A stretch of DNA of 64,000 bases, taken from NCBI RefSeq assembly GCF_021654035.1, contig NZ_JAJPDW010000005.1, positions 62,001 through 126,000 on the forward strand, given 5' to 3'. Below the pieces are notes generated by a model. It was not told where the DNA came from. It saw nothing but the letters and a program-made list of their open reading frames with translations, and did no database searches. Origin of the DNA: Microbacterium aurantiacum. GTDB lineage: Bacteria; Actinomycetota; Actinomycetes; Actinomycetales; Microbacteriaceae. The position numbers were made by a program, and so were the translations under genes. How positions within the stretch are numbered: position 1 is the first letter of the stretch; each line of letters begins with the position of its first letter. This document shows positions 1 to 64,000 of this stretch, piece by piece.

Positions 1-1
1 A

Positions 2-466
2 CGGGTCATCGAGCTCCGCGACGGCGTGATGGTGCGCGACGAACGACACGGTGGATACGGCGACACATCGGGGTTGCCGAGCCTCGCCCCGCAGCCCGAA
101 CGCGGGGCCGCAGCGGTCGCGGCGCTGACGGCGGTCCTGGAACTGCATCGCGAGATCGTCGAGACCGGAACGGTGGAACCCGAAGCGGTGGATGCCGCCG
201 TGACGGCGGCGAGTGTCGCGGCCGATCCGGCGCGCGAGGCGGAAGCCCACGATGCGCTCGAGGTGGCGCGGGAGGCCGCGGCGGCATCGCTTGCCGAGGC
301 CGGAGTCGCGCCCGTCGCCGACTCCGCGGACGCATCGCCCGCGCCGCGCACCAATCCGATCCCGGTCGCCGACATCGCGGAGGTGGATGTCGCTGAACTC
401 GGCGTCGCCGATCGCCTCGGACTCGGCGGAGACCGCGGTCACGAAGAAGTGGGGCCGACCTCGTGA
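2..466 (+). CDS. ftsE: Cell division ATP-binding protein FtsE, 3' end only
   Basis: The window opens inside this gene. The first visible residues (RVIELRDGVMVRDERHGGYG) match the usual C-terminal end of the FtsE ABC ATPase, which energises FtsX to control peptidoglycan hydrolases at the septum. The Walker motifs lie outside the window. Instead of stopping there, the frame runs on for about 135 Ala/Glu/Val/Asp-rich residues with no recognisable fold, probably a disordered tail. Its TGA overlaps the GTG of ftsX by 4 bp, the classic ftsEX coupling. The identification rests on the terminal motif plus ftsX downstream. Confidence 0.88.
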   Translation, partial: RVIELRDGVMVRDERHGGYGDTSGLPSLAPQPERGAAAVAALTAVLELHREIVETGTVEPEAVDAAVTAASVAADPAREAEAHDALEVAREAAAASLAEAGVAPVADSADASPAPRTNPIPVADIAEVDVAELGVADRLGLGGDRGHEEVGPTS

Positions 467-1374
467 GGGGGGGACTGGTCCTCGCCGAGGCTGTCAACGG
501 ACTCCGTCGGAATGCATCGATGGTGATCTCCATCGTGTTGGTGACGTTCGTCTCGCTCACTTTCGTCGGAGCGGCCATCCTGATGCAGATGCAGATCGGT
601 CAGATGCGTGCGTTCTGGGTGGATCGGGCGCAGGTCGCGGTGTACATGTGCACCGCGGTGCAGACGCCGACGTGCACGGACGGCGTCGCCACCCAGGAGC
701 AGCTGGACGCGGTCGAGGCGCAGCTGGAGGGTCCGGCGCTGGCGCCTCTCATCCGCGAAGTGCGATTCGAGACGCGGGAGGAGGCGTACGACAACGTCAT
801 CGCCCTCGTCGGGGAGGACTACGCGAGCGTCATCACCGCGGACCAGCTGAACGAGACTTTCTGGATCAACCTCGTCGACCAGGACGAATCGGACGTCATC
901 AGTGAGGCTTTCACCGGGATGGCGGGCGTCGAAGAGGTGCAGGATCAGCTCCAGTACCTCGACCCGCTGTTCTCGGCCCTGACAGTCGCGACCTATATCG
1001 CCGTCGGAATCGCCGTCCTGATGCTGATCGCCGCGGTGCTGCTGATCTCCACCACGATCCGGCTCTCCGCGTACGCGCGTCGGCGGGAGCTGGGCATCAT
1101 GCGGCTCGTGGGCGCCTCGAACCGTTTCATACAGACACCCTTCATCCTCGAAGGGGTGTTCGCCGCGCTCATCGGATCCGTCCTGGCCAGCGCCGCCGTC
1201 CTCGCCGGCGTGCACTTCGGCGTCGAAGAGTACCTCCGGGGTCGCGTCGAGTTCGTCACGACGTGGGTCGGTATGGGAGAGGCGTGGCTCGTCGTGCCCG
1301 TGCTGGTGGCGATCGGGGTCGTCCTCGCGGCCGTCTCCGCCGGCTTCGCGATCCGACGCTGGCTGCGTGCCTGA
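463..1374 (+). CDS. ftsX: Cell division protein FtsX
   Basis: 303 aa membrane partner of FtsE, which transmits ATPase state to extracellular murein hydrolases. A first membrane segment lies at about residues 19-42. It is followed by an extracellular domain of about 125 residues with a Cys63/Cys71 pair that could form a disulfide, then three further hydrophobic segments in the C-terminal half (FtsX/MacB permease fold), with the cytoplasmic ARRRELGIMRLVGAS loop typical of the family between the second and third. The GTG start overlaps the ftsE stop (GTGA). Length and topology are normal for actinobacterial FtsX. Confidence 0.96.
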   Translation: MRGGLVLAEAVNGLRRNASMVISIVLVTFVSLTFVGAAILMQMQIGQMRAFWVDRAQVAVYMCTAVQTPTCTDGVATQEQLDAVEAQLEGPALAPLIREVRFETREEAYDNVIALVGEDYASVITADQLNETFWINLVDQDESDVISEAFTGMAGVEEVQDQLQYLDPLFSALTVATYIAVGIAVLMLIAAVLLISTTIRLSAYARRRELGIMRLVGASNRFIQTPFILEGVFAALIGSVLASAAVLAGVHFGVEEYLRGRVEFVTTWVGMGEAWLVVPVLVAIGVVLAAVSAGFAIRRWLRA

Positions 1375-1414
1375 CGGGCTTCGGCGACGTGCCGATCCCT
1401 GCCGGACTTTCGGG

Positions 1415-1420
1415 TAGGGT
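1415..1420 (+). promoter_or_regulatory. Candidate -10 box for smpB (TAGGGT)
   Basis: TANNNT hexamer 69 nt before the smpB ATG. It would give a 5' UTR of about 60 nt carrying the GAGGAG ribosome site near 1478. No clear -35 is visible. Confidence 0.35.
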
Positions 1421-1488
1421 GAAAGGCTGTCGTCCGGCACGAAAGCCGCCCGAACGTCGACGGAGCGGATCGATCGAGGAGAGTCACC

Positions 1489-1965
1489 ATGCCCAGGGAA
1501 CGCGGGGAGAAGGTCATCGCGACCAATCGTCGCGCGCGCCACGAGTACGCGATCGAGAAGACGTACGAGGCAGGGCTCGTACTCACCGGGACCGAGGTGA
1601 AGTCGTTGCGCCAGGGGCGTGCCAACCTCTCGGACGGCTACGCGTACATCGACGGCGGGCAGGCGTATCTCGATGCCGTGCACATCCCCGAGTACTCGCA
1701 AGGGCATTGGACGAACCATTCGTCGAAACGCACCCGCAAGCTTCTCCTGCACAAGGAGGAGATCGTGAAGCTCTCGCACGCGATCAGCGCCGGGGGCTAC
1801 ACGCTCGTCCCCCTGAAGCTGTACTTCCTGGACGGTCGGGCCAAGGTCGAGATCGCCGTGGCGAAGGGAAAGAAGGACTGGGACAAGCGCCAGACCCTTC
1901 GCGAGCGTCAGGACAAGCGTGAGGCCGAACGCGCGATGCGCACGAAGAACCGGCTGGGCGACTGA
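1489..1965 (+). CDS. smpB: SsrA-binding protein SmpB
   Basis: 158 aa partner of tmRNA in trans-translation. It binds the tRNA-like domain and occupies the decoding site of stalled ribosomes. The beta-barrel motifs are intact: the [19 protein letters not shown] block near residues 34-52 and the KGKKDWDKR segment near 127-135, followed by the basic C-terminal tail (to NRLGD) that enters the mRNA channel. The ATG has a GAGGAG Shine-Dalgarno sequence about 8 nt upstream. Its RNA partner ssrA lies about 3.7 kb downstream. Confidence 0.98.
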
Positions 1966-1982
1966 CCCGCCCGCCGCCACGG

Positions 1983-2648
1983 TCAGTGTGCGCGGAAGCG
2001 CGCCTCGATCGCGGCCGTGATGACGAGTTCCTCCGGACGTAGCTGCACCGAGGGTGCGTTTGCGTCGCGGAAGGCAGCCGCGGCCATCAGCGGCGCGGAA
2101 CGGCGTTCCGTCCGATCGCCCGATTCGCCGAGCAACCCGACGTCGGCGATGTGTTCGGCCTCGACGGCGAAGAGTCCCAGGGCTCCCGCGTAGGCGCGGG
2201 CGCGGGCGACGGCCACCCCGACGGCGGTCGTCGCCGCTTCCTCTTCGAGCCGCACGCGGGTCTCCGCTCCCAGAAGCCACTGGATACCGACGAGGTGTAC
2301 GCCGTCGACGTCCGCCACCTCCGTGACCCATCCGGACAGCGCGTCGGAGTCCGCGAAGGCCGCGGTGACGTCGACGGTCGCGTGATGGACCGGATCCAGA
2401 CGTGCCCCCTCCGGGTGCCACGGCCGCTCGGACCACACGGATGCGCGGTCGGATGCCCAACGCAGCACCGTCCCCGACGCCAGCCGCCGGTCGAGATCGG
2501 CACGGAGAGGATCCGTCAGCGCGGCGTTGCGGGCGACGACCTCGGAACGCACGGCACCCTCCGTTCGCACGGAGAGGTGCACGACCGCTTCTTCGGGCGC
2601 GACGCGCACTTCGTGTTCGCCGCGGACGCTGATGATGACCTCGCTCAT
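1983..2648 (-). CDS. SIMPL (DUF541) domain protein
   Basis: 221 aa protein of the SIMPL/DUF541 family, whose cellular role is poorly defined. The N-terminus (MSEVIISVRGEHEVRVAPEE) has the G-x-G/A-x-V-x-V-x-PD/E pattern typical of the family, followed by the V-x-LSVRTEG strand. A long stretch predicted as helix with RARAYAGALG lies in the second half. I see no signal peptide, so this copy looks cytoplasmic. I chose the ATG at 2648 over an in-frame start further upstream because homology begins there and TACCCT ends 6 nt before it. Divergent from the DUF4397 gene. Confidence 0.8.
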   Translation of the reverse strand: MSEVIISVRGEHEVRVAPEEAVVHLSVRTEGAVRSEVVARNAALTDPLRADLDRRLASGTVLRWASDRASVWSERPWHPEGARLDPVHHATVDVTAAFADSDALSGWVTEVADVDGVHLVGIQWLLGAETRVRLEEEAATTAVGVAVARARAYAGALGLFAVEAEHIADVGLLGESGDRTERRSAPLMAAAAFRDANAPSVQLRPEELVITAAIEARFRAH

Positions 2649-2654
2649 GACCCG

Positions 2655-2660
2655 AGGGTA
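2655..2660 (-). promoter_or_regulatory. Leaderless-type -10 (TACCCT) for the SIMPL gene
   Basis: Six nucleotides separate the hexamer from the ATG at 2648, so transcription would begin at the start codon. Confidence 0.5.
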
Positions 2661-2713
2661 CGCCGAAGGATTCGGCGGGTGCGGGAGCCTCCCGGAAAAA
2701 ATCTCATTCACGT

Positions 2714-2723
2714 GCATCCGAAT
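2714..2723 (+). promoter_or_regulatory. Possible ECF/SigK-type promoter element upstream of the DUF4397 gene
   Basis: GCATCCGAAT, 68 nt before the GTG, resembles the CCATCC/CCGAAT elements reported for mycobacterial SigK promoters. Only one convincing element is visible, so this is weak. The context (a SigK-like gene 1.5 kb downstream) is the main reason to note it. Confidence 0.2.
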
Positions 2724-2790
2724 TGGGGGTTCGCGGAGAAACACTCATCAACGGGCGGCCAGGCGCCGCCCCCGATCAAGGAGGACCATC

Positions 2791-3615
2791 GTGCGAAAGA
2801 CCATCGCTCTCGGTGTCGCAGCGGGAGCCGTCGCGGCCCTCGGGCTCGTCGCCCCCGCCTACGCGGACTCGGCCGAATCGGCTCAGCTCTCTGTGCTGCA
2901 CGGCATCCCGGACACCCCCGTCGACGTGTACGTCGACGGTGAACTCACCCTCGACGACTTCCAGCCCGGCGACCTCGCCGGCCCGCTGGAGCTCCCGGCC
3001 GCGACTTACTCGGTCGCGATCACCGCTCCGGACGCGGCGGACGACAGCGAGCCGATCCTCGGGCCGGTCGACCTGACGCTCGATGCCGGTGTCAACTACA
3101 CCGCCGTCGCGCACCTGACCGCCGACGGGACTCCGACGGTGACGCCCTACGTCAACGACACCTCTCAGACCGCCGCGGGTGAAGGCCGACTCACGGTTCG
3201 TCACGACGCCGCGGCCCCCGCCGTCGACATCCTCGCGGGTGGTTCGCCGGTGATCGAGAACCTCTCCAACCCCGACGAGGCGACTCTGAACCTCGCCGCG
3301 GGCACCGTCTCGGCATCGGTTGCCGCGACCGGCACCACCGACCCCGTGATCGGCCCGGCCGACGTCGAGATCCAGGAAGGCGTCCTGACCATCGTCTACG
3401 CCTGGGGCAGCCTCGAGGACGAGAACCTCGCTCTCGCCGTCCAGACGATCGAGGGTCTGCACTCGGGCCCCGAGGGCGTGAACTCTGGTACCGCGGGCCT
3501 GCTCGCGCAGCAGGACCAGCAGCGTCAGACCATGTTCCTCATCGGTGGACTGCTGATCGCCGCCGTCGCCGCCGGTTCCGTCGTCGTCGTCGCCCGCGCG
3601 CGCGCCGGCCGCTGA
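2791..3615 (+). CDS. Secreted, membrane-anchored DUF4397 protein
   Basis: 274 aa surface protein. The Sec signal peptide (RKTIALGVAAGAVAALGLVAP, cleavage near AYA-D) is followed by two repeats of the DUF4397 beta domain. The first begins QLSVLHGIPDTPVDVYVDG; the second begins RLTVRHDAAAPAVDILAGG. The C-terminus has a hydrophobic segment of about 20 residues followed by RARAGR, the layout of a cell-wall sorting signal, but no LPxTG motif precedes it. A strong AAGGAGGACC ribosome site fixes the GTG start. It sits 5 bp upstream of the sortase gene, so it is a likely substrate or partner. Function unknown. Confidence 0.88.
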   Translation: MRKTIALGVAAGAVAALGLVAPAYADSAESAQLSVLHGIPDTPVDVYVDGELTLDDFQPGDLAGPLELPAATYSVAITAPDAADDSEPILGPVDLTLDAGVNYTAVAHLTADGTPTVTPYVNDTSQTAAGEGRLTVRHDAAAPAVDILAGGSPVIENLSNPDEATLNLAAGTVSASVAATGTTDPVIGPADVEIQEGVLTIVYAWGSLEDENLALAVQTIEGLHSGPEGVNSGTAGLLAQQDQQRQTMFLIGGLLIAAVAAGSVVVVARARAGR

Positions 3616-3620
3616 ATCGA

Positions 3621-4259
3621 GTGATGAGCATGAGGGGGATCGTCGCGACGCTGGCCGCCGCGGCGGTCTCCCTCGTTTTGGCGGGGTGCGGTTCCGCCCC
3701 CACGGATGCCGCATCCACTCCGCCTGCACCGGCACCGTCGGCGACGGCGGCCCCCACCCCCGTCGCCGACGTGCCGATCGCGGCGGCCACCCCCGAGCCG
3801 GTACGTCAGCCCGTGCCGCCCGTGCGGGTGGCCGTCGCGGCCATCGGCGTCGACATCCCGGTCGTCCCCGTCGGAGTGGAAGAGGGCGGTTTCATGGAGA
3901 TCCCCGACGACCCCGCCGTCGGCGGGTGGTATCGGTTCGGCGCCGATCCCTCCAGCCCCGACGGCAACACCGTCATCAGCGCTCACGTCGACTTCCCCGG
4001 ATACCCCATCGGGCCTTTCAGCCGCCTCCGTGATCTTCCTGCGGGGGAGCAGGTCGAGGTGACGGATGATGCGGGCACCGTCCATCGCTATGTCATCGAG
4101 AGTGTGACGTACTACCCCAAGGCGGAGCTCCCCGTCAACAACTTGTTCGCGCGGTCGGGAACCGATTCGCTTGTCCTCATCACCTGCGGTGGTCCGTTCG
4201 ATCAGGCGACGGGCCGCTACGCGGATAATGTGGTCGCCGTGGCCACGCCCGTGGAATGA
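3621..4259 (+). CDS. Class F sortase with lipoprotein signal
   Basis: 212 aa transpeptidase of the sortase family. The catalytic triad is visible as His122 (SAHVD), Cys189 (LITCGG) and Arg199 (TGRYADN). The N-terminus is unusual: instead of a plain transmembrane anchor it has a lipobox (VLAGC, Cys23) followed by a Pro/Ala/Thr-rich linker of about 45 residues, implying lipid anchoring to the outer face of the membrane. Three starts are possible (GTG 3621, ATG 3624, ATG 3630); all keep the signal peptide. It lies between the DUF4397 gene and a sigma/anti-sigma pair, suggesting one regulated surface-protein unit. Confidence 0.88.
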   Translation: MMSMRGIVATLAAAAVSLVLAGCGSAPTDAASTPPAPAPSATAAPTPVADVPIAAATPEPVRQPVPPVRVAVAAIGVDIPVVPVGVEEGGFMEIPDDPAVGGWYRFGADPSSPDGNTVISAHVDFPGYPIGPFSRLRDLPAGEQVEVTDDAGTVHRYVIESVTYYPKAELPVNNLFARSGTDSLVLITCGGPFDQATGRYADNVVAVATPVE

Positions 4260-4269
4260 CGCCGGTGCC

Positions 4270-4854
4270 ATGAGCAGCGCAGTGTTGAGGGAAGGCACCC
4301 CCGTGGATGAGATCGAGGAGCAGGAACTGCACGAGCGGTTCCGCCAGGGCGACGAGCGTGCGCTCGAAGCCATCTATCGCAGGTGGTCGGCGATAGTGTT
4401 CACCCTCGCCCTCCGGTCCCTCGGGGACCGAGGCGACGCAGAGGACGTGACGCAGAAGACGTTCGTGTCCGCATGGACGTCGCGTGCGTCGTACGACCCG
4501 TCGAAGGCCAAGATCTCCACCTGGCTGGTCGCGATCGCCAAGCGCCGCATCGCGGACATGCACGAAGCGAGGGCCAGGGTCCGCGCCCTCCAGGAGCAGT
4601 TGCAGAGGACGGCGCATCCGGACGACATGGTAGGTCACGAGGTCGATCTCGGAGATTCGCTCCTCCTCGCCGATGAATTGCAGCGGCTCGAGCCCGACGC
4701 GCAACGTGTGGTGCGTCTTGCCTTCTACGATGATCTGACGCACGACCAGATCGCCTCCCGCCTCGACATGCCATTGGGAACCGTGAAAAGCCATATCCGC
4801 AGGAGCCTGACGCGACTGCGACGACGACTGGAGGTGGGTCATGTCGCATCTTGA
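4270..4854 (+). CDS. sigK: ECF RNA polymerase sigma factor, SigK-like
   Basis: 194 aa sigma-70 family factor. Region 2 contains LGDRGDAEDVTQKTFVSAW (promoter melting and -10 recognition). Region 4 ends with a helix-turn-helix, THDQIASRLDMPLGTVKSHI, for -35 recognition. The assignment to the SigK group rests on the RskA-type anti-sigma factor immediately downstream and overlapping it by 14 bp. An alternative start is GTG 4303, which has GGGAAGG upstream and would remove 11 residues outside the conserved domains. It probably activates its own operon and the DUF4397/sortase genes (inferred). Confidence 0.88.
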   Translation: MSSAVLREGTPVDEIEEQELHERFRQGDERALEAIYRRWSAIVFTLALRSLGDRGDAEDVTQKTFVSAWTSRASYDPSKAKISTWLVAIAKRRIADMHEARARVRALQEQLQRTAHPDDMVGHEVDLGDSLLLADELQRLEPDAQRVVRLAFYDDLTHDQIASRLDMPLGTVKSHIRRSLTRLRRRLEVGHVAS

Positions 4855-5584
4855 TCCTGACCGGTTCGCCGCCGTCGCGTTCGGTGAGGCTCCGTCAGCC
4901 GACGAGCAGGTCCATCTCGCCGCGTGCGACGAGTGTGCGCTCGAACTGGCTGAGCTAGAGCACACGATCACCATCGGCCGTTCCACGATGAATCTCGGCG
5001 AGCTCGAGTCCCCGCCGGACCGTGTTTGGGGGAACATCCTCGACGAGGTGCGCAGATCAGAGTCCGCCCCGGTGGCCACCATGACTGCGCGCGAGGCGGG
5101 GGATGAGGCGGGGTCTCCCCGGAACCCCGCTCCCGCTGCGCGTCCGCGGCGGCGGGGCTACCGCCTGCTCTTCGCTCTGGCTGCCAGCACGGCCGTCGTC
5201 CTCGCCGTCGTCGGCGTGTGGTCGCTCGTGCGTCCCGCGCAGGTGGTCGAGTTGGCGTCCGCGACTCTGAACGCGTTCCCGGAGCATCCGGGGGCGGCCG
5301 GATCGGCGGTGGTCGTGGAGTCCGCAGACGGTGACACTCGCGTCCGCGTCGAGTTGGACGCGTCGGTTCCGGATGACGGATACCGCGAGGTCTGGCTCAT
5401 CACCGCGGACGCATCTGCTCTGGTGAGCCTCGGCGTCCTCGACGGGCGCGAAGGGGAGTTCGCCGTTCCCGCTGGTATCGACATCGATGAGTACGTCCTC
5501 GTCGACATCTCCCAAGAAGAGGACGACGAGGACCCGGGCCACTCGGGCGATTCCATCGTGCGGGGCGAGCTCGAGTTCGCGTGA
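4841..5584 (+). CDS. rskA: Anti-sigma factor, RskA family
   Basis: 247 aa membrane anti-sigma factor. The cytoplasmic N-terminus has a zinc-binding pattern His25-x3-Cys29-x2-Cys32 as in ZAS domains. One transmembrane helix spans roughly residues 109-130. The C-terminal part carries the RskA domain, ending in the block around GYREVWLITADASALVSLGV and an acidic tail. In the family, regulated proteolysis of this protein releases SigK. The ATG lies inside the sigma gene (14-bp overlap), so the two are probably made in fixed ratio. Confidence 0.9.
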   Translation: MSHLDPDRFAAVAFGEAPSADEQVHLAACDECALELAELEHTITIGRSTMNLGELESPPDRVWGNILDEVRRSESAPVATMTAREAGDEAGSPRNPAPAARPRRRGYRLLFALAASTAVVLAVVGVWSLVRPAQVVELASATLNAFPEHPGAAGSAVVVESADGDTRVRVELDASVPDDGYREVWLITADASALVSLGVLDGREGEFAVPAGIDIDEYVLVDISQEEDDEDPGHSGDSIVRGELEFA

Positions 5585-5632
5585 ACGTGAGCCGCAGCGT
5601 GGGTCCGGGTGCGCACCTCCCACGCGAAGGTG

Positions 5633-5638
5633 TATCCT
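5633..5638 (+). promoter_or_regulatory. Candidate -10 box for ssrA (TATCCT)
   Basis: Good TANNNT hexamer about 70 nt upstream of the mature tmRNA 5' end. A precursor starting near 5645 would need 5' trimming by RNase P. Confidence 0.4.
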
Positions 5639-5707
5639 GATGTGCTCGGGTGTTTCGCCCGGGGATAATTCCACAGGGTGACAGCGGTTCCTTGCCGAAC
5701 GGCGCTC

Positions 5708-6079
5708 GGGGATGATCGGTTTCGACATCGCTCGTGACGCTGCGGGAAGCGGGCCGAGGATGCAGGGTTATCTCGTCAACGCTCCCTGCGAAAACAATAA
5801 CTGCCGAAAAGAAGCAGTCCGACTTCGCCCTCGCTGCCTAAGCAGCGAGCTCGAGTCCGTCAGTCCGTGAGTGATCCCGTCACGGGTACTGGCGTCATTT
5901 AGGGATCTTGCTGCGTGATGGCGTCTGGATGTCACGCGGGACTCTTTCCAGACTGGGCCCGTCGACTTGTGTGTCTGTGCTGAAGGTCGGGGCCGAGCAG
6001 AACGTCTTCACAGACTGCGCCCGGAGAAGACGCAGTTCAAAAGCGATGGACGGGGGTTCGATTCCCCCCATCTCCACGA
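5708..6079 (+). ncRNA. ssrA: Transfer-messenger RNA (tmRNA)
   Basis: The tRNA-like 5' end GGGGATGATCGGTTTCGACA pairs with the 3' end CATCTCC (GGGGAUG with CAUCUCC, one G-U pair). The T arm GGGGGTTCGATTCCCCCC is present just before it. The internal reading frame resumes at GCC 5803 and ends at TAA 5841, encoding the tag AEKKQSDFALAA. The 3' terminus reads A-CGA instead of A-CCA, so the CCA is probably added after transcription, which would put the mature encoded end at 6076. It works with SmpB (1489-1965) to rescue stalled ribosomes and mark their products for proteolysis. Confidence 0.96.
5803..5841 (+). other. tmRNA tag-peptide reading frame
   Basis: Encodes AEKKQSDFALAA followed by TAA. 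The resume codon GCC follows AACAATAACT, matching the A/U-rich sequence before the resume codon in other actinobacterial tmRNAs. The ALAA end is the usual ClpXP recognition signal. Confidence 0.88.
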
Positions 6080-6094
6080 CCGCTGTCACAACGG

Positions 6095-6138
6095 TGAAGG
6101 CCCGGTTTCCGCGATACCACGCGGAAACCGGGCCTTCA
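6095..6138 (+). terminator. Terminator downstream of ssrA
   Basis: A perfect inverted repeat of 19 bp (arm begins TGAAGGCCCGGTTTCCGCG) with a 6-nt loop, 16 bp after the tmRNA. The U-tract after it is weak. It also lies downstream of the convergent 2H phosphoesterase gene and may serve both strands. Confidence 0.85.
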
Positions 6139-6188
6139 TCGTCTCCGTAAGACACGGTCTGGCGCCGCTGTCGAGGCGGTTGGATCCG

Positions 6189-6743
6189 TCATGAGTTCCA
6201 CAGGATCCTCGACTCGCGCCGGGCCGCATCCCACCGTCGCACGCCGACGATCGACCCGTCGTAAGCAGGCGCGAGACGGGCGGTCGCCCCCGGGATCTGC
6301 GAGAGGATGAGGCGGCGCGCGAGGGTGACATGCGGCGTCCATGCGCCCGGGGCGGTGTGCGGCAGATCCCCGCCCGGTCCGCAGATCGCGTGAAGCCTCC
6401 GGTGCAGCGCATCGAGCTCGGGCGTCAGGCGGATCGGTCGAACGAGGACTCCGCGACGGGCCTCATCCGAGTGCGAGAACACGATGGGCGCGAGCAGCCG
6501 AATCTCCAGCGGCAGGATGCTGACGATCGGCGTCAGATCCGGGACAGGGAGATCCGCCCGCACGACGGCGGTGATGTGGGGACGGTTCGCCGCGGCGGTG
6601 GATGCCGCGAGGGACGAGTGGCCGCCCGCTCGCAGCCGTTCCCAGTCGTCGCGGATGGACGCCTCGGACGCCGCGTCGAGGAGGAGCTCCAGGCTCACGA
6701 CGGGCGGAGGAGCAGGTCGGCCGGGGGAGGGCTCCGGCGTCAC
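6189..6743 (-). CDS. 2'-5' RNA ligase-like (2H phosphoesterase) protein
   Basis: 184 aa protein with the two H-x-T/S motifs of the 2H superfamily, RPHITAV and TPHVTLA, about 85 residues apart. Family members hydrolyse or form 2',5' or cyclic phosphodiester bonds on RNA or nucleotides; the substrate here is unknown. I place the start at GTG 6743, which overlaps the stop of the upstream amine oxidase gene as GTGA; an internal GTG at 6698 is possible. The pairing with an oxidase gives no clear functional hint. Confidence 0.78.
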   Translation of the reverse strand: MTPEPSPGRPAPPPVVSLELLLDAASEASIRDDWERLRAGGHSSLAASTAAANRPHITAVVRADLPVPDLTPIVSILPLEIRLLAPIVFSHSDEARRGVLVRPIRLTPELDALHRRLHAICGPGGDLPHTAPGAWTPHVTLARRLILSQIPGATARLAPAYDGSIVGVRRWDAARRESRILWNS

Positions 6744-8062
6744 GCCCACAGCGACTCGATCGGGACAGCGCCCCCGAGCACACGCTCCGCCGCCCGGTGC
6801 CCGGAGCACAGCGCGGCGGTGACCGTCGCAGGGTCATCCGTCCAGGTCGCCTCGCCGGCGAGGTGCAGCACGTCGCCCACGGGCGTGGCGAGGTCGTCGT
6901 GGTCCGCGGTGGTCGACCCCACCCGCATATAGGCGTACGAGCCGCGTGCGAAAGGATCCGCCCACCACCGGGTGACCCGCACATGGATCGGGTCGACATA
7001 GCCGCCCGGGTACAGGCGTCGGAGCGGTCCCGCTGCCGCTTCGCCGACCTCCCTGTCGGAGAGATCGCGGATGCCGACCCCGGCCGGTCCCGCCGCGAAG
7101 GTGAGGAGCGTCGGCTCACCGTGGAGGTCGGTGAGGTCGTACCACGAGTGCCACCACTGCGCGGCGGGACCCTGAGCGCGGAGAGCATAGACGTCCGCAT
7201 CCCAGAACCGGACAGGGAACCGGAGGAAGACCTTCTCGAACGCGTTCATCCTCAAACGTGAAAGTGCTCCGGCGACGGGGTCGGGGAGCGCGGGTGAGAT
7301 CGTCAGGTCGCCAGAGGCGAGGACGCCGACCGGGACGGTCACCACCGCCGAGCGCGCGTGCCAGGCGCTGGCATCCGTCACGGCGGTGACGCCGTCGCCG
7401 TTCCAATGCACCTCGCGGACGACCTCCTCGAGCCGCACGTCGACTCCGTCGGCCAGCCGTTGCGCGAGCACGTCGTAGCCCCCGGGAAAGACCACCTCGT
7501 CGCCCTCGATGGCGTCGTCATCGAGCCCGTGCGCGGCGAGGTCGTCGATCCGGGCGCCGTACTGCTCCTCGCTCCGGTGTTCGAAGTACTCCCGGACCCG
7601 CTGGGTCCTCTCCGCGTCCCACCCCTGAGCGGCGAGGGCCTGGTCGGTGACGTCGCGATAGGACGCGCGCGGCTCGGATCGGGCGATGATGCCGACGAGG
7701 TCCGCATCGATGCGGCGGATGTCGGCGATATGCCGCCGGGTCTCCTCGGCACTCAGACGCGCACCATCGGGGCCGAAGTAGGCGATCGGACGGCTGTCGG
7801 GCTGGTAGCCCCCGACCGTGAACTCCCGCATCGGCATGCCGAAGGCGGTCGCCGCCGCTGCGACGGGCGAGTCCGTGATCCCGTGGATCCACGACGCGCC
7901 GAGATCCGTCACCCATCCGTCGGTGCGATCGGTGTGGACCCGCCCACCGATCCGATCCCGCGCTTCGAGAACGACGGTGCGCCGGCCTTCGCCGCGGAGA
8001 AGTCGTGCGGCCGCCAGACCCGAGATTCCCGCGCCGACGATGATCGTGTCGAACCGATCCAT
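6740..8062 (-). CDS. FAD-dependent amine oxidase (polyamine/monoamine oxidase family)
   Basis: 440 aa flavoenzyme. The N-terminal dinucleotide fold (IIVGAGISGLAAARLL) and the following E-A-R-D-R-I-G-G-R-V motif bind FAD. The C-terminal block VLHLAGEATWTDDPATV is the second FAD-contact motif of the amine oxidase family. The middle holds the variable substrate domain, so whether it acts on polyamines, monoamines or another amine cannot be read from sequence. The ATG has an AGGAGG site about 6 nt upstream, and TAGGGT at 8093-8098 (minus strand) is a likely -10. Overlaps the next gene by 4 bp. Confidence 0.88.
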   Translation of the reverse strand: MDRFDTIIVGAGISGLAAARLLRGEGRRTVVLEARDRIGGRVHTDRTDGWVTDLGASWIHGITDSPVAAAATAFGMPMREFTVGGYQPDSRPIAYFGPDGARLSAEETRRHIADIRRIDADLVGIIARSEPRASYRDVTDQALAAQGWDAERTQRVREYFEHRSEEQYGARIDDLAAHGLDDDAIEGDEVVFPGGYDVLAQRLADGVDVRLEEVVREVHWNGDGVTAVTDASAWHARSAVVTVPVGVLASGDLTISPALPDPVAGALSRLRMNAFEKVFLRFPVRFWDADVYALRAQGPAAQWWHSWYDLTDLHGEPTLLTFAAGPAGVGIRDLSDREVGEAAAGPLRRLYPGGYVDPIHVRVTRWWADPFARGSYAYMRVGSTTADHDDLATPVGDVLHLAGEATWTDDPATVTAALCSGHRAAERVLGGAVPIESLWA

Positions 8063-8156
8063 GTCGCCTCCTGCCGCGCCGCCGTGGATCCGACCCTACC
8101 GTCGTCCTCCGCGCAGGGGCGGGAATACGAGGGACCCCGCACGCGCTGTGCCCCGC

Positions 8157-9134
8157 ATGCGAGCACTCATGCACCACACCTTCGGAGAACCTGCCGACGT
8201 CCTGACCCTGGTGGAGCAGGAGACCGACGAGCCGGGCCCCGGAGAAGTCCGGGTCCGTACCGCGTTGGCGGCGATCCACAACCATGATCTGTGGACTGTC
8301 CGCGGCACCTACGGGTATCGGCCGGAACTTCCGGCCCGATCGGGGACGGAGGCGGTCGGGGTGATCGACGCCGTCGGTCCCGACGTCCAGGGGCTTCGCG
8401 TCGGCCAGCGGGTGTCCTCCGCCGGAGCGTTCGGCGTGTGGGCGGAGTCGTTCATCGCCCGTGCCGCAGCGCTCGTCCCCGTTCCGGACGAGGTGTCCGA
8501 CGAGACCGCGGCGCAGTGGATCTCGATGCCGTTCAGCGCGCTCAGTCTCGTCAATTCCCTCGGCGCGGAGGAGGGCGATTGGATCGTCCAGAACGCCGCC
8601 AACGGCGCGGTCGGACGGCTGGTCGTCCCCTTCGCGGCGGCCCGCGGTATCCGTGTCCTCGGCCTCGTCCGCCGATCCGCCGCCGTCGATGAGCTGACTG
8701 CGGCCGGAATCGCAGATGTCGTCGCCACAGATTCCGCCGACTGGCAGCAACGGGCGGCCGAGATCATCGGCGGCGCGACGGCGCGGTCCGCAGTGGATTC
8801 GGTCGGCGGTCAGGCGGCGGAAGACCTGGTCTCGCTCCTGAGCGACGCGGGGACCCTCGTCGTCTTCGGGTCCATGGGTGAGCCGAATCTGTCCCTCCCC
8901 ACCGGCGACATCATCTTCCGGCAGCTCACGGTGCGCGGTTTCTGGGGCAGCCGGGTCAGCAAGGACATGGACGCCGCCACGAGGACGCGTCTGATGGGCG
9001 AACTCGTCACCCGGATCTCCTCGGGTGAGGTGTCGCTGCCCGTGGAGGAGATCTTCCCCGCCGCGGAGATCGCCGACGCTGTCCGCGCCAACGCGCGGGC
9101 GGGCCGCGCGGGGAAGGTCCTGCTGCGGTTCTGA
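8157..9134 (+). CDS. Zinc-independent MDR-family NAD(P)H:quinone oxidoreductase
   Basis: 325 aa medium-chain dehydrogenase/reductase. The GroES-like N-terminal half contains IHNHDLWTVRGTYGYRPELPAR, and a cofactor-binding half follows with NAANGAVGRLVVPFAAARGI (the AxxGxxG motif). The zinc-ligand cysteines of alcohol dehydrogenases are missing, as in quinone oxidoreductases and enoyl reductases (QOR/MECR groups). The C-terminal SGEVSLPVEEIFPAAEIADA segment is also typical. ATG 8157 is used; ATG 8169 would shorten it by four residues. Substrate unknown. Confidence 0.85.
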   Translation: MRALMHHTFGEPADVLTLVEQETDEPGPGEVRVRTALAAIHNHDLWTVRGTYGYRPELPARSGTEAVGVIDAVGPDVQGLRVGQRVSSAGAFGVWAESFIARAAALVPVPDEVSDETAAQWISMPFSALSLVNSLGAEEGDWIVQNAANGAVGRLVVPFAAARGIRVLGLVRRSAAVDELTAAGIADVVATDSADWQQRAAEIIGGATARSAVDSVGGQAAEDLVSLLSDAGTLVVFGSMGEPNLSLPTGDIIFRQLTVRGFWGSRVSKDMDAATRTRLMGELVTRISSGEVSLPVEEIFPAAEIADAVRANARAGRAGKVLLRF

Positions 9135-9146
9135 CCCGAAGGTCAG
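9131..9146. terminator. Small hairpin between convergent genes
   Basis: CTGACC-CGAA-GGTCAG, a 6-bp stem with a tetraloop covering both convergent stop codons. Too short to be confident; it may act on both strands. Confidence 0.3.
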
Positions 9147-9682
9147 GACACGCGCTGGGCGTGCAGCGCGCTCTGGCCCTGCCACCCGTTCAGTTCGAGG
9201 TAGAGGGTGTTTTCGACGCGGGAGACCGAGACGACGGTGCGTCGCTCGAGCGCCTCTGTCGCTCGGTCGATGAATCCGGGGTCGAAACTGTGCAGCGAGA
9301 TCTCCTCGCTCCGATGGATGCGCTTGCCCGACCAGGGGGCGGCGACCTTGGCGGGATCCCGGTGGGTGTAGACCGCGACCCGCGGCGAACGCAGGGATCC
9401 GTCGTGCAGACGGGCCGCATCGGGGGCTCCCACTTCGACCCAGATCACGAGAGCCCCGGTCGCGTCCTTCGCGTACACCGCCGGCTCACCCGCAGCGGAG
9501 ATCCCGTCGCTGAAGACGATGCCGTCGGTGTATTCGAGGCAGTAGGCCAGCAAGCGCGTGAGCATGAAGGCGCCCGTCTCGGAGGGATGTCGCGCGACGC
9601 GCAGCGCCAGGTCCTCATAGATCCCGCGATCGACGTCGGCCAGGGTGACCTGGAAGGAGTACATCGTCGCGCCGGCGGCCAT
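9143..9682 (-). CDS. YaeQ family protein
   Basis: 179 aa. The whole length matches the YaeQ family, a PD-(D/E)XK-nuclease-like fold of unclear function: TMYSFQVTLADVDRGIYEDL at the start, then SETGAFMLTRLLAYCLEY, FSDGISAAGEPAVYAKD and WVEVGAPDAARLHDGSLR. The acidic and lysine positions expected for the fold are present in the D-x(n)-W-V-E-V-G region. The ATG at 9682 is supported by TATGCT 8 nt upstream. It is the third gene of a same-strand run behind hisN and a lipoprotein but may have its own promoter. Confidence 0.9.
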   Translation of the reverse strand: MAAGATMYSFQVTLADVDRGIYEDLALRVARHPSETGAFMLTRLLAYCLEYTDGIVFSDGISAAGEPAVYAKDATGALVIWVEVGAPDAARLHDGSLRSPRVAVYTHRDPAKVAAPWSGKRIHRSEEISLHSFDPGFIDRATEALERRTVVSVSRVENTLYLELNGWQGQSALHAQRVS

Positions 9683-9690
9683 GGAGATCG

Positions 9691-9696
9691 AGCATA
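9691..9696 (-). promoter_or_regulatory. Leaderless-type -10 (TATGCT) for yaeQ-like gene
   Basis: Ends 8 nt before the ATG at 9682, in the short gap after the upstream lipoprotein gene. Confidence 0.45.
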
Positions 9697-9724
9697 GGCG
9701 ATGCGCGACGCCTGTCGCGGCGGC

Positions 9725-10315
9725 TCAGGATGCCGGAGGGGGCCATTCGATGAGGACGAGTCCCTGCTTCGTGTCCGCAACGGTGACCCAGCCGTCCCCG
9801 AACAAATAGGTGATGCCGTAACCGTTCTCGTCCGGGGCGATGATCGTCTCGGGGTTCTCGGTGACGTAGACGCCTTCTGCCGCTTCCTCCCGGATCCAGC
9901 CCTGCCCCACCAGCTCGGTCTGCGCGGATCTGGTGGCCTGCTCGTCGATGGGCGACCAGCCGAAGATCTGCAGGTTGTCGCTGGCGGGTGCGTCGAAGTC
10001 CGCCCACATGCAACGGAGTCCGTCCTCGAGCTCTGTCGATCCGACGTAGAAGGGTTCCTCACGCGAGGTCCAGCCGATCCGCTCGAACTCGGTGACGATC
10101 GAAGTGGCGATGATGGTCTCGCAGGTGGGGTCGACCTCTGCGTCGGCTCCCGGTTCCACGGACTGCTCCGGTTCGGGCTCGGCGATCGCCGGAGCCGACG
10201 CGGACGGGGTCGGCTGTGCTGAGGGCTCCGGCTCCTGGGGCGCGCACGATGTCGCGGCCAGGGCGAGGGGAAGAGCGAGGAGCGCGGCGGTCCAGCGGAC
10301 GCGAGGCGGGATCAT
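9725..10315 (-). CDS. Hypothetical lipoprotein
   Basis: 196 aa. The signal peptide ends in a lipobox (LAATSC, Cys24), followed by a Pro/Glu/Ser/Ala-rich linker of about 40 residues and a globular domain of about 130 residues. Landmarks of the domain are a Cys near its start (DPTCETI), a C-x-W motif (RCMWADF) and a later GW (VGQGWIREE). The same landmarks in the same order occur in the lipoprotein at 50184-50771, suggesting paralogues. It lies 33 bp downstream of hisN on the same strand. No function can be assigned. Confidence 0.8.
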   Translation of the reverse strand: MIPPRVRWTAALLALPLALAATSCAPQEPEPSAQPTPSASAPAIAEPEPEQSVEPGADAEVDPTCETIIATSIVTEFERIGWTSREEPFYVGSTELEDGLRCMWADFDAPASDNLQIFGWSPIDEQATRSAQTELVGQGWIREEAAEGVYVTENPETIIAPDENGYGITYLFGDGWVTVADTKQGLVLIEWPPPAS

Positions 10316-10348
10316 GGGGGAGTCTCCGGCGGGGATTGTCGGAAGTGG

Positions 10349-11176
10349 TCAGGGTCTGTGGAGCAGGTCGAGGAACGACGCGTGGAGGATGCCGTTGGTG
10401 GCGAGGACGGAGCGGGCGGCGAGATCGTCCTCTCCGTCGAAGGAGGTCACCCGTCCACCGGCTTCCCGGATGATCGGGACGTGCGCGGCGATGTCGTACT
10501 CCTTGACGCCGAACTCGGCGACGAGTTCGAGGCGGCCCTCGGCCAGGAGCATGAAGGGCCATGCGTCGCCGTACCCTCGGTCACGCCACACCGCTCGCGT
10601 GAGGCGGTGGAGCTCCGCCTCCCTGCCGGCGTCGCGCCACTGGCCGATGCTCTGGAAGCTGACGCTCGACGTCGCGATGTCGTCCACGCTCGACACGCGC
10701 AGGGCGCGCTCTCGTCCGTCCGCGGAACGCGTCCACGCGCCGAGGCCCGTGGCGCCCCACCAGCGTCGCCCGAGCGCGGGCTGGCTCACCACGCCGACCC
10801 GGGGGACGCCGTCCACGGCGAGGGCGATGAGCGTCGCCCACATCGGGATGCCCTTCAGATAGTTCGCCGTCCCGTCGATGGGGTCGATGATCCATCGACG
10901 CTCGCTCGAGCCCGTCGTGCCGTACTCCTCGCCGAAGATCCCGTCACCGGGCCGCCCGGCTTCGATCCGCTCCCGCAGCGCGCGCTCGGTGGCGAGGTCG
11001 GCCTCCGTGACGTGGCTGCTGTCGGCTTTCGTGCTCACCTCGAGGTCGGGAGCGTCGAACCGCGTCATCGACACCGCGTCCGCGGCATCCGCCAGCGCAA
11101 GCGCGAACGCGAGATCGGCGGTCAGGTCCCCGGAGAACTCCGCGTCGAAGGAGGAGGGCGGGGGAGCAGACGTCAC
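10349..11176 (-). CDS. hisN: Histidinol-phosphatase / inositol monophosphatase family enzyme
   Basis: 275 aa Mg-dependent phosphatase. The metal-binding motifs of the IMPase fold are present: GIFGEEYG, then WIIDPIDGTANYLKGIP, then the third site in VKEYDIAAH. The sequence around PMWATLIALAVDGVPRVGVV is closest to the HisN-type histidinol-phosphate phosphatases used in actinobacterial histidine synthesis; an inositol or sugar phosphate substrate cannot be excluded. The start is GTG 11176, where family similarity begins, with TATCCT 6 nt upstream. A longer in-frame extension would run through the promoter region of tRNA-Lys and is unlikely. Confidence 0.82.
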   Translation of the reverse strand: MTSAPPPSSFDAEFSGDLTADLAFALALADAADAVSMTRFDAPDLEVSTKADSSHVTEADLATERALRERIEAGRPGDGIFGEEYGTTGSSERRWIIDPIDGTANYLKGIPMWATLIALAVDGVPRVGVVSQPALGRRWWGATGLGAWTRSADGRERALRVSSVDDIATSSVSFQSIGQWRDAGREAELHRLTRAVWRDRGYGDAWPFMLLAEGRLELVAEFGVKEYDIAAHVPIIREAGGRVTSFDGEDDLAARSVLATNGILHASFLDLLHRP

Positions 11177-11182
11177 CGCTTC

Positions 11183-11188
11183 AGGATA
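11183..11188 (-). promoter_or_regulatory. Leaderless-type -10 (TATCCT) for hisN
   Basis: Near-consensus hexamer with a 6-nt spacer to GTG 11176. It favours this GTG over upstream in-frame starts. Confidence 0.5.
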
Positions 11189-11280
11189 CCCGCGGACTCG
11201 GTGCTCGATTTCCGCGTGACGGGATCGTGATGCTAGTGTTGACCCTCGGTTCGAGACGTCGGTTTTCCGATCGGATCCAC

Positions 11281-11356
11281 GCACCTCTAGCTCAATCGGC
11301 AGAGCAACTGACTCTTAATCAGTGGGTTCAGGGTTCAAGTCCCTGGGGGTGCACCA
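11281..11356 (+). tRNA. tRNA-Lys (anticodon CTT)
   Basis: 76 nt including an encoded CCA. The acceptor stem GCACCTC pairs with GGGGTGC (one G-T). The anticodon arm is ACTGA-CTCTTAA-TCAGT with anticodon CTT, reading AAG. The T arm is CAGGG-TTCAAGT-CCCTG. A possible -10 (TAGTGT, 11234-11239) lies upstream. Confidence 0.96.
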
Positions 11357-11367
11357 CACACGGGAAG

Positions 11368-11403
11368 GGCACGAGGGCTTCGCTTCGGCGAGGCCCTCGT
11401 GTC
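11368..11403 (+). terminator. Terminator after tRNA-Lys
   Basis: Stem GGCACGAGGGC / GCCCTCGTGTC, with a smaller inner CGC-TTCG-GCG hairpin, 11 nt after the tRNA. There is no clear T-run after it. Confidence 0.55.
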
Positions 11404-11416
11404 GTCTCCGGGCGGG

Positions 11417-11422
11417 TACGGT
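11417..11422 (+). promoter_or_regulatory. Leaderless-type -10 (TACGGT) for the hydrolase at 11430
   Basis: Spacer of 7 nt to the GTG. Located directly after the tRNA-Lys hairpin. Confidence 0.4.
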
Positions 11423-11429
11423 TGCTTCG

Positions 11430-12353
11430 GTGAGCATCCACGACACTCGGACCCACCGTCATCGCACGGTCGAGGTCGCCGTTCCCGGCGGTACGCTCAC
11501 CGTCGCGGTGTGGGATCCGGTAGACGACCTGGTCGATGCGCCCACGGCGTTGCTCGTCCACGGGATCACCGCGTCTCACCTCGCGTGGTCGTTCGTCGTC
11601 TCCCAGCTCCCGGGTGTCCGGCTCGTCGCACCGGACCTGCGCGGCCGCGGTCGGAGCGAGCACGTCGACGGACGCGCGGGGATGGCCGTGCACGCGGACG
11701 ACCTCGCCCTCGTCCTGGATGCCTTGGACATCGACCGGGTGCCGGTGATTGCGCACTCGATGGGCGCCTTCGTCGCCGTCGTGCTCGCGCACCGGCACGC
11801 GGACCGGGTGTCGCGTCTCGTCCTCATCGACGGGGGGCTCCCGCTGGATCTGCCCCGGGACGCCGATCCGGACGCCCTCGTCTCCGGTCTCCTCGGGCCC
11901 ACGGCGGCGCGCTTGTCGATGCGCTTCGCGGACGATGAGGAGTACCTGGCGTTCTGGCGCGGTCATCCCGCGTTCTGCGGTCACTGGTCGGAGGAACTCG
12001 AGCGCTACCTCCGATACGACCTCGTCGATGACGGTCACGGGGCTCTCCGCCCGGTGACGAGCTATCGCGTGATGATCGAGGACACGTTGGACAGCAACAT
12101 GGGGGAGGCTGTGCCCGCCGCCCTCGCCGCCCTCCGCCACCCGACCACTCTGTTGACGGCCCCGCGCGGGTATCGGGACGAGCCCCCGGGCCTCTACGCC
12201 CCCGGGTACCTCAGTCGTCTTCTGGCGCACTACCCGGGGATCGCGCACACCGCGGTCCTCGGGGTCAACCACTACACGATCATCATGGCGCCCGCCGGCG
12301 CACGCGTGGTGGGATCGGTCGCCCAGGCGATCACGCGGATGTCCGAACGGTAG
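11430..12353 (+). CDS. Alpha/beta-fold hydrolase
   Basis: 307 aa. The oxyanion-hole motif is LLVHGITASHL, the nucleophile elbow is AHSMGA (Ser110, with Ala in place of the usual first Gly of G-x-S-x-G), and the likely catalytic His is in GVNHYTI near residue 284. LVAPDLRGRGRSE is the usual strand-4 turn. A cap domain probably lies around residues 150-220 (RFADDEEYLAFWRGHPAF). Substrate unknown; esterase, lactonase or dienelactone-type activity are all possible. GTG 11430 is chosen because TACGGT precedes it and homology begins shortly after. Confidence 0.85.
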   Translation: MSIHDTRTHRHRTVEVAVPGGTLTVAVWDPVDDLVDAPTALLVHGITASHLAWSFVVSQLPGVRLVAPDLRGRGRSEHVDGRAGMAVHADDLALVLDALDIDRVPVIAHSMGAFVAVVLAHRHADRVSRLVLIDGGLPLDLPRDADPDALVSGLLGPTAARLSMRFADDEEYLAFWRGHPAFCGHWSEELERYLRYDLVDDGHGALRPVTSYRVMIEDTLDSNMGEAVPAALAALRHPTTLLTAPRGYRDEPPGLYAPGYLSRLLAHYPGIAHTAVLGVNHYTIIMAPAGARVVGSVAQAITRMSER

Positions 12354-12367
12354 ACCCCGCCGCCCGG

Positions 12368-13153
12368 TCAGGACCGCGCTGCGGCGATCCGGGTGGTCAG
12401 CTGATGAGCATGCGCGAGGAGGGTCCGGCCGAGTTCGGGAAGGCGATCCGGACCGAAGCGGAACTGCACGCCGGTCAGACTCAGCGCCCACTGCGGCTGG
12501 CCGTCTCGGTTGAACACCGCCGCTCCGAGGCCGAAGCTTCCTTCCACGATGAGCCCCGGGTTCACGGCGTATCCGCGCAGCTGGGTCTCGCGAACGCGCC
12601 GGCGGACATCGTGCGGCGCATGGGCAGCGCCCCAGCGGTCAGGCAGCTCCGGATGCCGGTCGAGATAGTCGTCCATATCGTGAGCCGGCAGGAAGGAGAG
12701 GATCGCGAGCCCCGCGGAGGCGACGCCGAGAGGGAATCGAATCCCTTCCGACAGCACGAAGGAGCGGATCGGGAAGCTGCCCTCCTCCCGGAGCAGGCAC
12801 ACCGTCTCGTCGCCCCGTCTGACTGAGAGGAAGGCACTCTCCTCGGTGCGGACAGCGAGGGACCGCACGATGTCGCGGGCCACCGCGGTCACGTCATACC
12901 GTGCGGCGGCCGCGGCGCCCATGAGGTAGAGCTCGGGGCCGGGGGTCCATGTGCCACGGGCTTCGTCTTGATCGACGAGCCCCTCCTTCCGAAGCGCCGA
13001 GAGGAGACGGTGCGTCGTCGGACGGGTGAGGGCCGACTGCCGCGCGAGTGCGGAGACCGTGAGCCCTTCCACCCCCGCCGCGGACACCAGACGAAGGAGG
13101 AGGGCCGCGCGCGCGATCGCCTGCGCACCGGGGATCGCGCGAGGAGTGTCCAC
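12368..13153 (-). CDS. IclR family transcriptional regulator
   Basis: 261 aa. The N-terminal winged helix-turn-helix spans about residues 10-65 (AQAIARAALLLRLVSAAG, then SALARQSALTRPTTHRLLSAL). The C-terminal effector-binding IclR domain follows (SVRRGDETVCLLREEG, FPLGVASAGLAILSFLP, LSLTGVQFRFG). It is divergent from the CoA-transferase/thiolase genes, so it very likely controls them. The start at GTG 13153 is supported by TAGCGT 7 nt upstream. A second in-frame GTG at 13183 lies in the duplicate of the same 11-bp repeat, so the choice carries some doubt. Confidence 0.86.
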   Translation of the reverse strand: MDTPRAIPGAQAIARAALLLRLVSAAGVEGLTVSALARQSALTRPTTHRLLSALRKEGLVDQDEARGTWTPGPELYLMGAAAAARYDVTAVARDIVRSLAVRTEESAFLSVRRGDETVCLLREEGSFPIRSFVLSEGIRFPLGVASAGLAILSFLPAHDMDDYLDRHPELPDRWGAAHAPHDVRRRVRETQLRGYAVNPGLIVEGSFGLGAAVFNRDGQPQWALSLTGVQFRFGPDRLPELGRTLLAHAHQLTTRIAAARS

Positions 13154-13187
13154 ATCGTGGACGCTAGACGACCAGATGTCCACATCG
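13147..13187. promoter_or_regulatory. Putative IclR-family operator: two TGTCCACATCG repeats
   Basis: TGTCCACATCG occurs at 13147-13157 and again at 13177-13187, exactly 30 bp apart (about three helical turns). The first copy is part of a perfect palindrome GTCCAC-ATC-GTGGAC (13148-13162). The region holds the putative -10 box (TAGCGT, 13161-13166, minus strand) and start codon of the regulator and lies upstream of the CoA-transferase genes, as expected for autoregulation plus control of the divergent operon. Confidence 0.5.
13161..13166 (-). promoter_or_regulatory. Leaderless-type -10 (TAGCGT) for the iclR-type gene
   Basis: Spacer of 7 nt to GTG 13153; lies between the two operator repeats. 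Confidence 0.45.
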
Positions 13188-13279
13188 CAAGCGTCCGGTC
13201 GCCGTGCAGCCCGTCGCGGACGACGATGGTCGAGGAGGCGCCGGCGCGGCGTCCTTTTCGGATCGAAGGAGCTTCTCGC

Positions 13280-14059
13280 GTGATCGACAAGACTTGGGAA
13301 TCGGCAGCGTCCGCTGTCGCCGACATCCCCGACGGCGCGTCCCTCGCGGTCGGCGGATTCGGCTTGTCCGGCAACCCGATGTCCCTCATCGAAGCGGTGC
13401 ACGAGCGCGGAGTGCGCGAGCTCGCGATCGTGTCGAACAACTGCGGTGTCGACGATTGGGGTCTCGGCATCCTGCTGAAGGACCGCCGCATTCGGAAGAT
13501 GACGTCGTCCTACGTGGGGGAGAACAAGGAGTTCGAGCGTCAGTTCCTGTCCGGGGAACTCGAGCTCGAGTTGACGCCCCAGGGCACTCTCGCGGAGAAG
13601 CTCCGGGCCGGGGGATCGGGGATCGCCGCCTTCTACACCCAGACCGGGGTCGGCACCCAGGTCGCCGAGGGCGGACTGCCCCGCCGCTACGACGGCGCGG
13701 GCGGCGTTGCCGTCGCCTCCCCGGCGAAGGACGTCCGCTCCTTCGCCCCCGACGGAATCCCTCGTGAGTACGTGCTGGAGGAGGCGATCGTGACGGACTA
13801 CGCGCTGGTCCACGCTCTCCGCGGAGATCGTCACGGCAACCTCGTGTTCCGCAAGGCGGCCCGGAACTTCAATCCGCTCGCCGCGATGGCCGGCCGCGTG
13901 TGCATCGTGCAGGTCGAGGAACTGGTGGAGCCGGGGGAGATCGACCCCGACACCGTGCACCTCCCCGGCGTGTACGTCCACCGGATCGTCGAGGTGGGGT
14001 CGGCGATCGAGAAGCGCATCGAGAGGCGCACCGTCGCCGTCGACGGAGAGGGGAACTGA
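13280..14059 (+). CDS. scoA: 3-oxoacid CoA-transferase subunit A
   Basis: 259 aa alpha subunit of a family I CoA-transferase, which moves CoA from succinyl-CoA (or acyl-CoA) to a 3-oxoacid. Characteristic blocks are [20 protein letters not shown], the [12 protein letters not shown] segment and KAARNFNP near the C-terminus. GTG 13280 has GAAGGA about 9 nt upstream. It is followed 2 bp later by subunit B and then a thiolase, so acetoacetate/ketone-body use (AtoDA-like) is the best reading. Beta-ketoadipate (PcaIJ) is the alternative, but no other pca genes are nearby. Confidence 0.9.
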
Positions 14060-14061
14060 GC

Positions 14062-14718
14062 ATGGCACTCACGCGTCAGGAGATGGCTGCCCGTGCCGCC
14101 CGGGAACTGGGCGACGGCTCGTACGTCAACCTCGGCATCGGGCTGCCCACGCTCGTGCCGAACTACGTCCCCGATGGGGTGACGGTGGTGCTGCAGTCTG
14201 AGAACGGCATCCTCGGCGTCGGTCCCTACCCTGGGGAGGACGCGGTGGACCCCGACTTGATCAACGCGGGCAAGGAGACGGTCACGGTCCTGCCCGGCTC
14301 GGCATTCTTCGACTCGGCGATGAGTTTTGGAATGATCCGCGGCGGCAAGATCGACGCGGCGATCCTCGGCGCCATGCAGGTATCGGCGGCCGGCGACCTC
14401 GCCAACTGGATGATCCCCGGGAAGATGGTCAAGGGGCCGGGCGGAGCGATGGATCTCGTGCACGGGGCCGCCAAGGTGATCGTCCTCATGGAACACGTCG
14501 CGAAGGACGGGACCCCGAAGATCGTCCGCGAATGCTCCCTGCCCCTCACCGGTCGCGGCGTCGTCGATCGGATCATCACGGACCTCGCCGTGATCGATGT
14601 GACCGAGACGGGTCTCGTGCTCGTCGAACTCGCGCCCGGCGTGAGCGTCGAAGATGTGCGCGCCGCCACCGAACCCGAATTGACCGTCGCGGTCGTCGAA
14701 GGAGAACAGCAGTCATGA
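14062..14718 (+). CDS. scoB: 3-oxoacid CoA-transferase subunit B
   Basis: 218 aa beta subunit. The catalytic glutamate is in the [10 protein letters not shown] motif that forms the glutamyl-CoA thioester intermediate. GGHID-type conservation appears as [48 protein letters not shown] closes the domain. It starts 2 bp after subunit A and overlaps the thiolase by 4 bp (ATGA), so all three are translated together. Confidence 0.93.
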
Positions 14719-15899
14719 ACAGTCGAGACGTCGTCATCGTCGCCGCCGCCCGGACCCCGCAGGGGCGCCTGAAGGGAGCGCTCTCCTCGCTGAGCTCGAC
14801 GGCGCTCGGCAGCGCCGCGATCCGCGGAGCGCTGGGGAAAGCAGGGCTGGACCCCGAGATCGTCGATGCGGTCCTCGTCGGGCAGGTGCTGCCCGCCGGT
14901 GCGGGGCAGAACCCCGCGCGCCAGGCGGCGATCGGCGCGGGGATCGGGTGGGACGTGCCCGCGGCATCCGTCAACAAGGTCTGCCTCTCCGGTCTCACGG
15001 CCGTCATCGACGCCGCGCGCATGATCCGGCTCGGTGACGCGCGGGTCGTCGTCGCCGCCGGCATGGAGTCGATGTCCCAGGCGCCGCACCTGCTCACGGG
15101 CTCGCGCCAAGGCTGGTCGTACGGGTCCGTGGAGGTCTTGGACCACATGGCCTACGACGGGCTCACCGACGCGTTCGACCGGGAGAGCATGGGCGCGTCG
15201 ACCGAGCGGCACAACCTGCCGCTCGGGATCACGCGCGCCCGTCAGGACGAGATCGCGGCACGCTCGCATGAGCGCGCGGCCGCGGCGACGGCAGCCGGGC
15301 TCTTCGACGCCGAGATGATCGCCGTCGAGATCCCCCAGCGAAAGGGCGACCCGCTCGTCATCCGTGCAGACGAGGGCATCCGCGCCGACACGAATGTGGA
15401 CACGCTTGCCCGGCTGCGCCCGGCTTTCGCGGCGGACGGCACCATCACCGCGGGGAACGCATCGCAGATCTCCGACGGCGCGTCGGCCGTGGTCCTCACC
15501 ACCCGGGCGCATGCGGATGCAGAGGGCTGGCCGATCCTCGCGGCGGTCGGCGCGGTGGGGCAGGTCGCGGGCCCGGACAATTCCCTGCACGCCCAGCCCG
15601 CGCGTGCAATCACCCAGGCTCTCGGTCGCCAGAGGATGACGGCGACGGACCTGGACATCGTGGAGATCAACGAGGCGTTCGCCGCGGTTGTGGCGAAGTC
15701 CCAAGACGACCTCGGGATCGACGACGATCGCGTGAACCCCCAAGGGGGAGGGATCGCCCTGGGTCATCCCATCGGCGCCTCGGGGAACCGTCTCGTCGTT
15801 CACGCTGTACACGAGCTCGTGCGCCGCGGTGGCGGCGCCGCCGCCGTCGCGCTGTGCGGAGGCGGGGGTCAGGGGGACGCGCTGATCTTGACCCGGTGA
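14715..15899 (+). CDS. Acetyl-CoA acetyltransferase (thiolase)
   Basis: 394 aa thiolase that reversibly cleaves acetoacetyl-CoA into two acetyl-CoA. Active-site residues are visible: Cys in [12 protein letters not shown], His in [14 protein letters not shown], and the second Cys in [14 protein letters not shown] is also intact. The CLSGL and [14 protein letters not shown] segments resemble biosynthetic acetyl-CoA acetyltransferases of the FadA4/AtoB type more than the beta-ketoadipyl thiolases, which supports acetoacetate metabolism for the operon. Its ATG overlaps the scoB stop. Confidence 0.9.
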
Positions 15900-15912
15900 G
15901 CCGGGTGGGAAC

Positions 15913-16164
15913 TCAGCGGTGGCGCTTCTCGAACATCTTCTGCGCCTTGCCGCTGACCGGGGAGTCATCCGGCACGATCATTCCCCGGGACGCGCGCCGG
16001 GTGTCGACGATGGTACCGATGGCCAGGGCAAGGCTGATGCCCCAGCTGAGCCACGCCAGAGCAGTGCGCCAGGTGAACGGCTCGTCGCTGCGCAACGAGC
16101 GGAGCAGGGTCATCCCGCCGGTGATCGCGGTGATGATGCCGGTGCCGAAGAGGTACTTGCGCAT
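15913..16164 (-). CDS. Small two-helix membrane protein
   Basis: 83 aa. Hydrophobic segments at about residues 5-21 and 34-53 with basic residues between and after them; the C-terminus is hydrophilic and basic (QKMFEKRHR). No family recognised. The start is supported by TAGCGT 6 nt upstream. Its stop lies 13 bp from that of the convergent thiolase gene. Confidence 0.7.
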   Translation of the reverse strand: MRKYLFGTGIITAITGGMTLLRSLRSDEPFTWRTALAWLSWGISLALAIGTIVDTRRASRGMIVPDDSPVSGKAQKMFEKRHR

Positions 16165-16170
16165 GTCGAC

Positions 16171-16176
16171 ACGCTA
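16171..16176 (-). promoter_or_regulatory. Leaderless-type -10 (TAGCGT) for the 83-aa membrane protein
   Basis: Six-nucleotide spacer (GTCGAC) to the ATG at 16164. Confidence 0.45.
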
Positions 16177-16296
16177 GCGTGCGCGACCATCGACCCGTCG
16201 CCCTTGACAGGGCGGTCGCGAGGCGTCAAGGGCCCGATCGTCCGTGGACCGCGCGATAGCCTGACATCTCCGTCCGCTCGAGTGTCAGGAGCCCGT

Positions 16297-17763
16297 GTGA
16301 CCGAGGCCGAGTTCGTCGTCGTCGCCAATCGTCTTCCCGTCGACCGCGTCGTCGGCGCAGAGGGGGATGACGGATGGCGCCGCTCGCCCGGGGGCCTCGT
16401 CACCGCGCTCGAGCCTGTCATGCGCTCGTCGGAGGGTGCGTGGGTCGGTTGGGCGGGGAAGCCCGACCTCGAGCTGGAGCCGTTCGAATTCGACGGCACA
16501 TTCCTCGTTCCCGTTCGACTCTCGGCGCAGGACGTCGAGCAGTACTACGAGGGCATGTCGAATGACACGTTCTGGCCGCTGTATCACGACGTCATCGCCG
16601 CGCCCCGCTACCGCCGCGTGTGGTGGGAAGCCTACGTCCGCGTGAACCGGCGATTCGCGGAGGCGGCCGCGGAGGTGGCCGCCGAGGGGGCGACGGTGTG
16701 GGTGCAGGACTATCAGCTCCAGCTCGTGCCGAAGATGCTGCGCGAGCTCCGACCTGATCTGGTCATCGGCTACTTCCATCACATCCCGTTCCCCGCCCAC
16801 GGCCTCTACTCCCAGCTGCCTTGGCGTCGGCAGGTGCTCGAGGGCCTCCTCGGGGCGGACGTCATCGGGTTCCAGCGGGTCGCCGACGCCGGCAACTTCG
16901 CCCGCGCCGTCCGTCGTCAGCTGCGGTACCAGACCAAGGCATCGGGGATCTCCGTGCCGCTGGGGGACGGTTCGTACCGCAACGCCCTGGCCAAGGCCTT
17001 CCCGATCTCCATCGACGCGGAGTCGTATGTCGAACTGGCCCGCAGGCCCGAGGTGCAGCAGCGGGCCCGCGAGATCCGGGAGGGGCTGGGCAATCCGAAG
17101 CGGATCCTCCTCGGCGTGGACAGGCTCGACTACACCAAGGGCATCCGGCACCGCTTGAAGGCCTTCGGAGAGCTCCTGCAGGACGGCCGACTGACGGTCG
17201 AGGACGTCACCCTCGTCCAGGTCGCGAGCCCCAGCAGAGAGCGGGTCGAGTCCTACATGCAGCTGCGCGATGAGATCGAACTCACCGTGGGCCGCATCAA
17301 CGGGGATTTCGACACGACCGACCACACCGCCATCCGCTATCTCCATCAGGCCTATCCGAGGGAGGAGATGGTGGCGCTCTTCCTGGCCGCCGACGTCATG
17401 CTCGTCACCGCGCTCCGCGACGGGATGAACCTCGTCGCCAAGGAATACGTCGCCACCCGCACAGACAATCGCGGCGTGCTCGTCCTGAGCGAGTTCGCCG
17501 GAGCCGCGGATGAGCTGCCGAGTGCACTCCTGATCAACCCGCACGACATCGACGGTATGAAGGACCAGATCATCCGGGCGATCGAGATGCCCCCGGCGGA
17601 GCAGGGGAGGCGGATGCGATCGCTGCGCAAGAAGGTCATCGAGAGCGACGTGGCGCAGTGGTCCCGCTCGTTCCTCGCGGCCCTGGAAGCGGCGAAGCAC
17701 CGGCACACGGCCGTGGGCGGCGAACGGCAGACCGAGGGCGCGACCGCGCCGGAGGCGTCATGA
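16297..17763 (+). CDS. otsA: Trehalose-6-phosphate synthase (GT20)
   Basis: 488 aa. It joins glucose from UDP/ADP/GDP-glucose to glucose-6-phosphate. Diagnostic GT20 blocks are VVVANRLPVDRV, WVQDYQLQLVPKML, GYFHHIPFP, LGVDRLDYTKGI and TALRDGMNLVAKEYVA. The GTG start at 16297 has CAGGAG upstream and is where homology begins; a candidate -10 (TAGCCT) lies near 16256. The gene overlaps otsB by 4 bp (ATGA). Trehalose protects against osmotic and desiccation stress and feeds cell-wall glycolipids in some actinobacteria. Confidence 0.96.
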   Translation: MTEAEFVVVANRLPVDRVVGAEGDDGWRRSPGGLVTALEPVMRSSEGAWVGWAGKPDLELEPFEFDGTFLVPVRLSAQDVEQYYEGMSNDTFWPLYHDVIAAPRYRRVWWEAYVRVNRRFAEAAAEVAAEGATVWVQDYQLQLVPKMLRELRPDLVIGYFHHIPFPAHGLYSQLPWRRQVLEGLLGADVIGFQRVADAGNFARAVRRQLRYQTKASGISVPLGDGSYRNALAKAFPISIDAESYVELARRPEVQQRAREIREGLGNPKRILLGVDRLDYTKGIRHRLKAFGELLQDGRLTVEDVTLVQVASPSRERVESYMQLRDEIELTVGRINGDFDTTDHTAIRYLHQAYPREEMVALFLAADVMLVTALRDGMNLVAKEYVATRTDNRGVLVLSEFAGAADELPSALLINPHDIDGMKDQIIRAIEMPPAEQGRRMRSLRKKVIESDVAQWSRSFLAALEAAKHRHTAVGGERQTEGATAPEAS

Positions 17764-18533
17764 GCGCCGTCGACCTCACGGCCGTGACCGCGGTCGATCG
17801 CCTCCTCGTCGCCCTCGATTTCGACGGCACGCTTTCGCCGCTGGTGGATGAGCCGATGACGGCGCGGATGAGCGCCTCCGCGCGCGCCGCGGTGGAACGG
17901 CTGGTGGAGGCGCCTGGCACCACCGTCGCGCTGGTCTCCGGACGGAGTCTGCGGGATCTGCGCGTCATCGCGGAGCATGAAGACTCCTCGCGGATCCTCC
18001 TCGCCGGGTCCCACGGAGCAGAGTTCTGGAGCCCTGAGCGGGGAGTCGTCACCCATCCCGAGGACGCGGCGGCCGGTGCGCTGCGCGAGGAGCTCCAGCG
18101 TCGCGCCGAAGCGGCGACGACGGGCATGCGAGGGGTATGGATCGAGCCGAAGACCTTCGGTCTCGGGGTCCACACCCGCTCCGCCGACCGGGCGACGGAA
18201 GAGGACGCCCGGCGACGGGTGGACGCCCTCGTCGCCGAGGCGGCCCCCCACTGGCGCCGCCGCACGGGGCACAACATCGTCGAGTACGCCTTCCGCTCCG
18301 AGGGCAAGGACAGCGCGGTCGCGGAACTGCGCGCATGGACGCAGGCGGACGCGGTCGTCTTCGCCGGCGACGACGTCACCGACGAAGACGCCCTGCGCAG
18401 CCTCTCCGCCGATGACCTCGGCATCCACGTCGGTGACCGGCAGTCGGCGGCGACGCTGCGGGTGCCTGACATCGATGCCCTCGCGGACGTCCTGGTCCGT
18501 CTCGCGACGGAGCGGGTTGCGCGCGCGCAATAG
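17760..18533 (+). CDS. otsB: Trehalose-6-phosphate phosphatase
   Basis: 257 aa HAD-superfamily phosphatase completing trehalose synthesis. HAD motif I is LDFDGTLSPL (Asp20 nucleophile, Asp22 acid/base), motif II VSGRSLRDL, and motif IV FAGDDVTDEDAL. The cap domain includes GVWIEPKTFGLGVHTR. It is translationally coupled to otsA. Its TAG stop codon is also the first half of the probable -10 hexamer of ilvD. Confidence 0.95.
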   Translation: MSAVDLTAVTAVDRLLVALDFDGTLSPLVDEPMTARMSASARAAVERLVEAPGTTVALVSGRSLRDLRVIAEHEDSSRILLAGSHGAEFWSPERGVVTHPEDAAAGALREELQRRAEAATTGMRGVWIEPKTFGLGVHTRSADRATEEDARRRVDALVAEAAPHWRRRTGHNIVEYAFRSEGKDSAVAELRAWTQADAVVFAGDDVTDEDALRSLSADDLGIHVGDRQSAATLRVPDIDALADVLVRLATERVARAQ

Positions 18534-18536
18534 ACT
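18531..18536 (+). promoter_or_regulatory. Leaderless-type -10 (TAGACT) for ilvD, overlapping the otsB stop
   Basis: TAG of the hexamer is the otsB stop codon; 6 nt separate the hexamer from the ilvD ATG. Confidence 0.5.
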
Positions 18537-18542
18537 TCGGGA

Positions 18543-20246
18543 ATGCCCTCTCAGGACCCCATCGACATCAAGCCCCGTAGCCGCGTCGTCACCGACGGCA
18601 TCGAAGCCACCACCTCCCGCGGGATGCTTCGCGCCGTCGGCATGGGCGACGACGACTGGGAGAAGCCGCAGATCGGGATCGCGTCCAGCTGGAACGAGAT
18701 CACTCCGTGCAACCTCAGCCTCGATCGCCTCGCGCAGGGCGCCAAGGAAGGCGTCCACTCGGGGGGTGGCTACCCGCTGCAGTTCGGGACGATCTCGGTG
18801 TCGGACGGCATCTCGATGGGTCACGAGGGGATGCACTTCTCGCTGGTGTCGCGTGAGGTCATCGCCGATTCCGTCGAAGCGGTCATCATGGCGGAGCGGC
18901 TGGACGGCACCGTTCTCCTCGCGGGATGCGACAAGTCGATCCCCGGGATGATGATGGCCAGCGCCCGTCTCGGGCTCGCCAGCGTGTTCCTGTACGCCGG
19001 ATCCACGATGCCGGGGTGGGTCAAGCTCTCGGACGGGACCGAGAAGGACGTCACTATCATCGACTCGTTCGAAGGTGTGGGGGCGTGCCTCGCAGGCAAG
19101 ATGAGCGAAGCCGACCTCAAGCGCATCGAATGCGCGATCGTTCCCGGTGAAGGCGCCTGCGGCGGCATGTACACGGCGAACACGATGGCCTCCGTGGGTG
19201 AGGCGCTCGGGCTGAGCCTGCCGGGCTCGGCGGCGCCACCGGCGGCCGATCGGAGACGTGACTACTACGCGCACCGCTCGGGCGAGGCGGTGGTGAACCT
19301 CCTCCGTCAGGGCATCACCACGAAGGACATCCTGACCAAGGAGGCGTTCGAGAACGCCATCGCGCTCGTCATGGCGTTGGGCGGTTCGACCAACGCGGTC
19401 CTCCACCTGCTCGCCATCGCACGGGAGGCCGAGGTCGACCTCGACCTTCACGACTTCAACCGGATCGGCGACAAGACGCCCCACATCGCCGACATGAAGC
19501 CGTTCGGTCAGTTCGTGATGAACGACGTCGACCGCCACGGTGGCATCCCCGTCGTGATGAAGGCGATGCTCGACGAGGGTCTCCTGCACGGTGACGCGCT
19601 GACCGTGACGGGCAAGACCCTCGCCGAGAATCTTAAGGATCTCGCCCCCGAGCCGATCGACGGCAAGGTCATCCACCGCTTGGACGACCCGATCCACGCC
19701 ACGGGCGGCATCACGATCCTGCACGGATCGCTCGCTCCCGAAGGCGCCGTCGTGAAGACCGCCGGGTTCGACGCCTCCGTATTCGAGGGGCCGGCCCGGG
19801 TGTTCGAGCGCGAGCGCTCGGCGATGGACGCACTCGAGGCGGGCGAGATCACAAAGGGCGACGTGATCGTGATCCGCTACGAAGGCCCCAAGGGTGGGCC
19901 GGGAATGCGCGAGATGCTCGCCATCACCGCCGCCATCAAGGGAGCCGGCCTCGGAAAAGATGTACTACTCTTGACGGACGGCAGATTCTCGGGCGGCACA
20001 ACCGGCCTGTGCATCGGCCACATAGCACCCGAAGCGGTGGACGCTGGTCCCATCGCCTTCGTGCGCGATGGTGATCTGATACGGGTCGATATCGCTGCTC
20101 GCACTCTCGACCTACTCGTCGACGATGCAGAGCTCGACTCCCGCCGCGACGGCTGGGAGCCGTTGCCCCCGCGCTATACCCGTGGCGTCCTGGCCAAGTA
20201 CTCCCGTCTCGTGCGCTCCGCTGCGGAGGGCGCGGTCACGGGCTGA
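18543..20246 (+). CDS. ilvD: Dihydroxy-acid dehydratase
   Basis: 567 aa Fe-S dehydratase making 2-oxoisovalerate and 2-oxo-3-methylvalerate for valine, leucine and isoleucine. Signature regions are the first cluster Cys in [12 protein letters not shown], the second in [15 protein letters not shown], and the third in [22 protein letters not shown]. The C-terminal domain has [23 protein letters not shown]. Length is typical. It is the first gene of ilvD-ilvB-ilvN-ilvC on one strand. Confidence 0.97.
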
Positions 20247-20288
20247 CGGCCCCACACTCCACCCATCTCGTATCGAGGAATCATCACC

Positions 20289-22094
20289 ATGCCCGCCGAA
20301 ACAGCAACGGCCCTTCCCCGGCCCCCCGCCCGCACCGCGTCCGCGCCCGTGCTCACCGGCGCACAGGCGGTCGTCCGCTCGCTCGAACTGCTCGGTGTGA
20401 CCGACGTGTTCGGTCTCCCGGGCGGCGCGATCCTGCCGGTGTACGACCCCCTGATGGACACTTCGGAGATCCGCCACATCCTCGTGCGCCATGAGCAGGG
20501 GGCCGGCCACGCCGCGGAAGGCTACGCCGCGGCGTCCAACAAGATCGGGGTCGCCATCGCGACCTCCGGCCCCGGTGCCACGAACCTCGTGACGGCGATC
20601 GCCGATGCGTACATGGACTCCGTCCCGCTCGTCTGCATCACCGGACAGGTGTTCTCGACGTTGATGGGAACGGACGCCTTCCAGGAGGCGGACATCGTCG
20701 GCATCACGATGCCGATCACCAAGCACTCCTTCCTCGTCAAGGACGCGGAGGACATCCCCGGCGCCATCGCCGCGGCGTTCGAGGTGGCCTCGACGGGTCG
20801 TCCCGGGCCGGTGCTCGTGGACATCACGAAGGACGCCCAGCAGGCGGAGGCGCCGTTCGTATGGCCCCCCAAGATCGACCTGCCCGGCTACCGCCCCGTC
20901 ACCAAGGCGCACGGCAAGCAGATCCAGGCCGCCGCGCAGCTCATCGCGGAGGCGAAGAAGCCGGTCCTCTACGTCGGCGGCGGCATCATCCGCGCCCGGG
21001 CGTCCGAGGAGCTGCTGTCCCTCGCCGAGTCCACCGGCGCACCGGTGGTCACCACGCTGATGGCGCGGGGCGCGTTCCCCGACTCGCATGAACAGCACCT
21101 CGGGATGCCGGGGATGCACGGGACCGTACCCGCGGTCCTCGCCCTCCAGGAGGCGGACCTGCTCATCACCCTGGGGGCGCGGTTCGATGACCGCGTCACC
21201 GGGAAGGCCGCCCTCTTCGCTCCGCACGCGAAGGTCATCCACGTCGACATCGACCCCGCGGAGATCTCCAAGATCCGCACCGCGGATGTGCCGATCGTCG
21301 GCGACCTCAAGGACGTCCTCGTCGATCTCGACGCCGCCTTCCGCGGTGCGATCGACGGAGCACGCCCGGACATCTCGGAGTGGTGGTCGTTCCTGGACGG
21401 ACTGCGATCGGAGTTCCCCCTCGGATACGCACCCACCTCCGACGGTCTTCTCGCGCCCCAGTATGTGATCCAGCGGATCGGCGAGCTCACGGGCCCGGAG
21501 GGCGTGTACGCCGCCGGCGTGGGGCAGCACCAGATGTGGGCGGCCCAGTTCATCAAGTACGAGCGTCCGAACGCCTGGTTGAACTCCGGGGGAGCCGGAA
21601 CGATGGGCTACGCCGTTCCCGCCGCGATGGGAGCGAAGGTCGCCGAACCGGAGCGCACCGTGTGGGCGATCGACGGCGACGGATGCTTCCAGATGACCAA
21701 TCAGGAGCTTGCGACCTGCGCGATCAACAACATCCCGATCAAGGTCGCGATCATCAACAACTCCTCCCTCGGCATGGTGCGCCAGTGGCAGACCCTCTTC
21801 TACGACGGTCGCTACTCGCACACGAACCTCAACACCGGACACGGCTCGATCCGCATCCCCGACTTCGTCAAGCTCGCCGAGGCCTACGGGTGCCTCGCGA
21901 TCCGCGTGGAGAAGGAGGAGGACGTGGATGCCGCGATCAAGACGGCTCTGGAGACCGACGACCGTCCCGTCGTCATCGACTTCGTCGTGAGTGCGGATGC
22001 GATGGTGTGGCCGATGGTGCCGCAGGGCGTCAGCAACAGCTACGTGCAGTACGCCCGCGACCACTCGCCCGCCTTCGGCGAGCAGGAGGACTGA
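20289..22094 (+). CDS. ilvB: Acetolactate synthase large (catalytic) subunit
   Basis: 601 aa thiamine-diphosphate enzyme that condenses pyruvate with pyruvate or 2-oxobutyrate. The catalytic Glu is in [15 protein letters not shown]. The FAD/ThDP middle domain follows, and the ThDP motif is [17 protein letters not shown] ... [13 protein letters not shown]. The ATG has GAGGAA about 12 nt upstream, only 42 bp after ilvD, so co-transcription is likely. I see no leader peptide in this short gap. Confidence 0.97.
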
Positions 22095-22095
22095 G

Positions 22096-23713
<1,618 letters not shown>

Positions 23714-23749
23714 CCTCTCTCACGTCCGGCGCACACGTCCGGCGACTCC

Positions 23750-23787
23750 GGCTCCCGCCCCCGCATCCAGGGGCGGGAGCCTTCTTC
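23750..23787 (+). terminator. Rho-independent-like terminator after ilvC
   Basis: GGCTCCCGCCCC / GGGGCGGGAGCC, a 12-bp perfect stem with an 8-nt loop, followed by TTCTTC. It closes the ilv operon. Confidence 0.82.
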
Positions 23788-23797
23788 GTCGCCGCGT

Positions 23798-23803
23798 TAG
23801 GCT
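23798..23803 (+). promoter_or_regulatory. Leaderless-type -10 (TAGGCT) for the gene at 23810
   Basis: Just after the ilvC terminator, with a 6-nt spacer to the GTG. Confidence 0.5.
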
Positions 23804-23809
23804 GAGCGG

Positions 23810-24286
23810 GTGAACGCGAGAGCCGATGACGACGCCCTGAGCTGGTCGGGGGACGACGATCCCACACTGGACGTCGGCTCGGAGGATGCTCCGGCTCTTC
23901 CGCCCGGATACACGGCGGTCGGTCGCGGCAGCGCCGCGACGACGGGCCCGTCGGAGGTGCCGTCCCCGTCCGCGCCCGGCGCGGACCACGAGGTTTCGAC
24001 CGGCGGTGCGGGGAATGCGGCGCTGATAGCCGTCGGTGTTCTGGGTGGGGTGTATCTGCTCTACGCCATCGGCTGGCTGCTCGGCGGACTCCGGCTGCAG
24101 GAGCGCATCGTGCCCGATGCGATGCTCATCGTCAGCACGGCTGTCGCCGTCGCGGCGCCGGCGATCTGGTTCGGCGCGGTCATGCTCCTCACGCGCACCG
24201 CCCCCCGATGGGCGCGGTTCGCCTGGCTGCTCGCGGGGGCGCTCATCCTCGTTCCCTGGCCGTTCCTCACGATCGGACCCGTGTGA
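23810..24286 (+). CDS. Hypothetical membrane protein
   Basis: 158 aa. The first ~60 residues are acidic and disordered-looking (DDDALSWSGDDD, then Pro/Ser-rich), followed by three hydrophobic segments at about residues 66-88, 98-120 and 133-152. No family recognised. The GTG start is fixed by TAGGCT exactly 6 nt upstream. Its stop overlaps the next small membrane gene (TGATG), implying a two-gene membrane unit of unknown role. Confidence 0.78.
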   Translation: MNARADDDALSWSGDDDPTLDVGSEDAPALPPGYTAVGRGSAATTGPSEVPSPSAPGADHEVSTGGAGNAALIAVGVLGGVYLLYAIGWLLGGLRLQERIVPDAMLIVSTAVAVAAPAIWFGAVMLLTRTAPRWARFAWLLAGALILVPWPFLTIGPV

Positions 24287-24648
24287 TGACCGAAACCGCA
24301 CCGCCGACGCAGGCGCGGCCCCGCGCCCCCCTGTGGCTCATCGTCGCCATCGCCGCAATGGCGGGGCTCTTCTTCGCCTACGCCGTCTGGAGCGCGGTGG
24401 GCAACCTGATCCAGACCGTGGCGTTCTACAGTGAGGCGGGCTTCAGCCTCAACGCCCTCGGATGGTTCGTCTGGCTCTTCGCCGCGCTCTTCCCCGTCCT
24501 GGTGTGGTCCGCCGCGTTCACCCTCGGCTTCCGCCGTCGCGCCCACGAACTCGCGCTGATCATGCTGGGCGGGCTCGCCCTGGTCGCGGTGTTCTGGCTC
24601 AACATCCTGTCCTACGTGTCGCTGAACACCTCGTCACTCCTCAGCTGA
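24286..24648 (+). CDS. Small membrane protein
   Basis: 120 aa. A short hydrophilic N-terminus is followed by three hydrophobic segments at about residues 17-38, 59-80 and 87-108, with a FRRRAHE loop before the last. No family recognised. Its ATG shares one base with the preceding stop (TGATG), so translation is probably coupled. Confidence 0.76.
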   Translation: MTETAPPTQARPRAPLWLIVAIAAMAGLFFAYAVWSAVGNLIQTVAFYSEAGFSLNALGWFVWLFAALFPVLVWSAAFTLGFRRRAHELALIMLGGLALVAVFWLNILSYVSLNTSSLLS

Positions 24649-24683
24649 TCCGTCACACGTGCGGGCGAGGCGCGAGCCCGCGC

Positions 24684-24689
24684 TAGGCT
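24684..24689 (+). promoter_or_regulatory. Candidate -10 (TAGGCT) for serA
   Basis: Would give a GC-rich 5' UTR of about 80 nt before the GTG at 24775. I looked for a leader ORF or riboswitch in it and saw none. Confidence 0.4.
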
Positions 24690-24774
24690 TGCTGGCGGCC
24701 CGCCGCGCGCCCGCTGCAGGCGCGGCATCCTGCACCGCCCTGCGCCGTCGCGCTCTGCCCCGAAGGAATCACCT

Positions 24775-26379
24775 GTGACGAAGCCTGTCGTCCTCATCGC
24801 CGAAGAGCTCTCTCCCGCCACGATCGACGCCCTCGGGCCCGATTTCGACGTGCGCCACGTGGACGGGACCGATCGGCCCGCGCTCCTCTCCGCCCTCGCG
24901 GATGCGCAGGCGGTCCTGGTGCGCTCGGCGACGAAGATCGACGGCGAGGCACTGGCCGCGGCGCCCGGGCTGAAGGTCGTCGCCCGCGCCGGTGTCGGGC
25001 TCGACAACGTCGACATCAAGGCCGCCACGACGGCGGGCGTCATGGTCGTCAACGCGCCGACGTCCAACGTCATCTCCGCCGCGGAGCTCACCGTCGGCCA
25101 CATCCTGAGCATCGCCCGTCACATCCCCGCAGCCCACGCGTCGCTCGCCGCGGGGCAGTGGAAGCGCAGCTCGTTCACGGGAACGGAGCTGTTCGAGAAG
25201 ACTGTCGGCATCTTCGGGCTCGGCCGCATCGGCGCTCTGGTCGCCGAGCGTCTGCGCGCCTTCGGCGTGCGCGTCGTCGGCTACGACCCCTATGTCACTC
25301 CGGTCCGTGCGCAGCAGCTGCAGATCGAGCTCCTCTCGTTCGACGAGGTCCTCCGTCAGAGCGACGTGATCACCGTGCACATGCCCAAGACCCCCGAGAC
25401 GACCGGCATGATCGGCGCCGAGCAGCTGGCCATGATGAAGCCGACCGCCGCGGTCGTCAACGTCGCCCGCGGCGGCCTGATCGACGAGCAGGCGCTGTTC
25501 GACGCGCTCACCGACGGCACCATCGCCGCGGCGGGTCTGGACGTCTTCACCGCAGAGCCGCCGGCGGCGGACTCCGTCGCCGCCCGCCTGGTCGCCCTCC
25601 CCAACGTCGTCGCGACACCGCACCTGGGTGCGAGCACCGACGAGGCGCAGGAGAAGGCCGGTGTGTCGGTCGCGCGGTCGGTGAAGCTCGCCCTCGAGGG
25701 CGATCTCGTCCCCGATGCGGTGAACGTCGCCGGCGGCGTCATCGATCCCTTCGTCCGCCCCGGCATCGCTCTCGTGGAGAAGCTCGGCCAGTTCTTCACG
25801 GCGCTCTCGCCGGCGGCCTTGACGAGCCTGGACATCGAGGTGCGCGGCGAGCTCGCGGCCTACGACGTGAGCGTCTACCGTCTCGCGGCGCTCAAGGGCA
25901 TCTTCACCAACGTGGTCAGCGACACCGTGTCCTACGTCAACGCGCCCCTCTTCGCCGAGCAGCGTGGCATCGAGACCCGTCTCATCGTCGAATCCGAGAG
26001 CCCGCTGTACCGGAACATCACGACGCTCCGCGGCACGCTGTCGGACGGCTCGGTCCTCACGGTGTCGGGAACCCTCGCGGGTACGCGCATGATTCCGAAG
26101 GTGGTCGGGATCAACGACTACGAGATCGAGGTTGCGCTCGCGCACCACCACGTGGTGATGCGGTACGCGGATCGTCCGGGAATCGTCGCCATCTACGGGC
26201 AGAAGCTGGGAGCGGCGGGCATCAACATCGAGGCGCTCCAGGTGGCGCAGCCGGACGGTTCCGGTCGCGCGCTGTCCGTGCTCACCGTCGGCGCGTCGGT
26301 GCCGGAGGAGATCCTCGACGAGATGCGCGAGGCCACGGGCGCGGATCTCTTCCGTCAGATCGAGATCACCGAGGACTGA
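24775..26379 (+). CDS. serA: D-3-phosphoglycerate dehydrogenase
   Basis: 534 aa, first step of serine synthesis. This is the long form: substrate and NAD domains first (GLGRIGALVAERLRAFGV; Glu and His of the active site in TAEPP and VVATPHLGAS), then an intervening domain of about 130 residues, then a C-terminal ACT domain (VVMRYADRPGIVAIYGQKLGAAGINIEAL) for serine feedback. GTG 24775 has GAAGGA about 8 nt upstream. It overlaps the tail of the convergent TetR gene by 14 bp. Confidence 0.96.
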   Translation: MTKPVVLIAEELSPATIDALGPDFDVRHVDGTDRPALLSALADAQAVLVRSATKIDGEALAAAPGLKVVARAGVGLDNVDIKAATTAGVMVVNAPTSNVISAAELTVGHILSIARHIPAAHASLAAGQWKRSSFTGTELFEKTVGIFGLGRIGALVAERLRAFGVRVVGYDPYVTPVRAQQLQIELLSFDEVLRQSDVITVHMPKTPETTGMIGAEQLAMMKPTAAVVNVARGGLIDEQALFDALTDGTIAAAGLDVFTAEPPAADSVAARLVALPNVVATPHLGASTDEAQEKAGVSVARSVKLALEGDLVPDAVNVAGGVIDPFVRPGIALVEKLGQFFTALSPAALTSLDIEVRGELAAYDVSVYRLAALKGIFTNVVSDTVSYVNAPLFAEQRGIETRLIVESESPLYRNITTLRGTLSDGSVLTVSGTLAGTRMIPKVVGINDYEIEVALAHHHVVMRYADRPGIVAIYGQKLGAAGINIEALQVAQPDGSGRALSVLTVGASVPEEILDEMREATGADLFRQIEITED

Positions 26380-26947
26380 TCGCGGGCGACGGGGCATCGA
26401 CCCCGTCGCGTGACGCCTTCTCCACGAGGGCGATCAGCGCATCGAGCTCCGGCCCTTCGGGGACCGGCCCGGGGATCGACCCGCCGGCGAGCGCGTTGTT
26501 GAAGTAGAGGCCGTCGCTGACGAGCATCACGAGATTCAGCGCGGTCTCGTCGCGCGCGTGCGGCCGCAGCACGCGCGCCCACTCGTCGCGGATGGCGCGG
26601 AGGGCGTCGCCCGCGGCGTCCTTCCCGCCCTGCGCCAGACGCGACGCGGCGAGGATCGCCCGGTCGAGCGGGTCGTTCTGCATGATCGACGACCGCAGGA
26701 AGTAGGCGATCGCCCCGTCCTCCGCGGCCTCGATCGCGGCGACATCCTCCGCGACGAGGATGCGGAGGCGCTCGAGGAGCGCGCCCTCCAACGCTTCCTT
26801 CGATGCGAAGTGGTACAGCAGGCCTCCCTTGGAGACGCCGGCGGCGCGTGCGGTGGCGTCCATCGTCGCGGCCCGATCACCGTCGTCGACCAGGATCGCC
26901 TCGAACGCGTCGAGGACGCGTTCCTTCGCAAGCGGGGGACGACTCAT
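26366..26947 (-). CDS. TetR family transcriptional repressor
   Basis: 193 aa. The N-terminal helix-turn-helix is MDATARAAGVSKGGLLYHFASKEAL (residues ~25-50, shown here as recognised rather than exhaustively aligned). The C-terminal half is the variable ligand-binding domain. It is divergent from a drug-efflux MFS gene with a clear inverted repeat between them, so it is very probably the efflux repressor. ATG 26947 has TACGAT 7 nt upstream. Confidence 0.9.
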   Translation of the reverse strand: MSRPPLAKERVLDAFEAILVDDGDRAATMDATARAAGVSKGGLLYHFASKEALEGALLERLRILVAEDVAAIEAAEDGAIAYFLRSSIMQNDPLDRAILAASRLAQGGKDAAGDALRAIRDEWARVLRPHARDETALNLVMLVSDGLYFNNALAGGSIPGPVPEGPELDALIALVEKASRDGVDAPSPAISPR

Positions 26948-26954
26948 GCTGTCG

Positions 26955-26960
26955 ATCGTA
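26955..26960 (-). promoter_or_regulatory. Leaderless-type -10 (TACGAT) for the tetR-type gene
   Basis: Spacer of 7 nt to ATG 26947. It lies about 27 bp from the inverted-repeat operator. Confidence 0.4.
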
Positions 26961-26986
26961 TCGACGGGATCTCCGGCATCCTGATA

Positions 26987-27008
26987 CTATACCGGCTGGA
27001 CGGTATAG
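26987..27008. promoter_or_regulatory. TetR-type operator, CTATACCG-n6-CGGTATAG
   Basis: Perfect 8-bp inverted repeat with a 6-bp spacer, ending 14 bp before the MFS ATG. It covers the likely core promoter of the efflux gene, so repressor binding would block transcription. Confidence 0.8.
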
Positions 27009-27022
27009 AAACTGGAGCGACC

Positions 27023-28555
27023 ATGAGTACCGAGACGATCACCGCTGCGATCCGGGCCGAGAAGACCCAGCGCGTCGGGTGGCGAGGCTGGGCGGCGCTG
27101 GTCGTCCTCATGCTGCCGGTGCTCCTCGTGTCCGTCGACAACACCGTGCTGAGTTTCGCCCTCCCGGCGATCGCCGTCGACCTCGCACCCACGAGCGCCC
27201 AGCAGCTGTGGATCATCGACGCCTACCCGTTGGTCCTCGCGGGGCTGCTCGTGACGATGGGGACGCTCGGAGACCGGTTCGGACGACGGCGGATGCTGAT
27301 GATCGGCGCGACCGGGTTCGCCGCCGTCTCGGCCCTGGCCGCATTCGCCCCCACGGCAGGCCTCCTCATCGTCGCGCGCGCGGCGATGGGCGTCTTCGGC
27401 GCGATGCTCATGCCCTCGACCCTTTCCCTCCTGCGCAGCATCTTCACGGATCGCGATCAGCGGCGTTTCGCCATCGCGATCTGGGCCTCGATGTTCTCGG
27501 CGGGCGCCGCGCTCGGTCCGATCGTCGGCGGCATCCTCCTGGAGCACTTCGGCTGGGGTTCGGTCTTCCTCATGGCGGTGCCGGTGCTGATCCCGCTCCT
27601 CGTCCTCGCACCCCTCCTGGTGCCGGAGAGCCGCGACCCGAAGCCGGGGCGCATCGACGCCGTCAGCATCGGGCTGTCGATGGCCACGATGGTGCCGATC
27701 GTCTACGGGATCAAGGAGGTGGCGGTCTACGGCCTCGCCAGCGCCGCGCCGATCCTCTTCGCCGTGGGAGTGGGGTTCGGCGTCCTGTTCGTCCGCCGGC
27801 AGCTGCGCCGCCCGCAGCCGATGCTCGACGTCCGGCTCTTCCGCAACCCGACGTTCAGCGGCGCGCTCCTGGTCAATCTGCTGAGCGTGGTCGGCCTGGT
27901 CGGATTCCTCTTCTTCGCGGCGCAGTACCTTCAGCTGATCCTCGGGCTGAGCCCGATGAACGCCGGTTTCGCGCTGGTGCCGGGGCTCGCCGCGATGATC
28001 GCCGCCGGACTCCTGGTCGTCCCGATCGCCCGTCGGGTCGCGCCGCGGATCGTGGTGCCGATCGCCCTCCTCTTCTCGGTCGGCGGCTATGTCGCCGTCT
28101 CCCGGATGGGGGAGGGCGGGAGCCTGCTGCTCCTGGTGATCGCATTCGTCTCGCTGGGCATCGGGATCGGCGCGGCCGAGACCGTCTCCAACGAGCTCGT
28201 GCTGGCCAGTGCGCCTCCCGCGAAGGCGGGGGCCGCGAGCGCGGTCTCGGAGACGGCGTACGAACTCGGAGCCGTGCTGGGGACGGCTGTGCTGGGCGGC
28301 ATCCTCACCGCCCTCTACCGGGCGAACCTCGTCGTTCCCGCCGGTATCGCGGGGGAGTCCGCGACGGCGGCGCGAGAGACCCTTGCGGGCGCCTCGCAGG
28401 TCGCGGCGAACGCCGATCCGTCGCTGGCTGCAGCGCTGACCGACGCCGCCGGCACCGCCTTCAGCGCCGGTGTCACGGTCACGGCACTCCTCGGCGCGGG
28501 TCTCGTCGTGATCGCCGGCGTCATCGCCGCGGCGACGCTGGGGCGGCGCCAGTAA
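27023..28555 (+). CDS. MFS drug efflux transporter (DHA2, EmrB/QacA/SmvA type)
   Basis: 510 aa with about 14 hydrophobic segments. Motif A is GTLGDRFGRRRMLMIG after the second helix. The antiporter motif C region is GAALGPIVGGILLEHFGW. The first helix has the acidic VDNTVLSFALP motif typical of QacA/SmvA exporters of cationic compounds. ATG 27023 has GGAG 5 nt upstream. Regulated by the divergent TetR (operator 26987-27008). The actual drug substrate is unknown. Confidence 0.92.
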   Translation: MSTETITAAIRAEKTQRVGWRGWAALVVLMLPVLLVSVDNTVLSFALPAIAVDLAPTSAQQLWIIDAYPLVLAGLLVTMGTLGDRFGRRRMLMIGATGFAAVSALAAFAPTAGLLIVARAAMGVFGAMLMPSTLSLLRSIFTDRDQRRFAIAIWASMFSAGAALGPIVGGILLEHFGWGSVFLMAVPVLIPLLVLAPLLVPESRDPKPGRIDAVSIGLSMATMVPIVYGIKEVAVYGLASAAPILFAVGVGFGVLFVRRQLRRPQPMLDVRLFRNPTFSGALLVNLLSVVGLVGFLFFAAQYLQLILGLSPMNAGFALVPGLAAMIAAGLLVVPIARRVAPRIVVPIALLFSVGGYVAVSRMGEGGSLLLLVIAFVSLGIGIGAAETVSNELVLASAPPAKAGAASAVSETAYELGAVLGTAVLGGILTALYRANLVVPAGIAGESATAARETLAGASQVAANADPSLAAALTDAAGTAFSAGVTVTALLGAGLVVIAGVIAAATLGRRQ

Positions 28556-28558
28556 TCT
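28553..28558 (+). promoter_or_regulatory. Leaderless-type -10 (TAATCT) for leuB, overlapping the MFS stop
   Basis: TAA of the hexamer is the MFS stop codon; the 6-nt spacer to the leuB ATG is GGGGGG. Confidence 0.5.
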
Positions 28559-28564
28559 GGGGGG

Positions 28565-29617
28565 ATGCCCCGCATCGTGAAGCTCGCCGTCATCCCCGGA
28601 GACGGCATCGGACCCGAAGTCATCAGCGAAGCCGAGAAGGTGCTCGAGGCGGTGGTCGAGGGGAGCGACGTCCGCTTCGAGCGCACGACGTTCCGCCTCG
28701 GCGCCGATCGCTACCTCGCGACGGGAGACACGCTGACGGATGCCGACCTGTCGGCGATCGCGGCGCACGACGCCATCCTCCTCGGGGCTGTGGGGGGTGT
28801 GCCGGGCGACCCTCGACTGAAGGACGCGAACATCGAGCGCGGCCTGCTCCTGAAGCTGCGATTCGAGCTCGACCACTACGTGAACCTGCGTCCGTCGCGA
28901 CTGTATCCGGGCGTGCCCGGCCCCCTCGCGGACCCCGGAGAGATCGACTTCGTCGTCGTCCGCGAGGGCACCGAGGGGCCCTACGTCGGGAACGGCGGAA
29001 CGATCCGCAGGGGGACGCCGCAGGAGGTCGCGAACGAGACGTCCGTGAACACCGCGTTCGGGGTCGAGCGCGTGGTGCGCTTCGCCTTCGCGCAGGCGCA
29101 GCGTCGCCGTAAGCGCCTGACGCTCGTGCACAAGACCAATGTCCTCGTCCATGCCGGCGGGATCTGGAAGCGGATCGTCGACACGGTGGGCGCGGAGTTC
29201 CCCGAGGTCGCCGTAGACTACCTGCACGTCGACGCGGCCACGATCTTCCTGGTCACCCACCCTGCTCGTTTCGACGTGATCGTCACCGACAACCTCTTCG
29301 GCGACATCCTCACGGACCTGGCCGGCGCCGTCACCGGTGGCATCGGCCTCGCCGCTTCGGGCAACATCAACCCCGACGGCACGTTCCCGTCGATGTTCGA
29401 GCCCGTTCACGGCTCGGCGCCGGACATCGCCGGTCAGGGCATCGCCGACCCCACGGCGGCGATCCTCTCCACCGCCCTCCTGCTGGAGCACCTCGGCTTC
29501 GTCGAGGACGCATCCCGCGTCACCCGGGCGGTCGAGGAGGACATCGCCGCGCGGAGCGGAGGGGCCCGGTCCACCTCCGAGATCGGCGACGCGATCGCCG
29601 CCCGCCTCCGGGCGTAA
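28565..29617 (+). CDS. leuB: 3-isopropylmalate dehydrogenase
   Basis: 350 aa NAD-dependent decarboxylating dehydrogenase of leucine synthesis. Typical blocks are [33 protein letters not shown] (substrate arginines), [22 protein letters not shown] (metal aspartates) and [19 protein letters not shown]. It matches the actinobacterial form in length. Probably read with ilvE, 47 bp downstream, although a TAATCT also sits just after its end. Confidence 0.96.
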
Positions 29618-29664
29618 TCTGAGCACAGTCGACGCCGCCGAAGACCCGACACCCAGGACGTGAA

Positions 29665-30771
29665 ATGACCCTCATCGACACCGACACCGACACCGGACTG
29701 CCGCCGCTGGACTTCAGCGTCTCGCGCAACCTCAACGCCGCCTCTGCTGAGGCGCGAGAGGAGGTGCTGGCCAATCCTGGCTTCGGCACGCGCTTCACAG
29801 ACCACATGATCGACATCTGCTGGTCGGTCACCGGTGGGTGGCACCGTCCGCGCGTGCAGCCCTACGGCCCGCTGGCGCTCGACCCGGCGGCGGCCGTCCT
29901 GCACTACGGGCAGGAGATCTTCGAGGGCATCAAGGCCTACCGTCACGCGGACGGCTCGATCCACACCTTCCGCCCCGACCAGAACGGGCGGCGACTGCAG
30001 CGTTCCGCCCGCCGGCTGGCGCTCCCCGAACTCCCCGTCCCGTACTTCATCCAGTCGCTGCGCGAGCTGATCGCCGTCGACGGGGACTGGGTGCCGTCCG
30101 GCCCCGACCAGAGCCTGTACCTCCGTCCGTTCATGTTCGCCAAGGAGGCGTTCCTCGGCGTCCGTCCGGCGCACAAGGTGGGCTATTACGTCATCGCCTC
30201 GCCCGCGGGCGCGTACTTCAAGGGCGGTGTCCAACCCGTCTCGATCTGGCTGAGCGAGGACTACGCCCGCGCCGGAAAGGGCGGGACGGGGGCGGCGAAG
30301 ACCGGCGGCAACTACGCCGCGAGCCTCCTCCCGCAGTCCGAGGCGTATGAGAACGAGTGCGACCAGGTCGTCTTCCTCGACGCGGACGGCAACGTCGAGG
30401 AGCTCGGGGGTATGAACGTCGTGTTCGTGCGCAAGGACGGCACGCTGGTGACCCCGCAGTCGCCGTCGATCCTCGAAGGCATCACCCGTGACTCGATCCT
30501 GCAGCTCGCGCGCGACCGCGGACACCGTGTCGAGGGCCGGGCGGTCTCCCTCGCCGAGTGGCGCGACGGCGTGGCCTCCGGAGACATCGTCGAGGTGTTC
30601 GCCTGCGGGACGGCGGCCGTCGTCACGCCCATCGGCATGCTGAAGGGTCGCGATTTCCTCGACGAGCAGCCGAGCGGATCCCTCGCGCTGTCGCTCCGCG
30701 AGGAGCTGACGGACATCCAGTACGGACGCCGCGAGGATGTCCACGGCTGGCTCACCCGCCTGGACGCGTGA
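29665..30771 (+). CDS. ilvE: Branched-chain amino acid aminotransferase
   Basis: 368 aa fold-type IV PLP enzyme, the last step of Val/Leu/Ile synthesis. The long N-terminus and [18 protein letters not shown] are typical of the actinobacterial/eukaryotic type. The PLP lysine is in [27 protein letters not shown] and [11 protein letters not shown] bind phosphate and cofactor. It follows leuB in one biosynthetic block. Confidence 0.96.
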
Positions 30772-30778
30772 GGTCGCC

Positions 30779-31555
30779 GTGAAGATCGTCCGCTTCAGTC
30801 ACAACGACGCCATCCGCTACGGCATCCTCGACGACGGGGACCTCGTGGTCCTCGCCGCTGATCCTCTCTTCGCGGGGTTCGACACCACGGGGGAGCGGGT
30901 GCCGCTCGCGGATGTGGCGCTCCTCGCCCCGGTGATCCCCCGCTCGAAGGTCGTGTGCGTCGGCCGCAACTACCGCGACCACGCCAGCGAACTCGGGAAC
31001 GACGTTCCGGCCGAACCGCTGCTGTTCTTCAAGCCGAACACCTCGGTCATCGGCCCGGGGGATGCCATCGTCCTGCCGCCGCAGTCCGAGCGAGTGGACT
31101 TCGAGGGCGAGGTCGCGGCCGTCATCGGGCGGATCGCCAAGAACGTGTCGGCCGATGACGCCCTCGACTACGTCTTCGGATACACCGCCGCCAACGACGT
31201 CACCGCGCGCGATCTGCAGCGCAGCGACGGGCAGTGGGCGCGGGCGAAGGGGTTCGACACGTTCTGTCCGCTCGGGCCCGCGATCGAGACGGATTTCGAC
31301 CCCACCGGGTCGGCACGCGTCCGCACCCGCGTCAACGGCGAAGAACGTCAGAACGGACCGGTCAGCGAAGTGATCTTCCCGCTCGCCGACGTCATCGCCT
31401 ACGCTTCCGCGGCGTTCACCCTTCTGCCCGGCGACGTCATCCTGACCGGCACCCCGGCGGGCGTCGGTCCGCTCGCCGCGGGTGACATCGTGGAAGTGGA
31501 TGTCGAAGGGCTGGGCATCCTCCGCAACACCGTGCGCGCGTCGTCACCGGTGTGA
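30779..31555 (+). CDS. Fumarylacetoacetate hydrolase (FAH) family protein
   Basis: 258 aa. The FAH domain metal ligands are visible in [15 protein letters not shown] and [32 protein letters not shown] and [15 protein letters not shown] are also diagnostic. Members act as acylpyruvate hydrolases, oxaloacetate decarboxylases or aromatic catabolic enzymes; the substrate here cannot be told. GTG 30779 starts 7 bp after ilvE, and the stop overlaps the next gene as GTGA. Confidence 0.9.
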
Positions 31556-32820
31556 CCGCGTCGTCGCCGATCTCCGACACCGAGCGCGCCCGCATCCAAC
31601 GGCGCACCGTGGCGGTGCTCGGCGCCGGTCAGGTGCTCGGCGGTGTGGCGTTCGGGGCCACGCTCTCCCTCGGAGCCGTCCTCGCCGCGGACGTCTCTGG
31701 CGACGACGCTCTGTCCGGTCTGGCCACCGCGGCGGTGACGCTGGGGACAGCCGCCGTCGCCATCCCGCTCGCCGCCCTAGCACGGCGGGCGGGCCGACGC
31801 GTGTCCTTGACGACGGGCACCGCGGGTGCCCTCGCCGGGGTGGTCGGTGTCATCGTCGCCGCGTCGGTCGGGTCGTTTCCGTTCCTCCTCGCGGCGTTCC
31901 TCCTCATCGGAGCGGGCCAGGCCGCGAACCTGCAGTCGCGATTCGCCGCCGCGGATCTCGCCACCGACGCCACCCGAGGACGCGATCTGTCCCTGGTCGT
32001 GTGGGCGACCACGGTGGGGGCGGTGCTCGGACCGAACCTCGCCGGCCCGGGGGAGACGGTGGGCGCGGCGCTCGGCATGCCGCCTCTCACCGGTGCGTAC
32101 GTGTTCACCGTCGTGGCGCAGGTGCTCGCGATCGTCCTCTACCTCTCCGCCCTCCGTCCCGACCCGCTTGCGCTCGCGATGCGGCTGGACGCGGCCGCGA
32201 CGAGGGGCCCCGGGCGCACCATCGCGGGTCCCGATCGTCGGGCCCTCGCGCGATACGCGATCTTCGCGGTCGCCGCCTCGCACGTGGTCATGGTCTCGGT
32301 GATGGCGATGACGCCCGTGCATCTGCTGCACCACGGCGCGGATCTGGTGATCGTCGGCCTGACCCTGAGCCTGCACATCGCCGGGATGTACGCGGCGGCG
32401 CCGCTCTTCGGCATCCTCGCCGACCGTTGGGGGCGGCTGCGGACGATCCTCCTCGGACAGGGCATCCTCGCCACTTCGCTCGTGGTCGCCTCCCTCGGGG
32501 CGGAGTCCACCGCGGCGGTGACGGTGGCCCTCGTGCTGCTCGGCCTGGGCTGGAGCGCAGCGACGGTGGCCGGGGCGGCGCTGCTCACCGAGGCCTCGGC
32601 GGAGGATCAGCGCACGCGCCGCCAGGGCATCAGCGACTTCTCGATGAGCTTCGTCGGCGCGCTCGGCGCGATCGGGTCCGGGATCGTCCTGTCCGCGATC
32701 GGCTACGGCGGGCTCGCGCTCGTCGTCGGACTGGCCGTCGTCGCGACGGCCGTCCTCGCGGTCCTCGTCCGTGCCGATCGTGTCGGACGGGTGAGGGGTC
32801 GGTCCGGAGCGGGCACCTAG
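31552..32820 (+). CDS. MFS transporter
   Basis: 422 aa with about 12 hydrophobic segments. The central cytoplasmic loop holds [23 protein letters not shown], and the second half has the motif-A-like [19 protein letters not shown]. Substrate unknown. It is coupled to the FAH gene through GTGA. Its TAG stop doubles as part of the gltX -10 hexamer. Confidence 0.88.
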
Positions 32821-32823
32821 AAT
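32818..32823 (+). promoter_or_regulatory. Leaderless-type -10 (TAGAAT) for gltX, overlapping the MFS stop
   Basis: TAG is the upstream stop codon; 8 nt to the gltX ATG. Confidence 0.45.
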
Positions 32824-32831
32824 TGCACGCG

Positions 32832-34340
32832 ATGTCTGCCTCAGCCGATCCCCGAACCACCACCGCCACCGGAGCCGATATCCGTGTGCGGTTCTGCCCC
32901 TCGCCGACGGGTCTCCCGCATGTCGGCCTCATCCGCACCGTGCTGTTCAACTGGGCCTACGCCCGCCACCACGGTGGGAAGCTCGTGTTCCGGATCGAGG
33001 ACACCGACGCGGCCCGTGACAGCGAGGAGAGCTACCAGCAGCTCCTCGAAGCCCTGCGGTGGCTGAACATCGACTGGGATGAGGGGGTCGAGGTCGGAGG
33101 GCCGCACGCGCCCTATCGTCAGTCGCAGCGTCACGAGATCTACCGTGAGGTGCTGCAGAAGCTCGTGGATGCGGGTGCGGTGTACGAGAGCTACTCGACC
33201 GCGGAGGAGATCGACGCGCGCAACGAGGCGAACGGCCGCGCGAAGCAGCTCGGCTACGACAACTTCGACCGGGATCTGACCGAGGAGCAGCGCGCCGCGT
33301 ACCGCGCGGAGGGCCGTCAGCCCGCCTGGCGCCTGCGTGTGCCGGACGAAGACCTCACCTACGTCGATCTCATCCGCGGTGAGGTGACGTTTCCGGCGGG
33401 GTCCTTCCCGGACTTCGTCCTGGTCCGCGCGGGCGGTGTCCCGCTCTATCCCTTCGTCAACCCCGTCGACGATGCGCTGATGGGGATCACCCACGTCATC
33501 CGCGGCGAGGATCTCATGCCGTCCACTGCGCGTCAGCTCGCGCTCTATCGAGCCCTCGTCGAGGCCGGCGTGACCTCCTTCATCCCTCGCTTCGCCCATA
33601 TGCCCCTCGTCCTGGGCGACACCGGGAACAAGAAGCTCTCCAAGCGCGACCCGAAGGCCGATCTCTTCCTTCAGCGGGAGCGGGGTTTCATCCCCGAAGG
33701 CCTGCTGAACTACCTCGCCCTCCTCGGGTGGTCCATCGCGCCGGACCGGGACGTGTTCTCCCTCGAGGAGCTCACGGCGGCATTCGACATCCGGGACGTG
33801 AATCCGAACCCCGCCCGTTTCGACCAGAAGAAGGCCGAGGCCATCAACGGGGACCACATCCGGATGCTGCCGCCCGAGGTCTTCGCGGATCGCATCGTCC
33901 CGTACCTTCAGGGCGCGGGGGTCGTCGATGCGCCTCCGACGGGTGAGCAGGCGCGACTCCTGCGCGCGGCCGCGCCCCTCATCCAGGAACGGCTGCCCCT
34001 TCTGGGTGACGCCCCGGGCCTTCTCGGCTTCCTCTTCACGGATTCCGTGTCGTACGAGGACGACGCGATCGCCTCGCTGCCCGCGAACGCGGATGAGGTG
34101 ATCGTCGCCTCCGTGGCAGCCCTCGAGGAGCTTCCGGCGTCCGAGTTCACGGCCGTCGCGATCCAGGAGGCGCTCGTGTCGGCGCTGATCGACGGACTCG
34201 GTCTGAAGCCGCGGATCGCGTACGGGCCTTTGCGGGTCGCCGTCAGCGGTCGACGGATCTCTCCGCCGCTGTTCGAATCGCTGGAGCTTCTCGGCAAGGA
34301 CGCGACCCTGCGGCGTCTCACCGGGTTCGTGAACCGGTGA
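32832..34340 (+). CDS. gltX: Glutamyl-tRNA synthetase
   Basis: 502 aa class I synthetase. The HIGH-like motif is [16 protein letters not shown], and the KMSKS-like motif is [10 protein letters not shown]. The catalytic core and the C-terminal all-helical anticodon domain are both complete. Actinobacteria generally lack GlnRS and use a GluRS that also mischarges tRNA-Gln for later amidation by GatCAB (known for the group); tRNA-Gln lies 83 bp downstream. Confidence 0.97.
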
Positions 34341-34423
34341 CCCGCCCGGGTTCCGACCGGTTTGTCCGGTGGTCCGCCGTGGGATAGACTCGACCCTCGG
34401 TACGACTTCGGTCGGAACCCCCT

Positions 34424-34495
34424 TGGGGTATGGTGTAATTGGCAACACGGCTGATTCTGGTTCAGTTGTTCTTGGTTCGAGTCCAGGTACCCCAG
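34424..34495 (+). tRNA. tRNA-Gln (anticodon CTG)
   Basis: Acceptor TGGGGTA pairs with TACCCCA. The anticodon arm is CTGAT-TCTGG-TTCAG with anticodon CTG, reading CAG. T arm CTTGG-TTCGAGT-CCAGG. The discriminator is G and the next bases are CAA, so CCA is not encoded. Confidence 0.94.
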
Positions 34496-34505
34496 CAAGA
34501 CAGAT

Positions 34506-34550
34506 AGCCCGGCATCCGCTCAGCGGAGAGCCGGGCTTCTTGCTTTTCCG
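34506..34550 (+). terminator. Terminator after tRNA-Gln
   Basis: AGCCCGGC / GCCGGGCT stem enclosing a smaller TCCGC-TCA-GCGGA hairpin, followed by the T-rich TTCTTGCTTTT. Confidence 0.85.
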
Positions 34551-34586
34551 CGCACGCCTGCTCGTGTGGGTATTTGTTGGTTCTTC

Positions 34587-34615
34587 TTGTTTTGCTTTGG
34601 TTTCTGTTGTAGCGT
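34587..34615 (+). promoter_or_regulatory. Promoter of the fructose PTS operon
   Basis: -35 TTGTTT (34587-34592), 17-bp spacer, -10 TAGCGT (34610-34615). It sits in a strikingly T-rich, A-free tract (34573-34610) that contains two similar TTTG..TGGTTtcTg stretches, possible binding sites for the DeoR-type regulator encoded next. Confidence 0.6.
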
Positions 34616-34643
34616 GAGGGCACCTTGACGCTGAGGACGGACC

Positions 34644-35429
34644 ATGTACGCGACGGAGCGACACGCTCACATCACCCGGAGCCTGACGGATCGCGGTCGC
34701 GTGTCCGTCGTCGACTTGGCACGAGACCTGGGAGTCACGACGGAGACGATCCGTCGCGACCTCGACGCGATGGAGGAACAGGGCGTCCTGCGACGGGTGC
34801 ACGGGGGCGCGGTGCCCTCCCGGGGTGGCAGCACCACGGAGGTCTCGATCGCCGAGCGGACGAGCGTCAATTCCGGCGCGAAGGACGCCATAGCACGGCG
34901 TGCGCTCGAGGTCATCACGCGCGGGTGGCGCGGCTCGGTCCTGTTCGACGCCGGGTCCACCGCCGCTGCCGTCGCCCGCCTCATGGGCGACCGTGTCGCC
35001 GGCACCGGGGCGCAGATCGACGCCGTGACACACGCCGTCCCCGTCGCGCACGCGCTGTCGACGGTTCCGGGGATCGATCTCACGGTCCTCGGCGGCCAGG
35101 TCCGCGGGATCACCGCCGCGGCGGTCGGCCCCTCCACGGTCGACGCCCTCCGGTCGCTGCGTCCCGATCTCGCCTTCATCGGCACGAACGGCATCACGGC
35201 AGGATTCGGCTTGAGCACCCCCGATCCTGCGGAGGCCGCGGTCAAGACCGCGATCGTCCGTGCCGCTCGCCGCGTCATCGTCCTCGCCGACGCCGACAAG
35301 ATGGGCGTCGAGTCCTTGGTCTCCTTCGCCGACATCGCCGACATCGATGTCCTCGTCACTGATGCCCCGCTCGACGCGGAGCTGTCCGATGCCCTCGCCG
35401 CCGCGGACGTGGAGGTCTGGCTCGCATGA
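34644..35429 (+). CDS. fruR: DeoR family regulator of fructose utilisation
   Basis: 261 aa. The N-terminal helix-turn-helix is VSVVDLARDLGVTTETIRRDLDAMEEQG with the DeoR signature. The C-terminal domain resembles sugar-phosphate-binding DeoRC, with LFDAGSTAAAVARLM, GIDLTVLGGQVRG and LADADKMGVESLVSF. It overlaps fruK by 4 bp (ATGA) and begins the operon, so it most likely responds to fructose-1-phosphate and regulates its own promoter (inferred from family and context). Confidence 0.92.
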   Translation: MYATERHAHITRSLTDRGRVSVVDLARDLGVTTETIRRDLDAMEEQGVLRRVHGGAVPSRGGSTTEVSIAERTSVNSGAKDAIARRALEVITRGWRGSVLFDAGSTAAAVARLMGDRVAGTGAQIDAVTHAVPVAHALSTVPGIDLTVLGGQVRGITAAAVGPSTVDALRSLRPDLAFIGTNGITAGFGLSTPDPAEAAVKTAIVRAARRVIVLADADKMGVESLVSFADIADIDVLVTDAPLDAELSDALAAADVEVWLA

Positions 35430-36373
35430 TCGTCACCCTGACCGCGAACCCGTCCCTGGATCGAACGATCGTGGTGGACGCGCCCCTTCGGCCGGGCGAG
35501 GTCCAGCCGGCTCACCCTGGGCGGGAGGATGCCGGTGGCAAGGGGATCAACGTCGCTCGCGTGATCTTCGGGGCGGGTGTGGCCGTGCGCGCCGTGCTCC
35601 CGCTCGCCGATGACGACCCGTTCGACAGTGCCCTCGGTGCCACGGGGATCGACGCCGTGCGCGTCCCGATCGCCGGCCGCGCCCGCGCGAACCTCACGAT
35701 CACCGATCCCGAGGGGATCACGACGAAGCTGAACCTCCCCGGCGCGACGCTGTCGGTGTCGGAGGCGGACGCGGTCATCGCCGCGGTCGTGGAGGCATCG
35801 CGCGGAGCCCGGTGGCTGGTTCTGGCCGGGTCCCTGCCTCCGGGAGCCGGGGACGACTTCTACGTGCGGGTCATCGAGGCGGTCCGTCGAGCCCTCGGCG
35901 ACGACGCGCCGCGGATCGCCGTCGACACGTCCGGGGCCGCTCTCAGCGCGGTGGTGGACCGCGCCCGACCCGATCTGATCAAGCCCAACGACGAGGAATT
36001 GGCCGATCTCACCGGGCACGCGGCCTCGCCGGACACCCTCGTCGCCGGCGTCGCCGATGCGGCCCGCAGACTCGTCGGGTCCGCCAAGATCGGCGCGGCG
36101 CTGATCACCCTCGGCGGGGAGGGCGCGGTCCTCGTCACCGCCGAAGGGGAGTGGTTCGGCCGCCCGCCCCGCATCGATGTGGTGAGCACGGTCGGCGCGG
36201 GCGACAGCTCCCTGGCGGGCTACCTCCTGGCGGATCACGCCGGCGCCGTCCCCGCCGAGAAGCTTCGCTCGTCGATCCTCTACGGCGCCGCCGCGGCAGC
36301 GCTCCCCGGCACGCAGGCGCCGCGCCCGACGGATCTCCCGCGCGGCGATGTCGTCGTCACCGCACTTCCCTGA
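35426..36373 (+). CDS. fruK: 1-phosphofructokinase
   Basis: 315 aa PfkB-family kinase converting fructose-1-phosphate to fructose-1,6-bisphosphate. TLTANPSLDRTI and REDAGGKGINVARVI form the substrate-binding region. The catalytic Asp is in VVSTVGAGDSSLAGYL (DTVGAGD-type motif; here STVGAGDS). IKPNDEELADLTG is also typical. Coupled to fruR upstream and 36 bp before fruA. Confidence 0.95.
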   Translation: MIVTLTANPSLDRTIVVDAPLRPGEVQPAHPGREDAGGKGINVARVIFGAGVAVRAVLPLADDDPFDSALGATGIDAVRVPIAGRARANLTITDPEGITTKLNLPGATLSVSEADAVIAAVVEASRGARWLVLAGSLPPGAGDDFYVRVIEAVRRALGDDAPRIAVDTSGAALSAVVDRARPDLIKPNDEELADLTGHAASPDTLVAGVADAARRLVGSAKIGAALITLGGEGAVLVTAEGEWFGRPPRIDVVSTVGAGDSSLAGYLLADHAGAVPAEKLRSSILYGAAAAALPGTQAPRPTDLPRGDVVVTALP

Positions 36374-36409
36374 CACCCCTTTCACCACATCCGACCATTG
36401 GAGGTCACC

Positions 36410-38482
36410 GTGTCCCAGACCATCACTCCAGGCCTTGTGAGCCTGGACGTCGACCTCGGCGCCGACAAAGCCGCGGTCATCCGGGCTCTCGCCGAACGCG
36501 TCGTCGCGCAGGGCCGCGCCACCGACGCCGAAGGCCTCTTCGCCGACGCGTGGGCGCGCGAGCAGAAGGACGAGACCGGCCTCCCGGGCGGAATCGCGAT
36601 CCCGCACGCGAAGAGCGCCGCCGTGTCGGAGGCCTCTCTGGCCTTCGCGCGGCTCGCCCCGGGGGTCGATTTCGGCGCCGCCGACGGGCCCGCAGACCTC
36701 GTCTTCCTCATCGCCGCGCCAGCGGGTGCCGCCGAGGCTCACCTCGCGGTCCTGTCGAAGCTCGCCCGCAGCCTCATGCAGGACGACTTCACCGCTGGCC
36801 TCAGGGCCGCGGTCACCGACGAGGACGTCGTCGCGATCGTCCGCCGGGCGATCGGCGAGGAGGGCGCGCCCGACGCCGCCGCCTCCGCGCCCGTCGACGC
36901 GCCGACGTCGTCGGCCGCTCCCGCTGCCGACGACACCGTCCTGATCGATGGTCGTCCCGCGCGCATCGTCGCCGTGACCTCCTGCGCGACCGGGATCGCC
37001 CACACCTTCATGGCCGCGGACGCGCTCACCGCGTCGGGGAAGTCCTCCGGGGTGGACCTCACCGTGGAGCCGCAGGGCTCCAGCGGGTACCAGGCTCTTC
37101 CGCAGAGCGTGATCGATGACGCCGACGCGGTCATCTTCGCCACCGATGTGGACGTGCGTGAGCTCCAGCGTTTCGCGGGGAAGCCCGTCGTCCGTTCCGG
37201 GGTGAAGCGCGGTATCGAACAGCCGTCGGCGCTCATCGCCGAGGCGGTCGCTGCCGCGAAGAATCCGTCGGCCCCGCGGGTGAACGCCGCAGCGGCCGCC
37301 GCGACCTCCGCGTCGGCATCCGATGCGAACATCGGCTGGGGCGCGCGCATCCAGCGGATCCTCCTCACCGGCGTGAGTTACATGATCCCGTTCGTCGCCG
37401 GCGGCGGCCTGCTGATCGCGCTCGGCTTCGCCCTCGGCGGGTACGAGGTCACCGCGAACGCCGCCGACGTCATCACGCAGAACTCGCTCTGGGACCTCCC
37501 GACAGAGGACATCACGTCGCAGTTCGGGCCACTCGGACAGTACCTCGGCTCGGTCATGTTCATGATCGGCGCGACATCGATGGGCTTCCTCGTATCGGCG
37601 CTGGCGGGCTACATCGCCTTCGCGATCGCGGACCGCCCCGGCATCGCCCCGGGCTTCGTCGCGGGTGCGGTGGCCGTCCTGATGGATGCCGGCTTCATCG
37701 GCGGCATCATCGGCGGTCTGCTCGCCGGTTTCGTCGCCGCCGCCATCGGGCGCCTCGACGTGCCGCGCTGGTTGCGCGGTCTCATGCCGGTGGTGATCAT
37801 CCCGCTGGTCGCCTCGATCGTGGCGTCGGGGCTCATGATCCTCTTCCTCGGGCGCCCCATCGCCACCCTCATGGATGCGCTGAACGTGTGGCTGACCGAC
37901 CTTGCCGGCACCTCCGGCATCGTTCTGGTGGGTGTGATCCTCGGCCTCATGATGTGCTTCGACCTCGGGGGCCCGATCAACAAGGTGGCGTACGCCTTCG
38001 CCGTGGCGGGTCTCGCCGCGGGCTCCGCCGAGAACCCCACGCCGTACCTCATCATGGCCGCGGTGATGGCCGCGGGAATGGTGCCGCCGCTGGCGATGGC
38101 GTTGGCGTCGACGCTGCTGGCACGCGACCTGTTCACCCCCGTCGAACGGGAGAACGGCAAGGCCGCGTGGCTGCTCGGCGCGTCGTTCATCAGCGAAGGG
38201 GCCATCCCGTTCGCCGCTGCCGATCCGCTCCGGGTCATCCCTGCGTCCATGGTCGGGGGTGCGGTCACCGGCGCGCTGACTATGGTCTTCGGAGTCCAGT
38301 CCCTCGCCCCGCACGGTGGCATCTTCGTGTTCTTCGCGATCAACCCGATCTGGGGCTTCCTGATCGCGCTCGTGGCCGGTACCGTCGTGTCCGCCCTCGT
38401 CGTCGTCGCCCTCAAGAAGTGGGTCGGCCGCAAAGAACTCATGCAGGCCGAGGCTCCCATGCAGGCCGCGGTCGCCGTCTGA
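36410..38482 (+). CDS. fruA: PTS fructose transporter, fused EIIA-EIIB-EIIC
   Basis: 690 aa. Domain order is EIIA (residues ~1-150; phosphorylated His66 in GIAIPHAKS), a Pro/Ala-rich linker, EIIB (~180-280; Cys192 in VTSCATGIAHTFMAA), a second linker, then EIIC from about 305 with about nine hydrophobic segments (TGVSYMIPFVAGGGLLIALG; FDLGGPINKVAYAF). It imports fructose as fructose-1-phosphate for FruK. I use GTG 36410, 5 nt after a perfect GGAGGT; the upstream in-frame TTG overlaps that ribosome site. Confidence 0.96.
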   Translation: MSQTITPGLVSLDVDLGADKAAVIRALAERVVAQGRATDAEGLFADAWAREQKDETGLPGGIAIPHAKSAAVSEASLAFARLAPGVDFGAADGPADLVFLIAAPAGAAEAHLAVLSKLARSLMQDDFTAGLRAAVTDEDVVAIVRRAIGEEGAPDAAASAPVDAPTSSAAPAADDTVLIDGRPARIVAVTSCATGIAHTFMAADALTASGKSSGVDLTVEPQGSSGYQALPQSVIDDADAVIFATDVDVRELQRFAGKPVVRSGVKRGIEQPSALIAEAVAAAKNPSAPRVNAAAAAATSASASDANIGWGARIQRILLTGVSYMIPFVAGGGLLIALGFALGGYEVTANAADVITQNSLWDLPTEDITSQFGPLGQYLGSVMFMIGATSMGFLVSALAGYIAFAIADRPGIAPGFVAGAVAVLMDAGFIGGIIGGLLAGFVAAAIGRLDVPRWLRGLMPVVIIPLVASIVASGLMILFLGRPIATLMDALNVWLTDLAGTSGIVLVGVILGLMMCFDLGGPINKVAYAFAVAGLAAGSAENPTPYLIMAAVMAAGMVPPLAMALASTLLARDLFTPVERENGKAAWLLGASFISEGAIPFAAADPLRVIPASMVGGAVTGALTMVFGVQSLAPHGGIFVFFAINPIWGFLIALVAGTVVSALVVVALKKWVGRKELMQAEAPMQAAVAV

Positions 38483-38515
38483 CCCCCGACCATCACCCAT
38501 CTCGAAGGAGAAATC

Positions 38516-38785
38516 ATGGCAGAACGCCAGGCCACCATCGCCAGCAGCTCAGGGCTGCACGCTCGACCGGCGAAGCTCTTCGTCCAGGCCGTGCAGGAGA
38601 AGCCGGTTCCCGTCACCATCGCGGTCGAGGGCGGCGCCGATCTCAACGCCGGGAGCATCCTGTCGCTGATGGGACTCGGGGCGGCTCAGGGCACGGTCGT
38701 GACCCTCAAGGCGGAGGGCGAGGGTGCCGAGCAGGCGCTCGATGAGCTCGTCGCGCTGTTGGAGACCGATCTCGACGCCGAGTAG
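38516..38785 (+). CDS. ptsH: Phosphocarrier protein HPr
   Basis: 89 aa. His15 in SSGLHARPAKLF is the phosphoryl acceptor from enzyme I and donor to EIIA. ADLNAGSILSLMGLGA is the second conserved face. AAGGAG precedes the ATG. It closes the fruR-fruK-fruA-ptsH operon; enzyme I (ptsI) is not in this window. Confidence 0.97.
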   Translation: MAERQATIASSSGLHARPAKLFVQAVQEKPVPVTIAVEGGADLNAGSILSLMGLGAAQGTVVTLKAEGEGAEQALDELVALLETDLDAE

Positions 38786-38798
38786 GACCACCGCGGAG

Positions 38799-38843
38799 AA
38801 GGACGGGGACGGATGCCGTGCGGCATCCGTCCCCGTCCTTTCG
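38799..38843. terminator. Bidirectional terminator between ptsH and the MBL gene
   Basis: AAGGACGGGGACGGATGCC and its perfect complement around a GTGC loop, flanked by A's on one side and TTT on the other. Serves both convergent genes. Confidence 0.9.
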
Positions 38844-38854
38844 CGGTCCGCGCG

Positions 38855-39493
38855 TCAGAGGTCGAGGGAGTCTCCGGGCTCGAGGGCGGCGAACGAGCCG
38901 CCATCCTGCTCGACCGCCCAGCGCAACCGCGCCCGTCCCATCTCCAGGCCCGCCGCCGACAGCGTCATGTCGTGCGTCGCGAACGCGCGACGGGGAGCGA
39001 CGTCGAGGACGAAATCGATCGCCTCACCGATCTTCAGCCAGGGTGCCCCGACCGGTGCGGCGAGCACGTCGACGGAGACGCCGTGGGGAACGGCGTAGGA
39101 ATCGCCCGGGTAGTAGAAGCGCTCGTTCACCAGGACGCCGACGTTGTCGACCACCGGGATCGAGGAGTGGATGACGGCGTGGCGACCTCCGAAGAAGCGG
39201 AGGTCGAACGGAGCGAGGTCGAGCCGGTCGTCGGGATGCACCGGCACGACGTCGAAGCCCGCAGCCGCGGCGACCACCCCGGGCGGCCCGTAGATCGGGA
39301 CGTCGCGATCCTGGTCGCGCAGTCGCGTCAGATGCTCCGCCGACCAGTGGTCGGCGTGCTCGTGGGTGATGACGACACCGACCAGATCACCCAGATCGTC
39401 CAGGGGAGAGGTGAACGATCCGGGATCGATCACGAGGGTCTTGCCGGCCTCGCGGAGCACCAGCGTGGCGTGTTCGAACTTTGTCACTCGCAT
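38855..39493 (-). CDS. MBL-fold metal-dependent hydrolase
   Basis: 212 aa metallo-beta-lactamase-fold protein of the UlaG-like type. The metal motif H-x-H-x-D-H appears as THEHADHW. A later Asp/His pair is likely in YPGDSYAVP and ATHDMTLS. Length fits a stand-alone MBL domain. Start at ATG 39493, where similarity begins (MRVTKFEHATLVL); an upstream in-frame ATG would add 29 unconserved residues. Substrate unknown. Confidence 0.86.
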   Translation of the reverse strand: MRVTKFEHATLVLREAGKTLVIDPGSFTSPLDDLGDLVGVVITHEHADHWSAEHLTRLRDQDRDVPIYGPPGVVAAAAGFDVVPVHPDDRLDLAPFDLRFFGGRHAVIHSSIPVVDNVGVLVNERFYYPGDSYAVPHGVSVDVLAAPVGAPWLKIGEAIDFVLDVAPRRAFATHDMTLSAAGLEMGRARLRWAVEQDGGSFAALEPGDSLDL

Positions 39494-39600
39494 GTCTCGA
39501 GTCAACTCGGCGCACCCGTCGACGACAAGCCCGGCGTCGATTCCCGCCTCGATTTGTCTCTCGTGTGAATGCCATGGCATACTCGAACGGTTGCGAAAAC

Positions 39601-39676
39601 GGCCCCATCGTATAGCGGCCTAGTACGCCGCCCTCTCACGGCGGTAACGCGGGTTCGAATCCCGCTGGGGTCACCA
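39601..39676 (+). tRNA. tRNA-Glu (anticodon CTC)
   Basis: 76 nt with encoded CCA. Acceptor GGCCCCA pairs with TGGGGTC. The anticodon arm is CCGCC-CTCTCAC-GGCGG with anticodon CTC, reading GAG. T arm GCGGG-TTCGAAT-CCCGC. A possible promoter (TTGTCT, 18 nt, CATACT) lies just upstream. Confidence 0.96.
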
Positions 39677-39680
39677 ACAC

Positions 39681-39714
39681 GAAGAAGCCCGGACCGAATG
39701 GTCCGGGCTTCTTC
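39681..39714. terminator. Terminator after tRNA-Glu
   Basis: GAAGAAGCCCGGACC / GGTCCGGGCTTCTTC, 15-bp perfect stem with a GAAT loop, then GTTCGT. Also lies at the end of the convergent DUF4349 gene. Confidence 0.88.
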
Positions 39715-39728
39715 GTTCGTGCGCGCTG

Positions 39729-40826
39729 TCACTCGGTCTTCGACTCCGACGGCGCCGCCGCCCTCTTTGCGCGACGTCGGCGGATCACGCGCACGGCGAG
39801 CCAGATGACCGCTCCGGCCACGCCGATCACGAGGATCCACGGCACCAGGAAGCCCAAGGCGATGACGATCGCGTTCAGGGTCGCCACCAGCCCGTTCCAT
39901 CCGGCGGCGACACCGTCGGTGAAGCCCGCCGGGTCGGCCGCCACAGGCGACGTCCGCGGCTCGACGGTCACCCACAGGGACGCCATCGCGATCTGGTCAT
40001 CGAGCATCTCGAGCTGCTGCTGGTACGACTCCAGCGTCGCCTGACGTTCGGCGAGCGCGGATTCGGCGGCGATGAGGTCGGTGACGTCGGCAGCCTGCGC
40101 AAGGAGCTGCGTCAAGCGCTCCACGGAGACTTCGGCGGCTTCCACGCGCGCCTCCAGATCGACCACCTGCGCCGTGACGTCGGTGCGATCGATCGACGCC
40201 GCGACCACCTCGCCGAAGCCGGCGAGGTCCTCGATCAGAGCAGGCAGCTCGTCGGCGGGGACGCGCACGCTCATCCATCCGCCCGAGGTGTCCGGAGAGA
40301 CGACGGCGCCGGGTTCCCCGGGCATGACGTCGATCGGCTGTACGGGTTCCCACGCGCCGATCCGCGATGACTCGACGTATCCGCCGCGGGTGACCGCCGC
40401 GGAACCGATCGCATCGAGAGCCGCGGCCGGATCGGTCACTCTCAGCGTCGCCGAAGCCGACGAAATGACCTGTGCACCGTCGGCCATCGTCGCGCCGCCG
40501 CGCAGATCGGCCTCCGTGCTCATCTCCGGCGCCGCATCGAGGGCGACCGCCCCGGAGTCGGACACTTCGGCGGAGGCGGGACCGACCGCGGCGTCGTTCC
40601 CGCCGGAGACCACATCGCCCACGCTCGGAGCGATGACCGCCGCCACCGCGATGACGGCAGCCGCCGCACCGCCGGCCATCCACATCCGTCCGCGTCGCGC
40701 TCGTCGCCGTTCCTCCCGTCGTCGCTCCTCGCCGATGCGGGTGAACACCCCGTCTTCGATGCGCGCGAGGCGCTCGTCGTCGATCGGGGCGAGGACGACG
40801 TCGTCGTCCGTCTCTGAACTGTTCAC
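39729..40826 (-). CDS. DUF4349 membrane protein, possible anti-sigma factor
   Basis: 365 aa. A charged cytoplasmic N-terminus of about 47 residues, rich in Arg/Glu (EERRREERRRARRGR), precedes a transmembrane helix at about 49-68. An extracellular DUF4349 domain follows, with a coiled-coil region (LEARVEAAEVSVERLTQLL ... ALAERQATLESYQQQLEML), and a second hydrophobic segment lies near the C-terminus before a basic tail (RVIRRRRAKRA). Its GTG overlaps the stop of an ECF sigma gene by 4 bp. That coupling and the topology resemble sigma/anti-sigma pairs, but no known anti-sigma domain is visible. Confidence 0.85.
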   Translation of the reverse strand: MNSSETDDDVVLAPIDDERLARIEDGVFTRIGEERRREERRRARRGRMWMAGGAAAAVIAVAAVIAPSVGDVVSGGNDAAVGPASAEVSDSGAVALDAAPEMSTEADLRGGATMADGAQVISSASATLRVTDPAAALDAIGSAAVTRGGYVESSRIGAWEPVQPIDVMPGEPGAVVSPDTSGGWMSVRVPADELPALIEDLAGFGEVVAASIDRTDVTAQVVDLEARVEAAEVSVERLTQLLAQAADVTDLIAAESALAERQATLESYQQQLEMLDDQIAMASLWVTVEPRTSPVAADPAGFTDGVAAGWNGLVATLNAIVIALGFLVPWILVIGVAGAVIWLAVRVIRRRRAKRAAAPSESKTE

Positions 40827-41380
40827 GTGCTCTCCTTCACCACGGTCCGCAGTCTCGTGCGGATACGAGAGAGACGGTTCCTGACCACGCCGTGCGCGAC
40901 CCCCAGCTCGTCCGCCGCCGCCTGATAGGCGTATCCCTCGGCCGTGCAGAGTCGGAACACCTCGCGATCGAGATCGCTCAGGCCGGCGACCTCGTCCGCG
41001 ATCCGCGCGGCGAGGCCCGCGGTGATCACCTGCTGCTCAACATCGACCGTGGACGGCAGGGTCTCGTCGATCAACGCGGAACGGTGTCGGCGGTCGCGCT
41101 GCTGGATGCGGATGCGGTTCGCGCTCTGGAACCGGCAGATCGTCGCGAGCCAGGGGAGGAGCGATCCCCCCGCCAGTTCGAGCCCCGGAAGCTTCCGCCA
41201 GGCCACGACGAAGGTCTCCTGCGTCACGTCCTCGGCGTCGGCCGCATCGCCCAGCAACCCGTGCGCGATCCAGAACACGGGTTTCGCGTATGCGCGGAAC
41301 AACTCGCCGAACGCCCGTTCGCTGCCCCCGGATGCCGCGGCGACGAGGGCCGCATCATCCCGCGTGTCCGTCGGTCCCAT
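40823..41380 (-). CDS. ECF RNA polymerase sigma factor
   Basis: 185 aa. Sigma region 2 holds HGLLGDAADAEDVTQETFVVAWRKL. Region 4 holds LSDLDREVFRLCTAEGYAYQAAADELGVAHGVVRNRLSRIRTRL. The linker between is short, as in ECF sigmas. ATG 41380 has GAAGGA about 7 nt upstream. It is distinct from the SigK-like factor at 4270 and is coupled to the DUF4349 gene. Its target promoters are unknown. Confidence 0.9.
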   Translation of the reverse strand: MGPTDTRDDAALVAAASGGSERAFGELFRAYAKPVFWIAHGLLGDAADAEDVTQETFVVAWRKLPGLELAGGSLLPWLATICRFQSANRIRIQQRDRRHRSALIDETLPSTVDVEQQVITAGLAARIADEVAGLSDLDREVFRLCTAEGYAYQAAADELGVAHGVVRNRLSRIRTRLRTVVKEST

Positions 41381-41494
41381 CGCCGTCCTTCACTCTCGTC
41401 GCCCCTCGGCGGTCGTCGTCTCTCGACACCAGAGTGTCCGCCCCGGACGAATCGTCTCACGGCGCCGCGCACGGTGTCGGCGGGGCGGCGGTGG

Positions 41495-41500
41495 TAGCCT
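41495..41500 (+). promoter_or_regulatory. Leaderless-type -10 (TAGCCT) for the leuC leader
   Basis: Six nucleotides before GTG 41507, so the mRNA of leuCD would begin with the leader reading frame. Confidence 0.5.
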
Positions 41501-41506
41501 GGGCCG

Positions 41507-41557
41507 GTGCGCGCCGTGGGTCTTCTCCTTCGTAGCCGCGACGAGACCTTGTCCTAG
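41507..41557 (+). CDS. Leucine-rich leader peptide of leuCD (candidate attenuator)
   Basis: 16 codons: MRAVGLLLRSRDETLS then TAG, with three consecutive Leu codons (CTT CTC CTT) and a fourth (TTG) near the end. The stretch from the likely transcription start to leuC (41507-41632) also holds a perfect 10-bp hairpin: arm CGCGACGAGA at 41537-41546, inside the reading frame, and its complement at 41563-41572. A ribosome stalled on the Leu run would mask the first arm. GC-rich hairpins follow before the leuC ribosome site. This layout fits ribosome-mediated attenuation by leucyl-tRNA; such leaders are known for branched-chain genes in actinobacteria. Confidence 0.62.
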   Translation: MRAVGLLLRSRDETLS

Positions 41558-41609
41558 GCCCTTCTCGTCGCGGAGTCCGTCACGGGCCGACCCTTCGGGG
41601 CGTCGCCCC
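41537..41609 (+). promoter_or_regulatory. Attenuator hairpins upstream of leuC
   Basis: Hairpin 1 is 41537-41546 with 41563-41572 (10 bp, 16-nt loop). Alternative pairing GGCCC (41558-41562) with GGGCC (41584-41588) is exclusive with hairpin 1 by position. GGGGC-GTC-GCCCC (41597-41609) lies just upstream of the GAGGAG ribosome site. There is no T-run, so control could be of translation rather than termination. Confidence 0.45.
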
Positions 41610-41632
41610 CTCTCGAGGAGAACCACACAGAC

Positions 41633-43090
41633 ATGAGCACGATCGATCCCGACGGCATCCCCGCCCGCCCGCGCACCCTCGCCGAGAAGGTGTGGGACGA
41701 CCACCTGGTCGTCAAGGGCGAGGACGGCCAGCCCGACCTCATCTACATCGACCTGCACCTCGTCCACGAGGTGACCAGCCCGCAGGCGTTCGACGGACTC
41801 CGTGCGGAAGGGCGCCCGGTGCGGCGGCTGGATCTCACGATCGCGACCGAGGACCACAACACGCCGACATGGGACATCGACAAGCCGATCGCCGACCTCA
41901 CCAGTCGCACCCAGATCGAGACGCTGCGACGCAACGCGGCGGAGTTCGGCGTCCGGCTGCATTCGCTGGGAGACAAGGAGCAGGGGATCGTCCACGTCGT
42001 GGGGCCCCAGTTGGGGCTGACGATGCCGGGCATCACGGTCGTCTGCGGTGACAGCCACACCTCCACCCACGGTGCCTTCGGCGCGATGGCGTTCGGCATC
42101 GGCACCAGCGAGGTCGAGCATGTCCTGGCGACCCAGACTCTGCCCCTCAAGCCGTTCAAGACCATGGCGATCTCGGTCGAGGGCGAACTCAAGCCGGGTG
42201 TGACGGCGAAGGACATCATCCTCGCCGTGATCGCCAAGATCGGTACCAACGGCGGTCAGGGGTACGTCCTGGAATTCCGCGGCTCCGCCATCCGTGCGCT
42301 GTCGATGGAAGGCCGGATGACGATCTGCAACATGTCCATCGAAGCCGGTGCGCGCGCGGGAATGGTCGCGCCCGATGAGACCACCTTCGCCTATGTCAAG
42401 GGCAAGCCCCACGCCCCGCGGGGGCAGGACTGGGACGATGCCGTCGCCTACTGGCGGACGCTCCCGAGCGACGAGGGGGCCGTCTACGACGCCGAGGTCT
42501 TCCTCGATGCGAACGCCCTCGAACCTTTCGTGACCTGGGGGACGAACCCGGGCCAGGGCGTGTCGCTGAGCGACGTGGTCCCCGCGCCCGAGGACTTCGC
42601 CGACCCCAACGAGCGCGCTGCAGCGGAGCGGGCGCTCGAGTACATGGATCTCGTCCCCGGCACCCGGCTCAAGGACGTCCCCGTCGACGCGGTGTTCATG
42701 GGGTCGTGCACGAACAGCCGCATCGAGGACCTCCGCGCGTTCGCGTCGCTGATCGAGGGGCGGACCAAGGCGGAAGGCGTGCGCGTCATGGTGGTCCCCG
42801 GTTCGGCCCGCGTGCGACTGGAAGCCGAGGCCGAGGGCCTCGACAAGGTGTTCCTCGACTTCGGTGCGGAGTGGCGCTTCGCCGGATGCTCGATGTGCCT
42901 CGGGATGAACCCCGATCAGCTGGCACCGGGGGAGAGGTGCGCGTCGACCAGCAACCGGAACTTCGAGGGCCGGCAGGGCAAGGGGGGTCGCACCCACCTG
43001 GTCTCTCCGCTGGTCGCGGCCGCGACCGCCGTCCTCGGACGTCTCGCCAGCCCGTCCGATCTGCCCGCACGTGAGAAGGTCGAGGCCTGA
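41633..43090 (+). CDS. leuC: 3-isopropylmalate dehydratase large subunit
   Basis: 485 aa aconitase-family Fe-S enzyme of leucine synthesis. The cluster cysteines appear in [36 protein letters not shown] and [17 protein letters not shown] 41633 follows GAGGAG by about 12 nt. It begins a two-gene leuCD unit preceded by the candidate leucine leader. Confidence 0.97.
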
Positions 43091-43091
43091 C

Positions 43092-43727
43092 ATGGATGCC
43101 TTCGAGACCCACACCGGCGTCGCCGCCCCGTTGCACCGCTCGGCGGTGGACACCGATCAGATCATCCCCGCCGTGTACCTCAAGCGGGTCACGAAGTCCG
43201 GTTTCGATGACGCACTGTTCGCCAACTGGCGCCAGGACCCGGACTTCGTCCTGAACCGACCCGAATTCGCCCGTGCCTCCGTCCTCGTCGCGGGACCCGA
43301 CTTCGGCACGGGATCGAGCCGCGAGCATGCCGTGTGGGCGCTGCGGGACTTCGGGTTCCGCGTCGTGCTGAGCACGAAGTTCGCCGACATCTTCCGCGGC
43401 AACGCGGGTAAGCAGGGCCTCGTCACCGGGGTGGTGTCCGAGGCCGACCTCGAGTCCATCTGGGCGGCGATCGACGCCCGGCCGGGCACGACCGTGACGG
43501 TCGACCTCCGCGCCCGGACCGCGACCGTCGACGGCGACGCGGAGCGCGGCATCGCCCCCCTCCAGGTGTCGTTCGACATCGACGATTACACTAGGTGGCG
43601 GCTTCTCGAAGGGCTCGACGACATCGGGCTCACCCTGCGGAACGCAGATCGGATCGCGGATTTCGAAGCTCGGCGCGAGGCATGGCGGCCCCGCACGCTC
43701 CCGGTTCCGGCCGAGAGCACGCCATAA
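43092..43727 (+). CDS. leuD: 3-isopropylmalate dehydratase small subunit
   Basis: 211 aa swivel domain partner of LeuC. Key blocks are [19 protein letters not shown] and [28 protein letters not shown] 43092 starts 1 bp after leuC; the longer in-frame start lies inside leuC and adds seven unconserved residues. Confidence 0.97.
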
Positions 43728-43793
43728 GGCAGAGCGCGCCACAAGCGCGTCCTGCCGCCAGCCATCCTCGAGACACATAGTGAGGTCCCCTGC

Positions 43794-45161
43794 ATGAAGT
43801 CACTCGTCGGCGATGCCGAGACCACCGCGGCTCCCCGCGAGACCGCCGGAGAAGTCCTGGCGATCCGCGGCGGACGTCCGCTGACCGGTCGGGTCGAGGT
43901 GAAGGGCGCGAAGAACCTCGCGACCAAGGCGATGGTGGCGGCGCTCCTCGGGGAGACCGCCAGTGTCCTGCGCGACGTGCCGGACATCAGCGACGTGCAG
44001 GTCGTGCGCTCGCTCCTCGAAGTGCACGGTGTCACCGTGCGCGACGGTGACGAGGTCGGCTCGCTCCGCCTCGACCCGAGCGGCGCGGTCTCGGCCCACT
44101 TCGAGGAGATCGATGCGCATGCCGGGGCATCCCGCATCCCGATCCTCTTCTGCGGACCTCTGCTGCACCTGCTCGGCGAGGCGCTCATCCCGGATCTCGG
44201 GGGCTGCCGCATCGGCGATCGTCCGATCAACTTCCACATGGACGCGCTCCGCGCCTTCGGCGCCGTCGTGGACAAGAGCTACGAGGGCATCCGCATCACG
44301 GCGCCCAACGGCCTCCACGGCGCGGACATCGAACTGCCCTACCCGAGCGTCGGGGCGACGGAGCAGGTCCTGCTGACCGCCGTCCGCGCCCGCGGCGTGA
44401 CGGAGCTGCGCAACGCCGCGATCGAGCCGGAGATCATGGATCTCATCGCCGTCCTGCAGAAGATGGGCGCGATCATCTCCTACGAGCCGAATCGCGTGAT
44501 CCTCATCGAGGGCGTGGAGAAGCTCCGCGGATACGATCACCGCTGCATCTTCGACCGCAACGAGGCCGCGTCCTGGGCGTGCGCGGCCCTGGCCACCGAC
44601 GGGGACATCTTCGTCGGAGGCGCGCGGCAGCAGGAGATGCTGACGTTCCTGAACGTCTTCCGCAAGGCGGGCGGGTGGTTCGACGTGCACGAGGACGGCA
44701 TCCGGTTCCGACGCGACGAGGCCTTGAAGCCCGTGATGGTCGAAACCGACGTCCACCCCGGTTTCATGACCGACTGGCAGCAGCCGCTGATCGTCGCGCT
44801 CACCCAGGCCGAGGGCACTTCGGTCGTCCACGAGACCGTCTACGAGAACAGGCTCGGATTCACCGAGGCGCTCGTGCAGATGGGCGCCGACATCGTCGTG
44901 CACCCCCAGGGTCTCGCGAGCCCCGATCGTCGCGTCCCCCGCCGCGCCCTCGAGCAGGCCGCGGTCATCACGGGTCCCACGCCGTTGCACGGCGCGGACG
45001 TGGTCGTCCCCGATCTCCGCGGCGGGTACAGCTACCTCATCGCCGCGCTCGCGGCCGAGGGGGAGTCCACGGTGCGCAACGTCGGCATCCTCCGCCGGGG
45101 GTACGAGAAGCTCCTCGACAAGCTGGACGCGCTCGGCGCCGACTACGACGTCATCGGCTGA
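43794..45161 (+). CDS. murA: UDP-N-acetylglucosamine 1-carboxyvinyltransferase
   Basis: 455 aa enolpyruvyl transferase, the first committed step of peptidoglycan synthesis. The N-terminal VKGAKNLATKAMVAALL holds the Lys-Asn pair that binds UDP-GlcNAc (KN). The active-site Cys is retained in LGGCRIGDRPI, so the enzyme should be fosfomycin-sensitive by mechanism. The inside-out barrel repeats continue to the end. It begins 66 bp after leuD and overlaps plsC by one base. Confidence 0.94.
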   Translation: MKSLVGDAETTAAPRETAGEVLAIRGGRPLTGRVEVKGAKNLATKAMVAALLGETASVLRDVPDISDVQVVRSLLEVHGVTVRDGDEVGSLRLDPSGAVSAHFEEIDAHAGASRIPILFCGPLLHLLGEALIPDLGGCRIGDRPINFHMDALRAFGAVVDKSYEGIRITAPNGLHGADIELPYPSVGATEQVLLTAVRARGVTELRNAAIEPEIMDLIAVLQKMGAIISYEPNRVILIEGVEKLRGYDHRCIFDRNEAASWACAALATDGDIFVGGARQQEMLTFLNVFRKAGGWFDVHEDGIRFRRDEALKPVMVETDVHPGFMTDWQQPLIVALTQAEGTSVVHETVYENRLGFTEALVQMGADIVVHPQGLASPDRRVPRRALEQAAVITGPTPLHGADVVVPDLRGGYSYLIAALAAEGESTVRNVGILRRGYEKLLDKLDALGADYDVIG

Positions 45162-45928
45162 TGATGGCTCGGTCTCTGCGTCGCGCATCGCCGGAGAAGT
45201 CGCGTCCGAGCGCCTTCTGGCCGCTCGCCGCGGTCGCCGTGCCGCTGATCAGCGTGCTGATGAAGATCGAGATCGAGGGAGCCGAGAAGCTTCCTCGCGA
45301 CGGAGCGTACGTCCTCGCCCCGAACCACTACTCGGAGGTCGACCCGCTCGCCGTCGCCCTCGCGGTGTGGCGCATGGGCCGCGCCCCCCGGTTCATGGCG
45401 AAGGAGAGCCTCTTCCGCGTCCCCGTCCTCGGCTGGATCCTCCGGAGCACCGGCATGGTGCCCGTGGCGCGGTCCTCCTCCGCGTCGGCGGCGCGGCAGA
45501 CGCTGGAGGCCGCCGAGACCCTCGTCCGTCACGGACGCGGGGTGATCGTGTACCCCGAAGGCACGCTCACGCGCGAGCCGGGTCTGTGGCCGATGCGCGG
45601 CAAGACCGGTGCCGCGCGGCTGGCTCTCGCCGGCGGCATACCGGTGGTCCCGATGGCGCACTGGGGCGTGCAGCAGGTCATGCCCCGCTACGGGAAGTTC
45701 CGGGTGTGGCCTCTGCGTCGTCGTGTGCAGGTGATCGTCGGCGATCCGATCGACCTCGCCGCCCGGGGAGCCACCCTGGCCCGACCGGGCACGTTGATCG
45801 CGGCCACGGACGACGTGATGGGGGAGATCTCCGCACTTCTCTCGCAGCTCCGCGGCGAGCCTGCTCCGCCCGGCCGATGGGATCCCAGCCAACATGGGCA
45901 GAAGGAGACCGGTCGCCTTGACCCGTAG
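45161..45928 (+). CDS. plsC: 1-acyl-sn-glycerol-3-phosphate acyltransferase
   Basis: 255 aa. Acyltransferase motif I is PNHYSEVDPLA (H-x4-D), motif III VYPEGTLTREPG, and motif IV IPVVPMAHWG. A hydrophobic segment near residues 17-34 likely associates with the membrane. It makes phosphatidic acid for phospholipids. Two ATGs in a row (45161 and 45164); the first overlaps the murA stop as TGATG. Confidence 0.92.
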   Translation: MMARSLRRASPEKSRPSAFWPLAAVAVPLISVLMKIEIEGAEKLPRDGAYVLAPNHYSEVDPLAVALAVWRMGRAPRFMAKESLFRVPVLGWILRSTGMVPVARSSSASAARQTLEAAETLVRHGRGVIVYPEGTLTREPGLWPMRGKTGAARLALAGGIPVVPMAHWGVQQVMPRYGKFRVWPLRRRVQVIVGDPIDLAARGATLARPGTLIAATDDVMGEISALLSQLRGEPAPPGRWDPSQHGQKETGRLDP

Positions 45929-47054
45929 ACAGGATTCCTCCCGCCCCCGCGTCACCGTCATCGGCGCGGGCAGCTGGGGCACGACGTTCGGAAAGATCCT
46001 CGCCGACGGCGGCGCACACGTGACGATGTGGGCGCGGCGGCCGGAGCTCGCGGCGGAGATCCAAGAGGCCAAGCGCAACACGGAGTACCTGCCCGGGGTG
46101 AACCTGCCGCGGGAGATGTCCGCGACGCACCATCTTCCCGAGGCGCTCGAGGGCGCCGAGCAGGTGTACCTCTCGATCCCGAGCCAGGCCGTTCGCCAGA
46201 ACCTGAAGGCCCTGCGCCCGCTCCTCCTGCGCACCGAAGCGCCCGTCGTCTCGCTCATGAAGGGCGTCGAGAAGAGGACCGGGCTCCGGATGAGCCAGGT
46301 GATCGAGCAGGAGCTGCACTGCGATCCCGCGCGGATCGCCGTCGCCTCGGGTCCGAACCTCGCCCTCGAGATCGCCCGCGAGCAGCCGACCGCCGCCGTC
46401 ATCTCCTCGACCGACCAGGACACGGCCGACGCCGTCGCCCGACGGTGCCGCAACCGGTACTTCCGGACGTTCGTGAACACCGACGTGACCGGCACCGAGT
46501 TCGGCGGGGTGTTGAAGAACCTCATCGCGGTCGCCATCGGAATCGTCGACGGCGTCGGATACGGCGAGAACACGAAAGCATCGATCATCACGCGCGGACT
46601 GGTGGAGATGACCGATTTCGCGGTCGCCTACGGCGCCCAGCCCGGCACCCTCCAGGGCCTCGCGGGCCTCGGTGACCTCATCGCCACCTGCCAGTCGCCC
46701 CTCAGCCGCAACAACACAGCCGGGAGGCTGCTCGGACAGGGCTACTCCTTCCAGGACGTGGTGAAGCAGATGCAGCAGACCGCCGAGGGTCTCGCGTCGG
46801 TCGCCCCGATTCTCCAGCTCGCCCGCGAAGTGGGCGTGCAGATGCCGATCGTGGAGCAGGTGAAGATGGTGCTGGACGGGACGATGGACCCGCGGGACAT
46901 CGCACCGCACCTGACGACCGATGACGACACCCCGCAGGGGGAGAGGACACAGCATGGACAGGCCGGCGGTGGTGGTGCTCTTCGGAGGTCGCTCCAGCGA
47001 GCATTCGATCAGTTCCGCCACGGCGGGCGGGGTCCTGCGCGCGATCGATCGTGA
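45918..47054 (+). CDS. gpsA: Glycerol-3-phosphate dehydrogenase [NAD(P)+]
   Basis: 378 aa from TTG 45918; ATG 45894 is an alternative. The TTG is favoured because AAGGAG ends 10 nt before it. The NAD motif is VTVIGAGSWGTTFGK. The catalytic region is GVLKNLIAVAIGIVDGVGYGENTKA, with LAGLGDLIATCQSPLSRNN. It makes the glycerol-3-phosphate backbone for PlsC. The frame has no stop before ddl and continues 101 bp into it, adding about 34 residues of Arg/Gly-rich, unconserved sequence. Confidence 0.93.
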   Translation: MTRRQDSSRPRVTVIGAGSWGTTFGKILADGGAHVTMWARRPELAAEIQEAKRNTEYLPGVNLPREMSATHHLPEALEGAEQVYLSIPSQAVRQNLKALRPLLLRTEAPVVSLMKGVEKRTGLRMSQVIEQELHCDPARIAVASGPNLALEIAREQPTAAVISSTDQDTADAVARRCRNRYFRTFVNTDVTGTEFGGVLKNLIAVAIGIVDGVGYGENTKASIITRGLVEMTDFAVAYGAQPGTLQGLAGLGDLIATCQSPLSRNNTAGRLLGQGYSFQDVVKQMQQTAEGLASVAPILQLAREVGVQMPIVEQVKMVLDGTMDPRDIAPHLTTDDDTPQGERTQHGQAGGGGALRRSLQRAFDQFRHGGRGPARDRS

Positions 47055-48048
47055 CCGCTATCAGGTGATCCCGGTGGGCATCACCCGTGACGGGATCTTC
47101 GTCCTGGAGGTGGACGACCCGGACCGCTTCGCCATGAGTGCGGGTCGGCTGCCCGAGGTGGTCGACAACGGCACACGCGTCCTCTGGCCCGAAGGCGGGG
47201 GAGACCAGACCCTCCGGGTGCGTCACGCCGACGGCACCACGGCGGAGCTCGGACGCGTCGATGTGGTGCTCCCGATCCTCCACGGCGTCCACGGCGAAGA
47301 CGGCACGGTCCAGGGGTTCCTCGACACGCTTCGCCTGCCGTACGCCGGTGGCGGCGTCCTCGACTCGGCGCTGTGCATGGACAAGCACTTTATGAAGATC
47401 GTGCTCGCGGCCGCGGGAGTCCCCGTGACGCCGTGGGTCACCGTCACGCGTCGCCGGTGGACTCGCGAGCCGGACGTCGTCCGGGCCGAGGCCGCGGACC
47501 TCGGCGCCACGGTCTTCGTCAAACCGGCCCGCGCGGGCTCGAGCGTCGGCGTGTCGAAGGTCCACGAACCCGGCGAACTGGGTGCGGCGCTCGAAGTCGC
47601 CTTCGCCGAGGACGACAAGGTGCTGATCGAGACCGCGATCGTCGGCCGCGAGGTCGAGGTCGCCATCCTCGAAGGACGCGACGGCGCAGCGCCGCGGGCT
47701 TCGCTGCCGGGCGAGATCGTCCTGACCACGCGGGAGTTCTACGACTTCGAGGGCAAGTACCTCGGCGGCGACGGCGCCGAGGTCGTGTGCCCCGCGGACC
47801 TGAGCGCAGCCGCGGTCGATGCGGTCCAGAGCCTCGGAGTCCGCGCGTTCGAGGCTGTCGACGGCCGGGGTCTGGCGCGGGTGGACTTCTTCGCCACACC
47901 CGACGGGAAGCTCGTGGTGAACGAGCTGAACACGATGCCCGGGTTCACACCCATCTCGATGTTCCCGAAGTGCTGGATCGCCTCGGGGATGAGCTACGCG
48001 GAACTCATCTCCGAGCTGGTCGACACGGCTCTCGAACGCGTGTCCTGA
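46954..48048 (+). CDS. ddl: D-alanine--D-alanine ligase
   Basis: 364 aa ATP-grasp ligase. The N-terminal VVVLFGGRSSEHSISSATA and later LPILHGVHGEDGTVQGFLD, MDKHFMK and FVKPARAGSSVGVSKV are diagnostic. ELNTMPGFTPISMFPKCW holds the metal-binding Asn/Glu. It supplies D-Ala-D-Ala for lipid II. ATG 46954 (MDRPAVVV) has GGGGAGAGGA upstream and lies inside the gpsA frame. Confidence 0.96.
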   Translation: MDRPAVVVLFGGRSSEHSISSATAGGVLRAIDRDRYQVIPVGITRDGIFVLEVDDPDRFAMSAGRLPEVVDNGTRVLWPEGGGDQTLRVRHADGTTAELGRVDVVLPILHGVHGEDGTVQGFLDTLRLPYAGGGVLDSALCMDKHFMKIVLAAAGVPVTPWVTVTRRRWTREPDVVRAEAADLGATVFVKPARAGSSVGVSKVHEPGELGAALEVAFAEDDKVLIETAIVGREVEVAILEGRDGAAPRASLPGEIVLTTREFYDFEGKYLGGDGAEVVCPADLSAAAVDAVQSLGVRAFEAVDGRGLARVDFFATPDGKLVVNELNTMPGFTPISMFPKCWIASGMSYAELISELVDTALERVS

Positions 48049-48537
48049 TCACCCCTCGACGTCGGGGGCGTCTCCGCGCTCGAGGCAGCGTGATCCATCG
48101 GTGGGTAGGACGGAGACCAGGGCGGACAGTCGGTCCAGCACCTCCGCGCTCGAGACGCGTTCGTTGTCGAGGTAGAGCTCGACCGCCGGCATCCGACCGA
48201 ACGTCGTCACCCGGTAGCGCGGGGCGTCGGACTCGTCGATGACCCAGTCCACCCCCGCCACCGTCTGGCAGGGGAGCGTTGTCGGTCCGATCGGCTCGAG
48301 CCCGCAGGTGAAGAGGATCGACGCACTCGGCTCGCCCCACGCGGCCGTGGCCTGGGCGTCCGTCCACCGTCGTGGTTCGCCGTCCACCTGGTCGGGCAGA
48401 CGCACCATCACGTCCGCGCACGCAGGATCGTTCGACTGCGGGGCCGCTTCCATCGCGATCGTGGGGGCGCACCCCGCCGACGCGGCCAGGGTCGCGGCGA
48501 GGGCGGATGCCGTCAGCAGCCGGGAGAATGCACGCAC
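48049..48537 (-). CDS. DUF3515 lipoprotein
   Basis: 162 aa. The signal peptide ends in a lipobox (AASAGC, Cys23). The mature part has DVMVRLPDQVDGEPRRWTDAQATAAWG and VDWVIDESDAPRYRVTTFGR, characteristic of DUF3515, a small actinobacterial family often encoded between ddl and thiL as here. Four further cysteines could form disulfides. Its stop lies next to that of convergent ddl. GTG 48537 has TAGCCT 6 nt upstream. Confidence 0.86.
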   Translation of the reverse strand: MRAFSRLLTASALAATLAASAGCAPTIAMEAAPQSNDPACADVMVRLPDQVDGEPRRWTDAQATAAWGEPSASILFTCGLEPIGPTTLPCQTVAGVDWVIDESDAPRYRVTTFGRMPAVELYLDNERVSSAEVLDRLSALVSVLPTDGSRCLERGDAPDVEG

Positions 48538-48543
48538 GTTCCC

Positions 48544-48553
48544 AGGCTAACCT
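48544..48553. promoter_or_regulatory. Overlapping divergent -10 boxes, DUF3515 gene / thiL
   Basis: AGGCTAACCT reads as TAACCT on the plus strand (48548-48553, 7 nt before the thiL ATG) and TAGCCT on the minus strand (48544-48549, 6 nt before GTG 48537). The two hexamers share the central TA. Confidence 0.6.
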
Positions 48554-48560
48554 GGAGCGG

Positions 48561-49550
48561 ATGACCGGATCCGATGCCCGCGTGGGCGACCTCGACGAGC
48601 GCACGGTCCTCGCCCACATCCTGGACAGGGTCGGCCCGTCGGACGCGCTGCTCGGTCCCGGCGACGACGCCGCCGTGCTCGCCGCACCCGGCGGTCGGAT
48701 CGTGGCGAGCGTCGACACCCTCGTCCACGGACCCGACTTCCGAACCGCCTGGACCGACGGATTCTCGCTCGGGTGGAAGGCGGCCGCCGTGAACCTCGCG
48801 GACATCGCGGCCATGGGTGCCCGTCCCACGTCCCTGCTGGTCGCCTTGGCGATGCCGCCCGAGACGACGCTGGGGGAGGTCGGCGCCATCGCCGACGGGC
48901 TCCGGGCCGCGTGCGCGGAGCTCGCGCCGGGCTGCGCGGTGGACGGCGGAGACCTGGCCGTCTCCGACACGCTGACCGTCGCGGTGACCGCCCTGGGCGT
49001 GCTCGAGGGAAGCGGACCCGTCACGCGCTCGGGCGCCCGCGACGGAGATGTGCTCGCCGTGAGCGGCCGTCTCGGCCCCGCCGCACGGGGCCTGTCCCTG
49101 CTGTTCGAACGCTTCCGCGACGGCGAAGGGCGACCGATCCCTCCGCGTACCGCAGATCTCACTGCTGACGAACGCGGCGATCTCGACGCCCAGCTCCGTC
49201 CCCGACCGCCGATCGCCGACGGACGGCGCGCGGCGGAGGCGGGCGCGACGGCCATGATGGACGTCTCGGACGGTCTGCTGCTGGATGCCGCCCGGATGGC
49301 CCGCGCATCTTCGGTGACGCTCGACATCGATTCCGCCGCGCTCGGAGGAGACGCATCGACCGCCCTCACCGGCGGCGAGGACCACGCGCTCCTGGCGACC
49401 TTTCCGGCGGGCGTCCGGCTCCCGGGGTCGTTCGCCGCCATCGGCCGTGTCCGTGACGGCGCGGCTCCCGGGGTGCTCGTCGACGGCGAGGAGCCCCGCG
49501 GCCGCGGGGGCTGGGATCCCTATCAGGACTGGGATCGCGGGCGGGGCTGA
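48561..49550 (+). CDS. thiL: Thiamine-monophosphate kinase
   Basis: 329 aa AIR-synthase-like kinase that makes thiamine diphosphate. GPGDDAAVLAAPGGR, WKAAAVNLADIAAMGARPTSLL and AMMDVSDGLLLDAARMA hold the metal and nucleotide contacts. TGGEDHALLATFP closes the active site. The ATG lies 7 nt after TAACCT. Its 3' end overlaps convergent rsmD by 28 bp. Confidence 0.95.
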   Translation: MTGSDARVGDLDERTVLAHILDRVGPSDALLGPGDDAAVLAAPGGRIVASVDTLVHGPDFRTAWTDGFSLGWKAAAVNLADIAAMGARPTSLLVALAMPPETTLGEVGAIADGLRAACAELAPGCAVDGGDLAVSDTLTVAVTALGVLEGSGPVTRSGARDGDVLAVSGRLGPAARGLSLLFERFRDGEGRPIPPRTADLTADERGDLDAQLRPRPPIADGRRAAEAGATAMMDVSDGLLLDAARMARASSVTLDIDSAALGGDASTALTGGEDHALLATFPAGVRLPGSFAAIGRVRDGAAPGVLVDGEEPRGRGGWDPYQDWDRGRG

Positions 49551-50119
49551 TCCTCGGAGTCGCCGACGGCGGCATGCCAGACCGTGGTGTCTCCGTACCG
49601 CTTCTCCCGAAGGGGCGCGAGCGAGTGCGGCCAGCGCGGCGGATCCGACCGCGACGCCCGCTCGACGACGACGCGACCGCCGTCGGCGAGCAGACCGCCG
49701 ACTCGATCGAGGCACGTCGCGAGGTCGGTCGCCGACAGATCGTAGGGCGGATCGATGAACACCAGGTCCCACGCGCCGCGTGCGGCGGCCAGATAGGCAT
49801 CCACCGCGCGTCGGTGCACCCTGATCTCCGCGGCCGATCCCACCGCCTTGCGCACCCGGGCCGCGTTCGCGGAGATGATCGCGGCCGCCTGCGGTGCCTT
49901 CTCGACGAGATCGACGCTCGTCGCTCCGCGGCTGATCGCTTCGAGCCCCAGCGCCCCGGAGCCGGCGTACAGATCCAGCACCCGCGCCCCCGATACGAGA
50001 TCCGCGGCCTCGAGTGCGGAGAAGATCGACTCGCGCACACGATCACTCGTCGGTCGCGTGCCGGACGCCGGCACATCCAGGCGGACGGAGCCGGCGCGTC
50101 CGGAGATGATGCGGGTCAC
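49523..50119 (-). CDS. rsmD: 16S rRNA (guanine(966)-N(2))-methyltransferase RsmD
   Basis: 198 aa. The SAM motif is RVLDLYAGSGALGLEAISRG, and the catalytic motif DPPYDL is the (D/N)PPY of N2-methyltransferases. RPTSDRVRESIFSAL at the N-terminus is diagnostic for RsmD. GTG 50119 (VTRIISG) has TATCGT 6 nt upstream. It is commonly found near recG and coaD, as here. Confidence 0.94.
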   Translation of the reverse strand: MTRIISGRAGSVRLDVPASGTRPTSDRVRESIFSALEAADLVSGARVLDLYAGSGALGLEAISRGATSVDLVEKAPQAAAIISANAARVRKAVGSAAEIRVHRRAVDAYLAAARGAWDLVFIDPPYDLSATDLATCLDRVGGLLADGGRVVVERASRSDPPRWPHSLAPLREKRYGDTTVWHAAVGDSEDQPRPRSQS

Positions 50120-50125
50120 ACGTCC

Positions 50126-50145
50126 ACGATAGCGATCGCTATGAT
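50126..50145. promoter_or_regulatory. Palindromic divergent promoter, rsmD / lipoprotein
   Basis: The perfect palindrome ATAGCGATCGCTAT (50129-50142) connects two -10 boxes: TATCGT on the minus strand (50126-50131, leaderless for rsmD) and TATGAT on the plus strand (50140-50145) for the gene at 50184. Confidence 0.5.
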
Positions 50146-50183
50146 CGCCCCGGGGGCGGAGTGAACGAACGCGGAGGTTCGAT

Positions 50184-50771
50184 ATGAACGGTCGTCTACG
50201 TCTGACCCTGCTCGCGACGATGTGCGCCGGCGCCTTCCTCCTCGGAGGGTGCGCCGCCGAAGGCGGTGGGACCACCCCGACGGCGGCGGCTCCCGCATCC
50301 GCCACCCCGACCCCCGACCCCGAGCCGACCGCGGAGCCCGATCCTCCGGCATCCTCGGCGGTCCTCCCCACCGACTGCGGGACGCTCGCGAGCGACGCGA
50401 CCCGCGCGGAGACCGTCGGCGACATGACGCTGCAGAGCGACGGCGCCGACTTCGTCCGCCCCGCCCCGGACGGCGCCGCACTCGCCCTCGGCTGCGACTG
50501 GATCGTCGGCGAGGCGAGCGGTGTCCTCCTGCTGATCAGCACCGCGGATGACGCGGCGGTGACGGCGGGGCTGGACGCCTTGACCGCGGACGGGTGGGAA
50601 TGCCAGCCGGCGGAGGATTTCGGTGCGCAGTTCTGCCAGGTGGCCGGTGGCACGCCGGAGACGGAAGAGGTCATCGTCGCCCGGGAGGACGTGTGGATCT
50701 ATCTGTCGTCCGTGAACCGGAACGCCCGGGCCTTCCTCTCGGAGATCGTCGCCGACATCTTCCCCGCGTGA
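50184..50771 (+). CDS. Hypothetical lipoprotein, paralogue of 9725-10315
   Basis: 195 aa. Lipobox LLGGC (Cys23), then a Thr/Pro/Ala/Glu-rich linker of about 40 residues and a C-terminal domain. Landmarks of that domain are Cys near its start (PTDCGTL), C-x-W (LGCDWIV), A-x(n)-L-x(n)-DGW-E-C and a late VWIYLSS strand. Order and spacing resemble the lipoprotein at 9725-10315. GGAGG lies about 7 nt before the ATG. No function known. Confidence 0.8.
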   Translation: MNGRLRLTLLATMCAGAFLLGGCAAEGGGTTPTAAAPASATPTPDPEPTAEPDPPASSAVLPTDCGTLASDATRAETVGDMTLQSDGADFVRPAPDGAALALGCDWIVGEASGVLLLISTADDAAVTAGLDALTADGWECQPAEDFGAQFCQVAGGTPETEEVIVAREDVWIYLSSVNRNARAFLSEIVADIFPA

Positions 50772-50800
50772 CCCGGGCAGGCGGTGTCCGACCCGGAATC

Positions 50801-50806
50801 TAGACT
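50801..50806 (+). promoter_or_regulatory. Leaderless-type -10 (TAGACT) for recG
   Basis: Six nucleotides before ATG 50813. Confidence 0.5.
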
Positions 50807-50812
50807 CGAGGC

Positions 50813-53026
50813 ATGACGCCGCTCACGCTCGACTCGCGACTGAGCGCAGCGGTGGGCGAGAAGACCGCGAAGGCCTTCGACCGTGCTTTCGGCATGAAGA
50901 CGGTCGCCGATCTCCTCCAGCACTATCCGCGCCGCTACGCCCGCCGAGGCGAGCTGACGCCCATCATGGCGCTGCCGGTGGGGGAGCCTGTGACGATCGT
51001 CGCCGAGGTCCGGCGCGTCCGGGAGCGCCGCATGCGCCAGCGCAGCGGTCTGATCCTCGAGGTCGTCATCAGCGACGGGATCGGCGAGATCACGCTCACC
51101 TTCTTCAACCAGGCCTGGCGGGCGAAGGACCTCGTTCCCGGACGGAGGGGCATCTTCGCCGGGAAGGTCGGGCAGTACCGCGACACCCTCCAGCTGGCAC
51201 ACCCCGATTACCAGCTCTTCGACGATGCGGCGACGGCCATGCAGACCGCTCAGGCCAACGCGAACCTGCCGATCCCGATCTATCCCGCGACGGCCTCGGT
51301 CTCCAGCTGGAAGGTCGCGACCGTCGTCGAGCTGGTCCTCGACGGCCTGGGCGAGGTGTCCGAGCCCCTGCCTCCGGACTTCCGGGAACGCATGCACCTC
51401 CTCGATGCCCGCACCGCGATCGAGATCATCCACCGTCCGCGCAGCTTCGACGAGATTGATGCGGCGCGCCAGACGCTGCGCATGCACGAGGCATTCATCC
51501 TGCAGTCGGCGCTCCTGCAACAGCGCGCCTTCGTGCGTTCCTGGGGGGCGACCCCCCGCGAACCGGGTGCGCTGCGGGAGGCGTTCGACTCCGCACTGCC
51601 GTTCGAACTCACCCCCGACCAGGTGGACGTCGGTGCCGAGATCGAGGGTGACCTCCGCCGGGCGCACCCGATGAACCGACTCGTCCAGGGCGAAGTCGGA
51701 TCGGGCAAGACCCTCGTCGCCCTCCGCGCCATGCTCCAGGTGGCGGACTCCGGCGGCCAGGCGGCGCTCATCGCCCCCACGGAGGTCCTGGCCGGGCAGC
51801 ACCTGCGATCGATCACGCGGATGCTCGGTCCGAAGCTGGCGCCCGAGCTGATGCCGACACTCCTGACCGGTCAGATGTCGGCGCAGGAGCGGCGGAAAGC
51901 GGCGCTCCGTGTCGCGTCCGGTCAGGCGCGGATCGTCGTCGGGACCCACGCGCTCCTCAGCGCCTCGACCACCTTCGCCGACCTCGGACTGGTCGTCGTG
52001 GACGAGCAGCACCGGTTCGGGGTCGCCCAGCGCGAGGCGCTCCGCGCGAAGGGTCAGGCTCCGCACACGCTGGTCCTCACGGCCACGCCGATCCCGCGCA
52101 CCGTCGCGATGACGGTCTTCGGCGACCTCGACGTCTCCACCATCCGGACCATGCCGGAAGGACGGGCGGGGATCAGCACCCACGTGGCGCCCCTCGCCGA
52201 GCATCCGAGTTGGTTTGCGCGCGTCTGGGACCGCATCGTCGAGGAGGTCGCGGCCGGTCGTCAGGCCTTCGTCGTCTGCGCCGCGATCGATGCGGACGCA
52301 CTGACCGGCGCCGACGCCGTGACCGACGAAGACGCCCCCGAGGCGACGGACGATGCGCCGGACACCGTCGGCGACACCGTGAACGGCGCGGAGGTCACCT
52401 TGCCCGCGAGGACGCGGTGGGGTGTCGCGCAGGTGATCGACCTGCTGTCGAGGCATCCGTCGTACGCGACGCTCCGGGTCGAACCGCTCCACGGCAAGAT
52501 GCCGGCCGACGAGAAGGACGCCGTGATGCAGGCGTTCGCGCGCGGAGACATCGATGTGCTCGTGGCGACGACCGTGATCGAAGTCGGTGTCGACGTCCCC
52601 AATGCGTCGACGATGGTGATCCTCGAAGCCGACCGCTTCGGGGTGTCTCAGCTTCACCAGCTTCGCGGCCGTGTGGGGCGCGGGGGTGTGCCGGGTCTCT
52701 GCCTGCTCGTTACCGAGGCGAAGATCGGCTCGTCATCCCGCTCGCGCGTCGAGGCCGTCGCGTCCACGCTCGACGGCTTCCACCTCGCGGAGGTCGATCT
52801 CGAACTTCGTGGTGAGGGCGATGTACTCGGCGATCTGCAGTCGGGCGCGCGTTCCTCCCTGCGCCTCCTCCGCGTCGTCACGGATGCCGAGCTCATCCTC
52901 GTGGCCCGGCACGCTGCGGAGAAGGTCCTGACCGACGACCCCGCCCTCGTCCGGCATCCTGGACTCGCGGAGGCGGTCGAGCGCCGCATGAGCGCGGAGG
53001 AGCGCGCGGCACTCGGACGATCCTGA
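50813..53026 (+). CDS. recG: ATP-dependent DNA helicase RecG
   Basis: 737 aa superfamily 2 helicase that remodels stalled forks and Holliday junctions. The N-terminal wedge domain (OB fold) spans about residues 50-160. Helicase motifs are GEVGSGKT (Walker A), VVDEQHRFG (DEQH box), [11 protein letters not shown] and [15 protein letters not shown] with [10 protein letters not shown]. An acidic insertion of about 35 residues (near [19 protein letters not shown]) interrupts the second helicase domain between conserved blocks; it is low-complexity and probably a surface loop. Confidence 0.96.
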
Positions 53027-53039
53027 GGTCGCCCACCGT

Positions 53040-53045
53040 TAGGCT
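53040..53045 (+). promoter_or_regulatory. Leaderless-type -10 (TAGGCT) for coaD
   Basis: Seven nucleotides before ATG 53053. Confidence 0.5.
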
Positions 53046-53052
53046 GAGCCGC

Positions 53053-53595
53053 ATGAACAGCCGGATCGCCGTCGTTCCCGGGTCCTTCGACCCACCCACA
53101 CTCGGTCATCTTGACGTGATCCGTCGCGCGGCGGCCCTCTACGACCAGCTCCACGTGCTGGTGGTGCACAATCCGGAGAAGGAGGCGATGCTTCCCATCG
53201 CCCAGCGGTTGGCCCTCCTCGAGCAGGCCATCTCCGACGAGCAGATCGCGGGGGACGTGGTGGTCGCATCCTGGAGTGTCGGGCTTCTGGTGGACTACGC
53301 CACGGACGTCGGCGCCGGCGTTCTGGTGAAGGGGATCCGCTCGCAGGTGGACGTCGCCTACGAGACGCCGATGGCCATCGTCAATCGCCACCTGGCCCAC
53401 GTCGAAACCGTCTTCCTGCTTCCGGACCCCGCCCATGCACTGGTGTCGAGCTCGCTCGTGCGTCAGGTTGCCGCTCTCGGCGGTGACGTTTCGCCGTTCG
53501 TCCCGGATGCCGTGGCGCGTTTCCTGGATCGAGGCGGCGACGGGCGTGCGGCCGATCCACAGACCGGCGCCGATAGCATGGACGATCGTGGCTAG
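53053..53595 (+). CDS. coaD: Phosphopantetheine adenylyltransferase
   Basis: 180 aa nucleotidyltransferase of coenzyme A synthesis. [16 protein letters not shown] carries the T/HxGH motif, [15 protein letters not shown] the substrate site, and [18 protein letters not shown] the ISSSxVR-type motif. The last ~15 residues after VARFLD are unconserved and overlap the start of the next gene by 8 bp. Confidence 0.95.
53574..53579 (+). promoter_or_regulatory. Leaderless-type -10 (TAGCAT) inside coaD for yceD
   Basis: Eight nucleotides before GTG 53588, within the coaD reading frame. Confidence 0.35.
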
Positions 53596-54130
53596 AAAGC
53601 ATGTGAACGGTCCGCTCGTGATCCCGGTGCGCGACATCATGTATCGCCCCGGCGAGATGCGGGAGCACGACCTCGCCCTTCCGGTTCCGGAGAAGTGGGG
53701 CGAGGGCCTGGTCTCGGTCGCCCAGGGGGAGGAACTCGTCGTACGTCTCCGTCTGGAGTCGGTCCACGAGGGGATTCTGGCCACCGCGGAGCTCGACACG
53801 CGGTACTCCGGAGTGTGCGGTCGATGCCTCACCGATATCGCCGAGCCCGTCGAAGTCGAGATCCAGGAGCTTTTCGCGTATTCTGGGTCGGAAGAAACTG
53901 ACTTCGAGGTTCAAGACGACCACGTGGATCTTGAAACTCCGGTCAGGGATGCGATCGTCCTGTCGCTTCCGTTTCAGCCGGTGTGTCAGCCGGATTGCCC
54001 CGGTCTTGATCCGGCCACGGGCGAGAGGCTGGCCGTGAGCACCGGCTCACCGCAGGGTGAGCCCATCGATTCGCGCTGGGCCGCGCTGCAGGACTACACC
54101 CCAGACCACGACACCGACGCCCGACCGTGA
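53588..54130 (+). CDS. YceD/DUF177 family protein
   Basis: 180 aa. The DUF177 domain has [22 protein letters not shown] at the start. Cysteine pairs lie in VCGRCLTDI and VCQPDCPGL, a likely metal site. Members are linked to ribosomal 23S rRNA or membrane lipid functions in other bacteria and sit next to rpmF almost universally, as here. GTG 53588 overlaps coaD by 8 bp. Confidence 0.9.
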
Positions 54131-54163
54131 GGTCACGGCGCCCCCGACAGAAGAGAGTCAGCC

Positions 54164-54373
54164 ATGGCAGGTAACCCCCCGAAGCGGAAAGTCTCCCGTT
54201 CGAACACCCGCTCGCGCCGCGCGCAGTGGAAGGCCGAGGCCCCCACGCTGGTGAAGACCATCGAGAACGGCAAGGTCGTCTACAGCCGTCCCCACCAGGC
54301 GAAGGTCGTCACGGACTCGCAGGGCACGGAGCTGTTCCTGGAGTACAAGGGCCGGAAGGTCGCCGACGTCTGA
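54164..54373 (+). CDS. rpmF: 50S ribosomal protein L32
   Basis: 69 aa. [24 protein letters not shown] is the conserved N-terminus (recognised over this length). There is no Cys cluster, so this is the zinc-free (C-minus) form. 33 bp after yceD, 34 bp before rnc. Confidence 0.96.
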
Positions 54374-54407
54374 TCACGTCCGCGCGGAGGCCCCCTCCGT
54401 CGCGGCG

Positions 54408-55079
54408 ATGAACAGTCTCACCGACAAGCTCGGGGTCGATATCGACCCCGAGCTTCTGTCGCTGGCTCTCACGCATCGTTCCTGGGCGTACGAGAACGGG
54501 CAGGGCCCGCACAACGAACGTCTCGAGTTCCTGGGCGATGCCGTTCTCGGACAAGCCGTCACGGTGCTGCTGTACACCCGGCACCCCGAGCTCGACGAGG
54601 GTGCTCTCGCCAAGAGGCGCGCCGCGGTCGTGTCCACGCTCGCGCTGGCGGAGGTGGCCCGGAGTATCGGCCTGGGTGCCCATGTGAAGCTCGGGCGGGG
54701 CGAGAACCAGACCGGCGGTCGGGATAAAGACTCGATCCTGGCGGACACGACCGAGGCGATCATCGGCGCGACCTACCTGTCCGTCGGACCGGACGCCGCC
54801 ACCGCGCTCGTCCTCCGCCTGCTGGAGCCCCTCCTGGCCGACCCCGAGCGCTACGGCGCCGCCGTGGACCCGAAGACGGCCCTTCAAGAGGCCGCGGCAC
54901 GCCTCGGTTCCATCGCGCCGGTGTACAGCGTGACCGCCGAAGGCCCCGATCACGATCGCACCTTCACCGCGGTCGTCGACGTGGCCGGCATCCGCTCGGA
55001 GGGGATCGGTCGCAGCAAGAAGCATGCCGAGATGGCGGCCGCGCTGACGGCGTGGAGGGAGCTGTCCGGTCGTGCCTGA
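54408..55079 (+). CDS. rnc: Ribonuclease III
   Basis: 223 aa dsRNA endonuclease for rRNA and mRNA processing. The signature NERLEFLGDAVLG and the catalytic DTTEAIIGATYL are intact. The C-terminal dsRNA-binding domain runs from about residue 155 (DPKTALQEAAARLG ... GIGRSKKHAEMAAA). It overlaps mutM by 8 bp. Confidence 0.97.
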   Translation: MNSLTDKLGVDIDPELLSLALTHRSWAYENGQGPHNERLEFLGDAVLGQAVTVLLYTRHPELDEGALAKRRAAVVSTLALAEVARSIGLGAHVKLGRGENQTGGRDKDSILADTTEAIIGATYLSVGPDAATALVLRLLEPLLADPERYGAAVDPKTALQEAAARLGSIAPVYSVTAEGPDHDRTFTAVVDVAGIRSEGIGRSKKHAEMAAALTAWRELSGRA

Positions 55080-55989
55080 GCTTCCCGAAGTGGAAGTCGT
55101 ACGCTCGGGGCTCGCACCCGCTCTGGTGGATGCGACGGTCTCCGCGGTCACGGTGCACGATGCACGCGCACTCACCCGACACCCGGGATCCGTCGACGAC
55201 TTCGAGCAGAGCCTTCGGGGCGCGCATGTCGTCGCCGTGTGCCGACGCGGAAAGTTCCTGTGGATGCCGTTCACTCCCACGGACGGCTCCGACACCGCCC
55301 GTGCGGTCGTGGCGCACCTCGGGATGAGCGGCCAGATGCTGCTTCGTGCGTCCGGTGCGCCCGTCGAGCGCCATGAGCGGATTCGTCTCGACATCGACCA
55401 CCCCGACCACGGCGCTCTCGCCGTGGTCTTCGCGGACCAGCGCACGTTCGGATCACTCGCGCTCGATCCACTCCTGCCGACGACGGATGCCGCGCCCGGA
55501 GGTTTCGGCGCTGATGACGCCACCGTTCCCGCGCAGGTCGCGCACATCGCCCGCGATCCTCTCGATCCGGCGCTCGACGAGACACGCCTCCGAACCCTGT
55601 GGGCCCGCAAGCGCTCGGCGATCAAACGGGTGCTGCTCGATCAGACCGTCATCAGCGGTGTCGGGAACATCTACGCCGATGAGGCGCTCTGGGGTGCTCG
55701 CATCCATCCGGAGACCCCCGCCGACGCACTGTCGGCGCGCCACGCGACCCGGCTCCTCGCCGAGGTCCGATCTGTACTCGACAAGGCTCTGGCGGAGGGG
55801 GGGACGAGTTTCGATGCGCAGTACGTCAACGTCAACGGGCAGGCCGGCTACTTCGCCCATTCGCTGCACGCCTACGGCCGCGGCGGCGCGCCCTGTCACC
55901 GCTGCGGCCGGCCCATCACGAGGGTGTCGTTCATGAACCGCTCGAGCCACTTCTGTCCGCGCTGTCAGCGGATGCCTCGCACCCGCTGA
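55072..55989 (+). CDS. mutM: Formamidopyrimidine-DNA glycosylase
   Basis: 305 aa base-excision repair enzyme for 8-oxoguanine. It has the N-terminal PELPEVEVV (catalytic Pro and Glu after Met removal), the helix-two-turn-helix region VISGVGNIYADEALWGARIHP, and a C-terminal zinc finger with four cysteines (CHRC ... CPRC). GTG 55072 overlaps rnc. Confidence 0.95.
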   Translation: MPELPEVEVVRSGLAPALVDATVSAVTVHDARALTRHPGSVDDFEQSLRGAHVVAVCRRGKFLWMPFTPTDGSDTARAVVAHLGMSGQMLLRASGAPVERHERIRLDIDHPDHGALAVVFADQRTFGSLALDPLLPTTDAAPGGFGADDATVPAQVAHIARDPLDPALDETRLRTLWARKRSAIKRVLLDQTVISGVGNIYADEALWGARIHPETPADALSARHATRLLAEVRSVLDKALAEGGTSFDAQYVNVNGQAGYFAHSLHAYGRGGAPCHRCGRPITRVSFMNRSSHFCPRCQRMPRTR

Positions 55990-56001
55990 CACCGCGGGCG
56001 A

Positions 56002-57096
56002 TCACGCGCTTCGCGGCAGCACCTTCTTCCAGGCGCCGCCGTACGCGATCGGAACGAAGCCCATCGCCTCGTTGATGTCGAGCATGGGGCGGTTCTCCTC
56101 GGCGTTGTAGGTCAGGACGCGCGGCGACATCGGAGCGTGCTCACTCCAGGCGAGCAGACCCGCGCATTTGACGAGGAGGCCCAGCCGGTGTCCCCGGTGC
56201 TCGCGCAGGACGAGGGTGTCCTCCTGGTGCGTCGCCTCCGCGCGGTTCCGGCCGATCACGAGCTCGTTGAACGCGCACAGCTTTCCCGTCGCGCGGTGCT
56301 GTGCGGCCGTCACAAGCATGTGCTGGCCTCCGCGCAGATAGCGCCCGTCGTGCTCGGCGATGCGTGCGGCGTCCCAGCGTTCCTCGTCCATCTCGAGATC
56401 GGCGGAGGGGGCGTCGGTTGACATCCGGGATTTCATCCAGGCGTACTGCTCGGCGAACGCGGGGGGAGTGGGGAGCGTCCAGTGGACGACGCGATACCCC
56501 TCGGCGGCGCGCTCGGCTTCCGCGAGCAGTTGCCGGATGCGCGTCAGATCTCCGTCGAGCGCGAGGGCGCTGTTGCGTTCGACCTGTTCGAGCCGGTATC
56601 CGTGGGCGAGGTAGAAGCGAGCGGCATGATCGAGCGGAACGCGGCCGAACCCGGTCGGTGCGTCCAGCTGCTCCCCGGTCGCCGCGGGATGCGCGGCCCA
56701 CGACTGCAGGATGTGTCGCCCCTGGGTGGCGGCTTCGCGCTCGATCATCGTCAGCGACGCGGAGCCGATACCCTGGCCCCACGCTTCTCGGAGCAGCTCG
56801 ATGAGCCACATGGCGGAGTTCGAGCCCTCCTCGAGCGGGAGGTCGAGCCCGACGCGACCGACGATGCTGCCGTTCCATGCGGCTGTCCAGACGCGTCGGA
56901 GCTCGAACGCGCTCGGTGCGTAGTGCGGCAGGAGCTCTTCCGAGGTCATCGACTCGTCGTCGTGACCGTTGATCTCACGGTAGACGCGATTGCGGACGTC
57001 GACCATCGCACGGAAGTCGCGGGCCTCGGGGGCAGTGGTGTCGTCGGGGATGAGGAGCTCCCGCAGCACGAGGCCGGCGGGTGGGGCGGTGTTCAT
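56002..57096 (-). CDS. Tandem GNAT-family acetyltransferase
   Basis: 364 aa with two GNAT-like halves. The first includes GRVGLDLPLEEGSNSAMWLIELL and REAWGQGIGSASLTMIE (acetyl-CoA loop type). The second includes LVLREHRGHRLGLLVKCAGL, the classical R/Q-x-x-G-x-G/A-like motif, and TYNAEENRPMLDINEAMGFV. The substrate is unknown; mycothiol synthase (MshD) has a similar double-GNAT plan but I see no specific match. ATG 57096 has GGAAGAAGAA upstream; GTG 57132 is also possible and overlaps the small ORF upstream as GTGA. Confidence 0.82.
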   Translation of the reverse strand: MNTAPPAGLVLRELLIPDDTTAPEARDFRAMVDVRNRVYREINGHDDESMTSEELLPHYAPSAFELRRVWTAAWNGSIVGRVGLDLPLEEGSNSAMWLIELLREAWGQGIGSASLTMIEREAATQGRHILQSWAAHPAATGEQLDAPTGFGRVPLDHAARFYLAHGYRLEQVERNSALALDGDLTRIRQLLAEAERAAEGYRVVHWTLPTPPAFAEQYAWMKSRMSTDAPSADLEMDEERWDAARIAEHDGRYLRGGQHMLVTAAQHRATGKLCAFNELVIGRNRAEATHQEDTLVLREHRGHRLGLLVKCAGLLAWSEHAPMSPRVLTYNAEENRPMLDINEAMGFVPIAYGGAWKKVLPRSA

Positions 57097-57128
57097 GGTT
57101 CTTCTTCCGGTGAGGAGTGGCGGACGGG

Positions 57129-57245
57129 TCACAGGCGCGGTACGAGCAGGAGCAGACGCAGCGCCCGCTGCTCGCGATGCGAGCGGAGGTCATCGGACAG
57201 GTGCGGGCGCGCGTGATCGCGGCGCTCGTCGAGCGTGGGATACAT
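57129..57245 (-). CDS. Small ORF (38 aa) coupled to the GNAT gene
   Basis: 38 codons: a charged first half (MYPTLDERRDHARPHLSDD) and a hydrophobic, Leu-rich end (LRLLLLVPRL). GGAAAG lies about 7 nt before the ATG. Its TGA overlaps GTG 57132, the longer GNAT start, by 4 bp, suggesting translational coupling. Not recognised. Confidence 0.45.
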   Translation of the reverse strand: MYPTLDERRDHARPHLSDDLRSHREQRALRLLLLVPRL

Positions 57246-57249
57246 GGCG

Positions 57250-57377
57250 GAACTTTCCGTCGGAGATGAGGGTGCGGTGTGCCGGGCACGCGGAGAAGGT
57301 GCCGGGAGAGGACGCAGGGGATGGCGCGTGCACGCGATTTCCCCCGGGGTGCTACCGGGGAGAGGGCAGCGCCGAGA
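57250..57377. other. Non-coding stretch between two small ORFs
   Basis: Part of the 535-bp region without a large gene (57097-57631). It holds a small hairpin (CCCCGG at 57342-57347 with CCGGGG at 57355-57360) and nothing else I can name. The plus-strand frames crossing it show no homology or ribosome site. Confidence 0.4.
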
Positions 57378-57449
57378 TCAGGCGGATGCCGTCGGGCGAC
57401 GACGAAGGGTCGTCGTGGCGGCGATGCCCGTGCGGATGATGATCATCAT
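57378..57449 (-). CDS. Candidate leader peptide ORF upstream of the GNAT operon
   Basis: 23 codons starting MMIIIRTGIAATTTLRRR, ending PTASA. It has the strongest ribosome site in the region: AAAGGAGGT, 4 nt before the first ATG and 7 nt before the second. It is rich in Ile (3 in a row), Thr (3 in a row) and Arg (3 in a row). A promoter lies upstream. It could be an attenuator or an antibiotic-sensing leader for the acetyltransferase; this is inference. Confidence 0.5.
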   Translation of the reverse strand: MMIIIRTGIAATTTLRRRPTASA

Positions 57450-57483
57450 GACGACCTCCTTTCGTGTGCCGGTGCGATGAGGA

Positions 57484-57513
57484 ACGCTAGCGCACAAATG
57501 CACAGGTTCGCAA
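57484..57513 (-). promoter_or_regulatory. Promoter of the leader ORF/GNAT operon
   Basis: -35 TTGCGA (57508-57513), 18-bp spacer, -10 TAGCGT (57484-57489) on the minus strand. The predicted 5' UTR of about 28 nt carries the AAAGGAGGT site. Confidence 0.5.
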
Positions 57514-57587
57514 GACTCCCGGGCGTGTCGCCATCGGCGGCCCGCGACGGCGCGGCCCGTCGCCGCGGTACTCGCGACTCCATCGAC

Positions 57588-57593
57588 TACCGT
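57588..57593 (+). promoter_or_regulatory. Candidate -10 (TACCGT) for smc
   Basis: 38 nt before the smc ATG; weak, no clear -35. Confidence 0.25.
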
Positions 57594-57631
57594 GGGCGTG
57601 TGATCCGGCGCGTCGACCCGAGGGCCCTCCC

Positions 57632-60600
57632 ATGCACTTGAAGAGCCTGACGCTCAAGGGCTTCAAGTCCTTCGCGCAGCCGACGACGTTCGCGCTCGAG
57701 CCCGGTGTCACCTGCATCGTCGGCCCGAACGGCTCAGGGAAATCCAATGTCGTGGACGCTCTGGCCTGGGTGATGGGGGAGCAGGGCGCGAAGACCCTCC
57801 GCGGCGGGAAGATGGAGGACGTCATCTTCGCCGGGACCTCCACGCGGGGCCCGCTCGGCCGCGCAGAGGTCCAGCTCACCATCGACAACGGCGACGGGGC
57901 CCTTCCGATCGAATATTCCGAGGTCACCATCAGCCGGACGCTGTTCCGCAACGGGAGCAGCGAGTACGCGATCAACGGACAGAGCTGCCGACTTCTCGAC
58001 GTGCAGGAGCTCCTGAGCGATTCCGGCTTGGGCAGGGAGATGCACGTCATCGTCGGTCAGGGGCGCCTGGACAGCGTGCTGCAGGCCACCCCCGAGGATC
58101 GCCGTGGCTTCATCGAGGAGGCGGCCGGCATCCTCAAGCACCGTCGCCGCAAAGAGAAGACGCTGCGGAAGCTCGACGCGATGGAGGCGAACCTCACGCG
58201 GGTGAACGACCTCGCCGGTGAGCTCCGCCGACAGCTGAAGCCGCTCGGTCGCCAGGCCGATGTCGCCCGCGAAGCGGCCGGGATCGCGGCCGAGGTACGC
58301 GATGCCAAGGCGCGGCTCATGGCGGACGATCTCCTACGGGTCCGGACCGTCCTCGCCGACGCGGTGCGCGGCGAGCAGGAGACGCATGCCGAGCGCGCGG
58401 GACTGCAGGCTCGGCTGGACGACATCCGCGGGCGGATCGAGCAGCTGGAGTCGGATCAGCGTTCCGAGGCCGTGGACGAGGCCCGACGGGTCGCGTCGGG
58501 TCTGGAGCGTGTGCAGGAACGGACACGAGGCCTGTACGCGCTGGTGGGGCAGAGGCTCACGCTCCTCGGATCGGCGGAGGACGACGAACGCGTCGAGGTC
58601 GCCACAGTCTCTCCTCAGATGATCGACGCCGCGCGCGCGGAGATCGCCGAGGTCACCGACGGGCTGCAAGGAGCGCAGGATGCCGCCGAGGCCGCGGCGC
58701 GCGATGTCACCCGAGCACGTGCCGAACTGGACGCGCTCGACGCCGACATCGCCGCGCAGAGCGCGCTGGTCTCGTCGCATGACATGCGCCTCACGGCGCT
58801 GCGCGGAACCGCGGAGGCGGCGGATTCCGCCTTGGCCGCGGTGCGTGCCGCGGTCGAGCGCCAGCAGCGAGCCCTCGATGCCGCTCATGCCCGCCGGACG
58901 GAGGCCGAGGAGGCGTTGGCGGACCTGGGCCCCGCTCCTGATCCGCAGGCGGACGCGGCCGATGCGCAGGCCGCCTACGAGCGTGCCCAACGCGACGCGT
59001 CGTCGGCGGAGGCGCAGGTCGCCGATCTGCGCGAGCGGCTCCACGCCGCCGAGCGCGAGCGGGACGCCCTGATGGCGCAGGTCACCGCGCTCGGGCGGGC
59101 GCTCGAGGGCCGGAGTGCCGCGGCAGGCCTGCTCGACGGAGATCGTGCCGGCGTCCGCGGTCTCGTGAGCGACGCGGTGCAGGTCGAGTTCGGATGGGAG
59201 GCGGCGATCGCCGCCGCGCTCGGCTCCTATGCGGAGGGCGTGGTCGCCGATGCGGATCGGGCGTTCGCCCTGGCCGACGCCGCGCGAGCAGAGGATCTCG
59301 GACGGGTCGACATCGTGTTCGCGGACGCCGTCGCCCACGACCGCCCCGCACCGCCGGACGGGCTGCGCTCGGCGATCGAGGTCGTGGACGGTCCCGCCGG
59401 TGTGCGAGCGCTGCTCGCGTCGGTCTTCCTCGCCGAGGACCTCGATCAGGCCCGCGCGGCGGCGACGGCGCTGTCGACCGGCCGGATCGTGACGCGGTCC
59501 GGCGAGGTGCTCACCCCCTTCTCCCTCCGATCCGGTGCCGGGGGATCCCGTTCGCGCTTGGAGCTGACTGCCGAGCGCGACGCCGCGGCGATCCGCCGAG
59601 ACGAGATCGTGGTCTTCGCCGACGCGCTGCGCGAGGCCCTCCGTGAGGCCCAGGATGCGCTCCGCGGCGCGAAGTCCCGCGCGAACACCGCCCTGACGGC
59701 CCTTCGCGATCACGACGCGGCTGCGGCGGCGCGCGCCGAGAAGTCCAACCGGGCGACCGTGCGTCACGAGGCCGCCGTCGCGGAGTGCGATCGTCTGGCG
59801 GCCGGTCTCGCCCAGGCCTCCGCCGCGGTCGCCGAGGCCGAGGACGCGGCGCGCGTGGCTCATGAGCAGTTCGCGACCGCGCAGGAGGCGCCGCGTCCGA
59901 TCCTCGATGCGTCGTCCCGAGACGACGTGCTCGGCTCGCTCGAGACGGCGCGGGACGTCGAGATGCGTGCCCGCCTGGAGGTGGAGACGCTTCGCGAACG
60001 CATCCGTGCCGCCGAGGCCCGGGTGGCGGGGCTCGAGCGCCAGCGCGAACGCGAGCGCGCCGCCGCCGAGGAGAGCGCCCGTCGCGCGGTCATCCGGCGC
60101 GCGCAGCGGGAGAAGGCCTCTGCGGTCGCCGAGCGGTTGCCTCCCCTGATCGATGCGATCGACCGCTCACTCGCCGATGCCCGTGCCGCGCTTCTCGCCG
60201 CTCAGACCGAGCGTGCCGCGGTGACGGAGGAGCTCGCCACTCTGCGCAGGAACGAGACCGAGGTCCGCGAGCGGCTGTCGCGGTTGACGGAGAACGTCCA
60301 CGCGCTGGAGCTGCGGATCCATGAGAATCGCCTGCACGCGACGGCGCTCCGGGAGCGGGCCGCCTCCGAGCTCGGCCTGGAGGAGGATATTCTCCTGAAG
60401 GAATACGGACCGGGATTCGGGGGTGCGGATGGGACCGGGGCGTCCTCTTTCGACCGGGGCGCGGAGCAGAAACGCCTTCAGGCCGCCGAGCGCAAGCTCG
60501 CGCAGTTGGGTCGGGTGAACCCGCTCGCTCTCGAGGAGTTCGCCGCCCTCGAGCAGCGACACGCCTTCCTCACCGAGCAGCTGGCCGATCTGACCCAGAC

Positions 60601-61114
60601 GCGCAAGGACCTGCTCACCATCATCGAGGAGCTCGACGAGCGGATGCAGGTCATCTTCCTCGCGGCGTTCGAAGACACGCGCGTGGCGTTCGGCGAAGTC
60701 TTCCCGATCCTGTTCCCCGGAGGGACGGGCTCCATCGCGCTCACCGATCCGGACTCTCCGTTGACCACGGGCATCGAGGTGTCCGTCCGGCCGGTCGGGA
60801 AGAAGATCGAGCGCCTCTCCCTGCTGTCGGGCGGCGAACGCTCCCTGGCCGCCGTGGCGCTGCTCACCGCGATCTTCAAGGCGCGTCCGAGCCCCTTCTA
60901 CATCCTCGACGAGGTTGAGGCGGCGCTCGACGACGCGAACCTGGGACGCCTGCTCGGTGTCTTCGAGCAGCTCCGGTCCTCGAGCCAGCTGATCGTGATC
61001 ACCCACCAGAAGCGGACGATGGAGATCGCCGACGCGCTCTACGGGGTCTCGATGCGACAGGACGGCGTCTCGGCCGTCGTCGGCCAGCGTGTTCGCGAGT
61101 CCGCGCCGGCCTGA
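57632..61114 (+). CDS. smc: Chromosome segregation protein SMC
   Basis: 1160 aa. The N-terminal ATPase half has Walker A in VGPNGSGKSNVVDALAWVMGE. Long coiled coils (~170-490 and ~650-960) are separated by a hinge domain around residues 495-640 (GVRGLVSDAVQVEFGWEAAI onward). The C-terminal half has the signature LSGGERSLAAVALLTAIF and Walker B FYILDEVEAALDDANL. With ScpA/ScpB (not in this window) it compacts and segregates the chromosome. Full length, no disruption seen. Confidence 0.97.
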   Translation: MHLKSLTLKGFKSFAQPTTFALEPGVTCIVGPNGSGKSNVVDALAWVMGEQGAKTLRGGKMEDVIFAGTSTRGPLGRAEVQLTIDNGDGALPIEYSEVTISRTLFRNGSSEYAINGQSCRLLDVQELLSDSGLGREMHVIVGQGRLDSVLQATPEDRRGFIEEAAGILKHRRRKEKTLRKLDAMEANLTRVNDLAGELRRQLKPLGRQADVAREAAGIAAEVRDAKARLMADDLLRVRTVLADAVRGEQETHAERAGLQARLDDIRGRIEQLESDQRSEAVDEARRVASGLERVQERTRGLYALVGQRLTLLGSAEDDERVEVATVSPQMIDAARAEIAEVTDGLQGAQDAAEAAARDVTRARAELDALDADIAAQSALVSSHDMRLTALRGTAEAADSALAAVRAAVERQQRALDAAHARRTEAEEALADLGPAPDPQADAADAQAAYERAQRDASSAEAQVADLRERLHAAERERDALMAQVTALGRALEGRSAAAGLLDGDRAGVRGLVSDAVQVEFGWEAAIAAALGSYAEGVVADADRAFALADAARAEDLGRVDIVFADAVAHDRPAPPDGLRSAIEVVDGPAGVRALLASVFLAEDLDQARAAATALSTGRIVTRSGEVLTPFSLRSGAGGSRSRLELTAERDAAAIRRDEIVVFADALREALREAQDALRGAKSRANTALTALRDHDAAAAARAEKSNRATVRHEAAVAECDRLAAGLAQASAAVAEAEDAARVAHEQFATAQEAPRPILDASSRDDVLGSLETARDVEMRARLEVETLRERIRAAEARVAGLERQRERERAAAEESARRAVIRRAQREKASAVAERLPPLIDAIDRSLADARAALLAAQTERAAVTEELATLRRNETEVRERLSRLTENVHALELRIHENRLHATALRERAASELGLEEDILLKEYGPGFGGADGTGASSFDRGAEQKRLQAAERKLAQLGRVNPLALEEFAALEQRHAFLTEQLADLTQTRKDLLTIIEELDERMQVIFLAAFEDTRVAFGEVFPILFPGGTGSIALTDPDSPLTTGIEVSVRPVGKKIERLSLLSGGERSLAAVALLTAIFKARPSPFYILDEVEAALDDANLGRLLGVFEQLRSSSQLIVITHQKRTMEIADALYGVSMRQDGVSAVVGQRVRESAPA

Positions 61115-61136
61115 TCGGCGCGCGTCCGCGAAACCG

Positions 61137-61142
61137 TAGGCT
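61137..61142 (+). promoter_or_regulatory. Leaderless-type -10 (TAGGCT) for ftsY
   Basis: Six nucleotides (GGAGAC) before ATG 61149. Confidence 0.5.
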
Positions 61143-61148
61143 GGAGAC

Positions 61149-62021
61149 ATGGCTGAAAGCTCCTGGTCCCTCGGGCGGGCCCTCCGTGGCATGTTCGTCA
61201 AGCCCACGATCGACGAGACGACGTGGGAGGACCTCGAGACGGCGTTGCTGACGGCGGATTTCGGACCGGACATCACCGAGCGCATCATCGACGAGCTGCG
61301 GCAGAAAGTCGAGCGCTACCGGACGACGGATCCCCGGGATCTGCAGCGGATGCTGAAGGAGACCCTCGAGGAGCACTTCGCGCGCTTCGACACGACCCTG
61401 AAACTCACCGAGCGACCTGCGGTGGTCCTCGTGGTCGGCGTGAACGGCGTCGGGAAGACCACGACGATCGGGAAGTTCGCCAAGTTCCTCCAGCGATACG
61501 GGCGGTCGGTCGTCGTGGGGGCGGCGGACACGTTCCGGGCCGCGGCGGTCGACCAGCTCGCCACCTGGGCCGAGCGCGGGGGCGCGGCGATCGTCCGGCC
61601 CGAGCGCGAAGGCCAGGATCCGGCGTCCGTAGCCTTCCAGACGATCGAATACGCCCAGAACACCGGGACGGAGATCGTGCTGGTGGACACCGCCGGGCGT
61701 CTGCACACCAAGGGCGGACTGATGGATGAGCTGACCAAGATCCGCCGCGTCATCGAGAAGCGCGCCCCGATCAGCGAGGTGCTGCTGGTTCTGGATGCCA
61801 CGACCGGCCAGAACGGCGTGCTCCAGGCGCAGGCGTTCCTCGAGCACGCAGGGGTCACCGGGCTGGTCCTCACCAAGCTCGACGGATCCGCCAAGGGGGG
61901 ATTCGTCCTCGCCGTCCAGGAGAAGACCGGCATCCCGGTCAAGCTCCTGGGCCAGGGCGAGGGGATCGCGGATCTCACGGGTTTCACCCCTCACGTGTTC
62001 GCCGCCGCACTCGTGGATTGA
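61149..62021 (+). CDS. ftsY: Signal recognition particle receptor FtsY
   Basis: 290 aa SRP GTPase that docks ribosome-SRP complexes at the membrane. G1 is VGVNGVGKTTTIGKFAKFL, then AADTFRAAAVDQL, DTAGRLHTKGGLMDEL (G3) and TKLDGSAKGG (G4). The N helices span ~1-80. The acidic A domain of longer FtsY proteins is absent; only the NG core is present. smc-ftsY is a common order. Confidence 0.96.
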   Translation: MAESSWSLGRALRGMFVKPTIDETTWEDLETALLTADFGPDITERIIDELRQKVERYRTTDPRDLQRMLKETLEEHFARFDTTLKLTERPAVVLVVGVNGVGKTTTIGKFAKFLQRYGRSVVVGAADTFRAAAVDQLATWAERGGAAIVRPEREGQDPASVAFQTIEYAQNTGTEIVLVDTAGRLHTKGGLMDELTKIRRVIEKRAPISEVLLVLDATTGQNGVLQAQAFLEHAGVTGLVLTKLDGSAKGGFVLAVQEKTGIPVKLLGQGEGIADLTGFTPHVFAAALVD

Positions 62022-62079
62022 CCCCGCGACACGCCTGCGCGATCTACCGCCGTACGGTCCGCGCTGGTTTCATGGAGGA

Positions 62080-62580
62080 ATGGCGATCGAACACGACTAC
62101 TTCGGCCTGCTCGAGTCCGGGCCCGACGGTTCGATCTTCTGGTCGGAGCACGTCGAGCTCGGCGATCAGTCGGTGACGGTGGATCTGACCGCGCCCGATC
62201 AGGACGACGTCTCGGTGGACGCCCTGGATGTGGCCGCGGCGCTCATCTCCGCCCTCGAAGACCTCGACATGGCCGCCCGCAACGCGATGGTCAACGAACT
62301 CAGCGACCGAACGAGCGAGGTCACGGAGTACATCCTGCAGCAGCAGGAGGTTCTCGCCGATGGACTCGACGATCTCCTCGTGGATATTTCCGGTGACGTC
62401 CAGATCGACGTGGTCCGGTCCCTGCAGCTGATGAGCATGACCATCTTGGCCGACGAGCACGGGGGCACCGACCCGTTCGCGGTGCTGGAGTACGCCCTCG
62501 ACCCGGACGCGACCGATGACGTGCTCCTGGTGAACATCGGCACCGACGGCGCCGTGCTCTCGGTCACCAGCGCCGAGTAG
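62080..62580 (+). CDS. DUF2004-like protein
   Basis: 166 aa, acidic, cytoplasmic-looking. The first half has the pattern HDYFGLLES ... IFWSEHVELGDQSVTVDLT; the rest is mainly helical (LISALEDLDMAARNAMVNEL; TEYILQQQEV). I associate this with DUF2004, but the identification is from memory of the N-terminal pattern only. GGAGG lies about 3 nt before ATG 62080. TACGGT at 62053-62058 is a likely -10. Confidence 0.65.
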   Translation: MAIEHDYFGLLESGPDGSIFWSEHVELGDQSVTVDLTAPDQDDVSVDALDVAAALISALEDLDMAARNAMVNELSDRTSEVTEYILQQQEVLADGLDDLLVDISGDVQIDVVRSLQLMSMTILADEHGGTDPFAVLEYALDPDATDDVLLVNIGTDGAVLSVTSAE

Positions 62581-62588
62581 CGGCCACG

Positions 62589-62625
62589 CGACCCCGGTCC
62601 GACGATCGGGGGCGGACCGGGGTCG
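62589..62625. terminator. Bidirectional terminator between DUF2004-like gene and lipA
   Basis: CGACCCCGGTCCG / CGGACCGGGGTCG, 13-bp perfect stem with an 11-nt loop, between the convergent stops. Confidence 0.85.
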
Positions 62626-63648
62626 TCAGACGGCCTGGGCGAAGTCGGTGCTCGTGTCCGCGGCGATGTGCGCGAGATGCGCCGGGATCGGGCGACCCTT
62701 CGACGTCATCGACTGCGCCCACAGCCGGCCCGCCCGGTAGGACGAGCGCACGAGCGGTCCGGCGAGGACCCCGAGGAAGCCGATGCGCTCGGCTTCCTCT
62801 TTGAATGCGAGGAATTCGTCGGGCTTCACCCAGCGCGCGACCGGAAGGTGGCGCGGCGAAGGGCGCAGGTACTGGGTGATCGTGATGATGTCGGTACCGG
62901 CGTCGTGGAGGTCCTGCAGGGCCGCAACGACCTCTTCCGGCTCCTCGCCCATGCCCAGGATCAGGTTGGACTTCGTGATCAGACCGGCATCCCTCGCTCG
63001 AGTGAGGACATCGAGCGAGCGCTCGTAGCGGAAGGCCGGTCGGATCCGCTTGAAGATGCGCGGCACCGTCTCGACGTTGTGGGCGAAGACCTCGGGCCGG
63101 GAGTCGAAGACCTCGCCGAGGAGGGCGGGGTCGCCGTTGAAGTCCGTCGCGAGGATCTCCACACCGGTGCCGGGGTTGAGTTCGTGGATCATCCGCACCG
63201 TCTCGGCGTGCAGCCACGCGCCCCCGTCCGGGAGGTCGTCCCGCGCGACACCGGTCACGGTGGCGTACCGCAGCTGCATCCGCGTCACGCTCTCGGCGAC
63301 ACGACGCGGCTCATCCGTGTCGTATTCCGCGGGTTTGCCGGTGTCGATCTGGCAGAAGTCGCACCGACGGGTGCACTGGGCTCCGCCGATGAGGAACGTG
63401 GCCTCCCGGTCTTCCCAGCACTCGTAGATGTTCGGGCAGCCCGCCTCCTGGCAGACCGTGTGCAGGCCCTCGGTCTTCACGAGCGAGTGGAGCTCCTGAT
63501 ACTCGGGCCCCATCTTTGCGCGGGTCTTGATCCACTCGGGCTTGCGCTCGATGGGTGTCTCGGCGTTGCGCACCTCCAACCGCAGGAGTTTGCGACCCCC
63601 GGGCGCCGTGGACGAACTGCCGGCCGGGCCGGTGCCGCACGCGCTCAT
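62626..63648 (-). CDS. lipA: Lipoyl synthase
   Basis: 340 aa radical-SAM enzyme inserting two sulfurs into octanoyl-protein. The auxiliary cluster is [12 protein letters not shown], and the SAM cluster is [26 protein letters not shown] and [15 protein letters not shown] are conserved at the C-terminus. ATG 63648 overlaps lipB as ATGA, so both steps of lipoate synthesis are coupled. Confidence 0.96.
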
Positions 63649-64000
63649 GCGTACACCTCCGCCGAGGATGCCGCGAACACGCGTTCGACGACGCGCGCCA
63701 CATCGGCGGTGGTGACGATGCGGCCCGCGACCTCGCTGATCGTCGTGACCCCGGCGTCCGCGATTCCGCAGGGGATGATCGTGCGGAACGGGGCGAGGGA
63801 GTTGTCGCAGTTGACGGCGAAGCCGTGCAGGGTCACGCCCCGCTCGACGCGGACGCCGATGGCGGCCACCTTGTCCTCGGACAGCGGGCGCCGCACCCAC
63901 ACACCGCTGCGGCCCTCGATCTGCCGTCCGTCGACGCCGAAGTCGCTCAGCGCGGCGATGAGGAGGCGCTCGAGGCGGCGGACATGGGCCACGACATCCA
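63645..64000 (-). CDS. lipB: Octanoyltransferase LipB, 3' part
   Basis: Runs off the window; the N-terminal region is missing. The visible part has [31 protein letters not shown] (conserved Lys and the GFAVN block) and the catalytic Cys in TIIPCGI. It transfers octanoyl groups from ACP to lipoyl domains for LipA. The in-frame GTG at 63992 is internal, not the real start. Confidence 0.93.

Follow-up and report, generated by a model that had tools for sequence, protein, structure and literature searches.

What do two small open reading frames do between a promoter and the gene for a tandem-domain GNAT acetyltransferase? The question is raised by a 64,000-nucleotide stretch of the Microbacterium aurantiacum genome (hereafter the window), in which the promoter, a first small frame (uORF1), a second (ORF2) and the tandem GNAT gene all lie on the minus strand, flanked by mutM and a divergent smc, as read from the window sequence and its list of ORFs. 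Every element named in a preliminary description of this locus (promoter, Shine-Dalgarno sequence, uORF1, hairpin, ORF2 and GNAT) is present in the window sequence; coordinates refer to the minus strand unless stated. The -35 element TTGCGA (57508..57513) and the -10 element TAGCGT (57484..57489) are separated by an 18-nt spacer, and such a promoter would place the transcription start about 25-30 nt before uORF1. A near-perfect Shine-Dalgarno sequence (SD), GAAAGGAGGT (57454..57463), precedes uORF1 (57378..57449), a 23-codon frame with an ATGATG start and the sequence MMIIIRTGIAATTTLRRRPTASA, recognised from the ORF list and from the frame that it keeps relative to a helix, P1. ORF2 (57129..57245; 38 codons) is assigned by its position and its C-terminal likeness to the ORF2 of relatives. 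The frame at 57632..61114 on the plus strand, which we take to be smc by recognition of its protein (MHLKSLTLKGFKSFA...), serves as a synteny marker, and the plus-strand product at 55072-55989 is presumably mutM, named in the same way.

The acetyltransferase gene itself runs from an ATG to the end of its frame (56002..57096), an assignment based on Pfam, PDB, a structure model and Foldseek. The longer GNAT start described earlier, the GTG at 57132, does share the sequence GTGA with the ORF2 stop, but translation probably begins instead at the ATG at 57096, behind GGAAGAAG (57108-57101), because the ORF2 of relatives stops before the GNAT ATG is reached, and a strong hairpin usually separates the two.

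Comparison across the genus identifies the window's two small ORFs as a shortened copy of a leader that is kept throughout Microbacterium. A GNAT match was found in 188 of 198 genomes of this genus, and at 106 loci, for the most part those with the best scores, about 1 kb ahead of GNAT was surveyed, four more at contig ends having been dropped. The SD and uORF1 occur in 104 of the 106, of which 102 were recognised by script and two (L112 and L113) have a variant SD; the remaining two (L101 and L128) lack uORF1 and are second copies directly behind another GNAT gene. A divergent smc start lies less than 1 kb away in 99 of the 106 loci, and all 99 of these have uORF1. As a check on bias towards close relatives, the best locus was taken from each of 30 genomes with weaker GNAT matches. 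Among these, 25 are smc-linked and all 25 carry uORF1 (24 by script, L174 by eye), and in the five loci without smc, four of which are second copies, the script detected no uORF1. Altogether, uORF1 is found with a strong SD ahead of it at all 124 smc-linked Microbacterium GNAT loci examined. The small ORFs, sought upstream of GNAT in the Microbacteriaceae as the preliminary description had proposed, are therefore not confined to the species, since they are conserved with GNAT far beyond it, throughout Microbacterium.

Other genera of the Microbacteriaceae yielded a GNAT match in 47 genomes, and in two scans of 29 of these loci, at the GNAT locus only, the leader was detected in none, though 22 adjoin smc. 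Its origin is sharp: Microbacterium has it throughout, the sister genera examined lack it at the corresponding smc-linked locus, and the leader thus appears, as far as sampled, to have arisen at genus level, at a gene position that already existed. Named GNAT relatives are mostly Microbacterium, and 11 of 12 named loci have the SD and uORF, the twelfth being a 31% relative from Planotetraspora. A metagenome-assembled contig labelled Propionicimonas (L036) encodes a 62% GNAT with a Microbacterium-like SD and uORF, and is probably misbinned. Further GNAT copies lie nearby on the same strand in G012, G034, G036, G038, G057, G061, G069 and G089, and the smc-distal copies examined (G012, G034, G036, G038, G057 and L101 of G100) are without the leader.

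A promoter ending 33-40 nt before uORF1 is found in all 102 script-recognised loci, mostly as TTGACG or TTGACA, 17-18 nt and TAnnnT. The -35 element at this place in relatives is TTGACG in 78 loci and TTGACA in 19, the spacer is 18 nt in 94, and the commonest -10 element is TAGCGT, in 43. Shortly before the -35 element, 22 of the 102 loci (e.g. L002, L003 and L009) have a CTGCGA element, a possible regulator site.

A covariance model, R1, spanning the SD to the post-stop region, matched 30 of 59 genomes at E <= 0.01; several of these searched genomes also supplied rows of the model, and more distant clades were missed by it. Because it matches once per genome, with 29 of the 30 matches placed at the GNAT leader by coordinates or contig (that of G044 is on another contig), there is no general leader family within the reach of R1. 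A strict DNA pattern matched five of 99 genomes, in each case at the GNAT leader. A second pattern matched none of 299, a result that carries no information, because the window's own genome, G045 and G066 were among those searched and have leaders outside this pattern. A second leader copy in the own genome was considered and rejected, the sole other DNA match (L032) being 27 bp inside an apparent transporter gene, a chance match. Rfam searches of 1 kb of the window and eight loci gave nothing above gathering thresholds (ceN89 at 19.4 of 48 bits, sX15 at 27.5 of 55).

The helix P1 joins the SD and linker of uORF1 to codons further on in the same uORF, and its two arms change together across clades. 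Compensatory pairs between clades include GGTCCCCG:CGGGGACC, GGTTACCG:CGGTAACC, GGTCACCG:CGGTGACC, GGTCGCC:GGCGACC, GGTTCCC:GGGAACC and GATCGCA:TGCGATC, and the window has GGTCGTC:GACGACC. There the 5′ arm (57450..57456) consists of the end of the SD and the linker, and the 3′ arm (57408..57414) of Thr codons 12-14 of uORF1; both rest on covariation and appear in the minimum free energy and centroid folds of the window. The paired codons in other loci are mostly about 16-28. A second arm with CTCCTTC at its end, pairing with AAGGAG, is found in many loci, and we take this sequence to imitate the 16S anti-SD.

Several comparisons support this pairing, those by linker permutation and by alignment being uncorrected for kinship of the genomes. 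When the 7-nt linker was matched against own and foreign uORFs, always at its best place, the match to the own uORF averaged 0.797, against 0.567 +/- 0.016 on permutation, and none of 2000 permutations scored as high (for one locus, L056, the script read the linker wrongly). A perfect 7-nt match occurs in 30 of 102 own uORFs, compared with 1.3% of foreign pairings. In 83 of the 102 loci the SD duplex is equalled by at most five of 100 shuffled uORFs; that of the window is equalled by eight. In an alignment of 38 rows, comprising the window and 37 of the 102 loci chosen as alignable (39 were first picked, of which L071 and L114 were dropped), pairing holds in 96.7% of the cells and falls to 44-60% on sliding by 1-3 columns and to 91.1% on shuffling of columns. 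Two-sided changes occur in six of 12 pairs and covariation is 0.187, against 0.083; not one of 500 shuffles scored as high. The 7-nt helix is weak in nine of the 102 loci. These compensatory changes, spread across about 100 loci, argue that P1 is under selection.

Other foldings fared differently. Predicted SD accessibility was 0.198, against 0.213 with shuffled uORF bodies (p 0.10), which is not a significant drop, and the folding of the window leader is no stronger than that of its shuffles (z 0.14). Leader regions were also compared by permutation, with the second P1 arm picked by its complementarity to the own SD, which biases the 1:2 line of this test. Pairing of that arm with the post-stop region was unsupported (2:3, z 0.3), so that a classical 1:2/3:4 switch was not seen; the 3:4 pairing gave z -2.2, a value at least as low being reached in four of 200 permutations. 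Nor did the ribosome binding site of ORF2 pair with parts of the leader better than permuted sequences in 76 loci, although an unvarying pairing would escape this test. Both a classical 1:2/2:3/3:4 attenuator and sequestration of the ORF2 ribosome binding site are therefore unsupported by the permutation tests. Between the post-stop and pre-ORF2 regions there is a pairing signal (z -5.5) that may be composition. A possible competing hairpin, CGACGAC/GTCGTCG, formed by Thr and Arg codons (57397..57415), was noticed by eye in the window only, and is absent from its minimum free energy and centroid folds.

P1 also bears on whether uORF1 is read. Its second arm lies in one reading phase in 89 of the 93 loci with a good helix, across 14 different spacings from the ATG, and uORF1 is for this reason very probably translated. 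Third-position excess is slight (0.270/0.265/0.295 over the three codon positions in a 39-aa set; 0.119/0.191/0.183 in a 37-aa MIR set). Since it is nearly absent, the frame and the RNA seem to be kept and the peptide hardly. A downstream stretch such as GTxSFGA nevertheless recurs in the uORF1 of many clades, because it complements the SD and linker of its own uORF.

Behind uORF1 in the window follows a C-rich, G-poor, rut-like stretch that extends to ORF2 (57246..57377), with 62 C and 32 G in 132 nt, an excess reached by 0.18% of the window's 132-nt stretches on both strands. C exceeds G from uORF1 to ORF2 (or to GNAT where ORF2 was uncalled) in all 102 loci, and the excess in the best 78 nt is at least 0.25 in 63 of them, compared with 1.3% of random, mostly coding, window segments. 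Rho loading sites are C-rich, G-poor RNA, and by its composition the gap behind the uORF1 stop may be a Rho loading region. A short GC hairpin lies just past the stop in the window (about 57340..57361); none of the other uORF1 stops compared is followed by this very sequence. A GGAGnACTCyGyCC motif is found just past the stop in many relatives and is absent in the window.

From its position and C-terminal likeness, we take ORF2 of the window to be an abridged version of a small Arg-rich protein that is encoded ahead of GNAT and varies in length from 38 to about 95 aa. The script called ORF2 in 77 of 91 loci, though the calls at L110 and L113 look spurious and at least L088 (= G008) was missed. 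With one long ORF2 as query, 10 of 24 genomes gave one match each, all at the GNAT locus (that of G017 was placed by the contig that also holds its R1 leader match). The 95-aa ORF2 has a clear coding signature, with differences of 0.116, 0.070 and 0.340 at codon positions 1-3. Pfam gave no match for ORF2 of the window, and for that of L002 only RICTOR_N, far below the cut-off.

An APQ(R/H) motif recurs in ORF2 (e.g. L002, L009 and L030), encoded by GCG CCG CAG in 45 of the 46 ORF2s that have it; for comparison, usage at GNAT starts is 28% for GCG and 44% for CCG. In a clade of 31 loci, a nearly invariant upstream sequence, GTGCTGCGGCAC, is almost complementary to these codons. The APQ codons look like a second RNA element, and a permutation test of their region against that of GTGCTGCGGCAC gave only z -1.2. 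Between ORF2 and GNAT, 66 of 74 loci have a hairpin with a stem run of at least 8 (mean z -3.2), and the window is without it. This hairpin, which may be a terminator or a stability element, is very strong and GC, and the examples read (e.g. L002, L024 and L072) have no T run.

A translation-responsive leader controlling the acetyltransferase, as already suggested in the preliminary description, is the best explanation for a locus in which uORF1 is conserved, in frame with P1 and followed by a C-rich gap. More specifically, we consider it about evenly balanced whether the leader is a translation-sensing attenuator like that of Sinorhizobium meliloti duf1127_1, evolved separately in Actinobacteria. 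A ribosome and P1 would compete for the SD of uORF1, each excluding the other. With fast ribosome loading, uORF1 would be translated and P1 would stay open, and the translated codons and the C-rich stretch past the stop would, by analogy, be exposed to Rho, stopping transcription before ORF2 and GNAT. If initiation were impaired, a ribosome would be parked at the start; if ribosomes were scarce, P1 would close over the codons. In both situations Rho loading would fail and ORF2-GNAT would be transcribed, so that the acetyltransferase operon would be on when translation is in trouble. Comparison of the loci supports the promoter, SD, in-frame uORF, P1 and C-rich gap; the mutual exclusion of P1 and ribosome, the access of Rho and the rise of GNAT are steps that we infer beyond it. 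Drug-induced stalling could possibly feed the same switch.

A more far-reaching reading, which we put forward only tentatively, is that the uORF senses free ribosomes, its SD being bound either in trans by the 30S subunit or in cis by an anti-SD mimic (e.g. GACCGTCTCCTTC, in many loci), and that this arrangement evolved separately in Actinobacteria and Alphaproteobacteria. The SD of the uORF is presumably complementary to the 16S 3′ end over 10 to 11 nt. Competition in cis and trans for this SD, if true, would read ribosome availability directly, and a free-ribosome sensor would then control small Arg-rich proteins and, in Microbacterium, an acetyltransferase. Little is known about how bacteria read the supply of free ribosomes rather than one given drug or amino acid, and an SD contested between the ribosome and its uORF's own codons would be a minimal device for doing so.

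Literature searches found no paper on this Microbacterium locus, and to that extent the earlier remark that no such case had been described stands; the logic itself, though, appeared in print in 2025, for the duf1127_1 leader of S. meliloti (PMC12218461). There, reporter mutants support a predicted hairpin between ribosome binding site and codons inside a uORF with a C-rich stretch behind it, loss of the uORF start codon de-represses, and the leader answers to tetracycline and, in the authors' model, to ribosome shortage (PMC12218461). The two systems share a short uORF near the 5′ end whose ribosome binding site pairs with its own codons (a prediction in S. meliloti), C in excess of G just past the uORF stop, the gene for a small Arg-rich protein next, and Rho-dependent attenuation, which is presumed there and inferred here (PMC12218461). 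They differ in that S. meliloti is an alphaproteobacterium, that codons 3-10 are paired there and mostly about 16-28 in Microbacterium, and that the S. meliloti gene encodes a DUF1127 protein, whereas ORF2 is not DUF1127 by Pfam and is followed in Microbacterium by a GNAT (PMC12218461). The evidence also differs, consisting of reporter mutants in S. meliloti and of covariation across about 100 loci here (PMC12218461). A device proposed earlier from reporters in one alphaproteobacterial gene would now be found in another phylum (PMC12218461).

Other leaders are similar in part. The GNAT family also includes YjhQ of Escherichia coli. The toiL-topAI-yjhQ operon has the same order of uORF, small protein and next gene, and it senses translation stress with the involvement of Rho, as we propose for Microbacterium; toiL pairs with the ribosome binding site of the next gene, whereas uORF1 pairs with its own (PMC12121999). 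Actinobacterial amino-acid attenuators likewise have leader peptides, some of them without obvious terminators, but differ in that the Microbacterium leader has no conserved run of regulatory codons and its gene is not amino-acid biosynthetic (PMC1262725). The whiB7 leaders are also actinobacterial uORFs, and they answer to several ribosome inhibitors (PMC12121999). They precede a different gene, unlike the Microbacterium leader. We know of no helix between a whiB7 uORF and its own ribosome binding site.

The leader offers a clue linking the tandem GNAT to translation stress. Pfam marks only the first domain (PF00583, 8.4e-9), sequence comparison with PDB matches 2wpw (3.9e-15), and the structure model (pLDDT 93.1) finds 2wpx_A by Foldseek (E 9.7e-26). 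Like the window protein, ORF14 of the clavulanic acid cluster (2wpw/2wpx), its best relative of solved structure, has two GNAT domains, and the fold is the same (TM 0.73/0.80, 24% identity); no biosynthetic cluster was noticed around the window's GNAT. The next relatives in fold are MAB_4324 of Mycobacterium abscessus and, lower in the ranking, mycothiol synthase. NCBIfam assigned GNAT to no resistance family (ArsN1a reached 12.6 bits against a cut-off of 170). That GNAT acetylates a translation inhibitor is a reasonable guess.

Rival readings turn largely on the uORF1 peptides, of which the 102 loci provide 99 distinct ones, counted without regard to kinship. An early xTG motif occurs in 55 of the 99, against seven expected by residue shuffling, and the Thr of 57 early TG pairs is encoded by all four codons (ACC 33, ACT 12, ACA 9, ACG 3). 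Such an enriched motif with synonymous variation would suit drug-specific arrest of the nascent peptide at this motif, of the erm/cat type, freeing the operon so that GNAT detoxifies the drug. The inducers of erm- and cat-type leaders are translation inhibitors, several of which are inactivated by GNATs, and this too speaks for drug arrest. We nevertheless consider it unlikely: the motif is missing in 44 of the 99 peptides, no covarying pairing between the ORF2 ribosome binding site and leader parts was seen in 76 loci, NCBIfam places GNAT in no resistance family, and the leader is absent ahead of GNAT homologues from other genera. Improbable, too, is a constitutive damper, in which P1 senses no signal and does no more than limit ribosome load on uORF1 or protect the mRNA 5′ end. 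P1 is indeed the only element for which strong covariation is shown, and SD accessibility is ordinary for such GC-rich RNA, but a frame in register with P1, a C-rich gap and, in most relatives, a hairpin between ORF2 and GNAT exceed what a damper needs.

The runs of III, TTT and RRR in the window had been read as signs of attenuation by Ile, Thr or Arg supply, and the window sequence alone would favour this. Among the 99 peptides, III and RRR occur once each, in the window itself, and TTT nine times; no run of regulatory codons is conserved, and the downstream gene is not amino-acid biosynthetic. The window's Thr codons, ACG ACG ACC, are moreover the P1 arm, and its Arg codons, CGT CGT CGC, can pair with them (by eye), so that RNA pairing explains the Thr and Arg runs. 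Amino-acid attenuation is thus refuted by comparison of the peptides, and we reject it as almost certainly wrong. That uORF1 encodes a functional small protein and limits its own translation through P1 would account for its kept frame and length (29-44 codons in 100 of 102 loci) and for the TG motif in many peptides, but is very improbable, as the sequences differ almost completely between clades and show little third-position excess. At one locus, L059 (G197), the uORF1 stop has been lost and the frame continues into ORF2, giving 179 codons.
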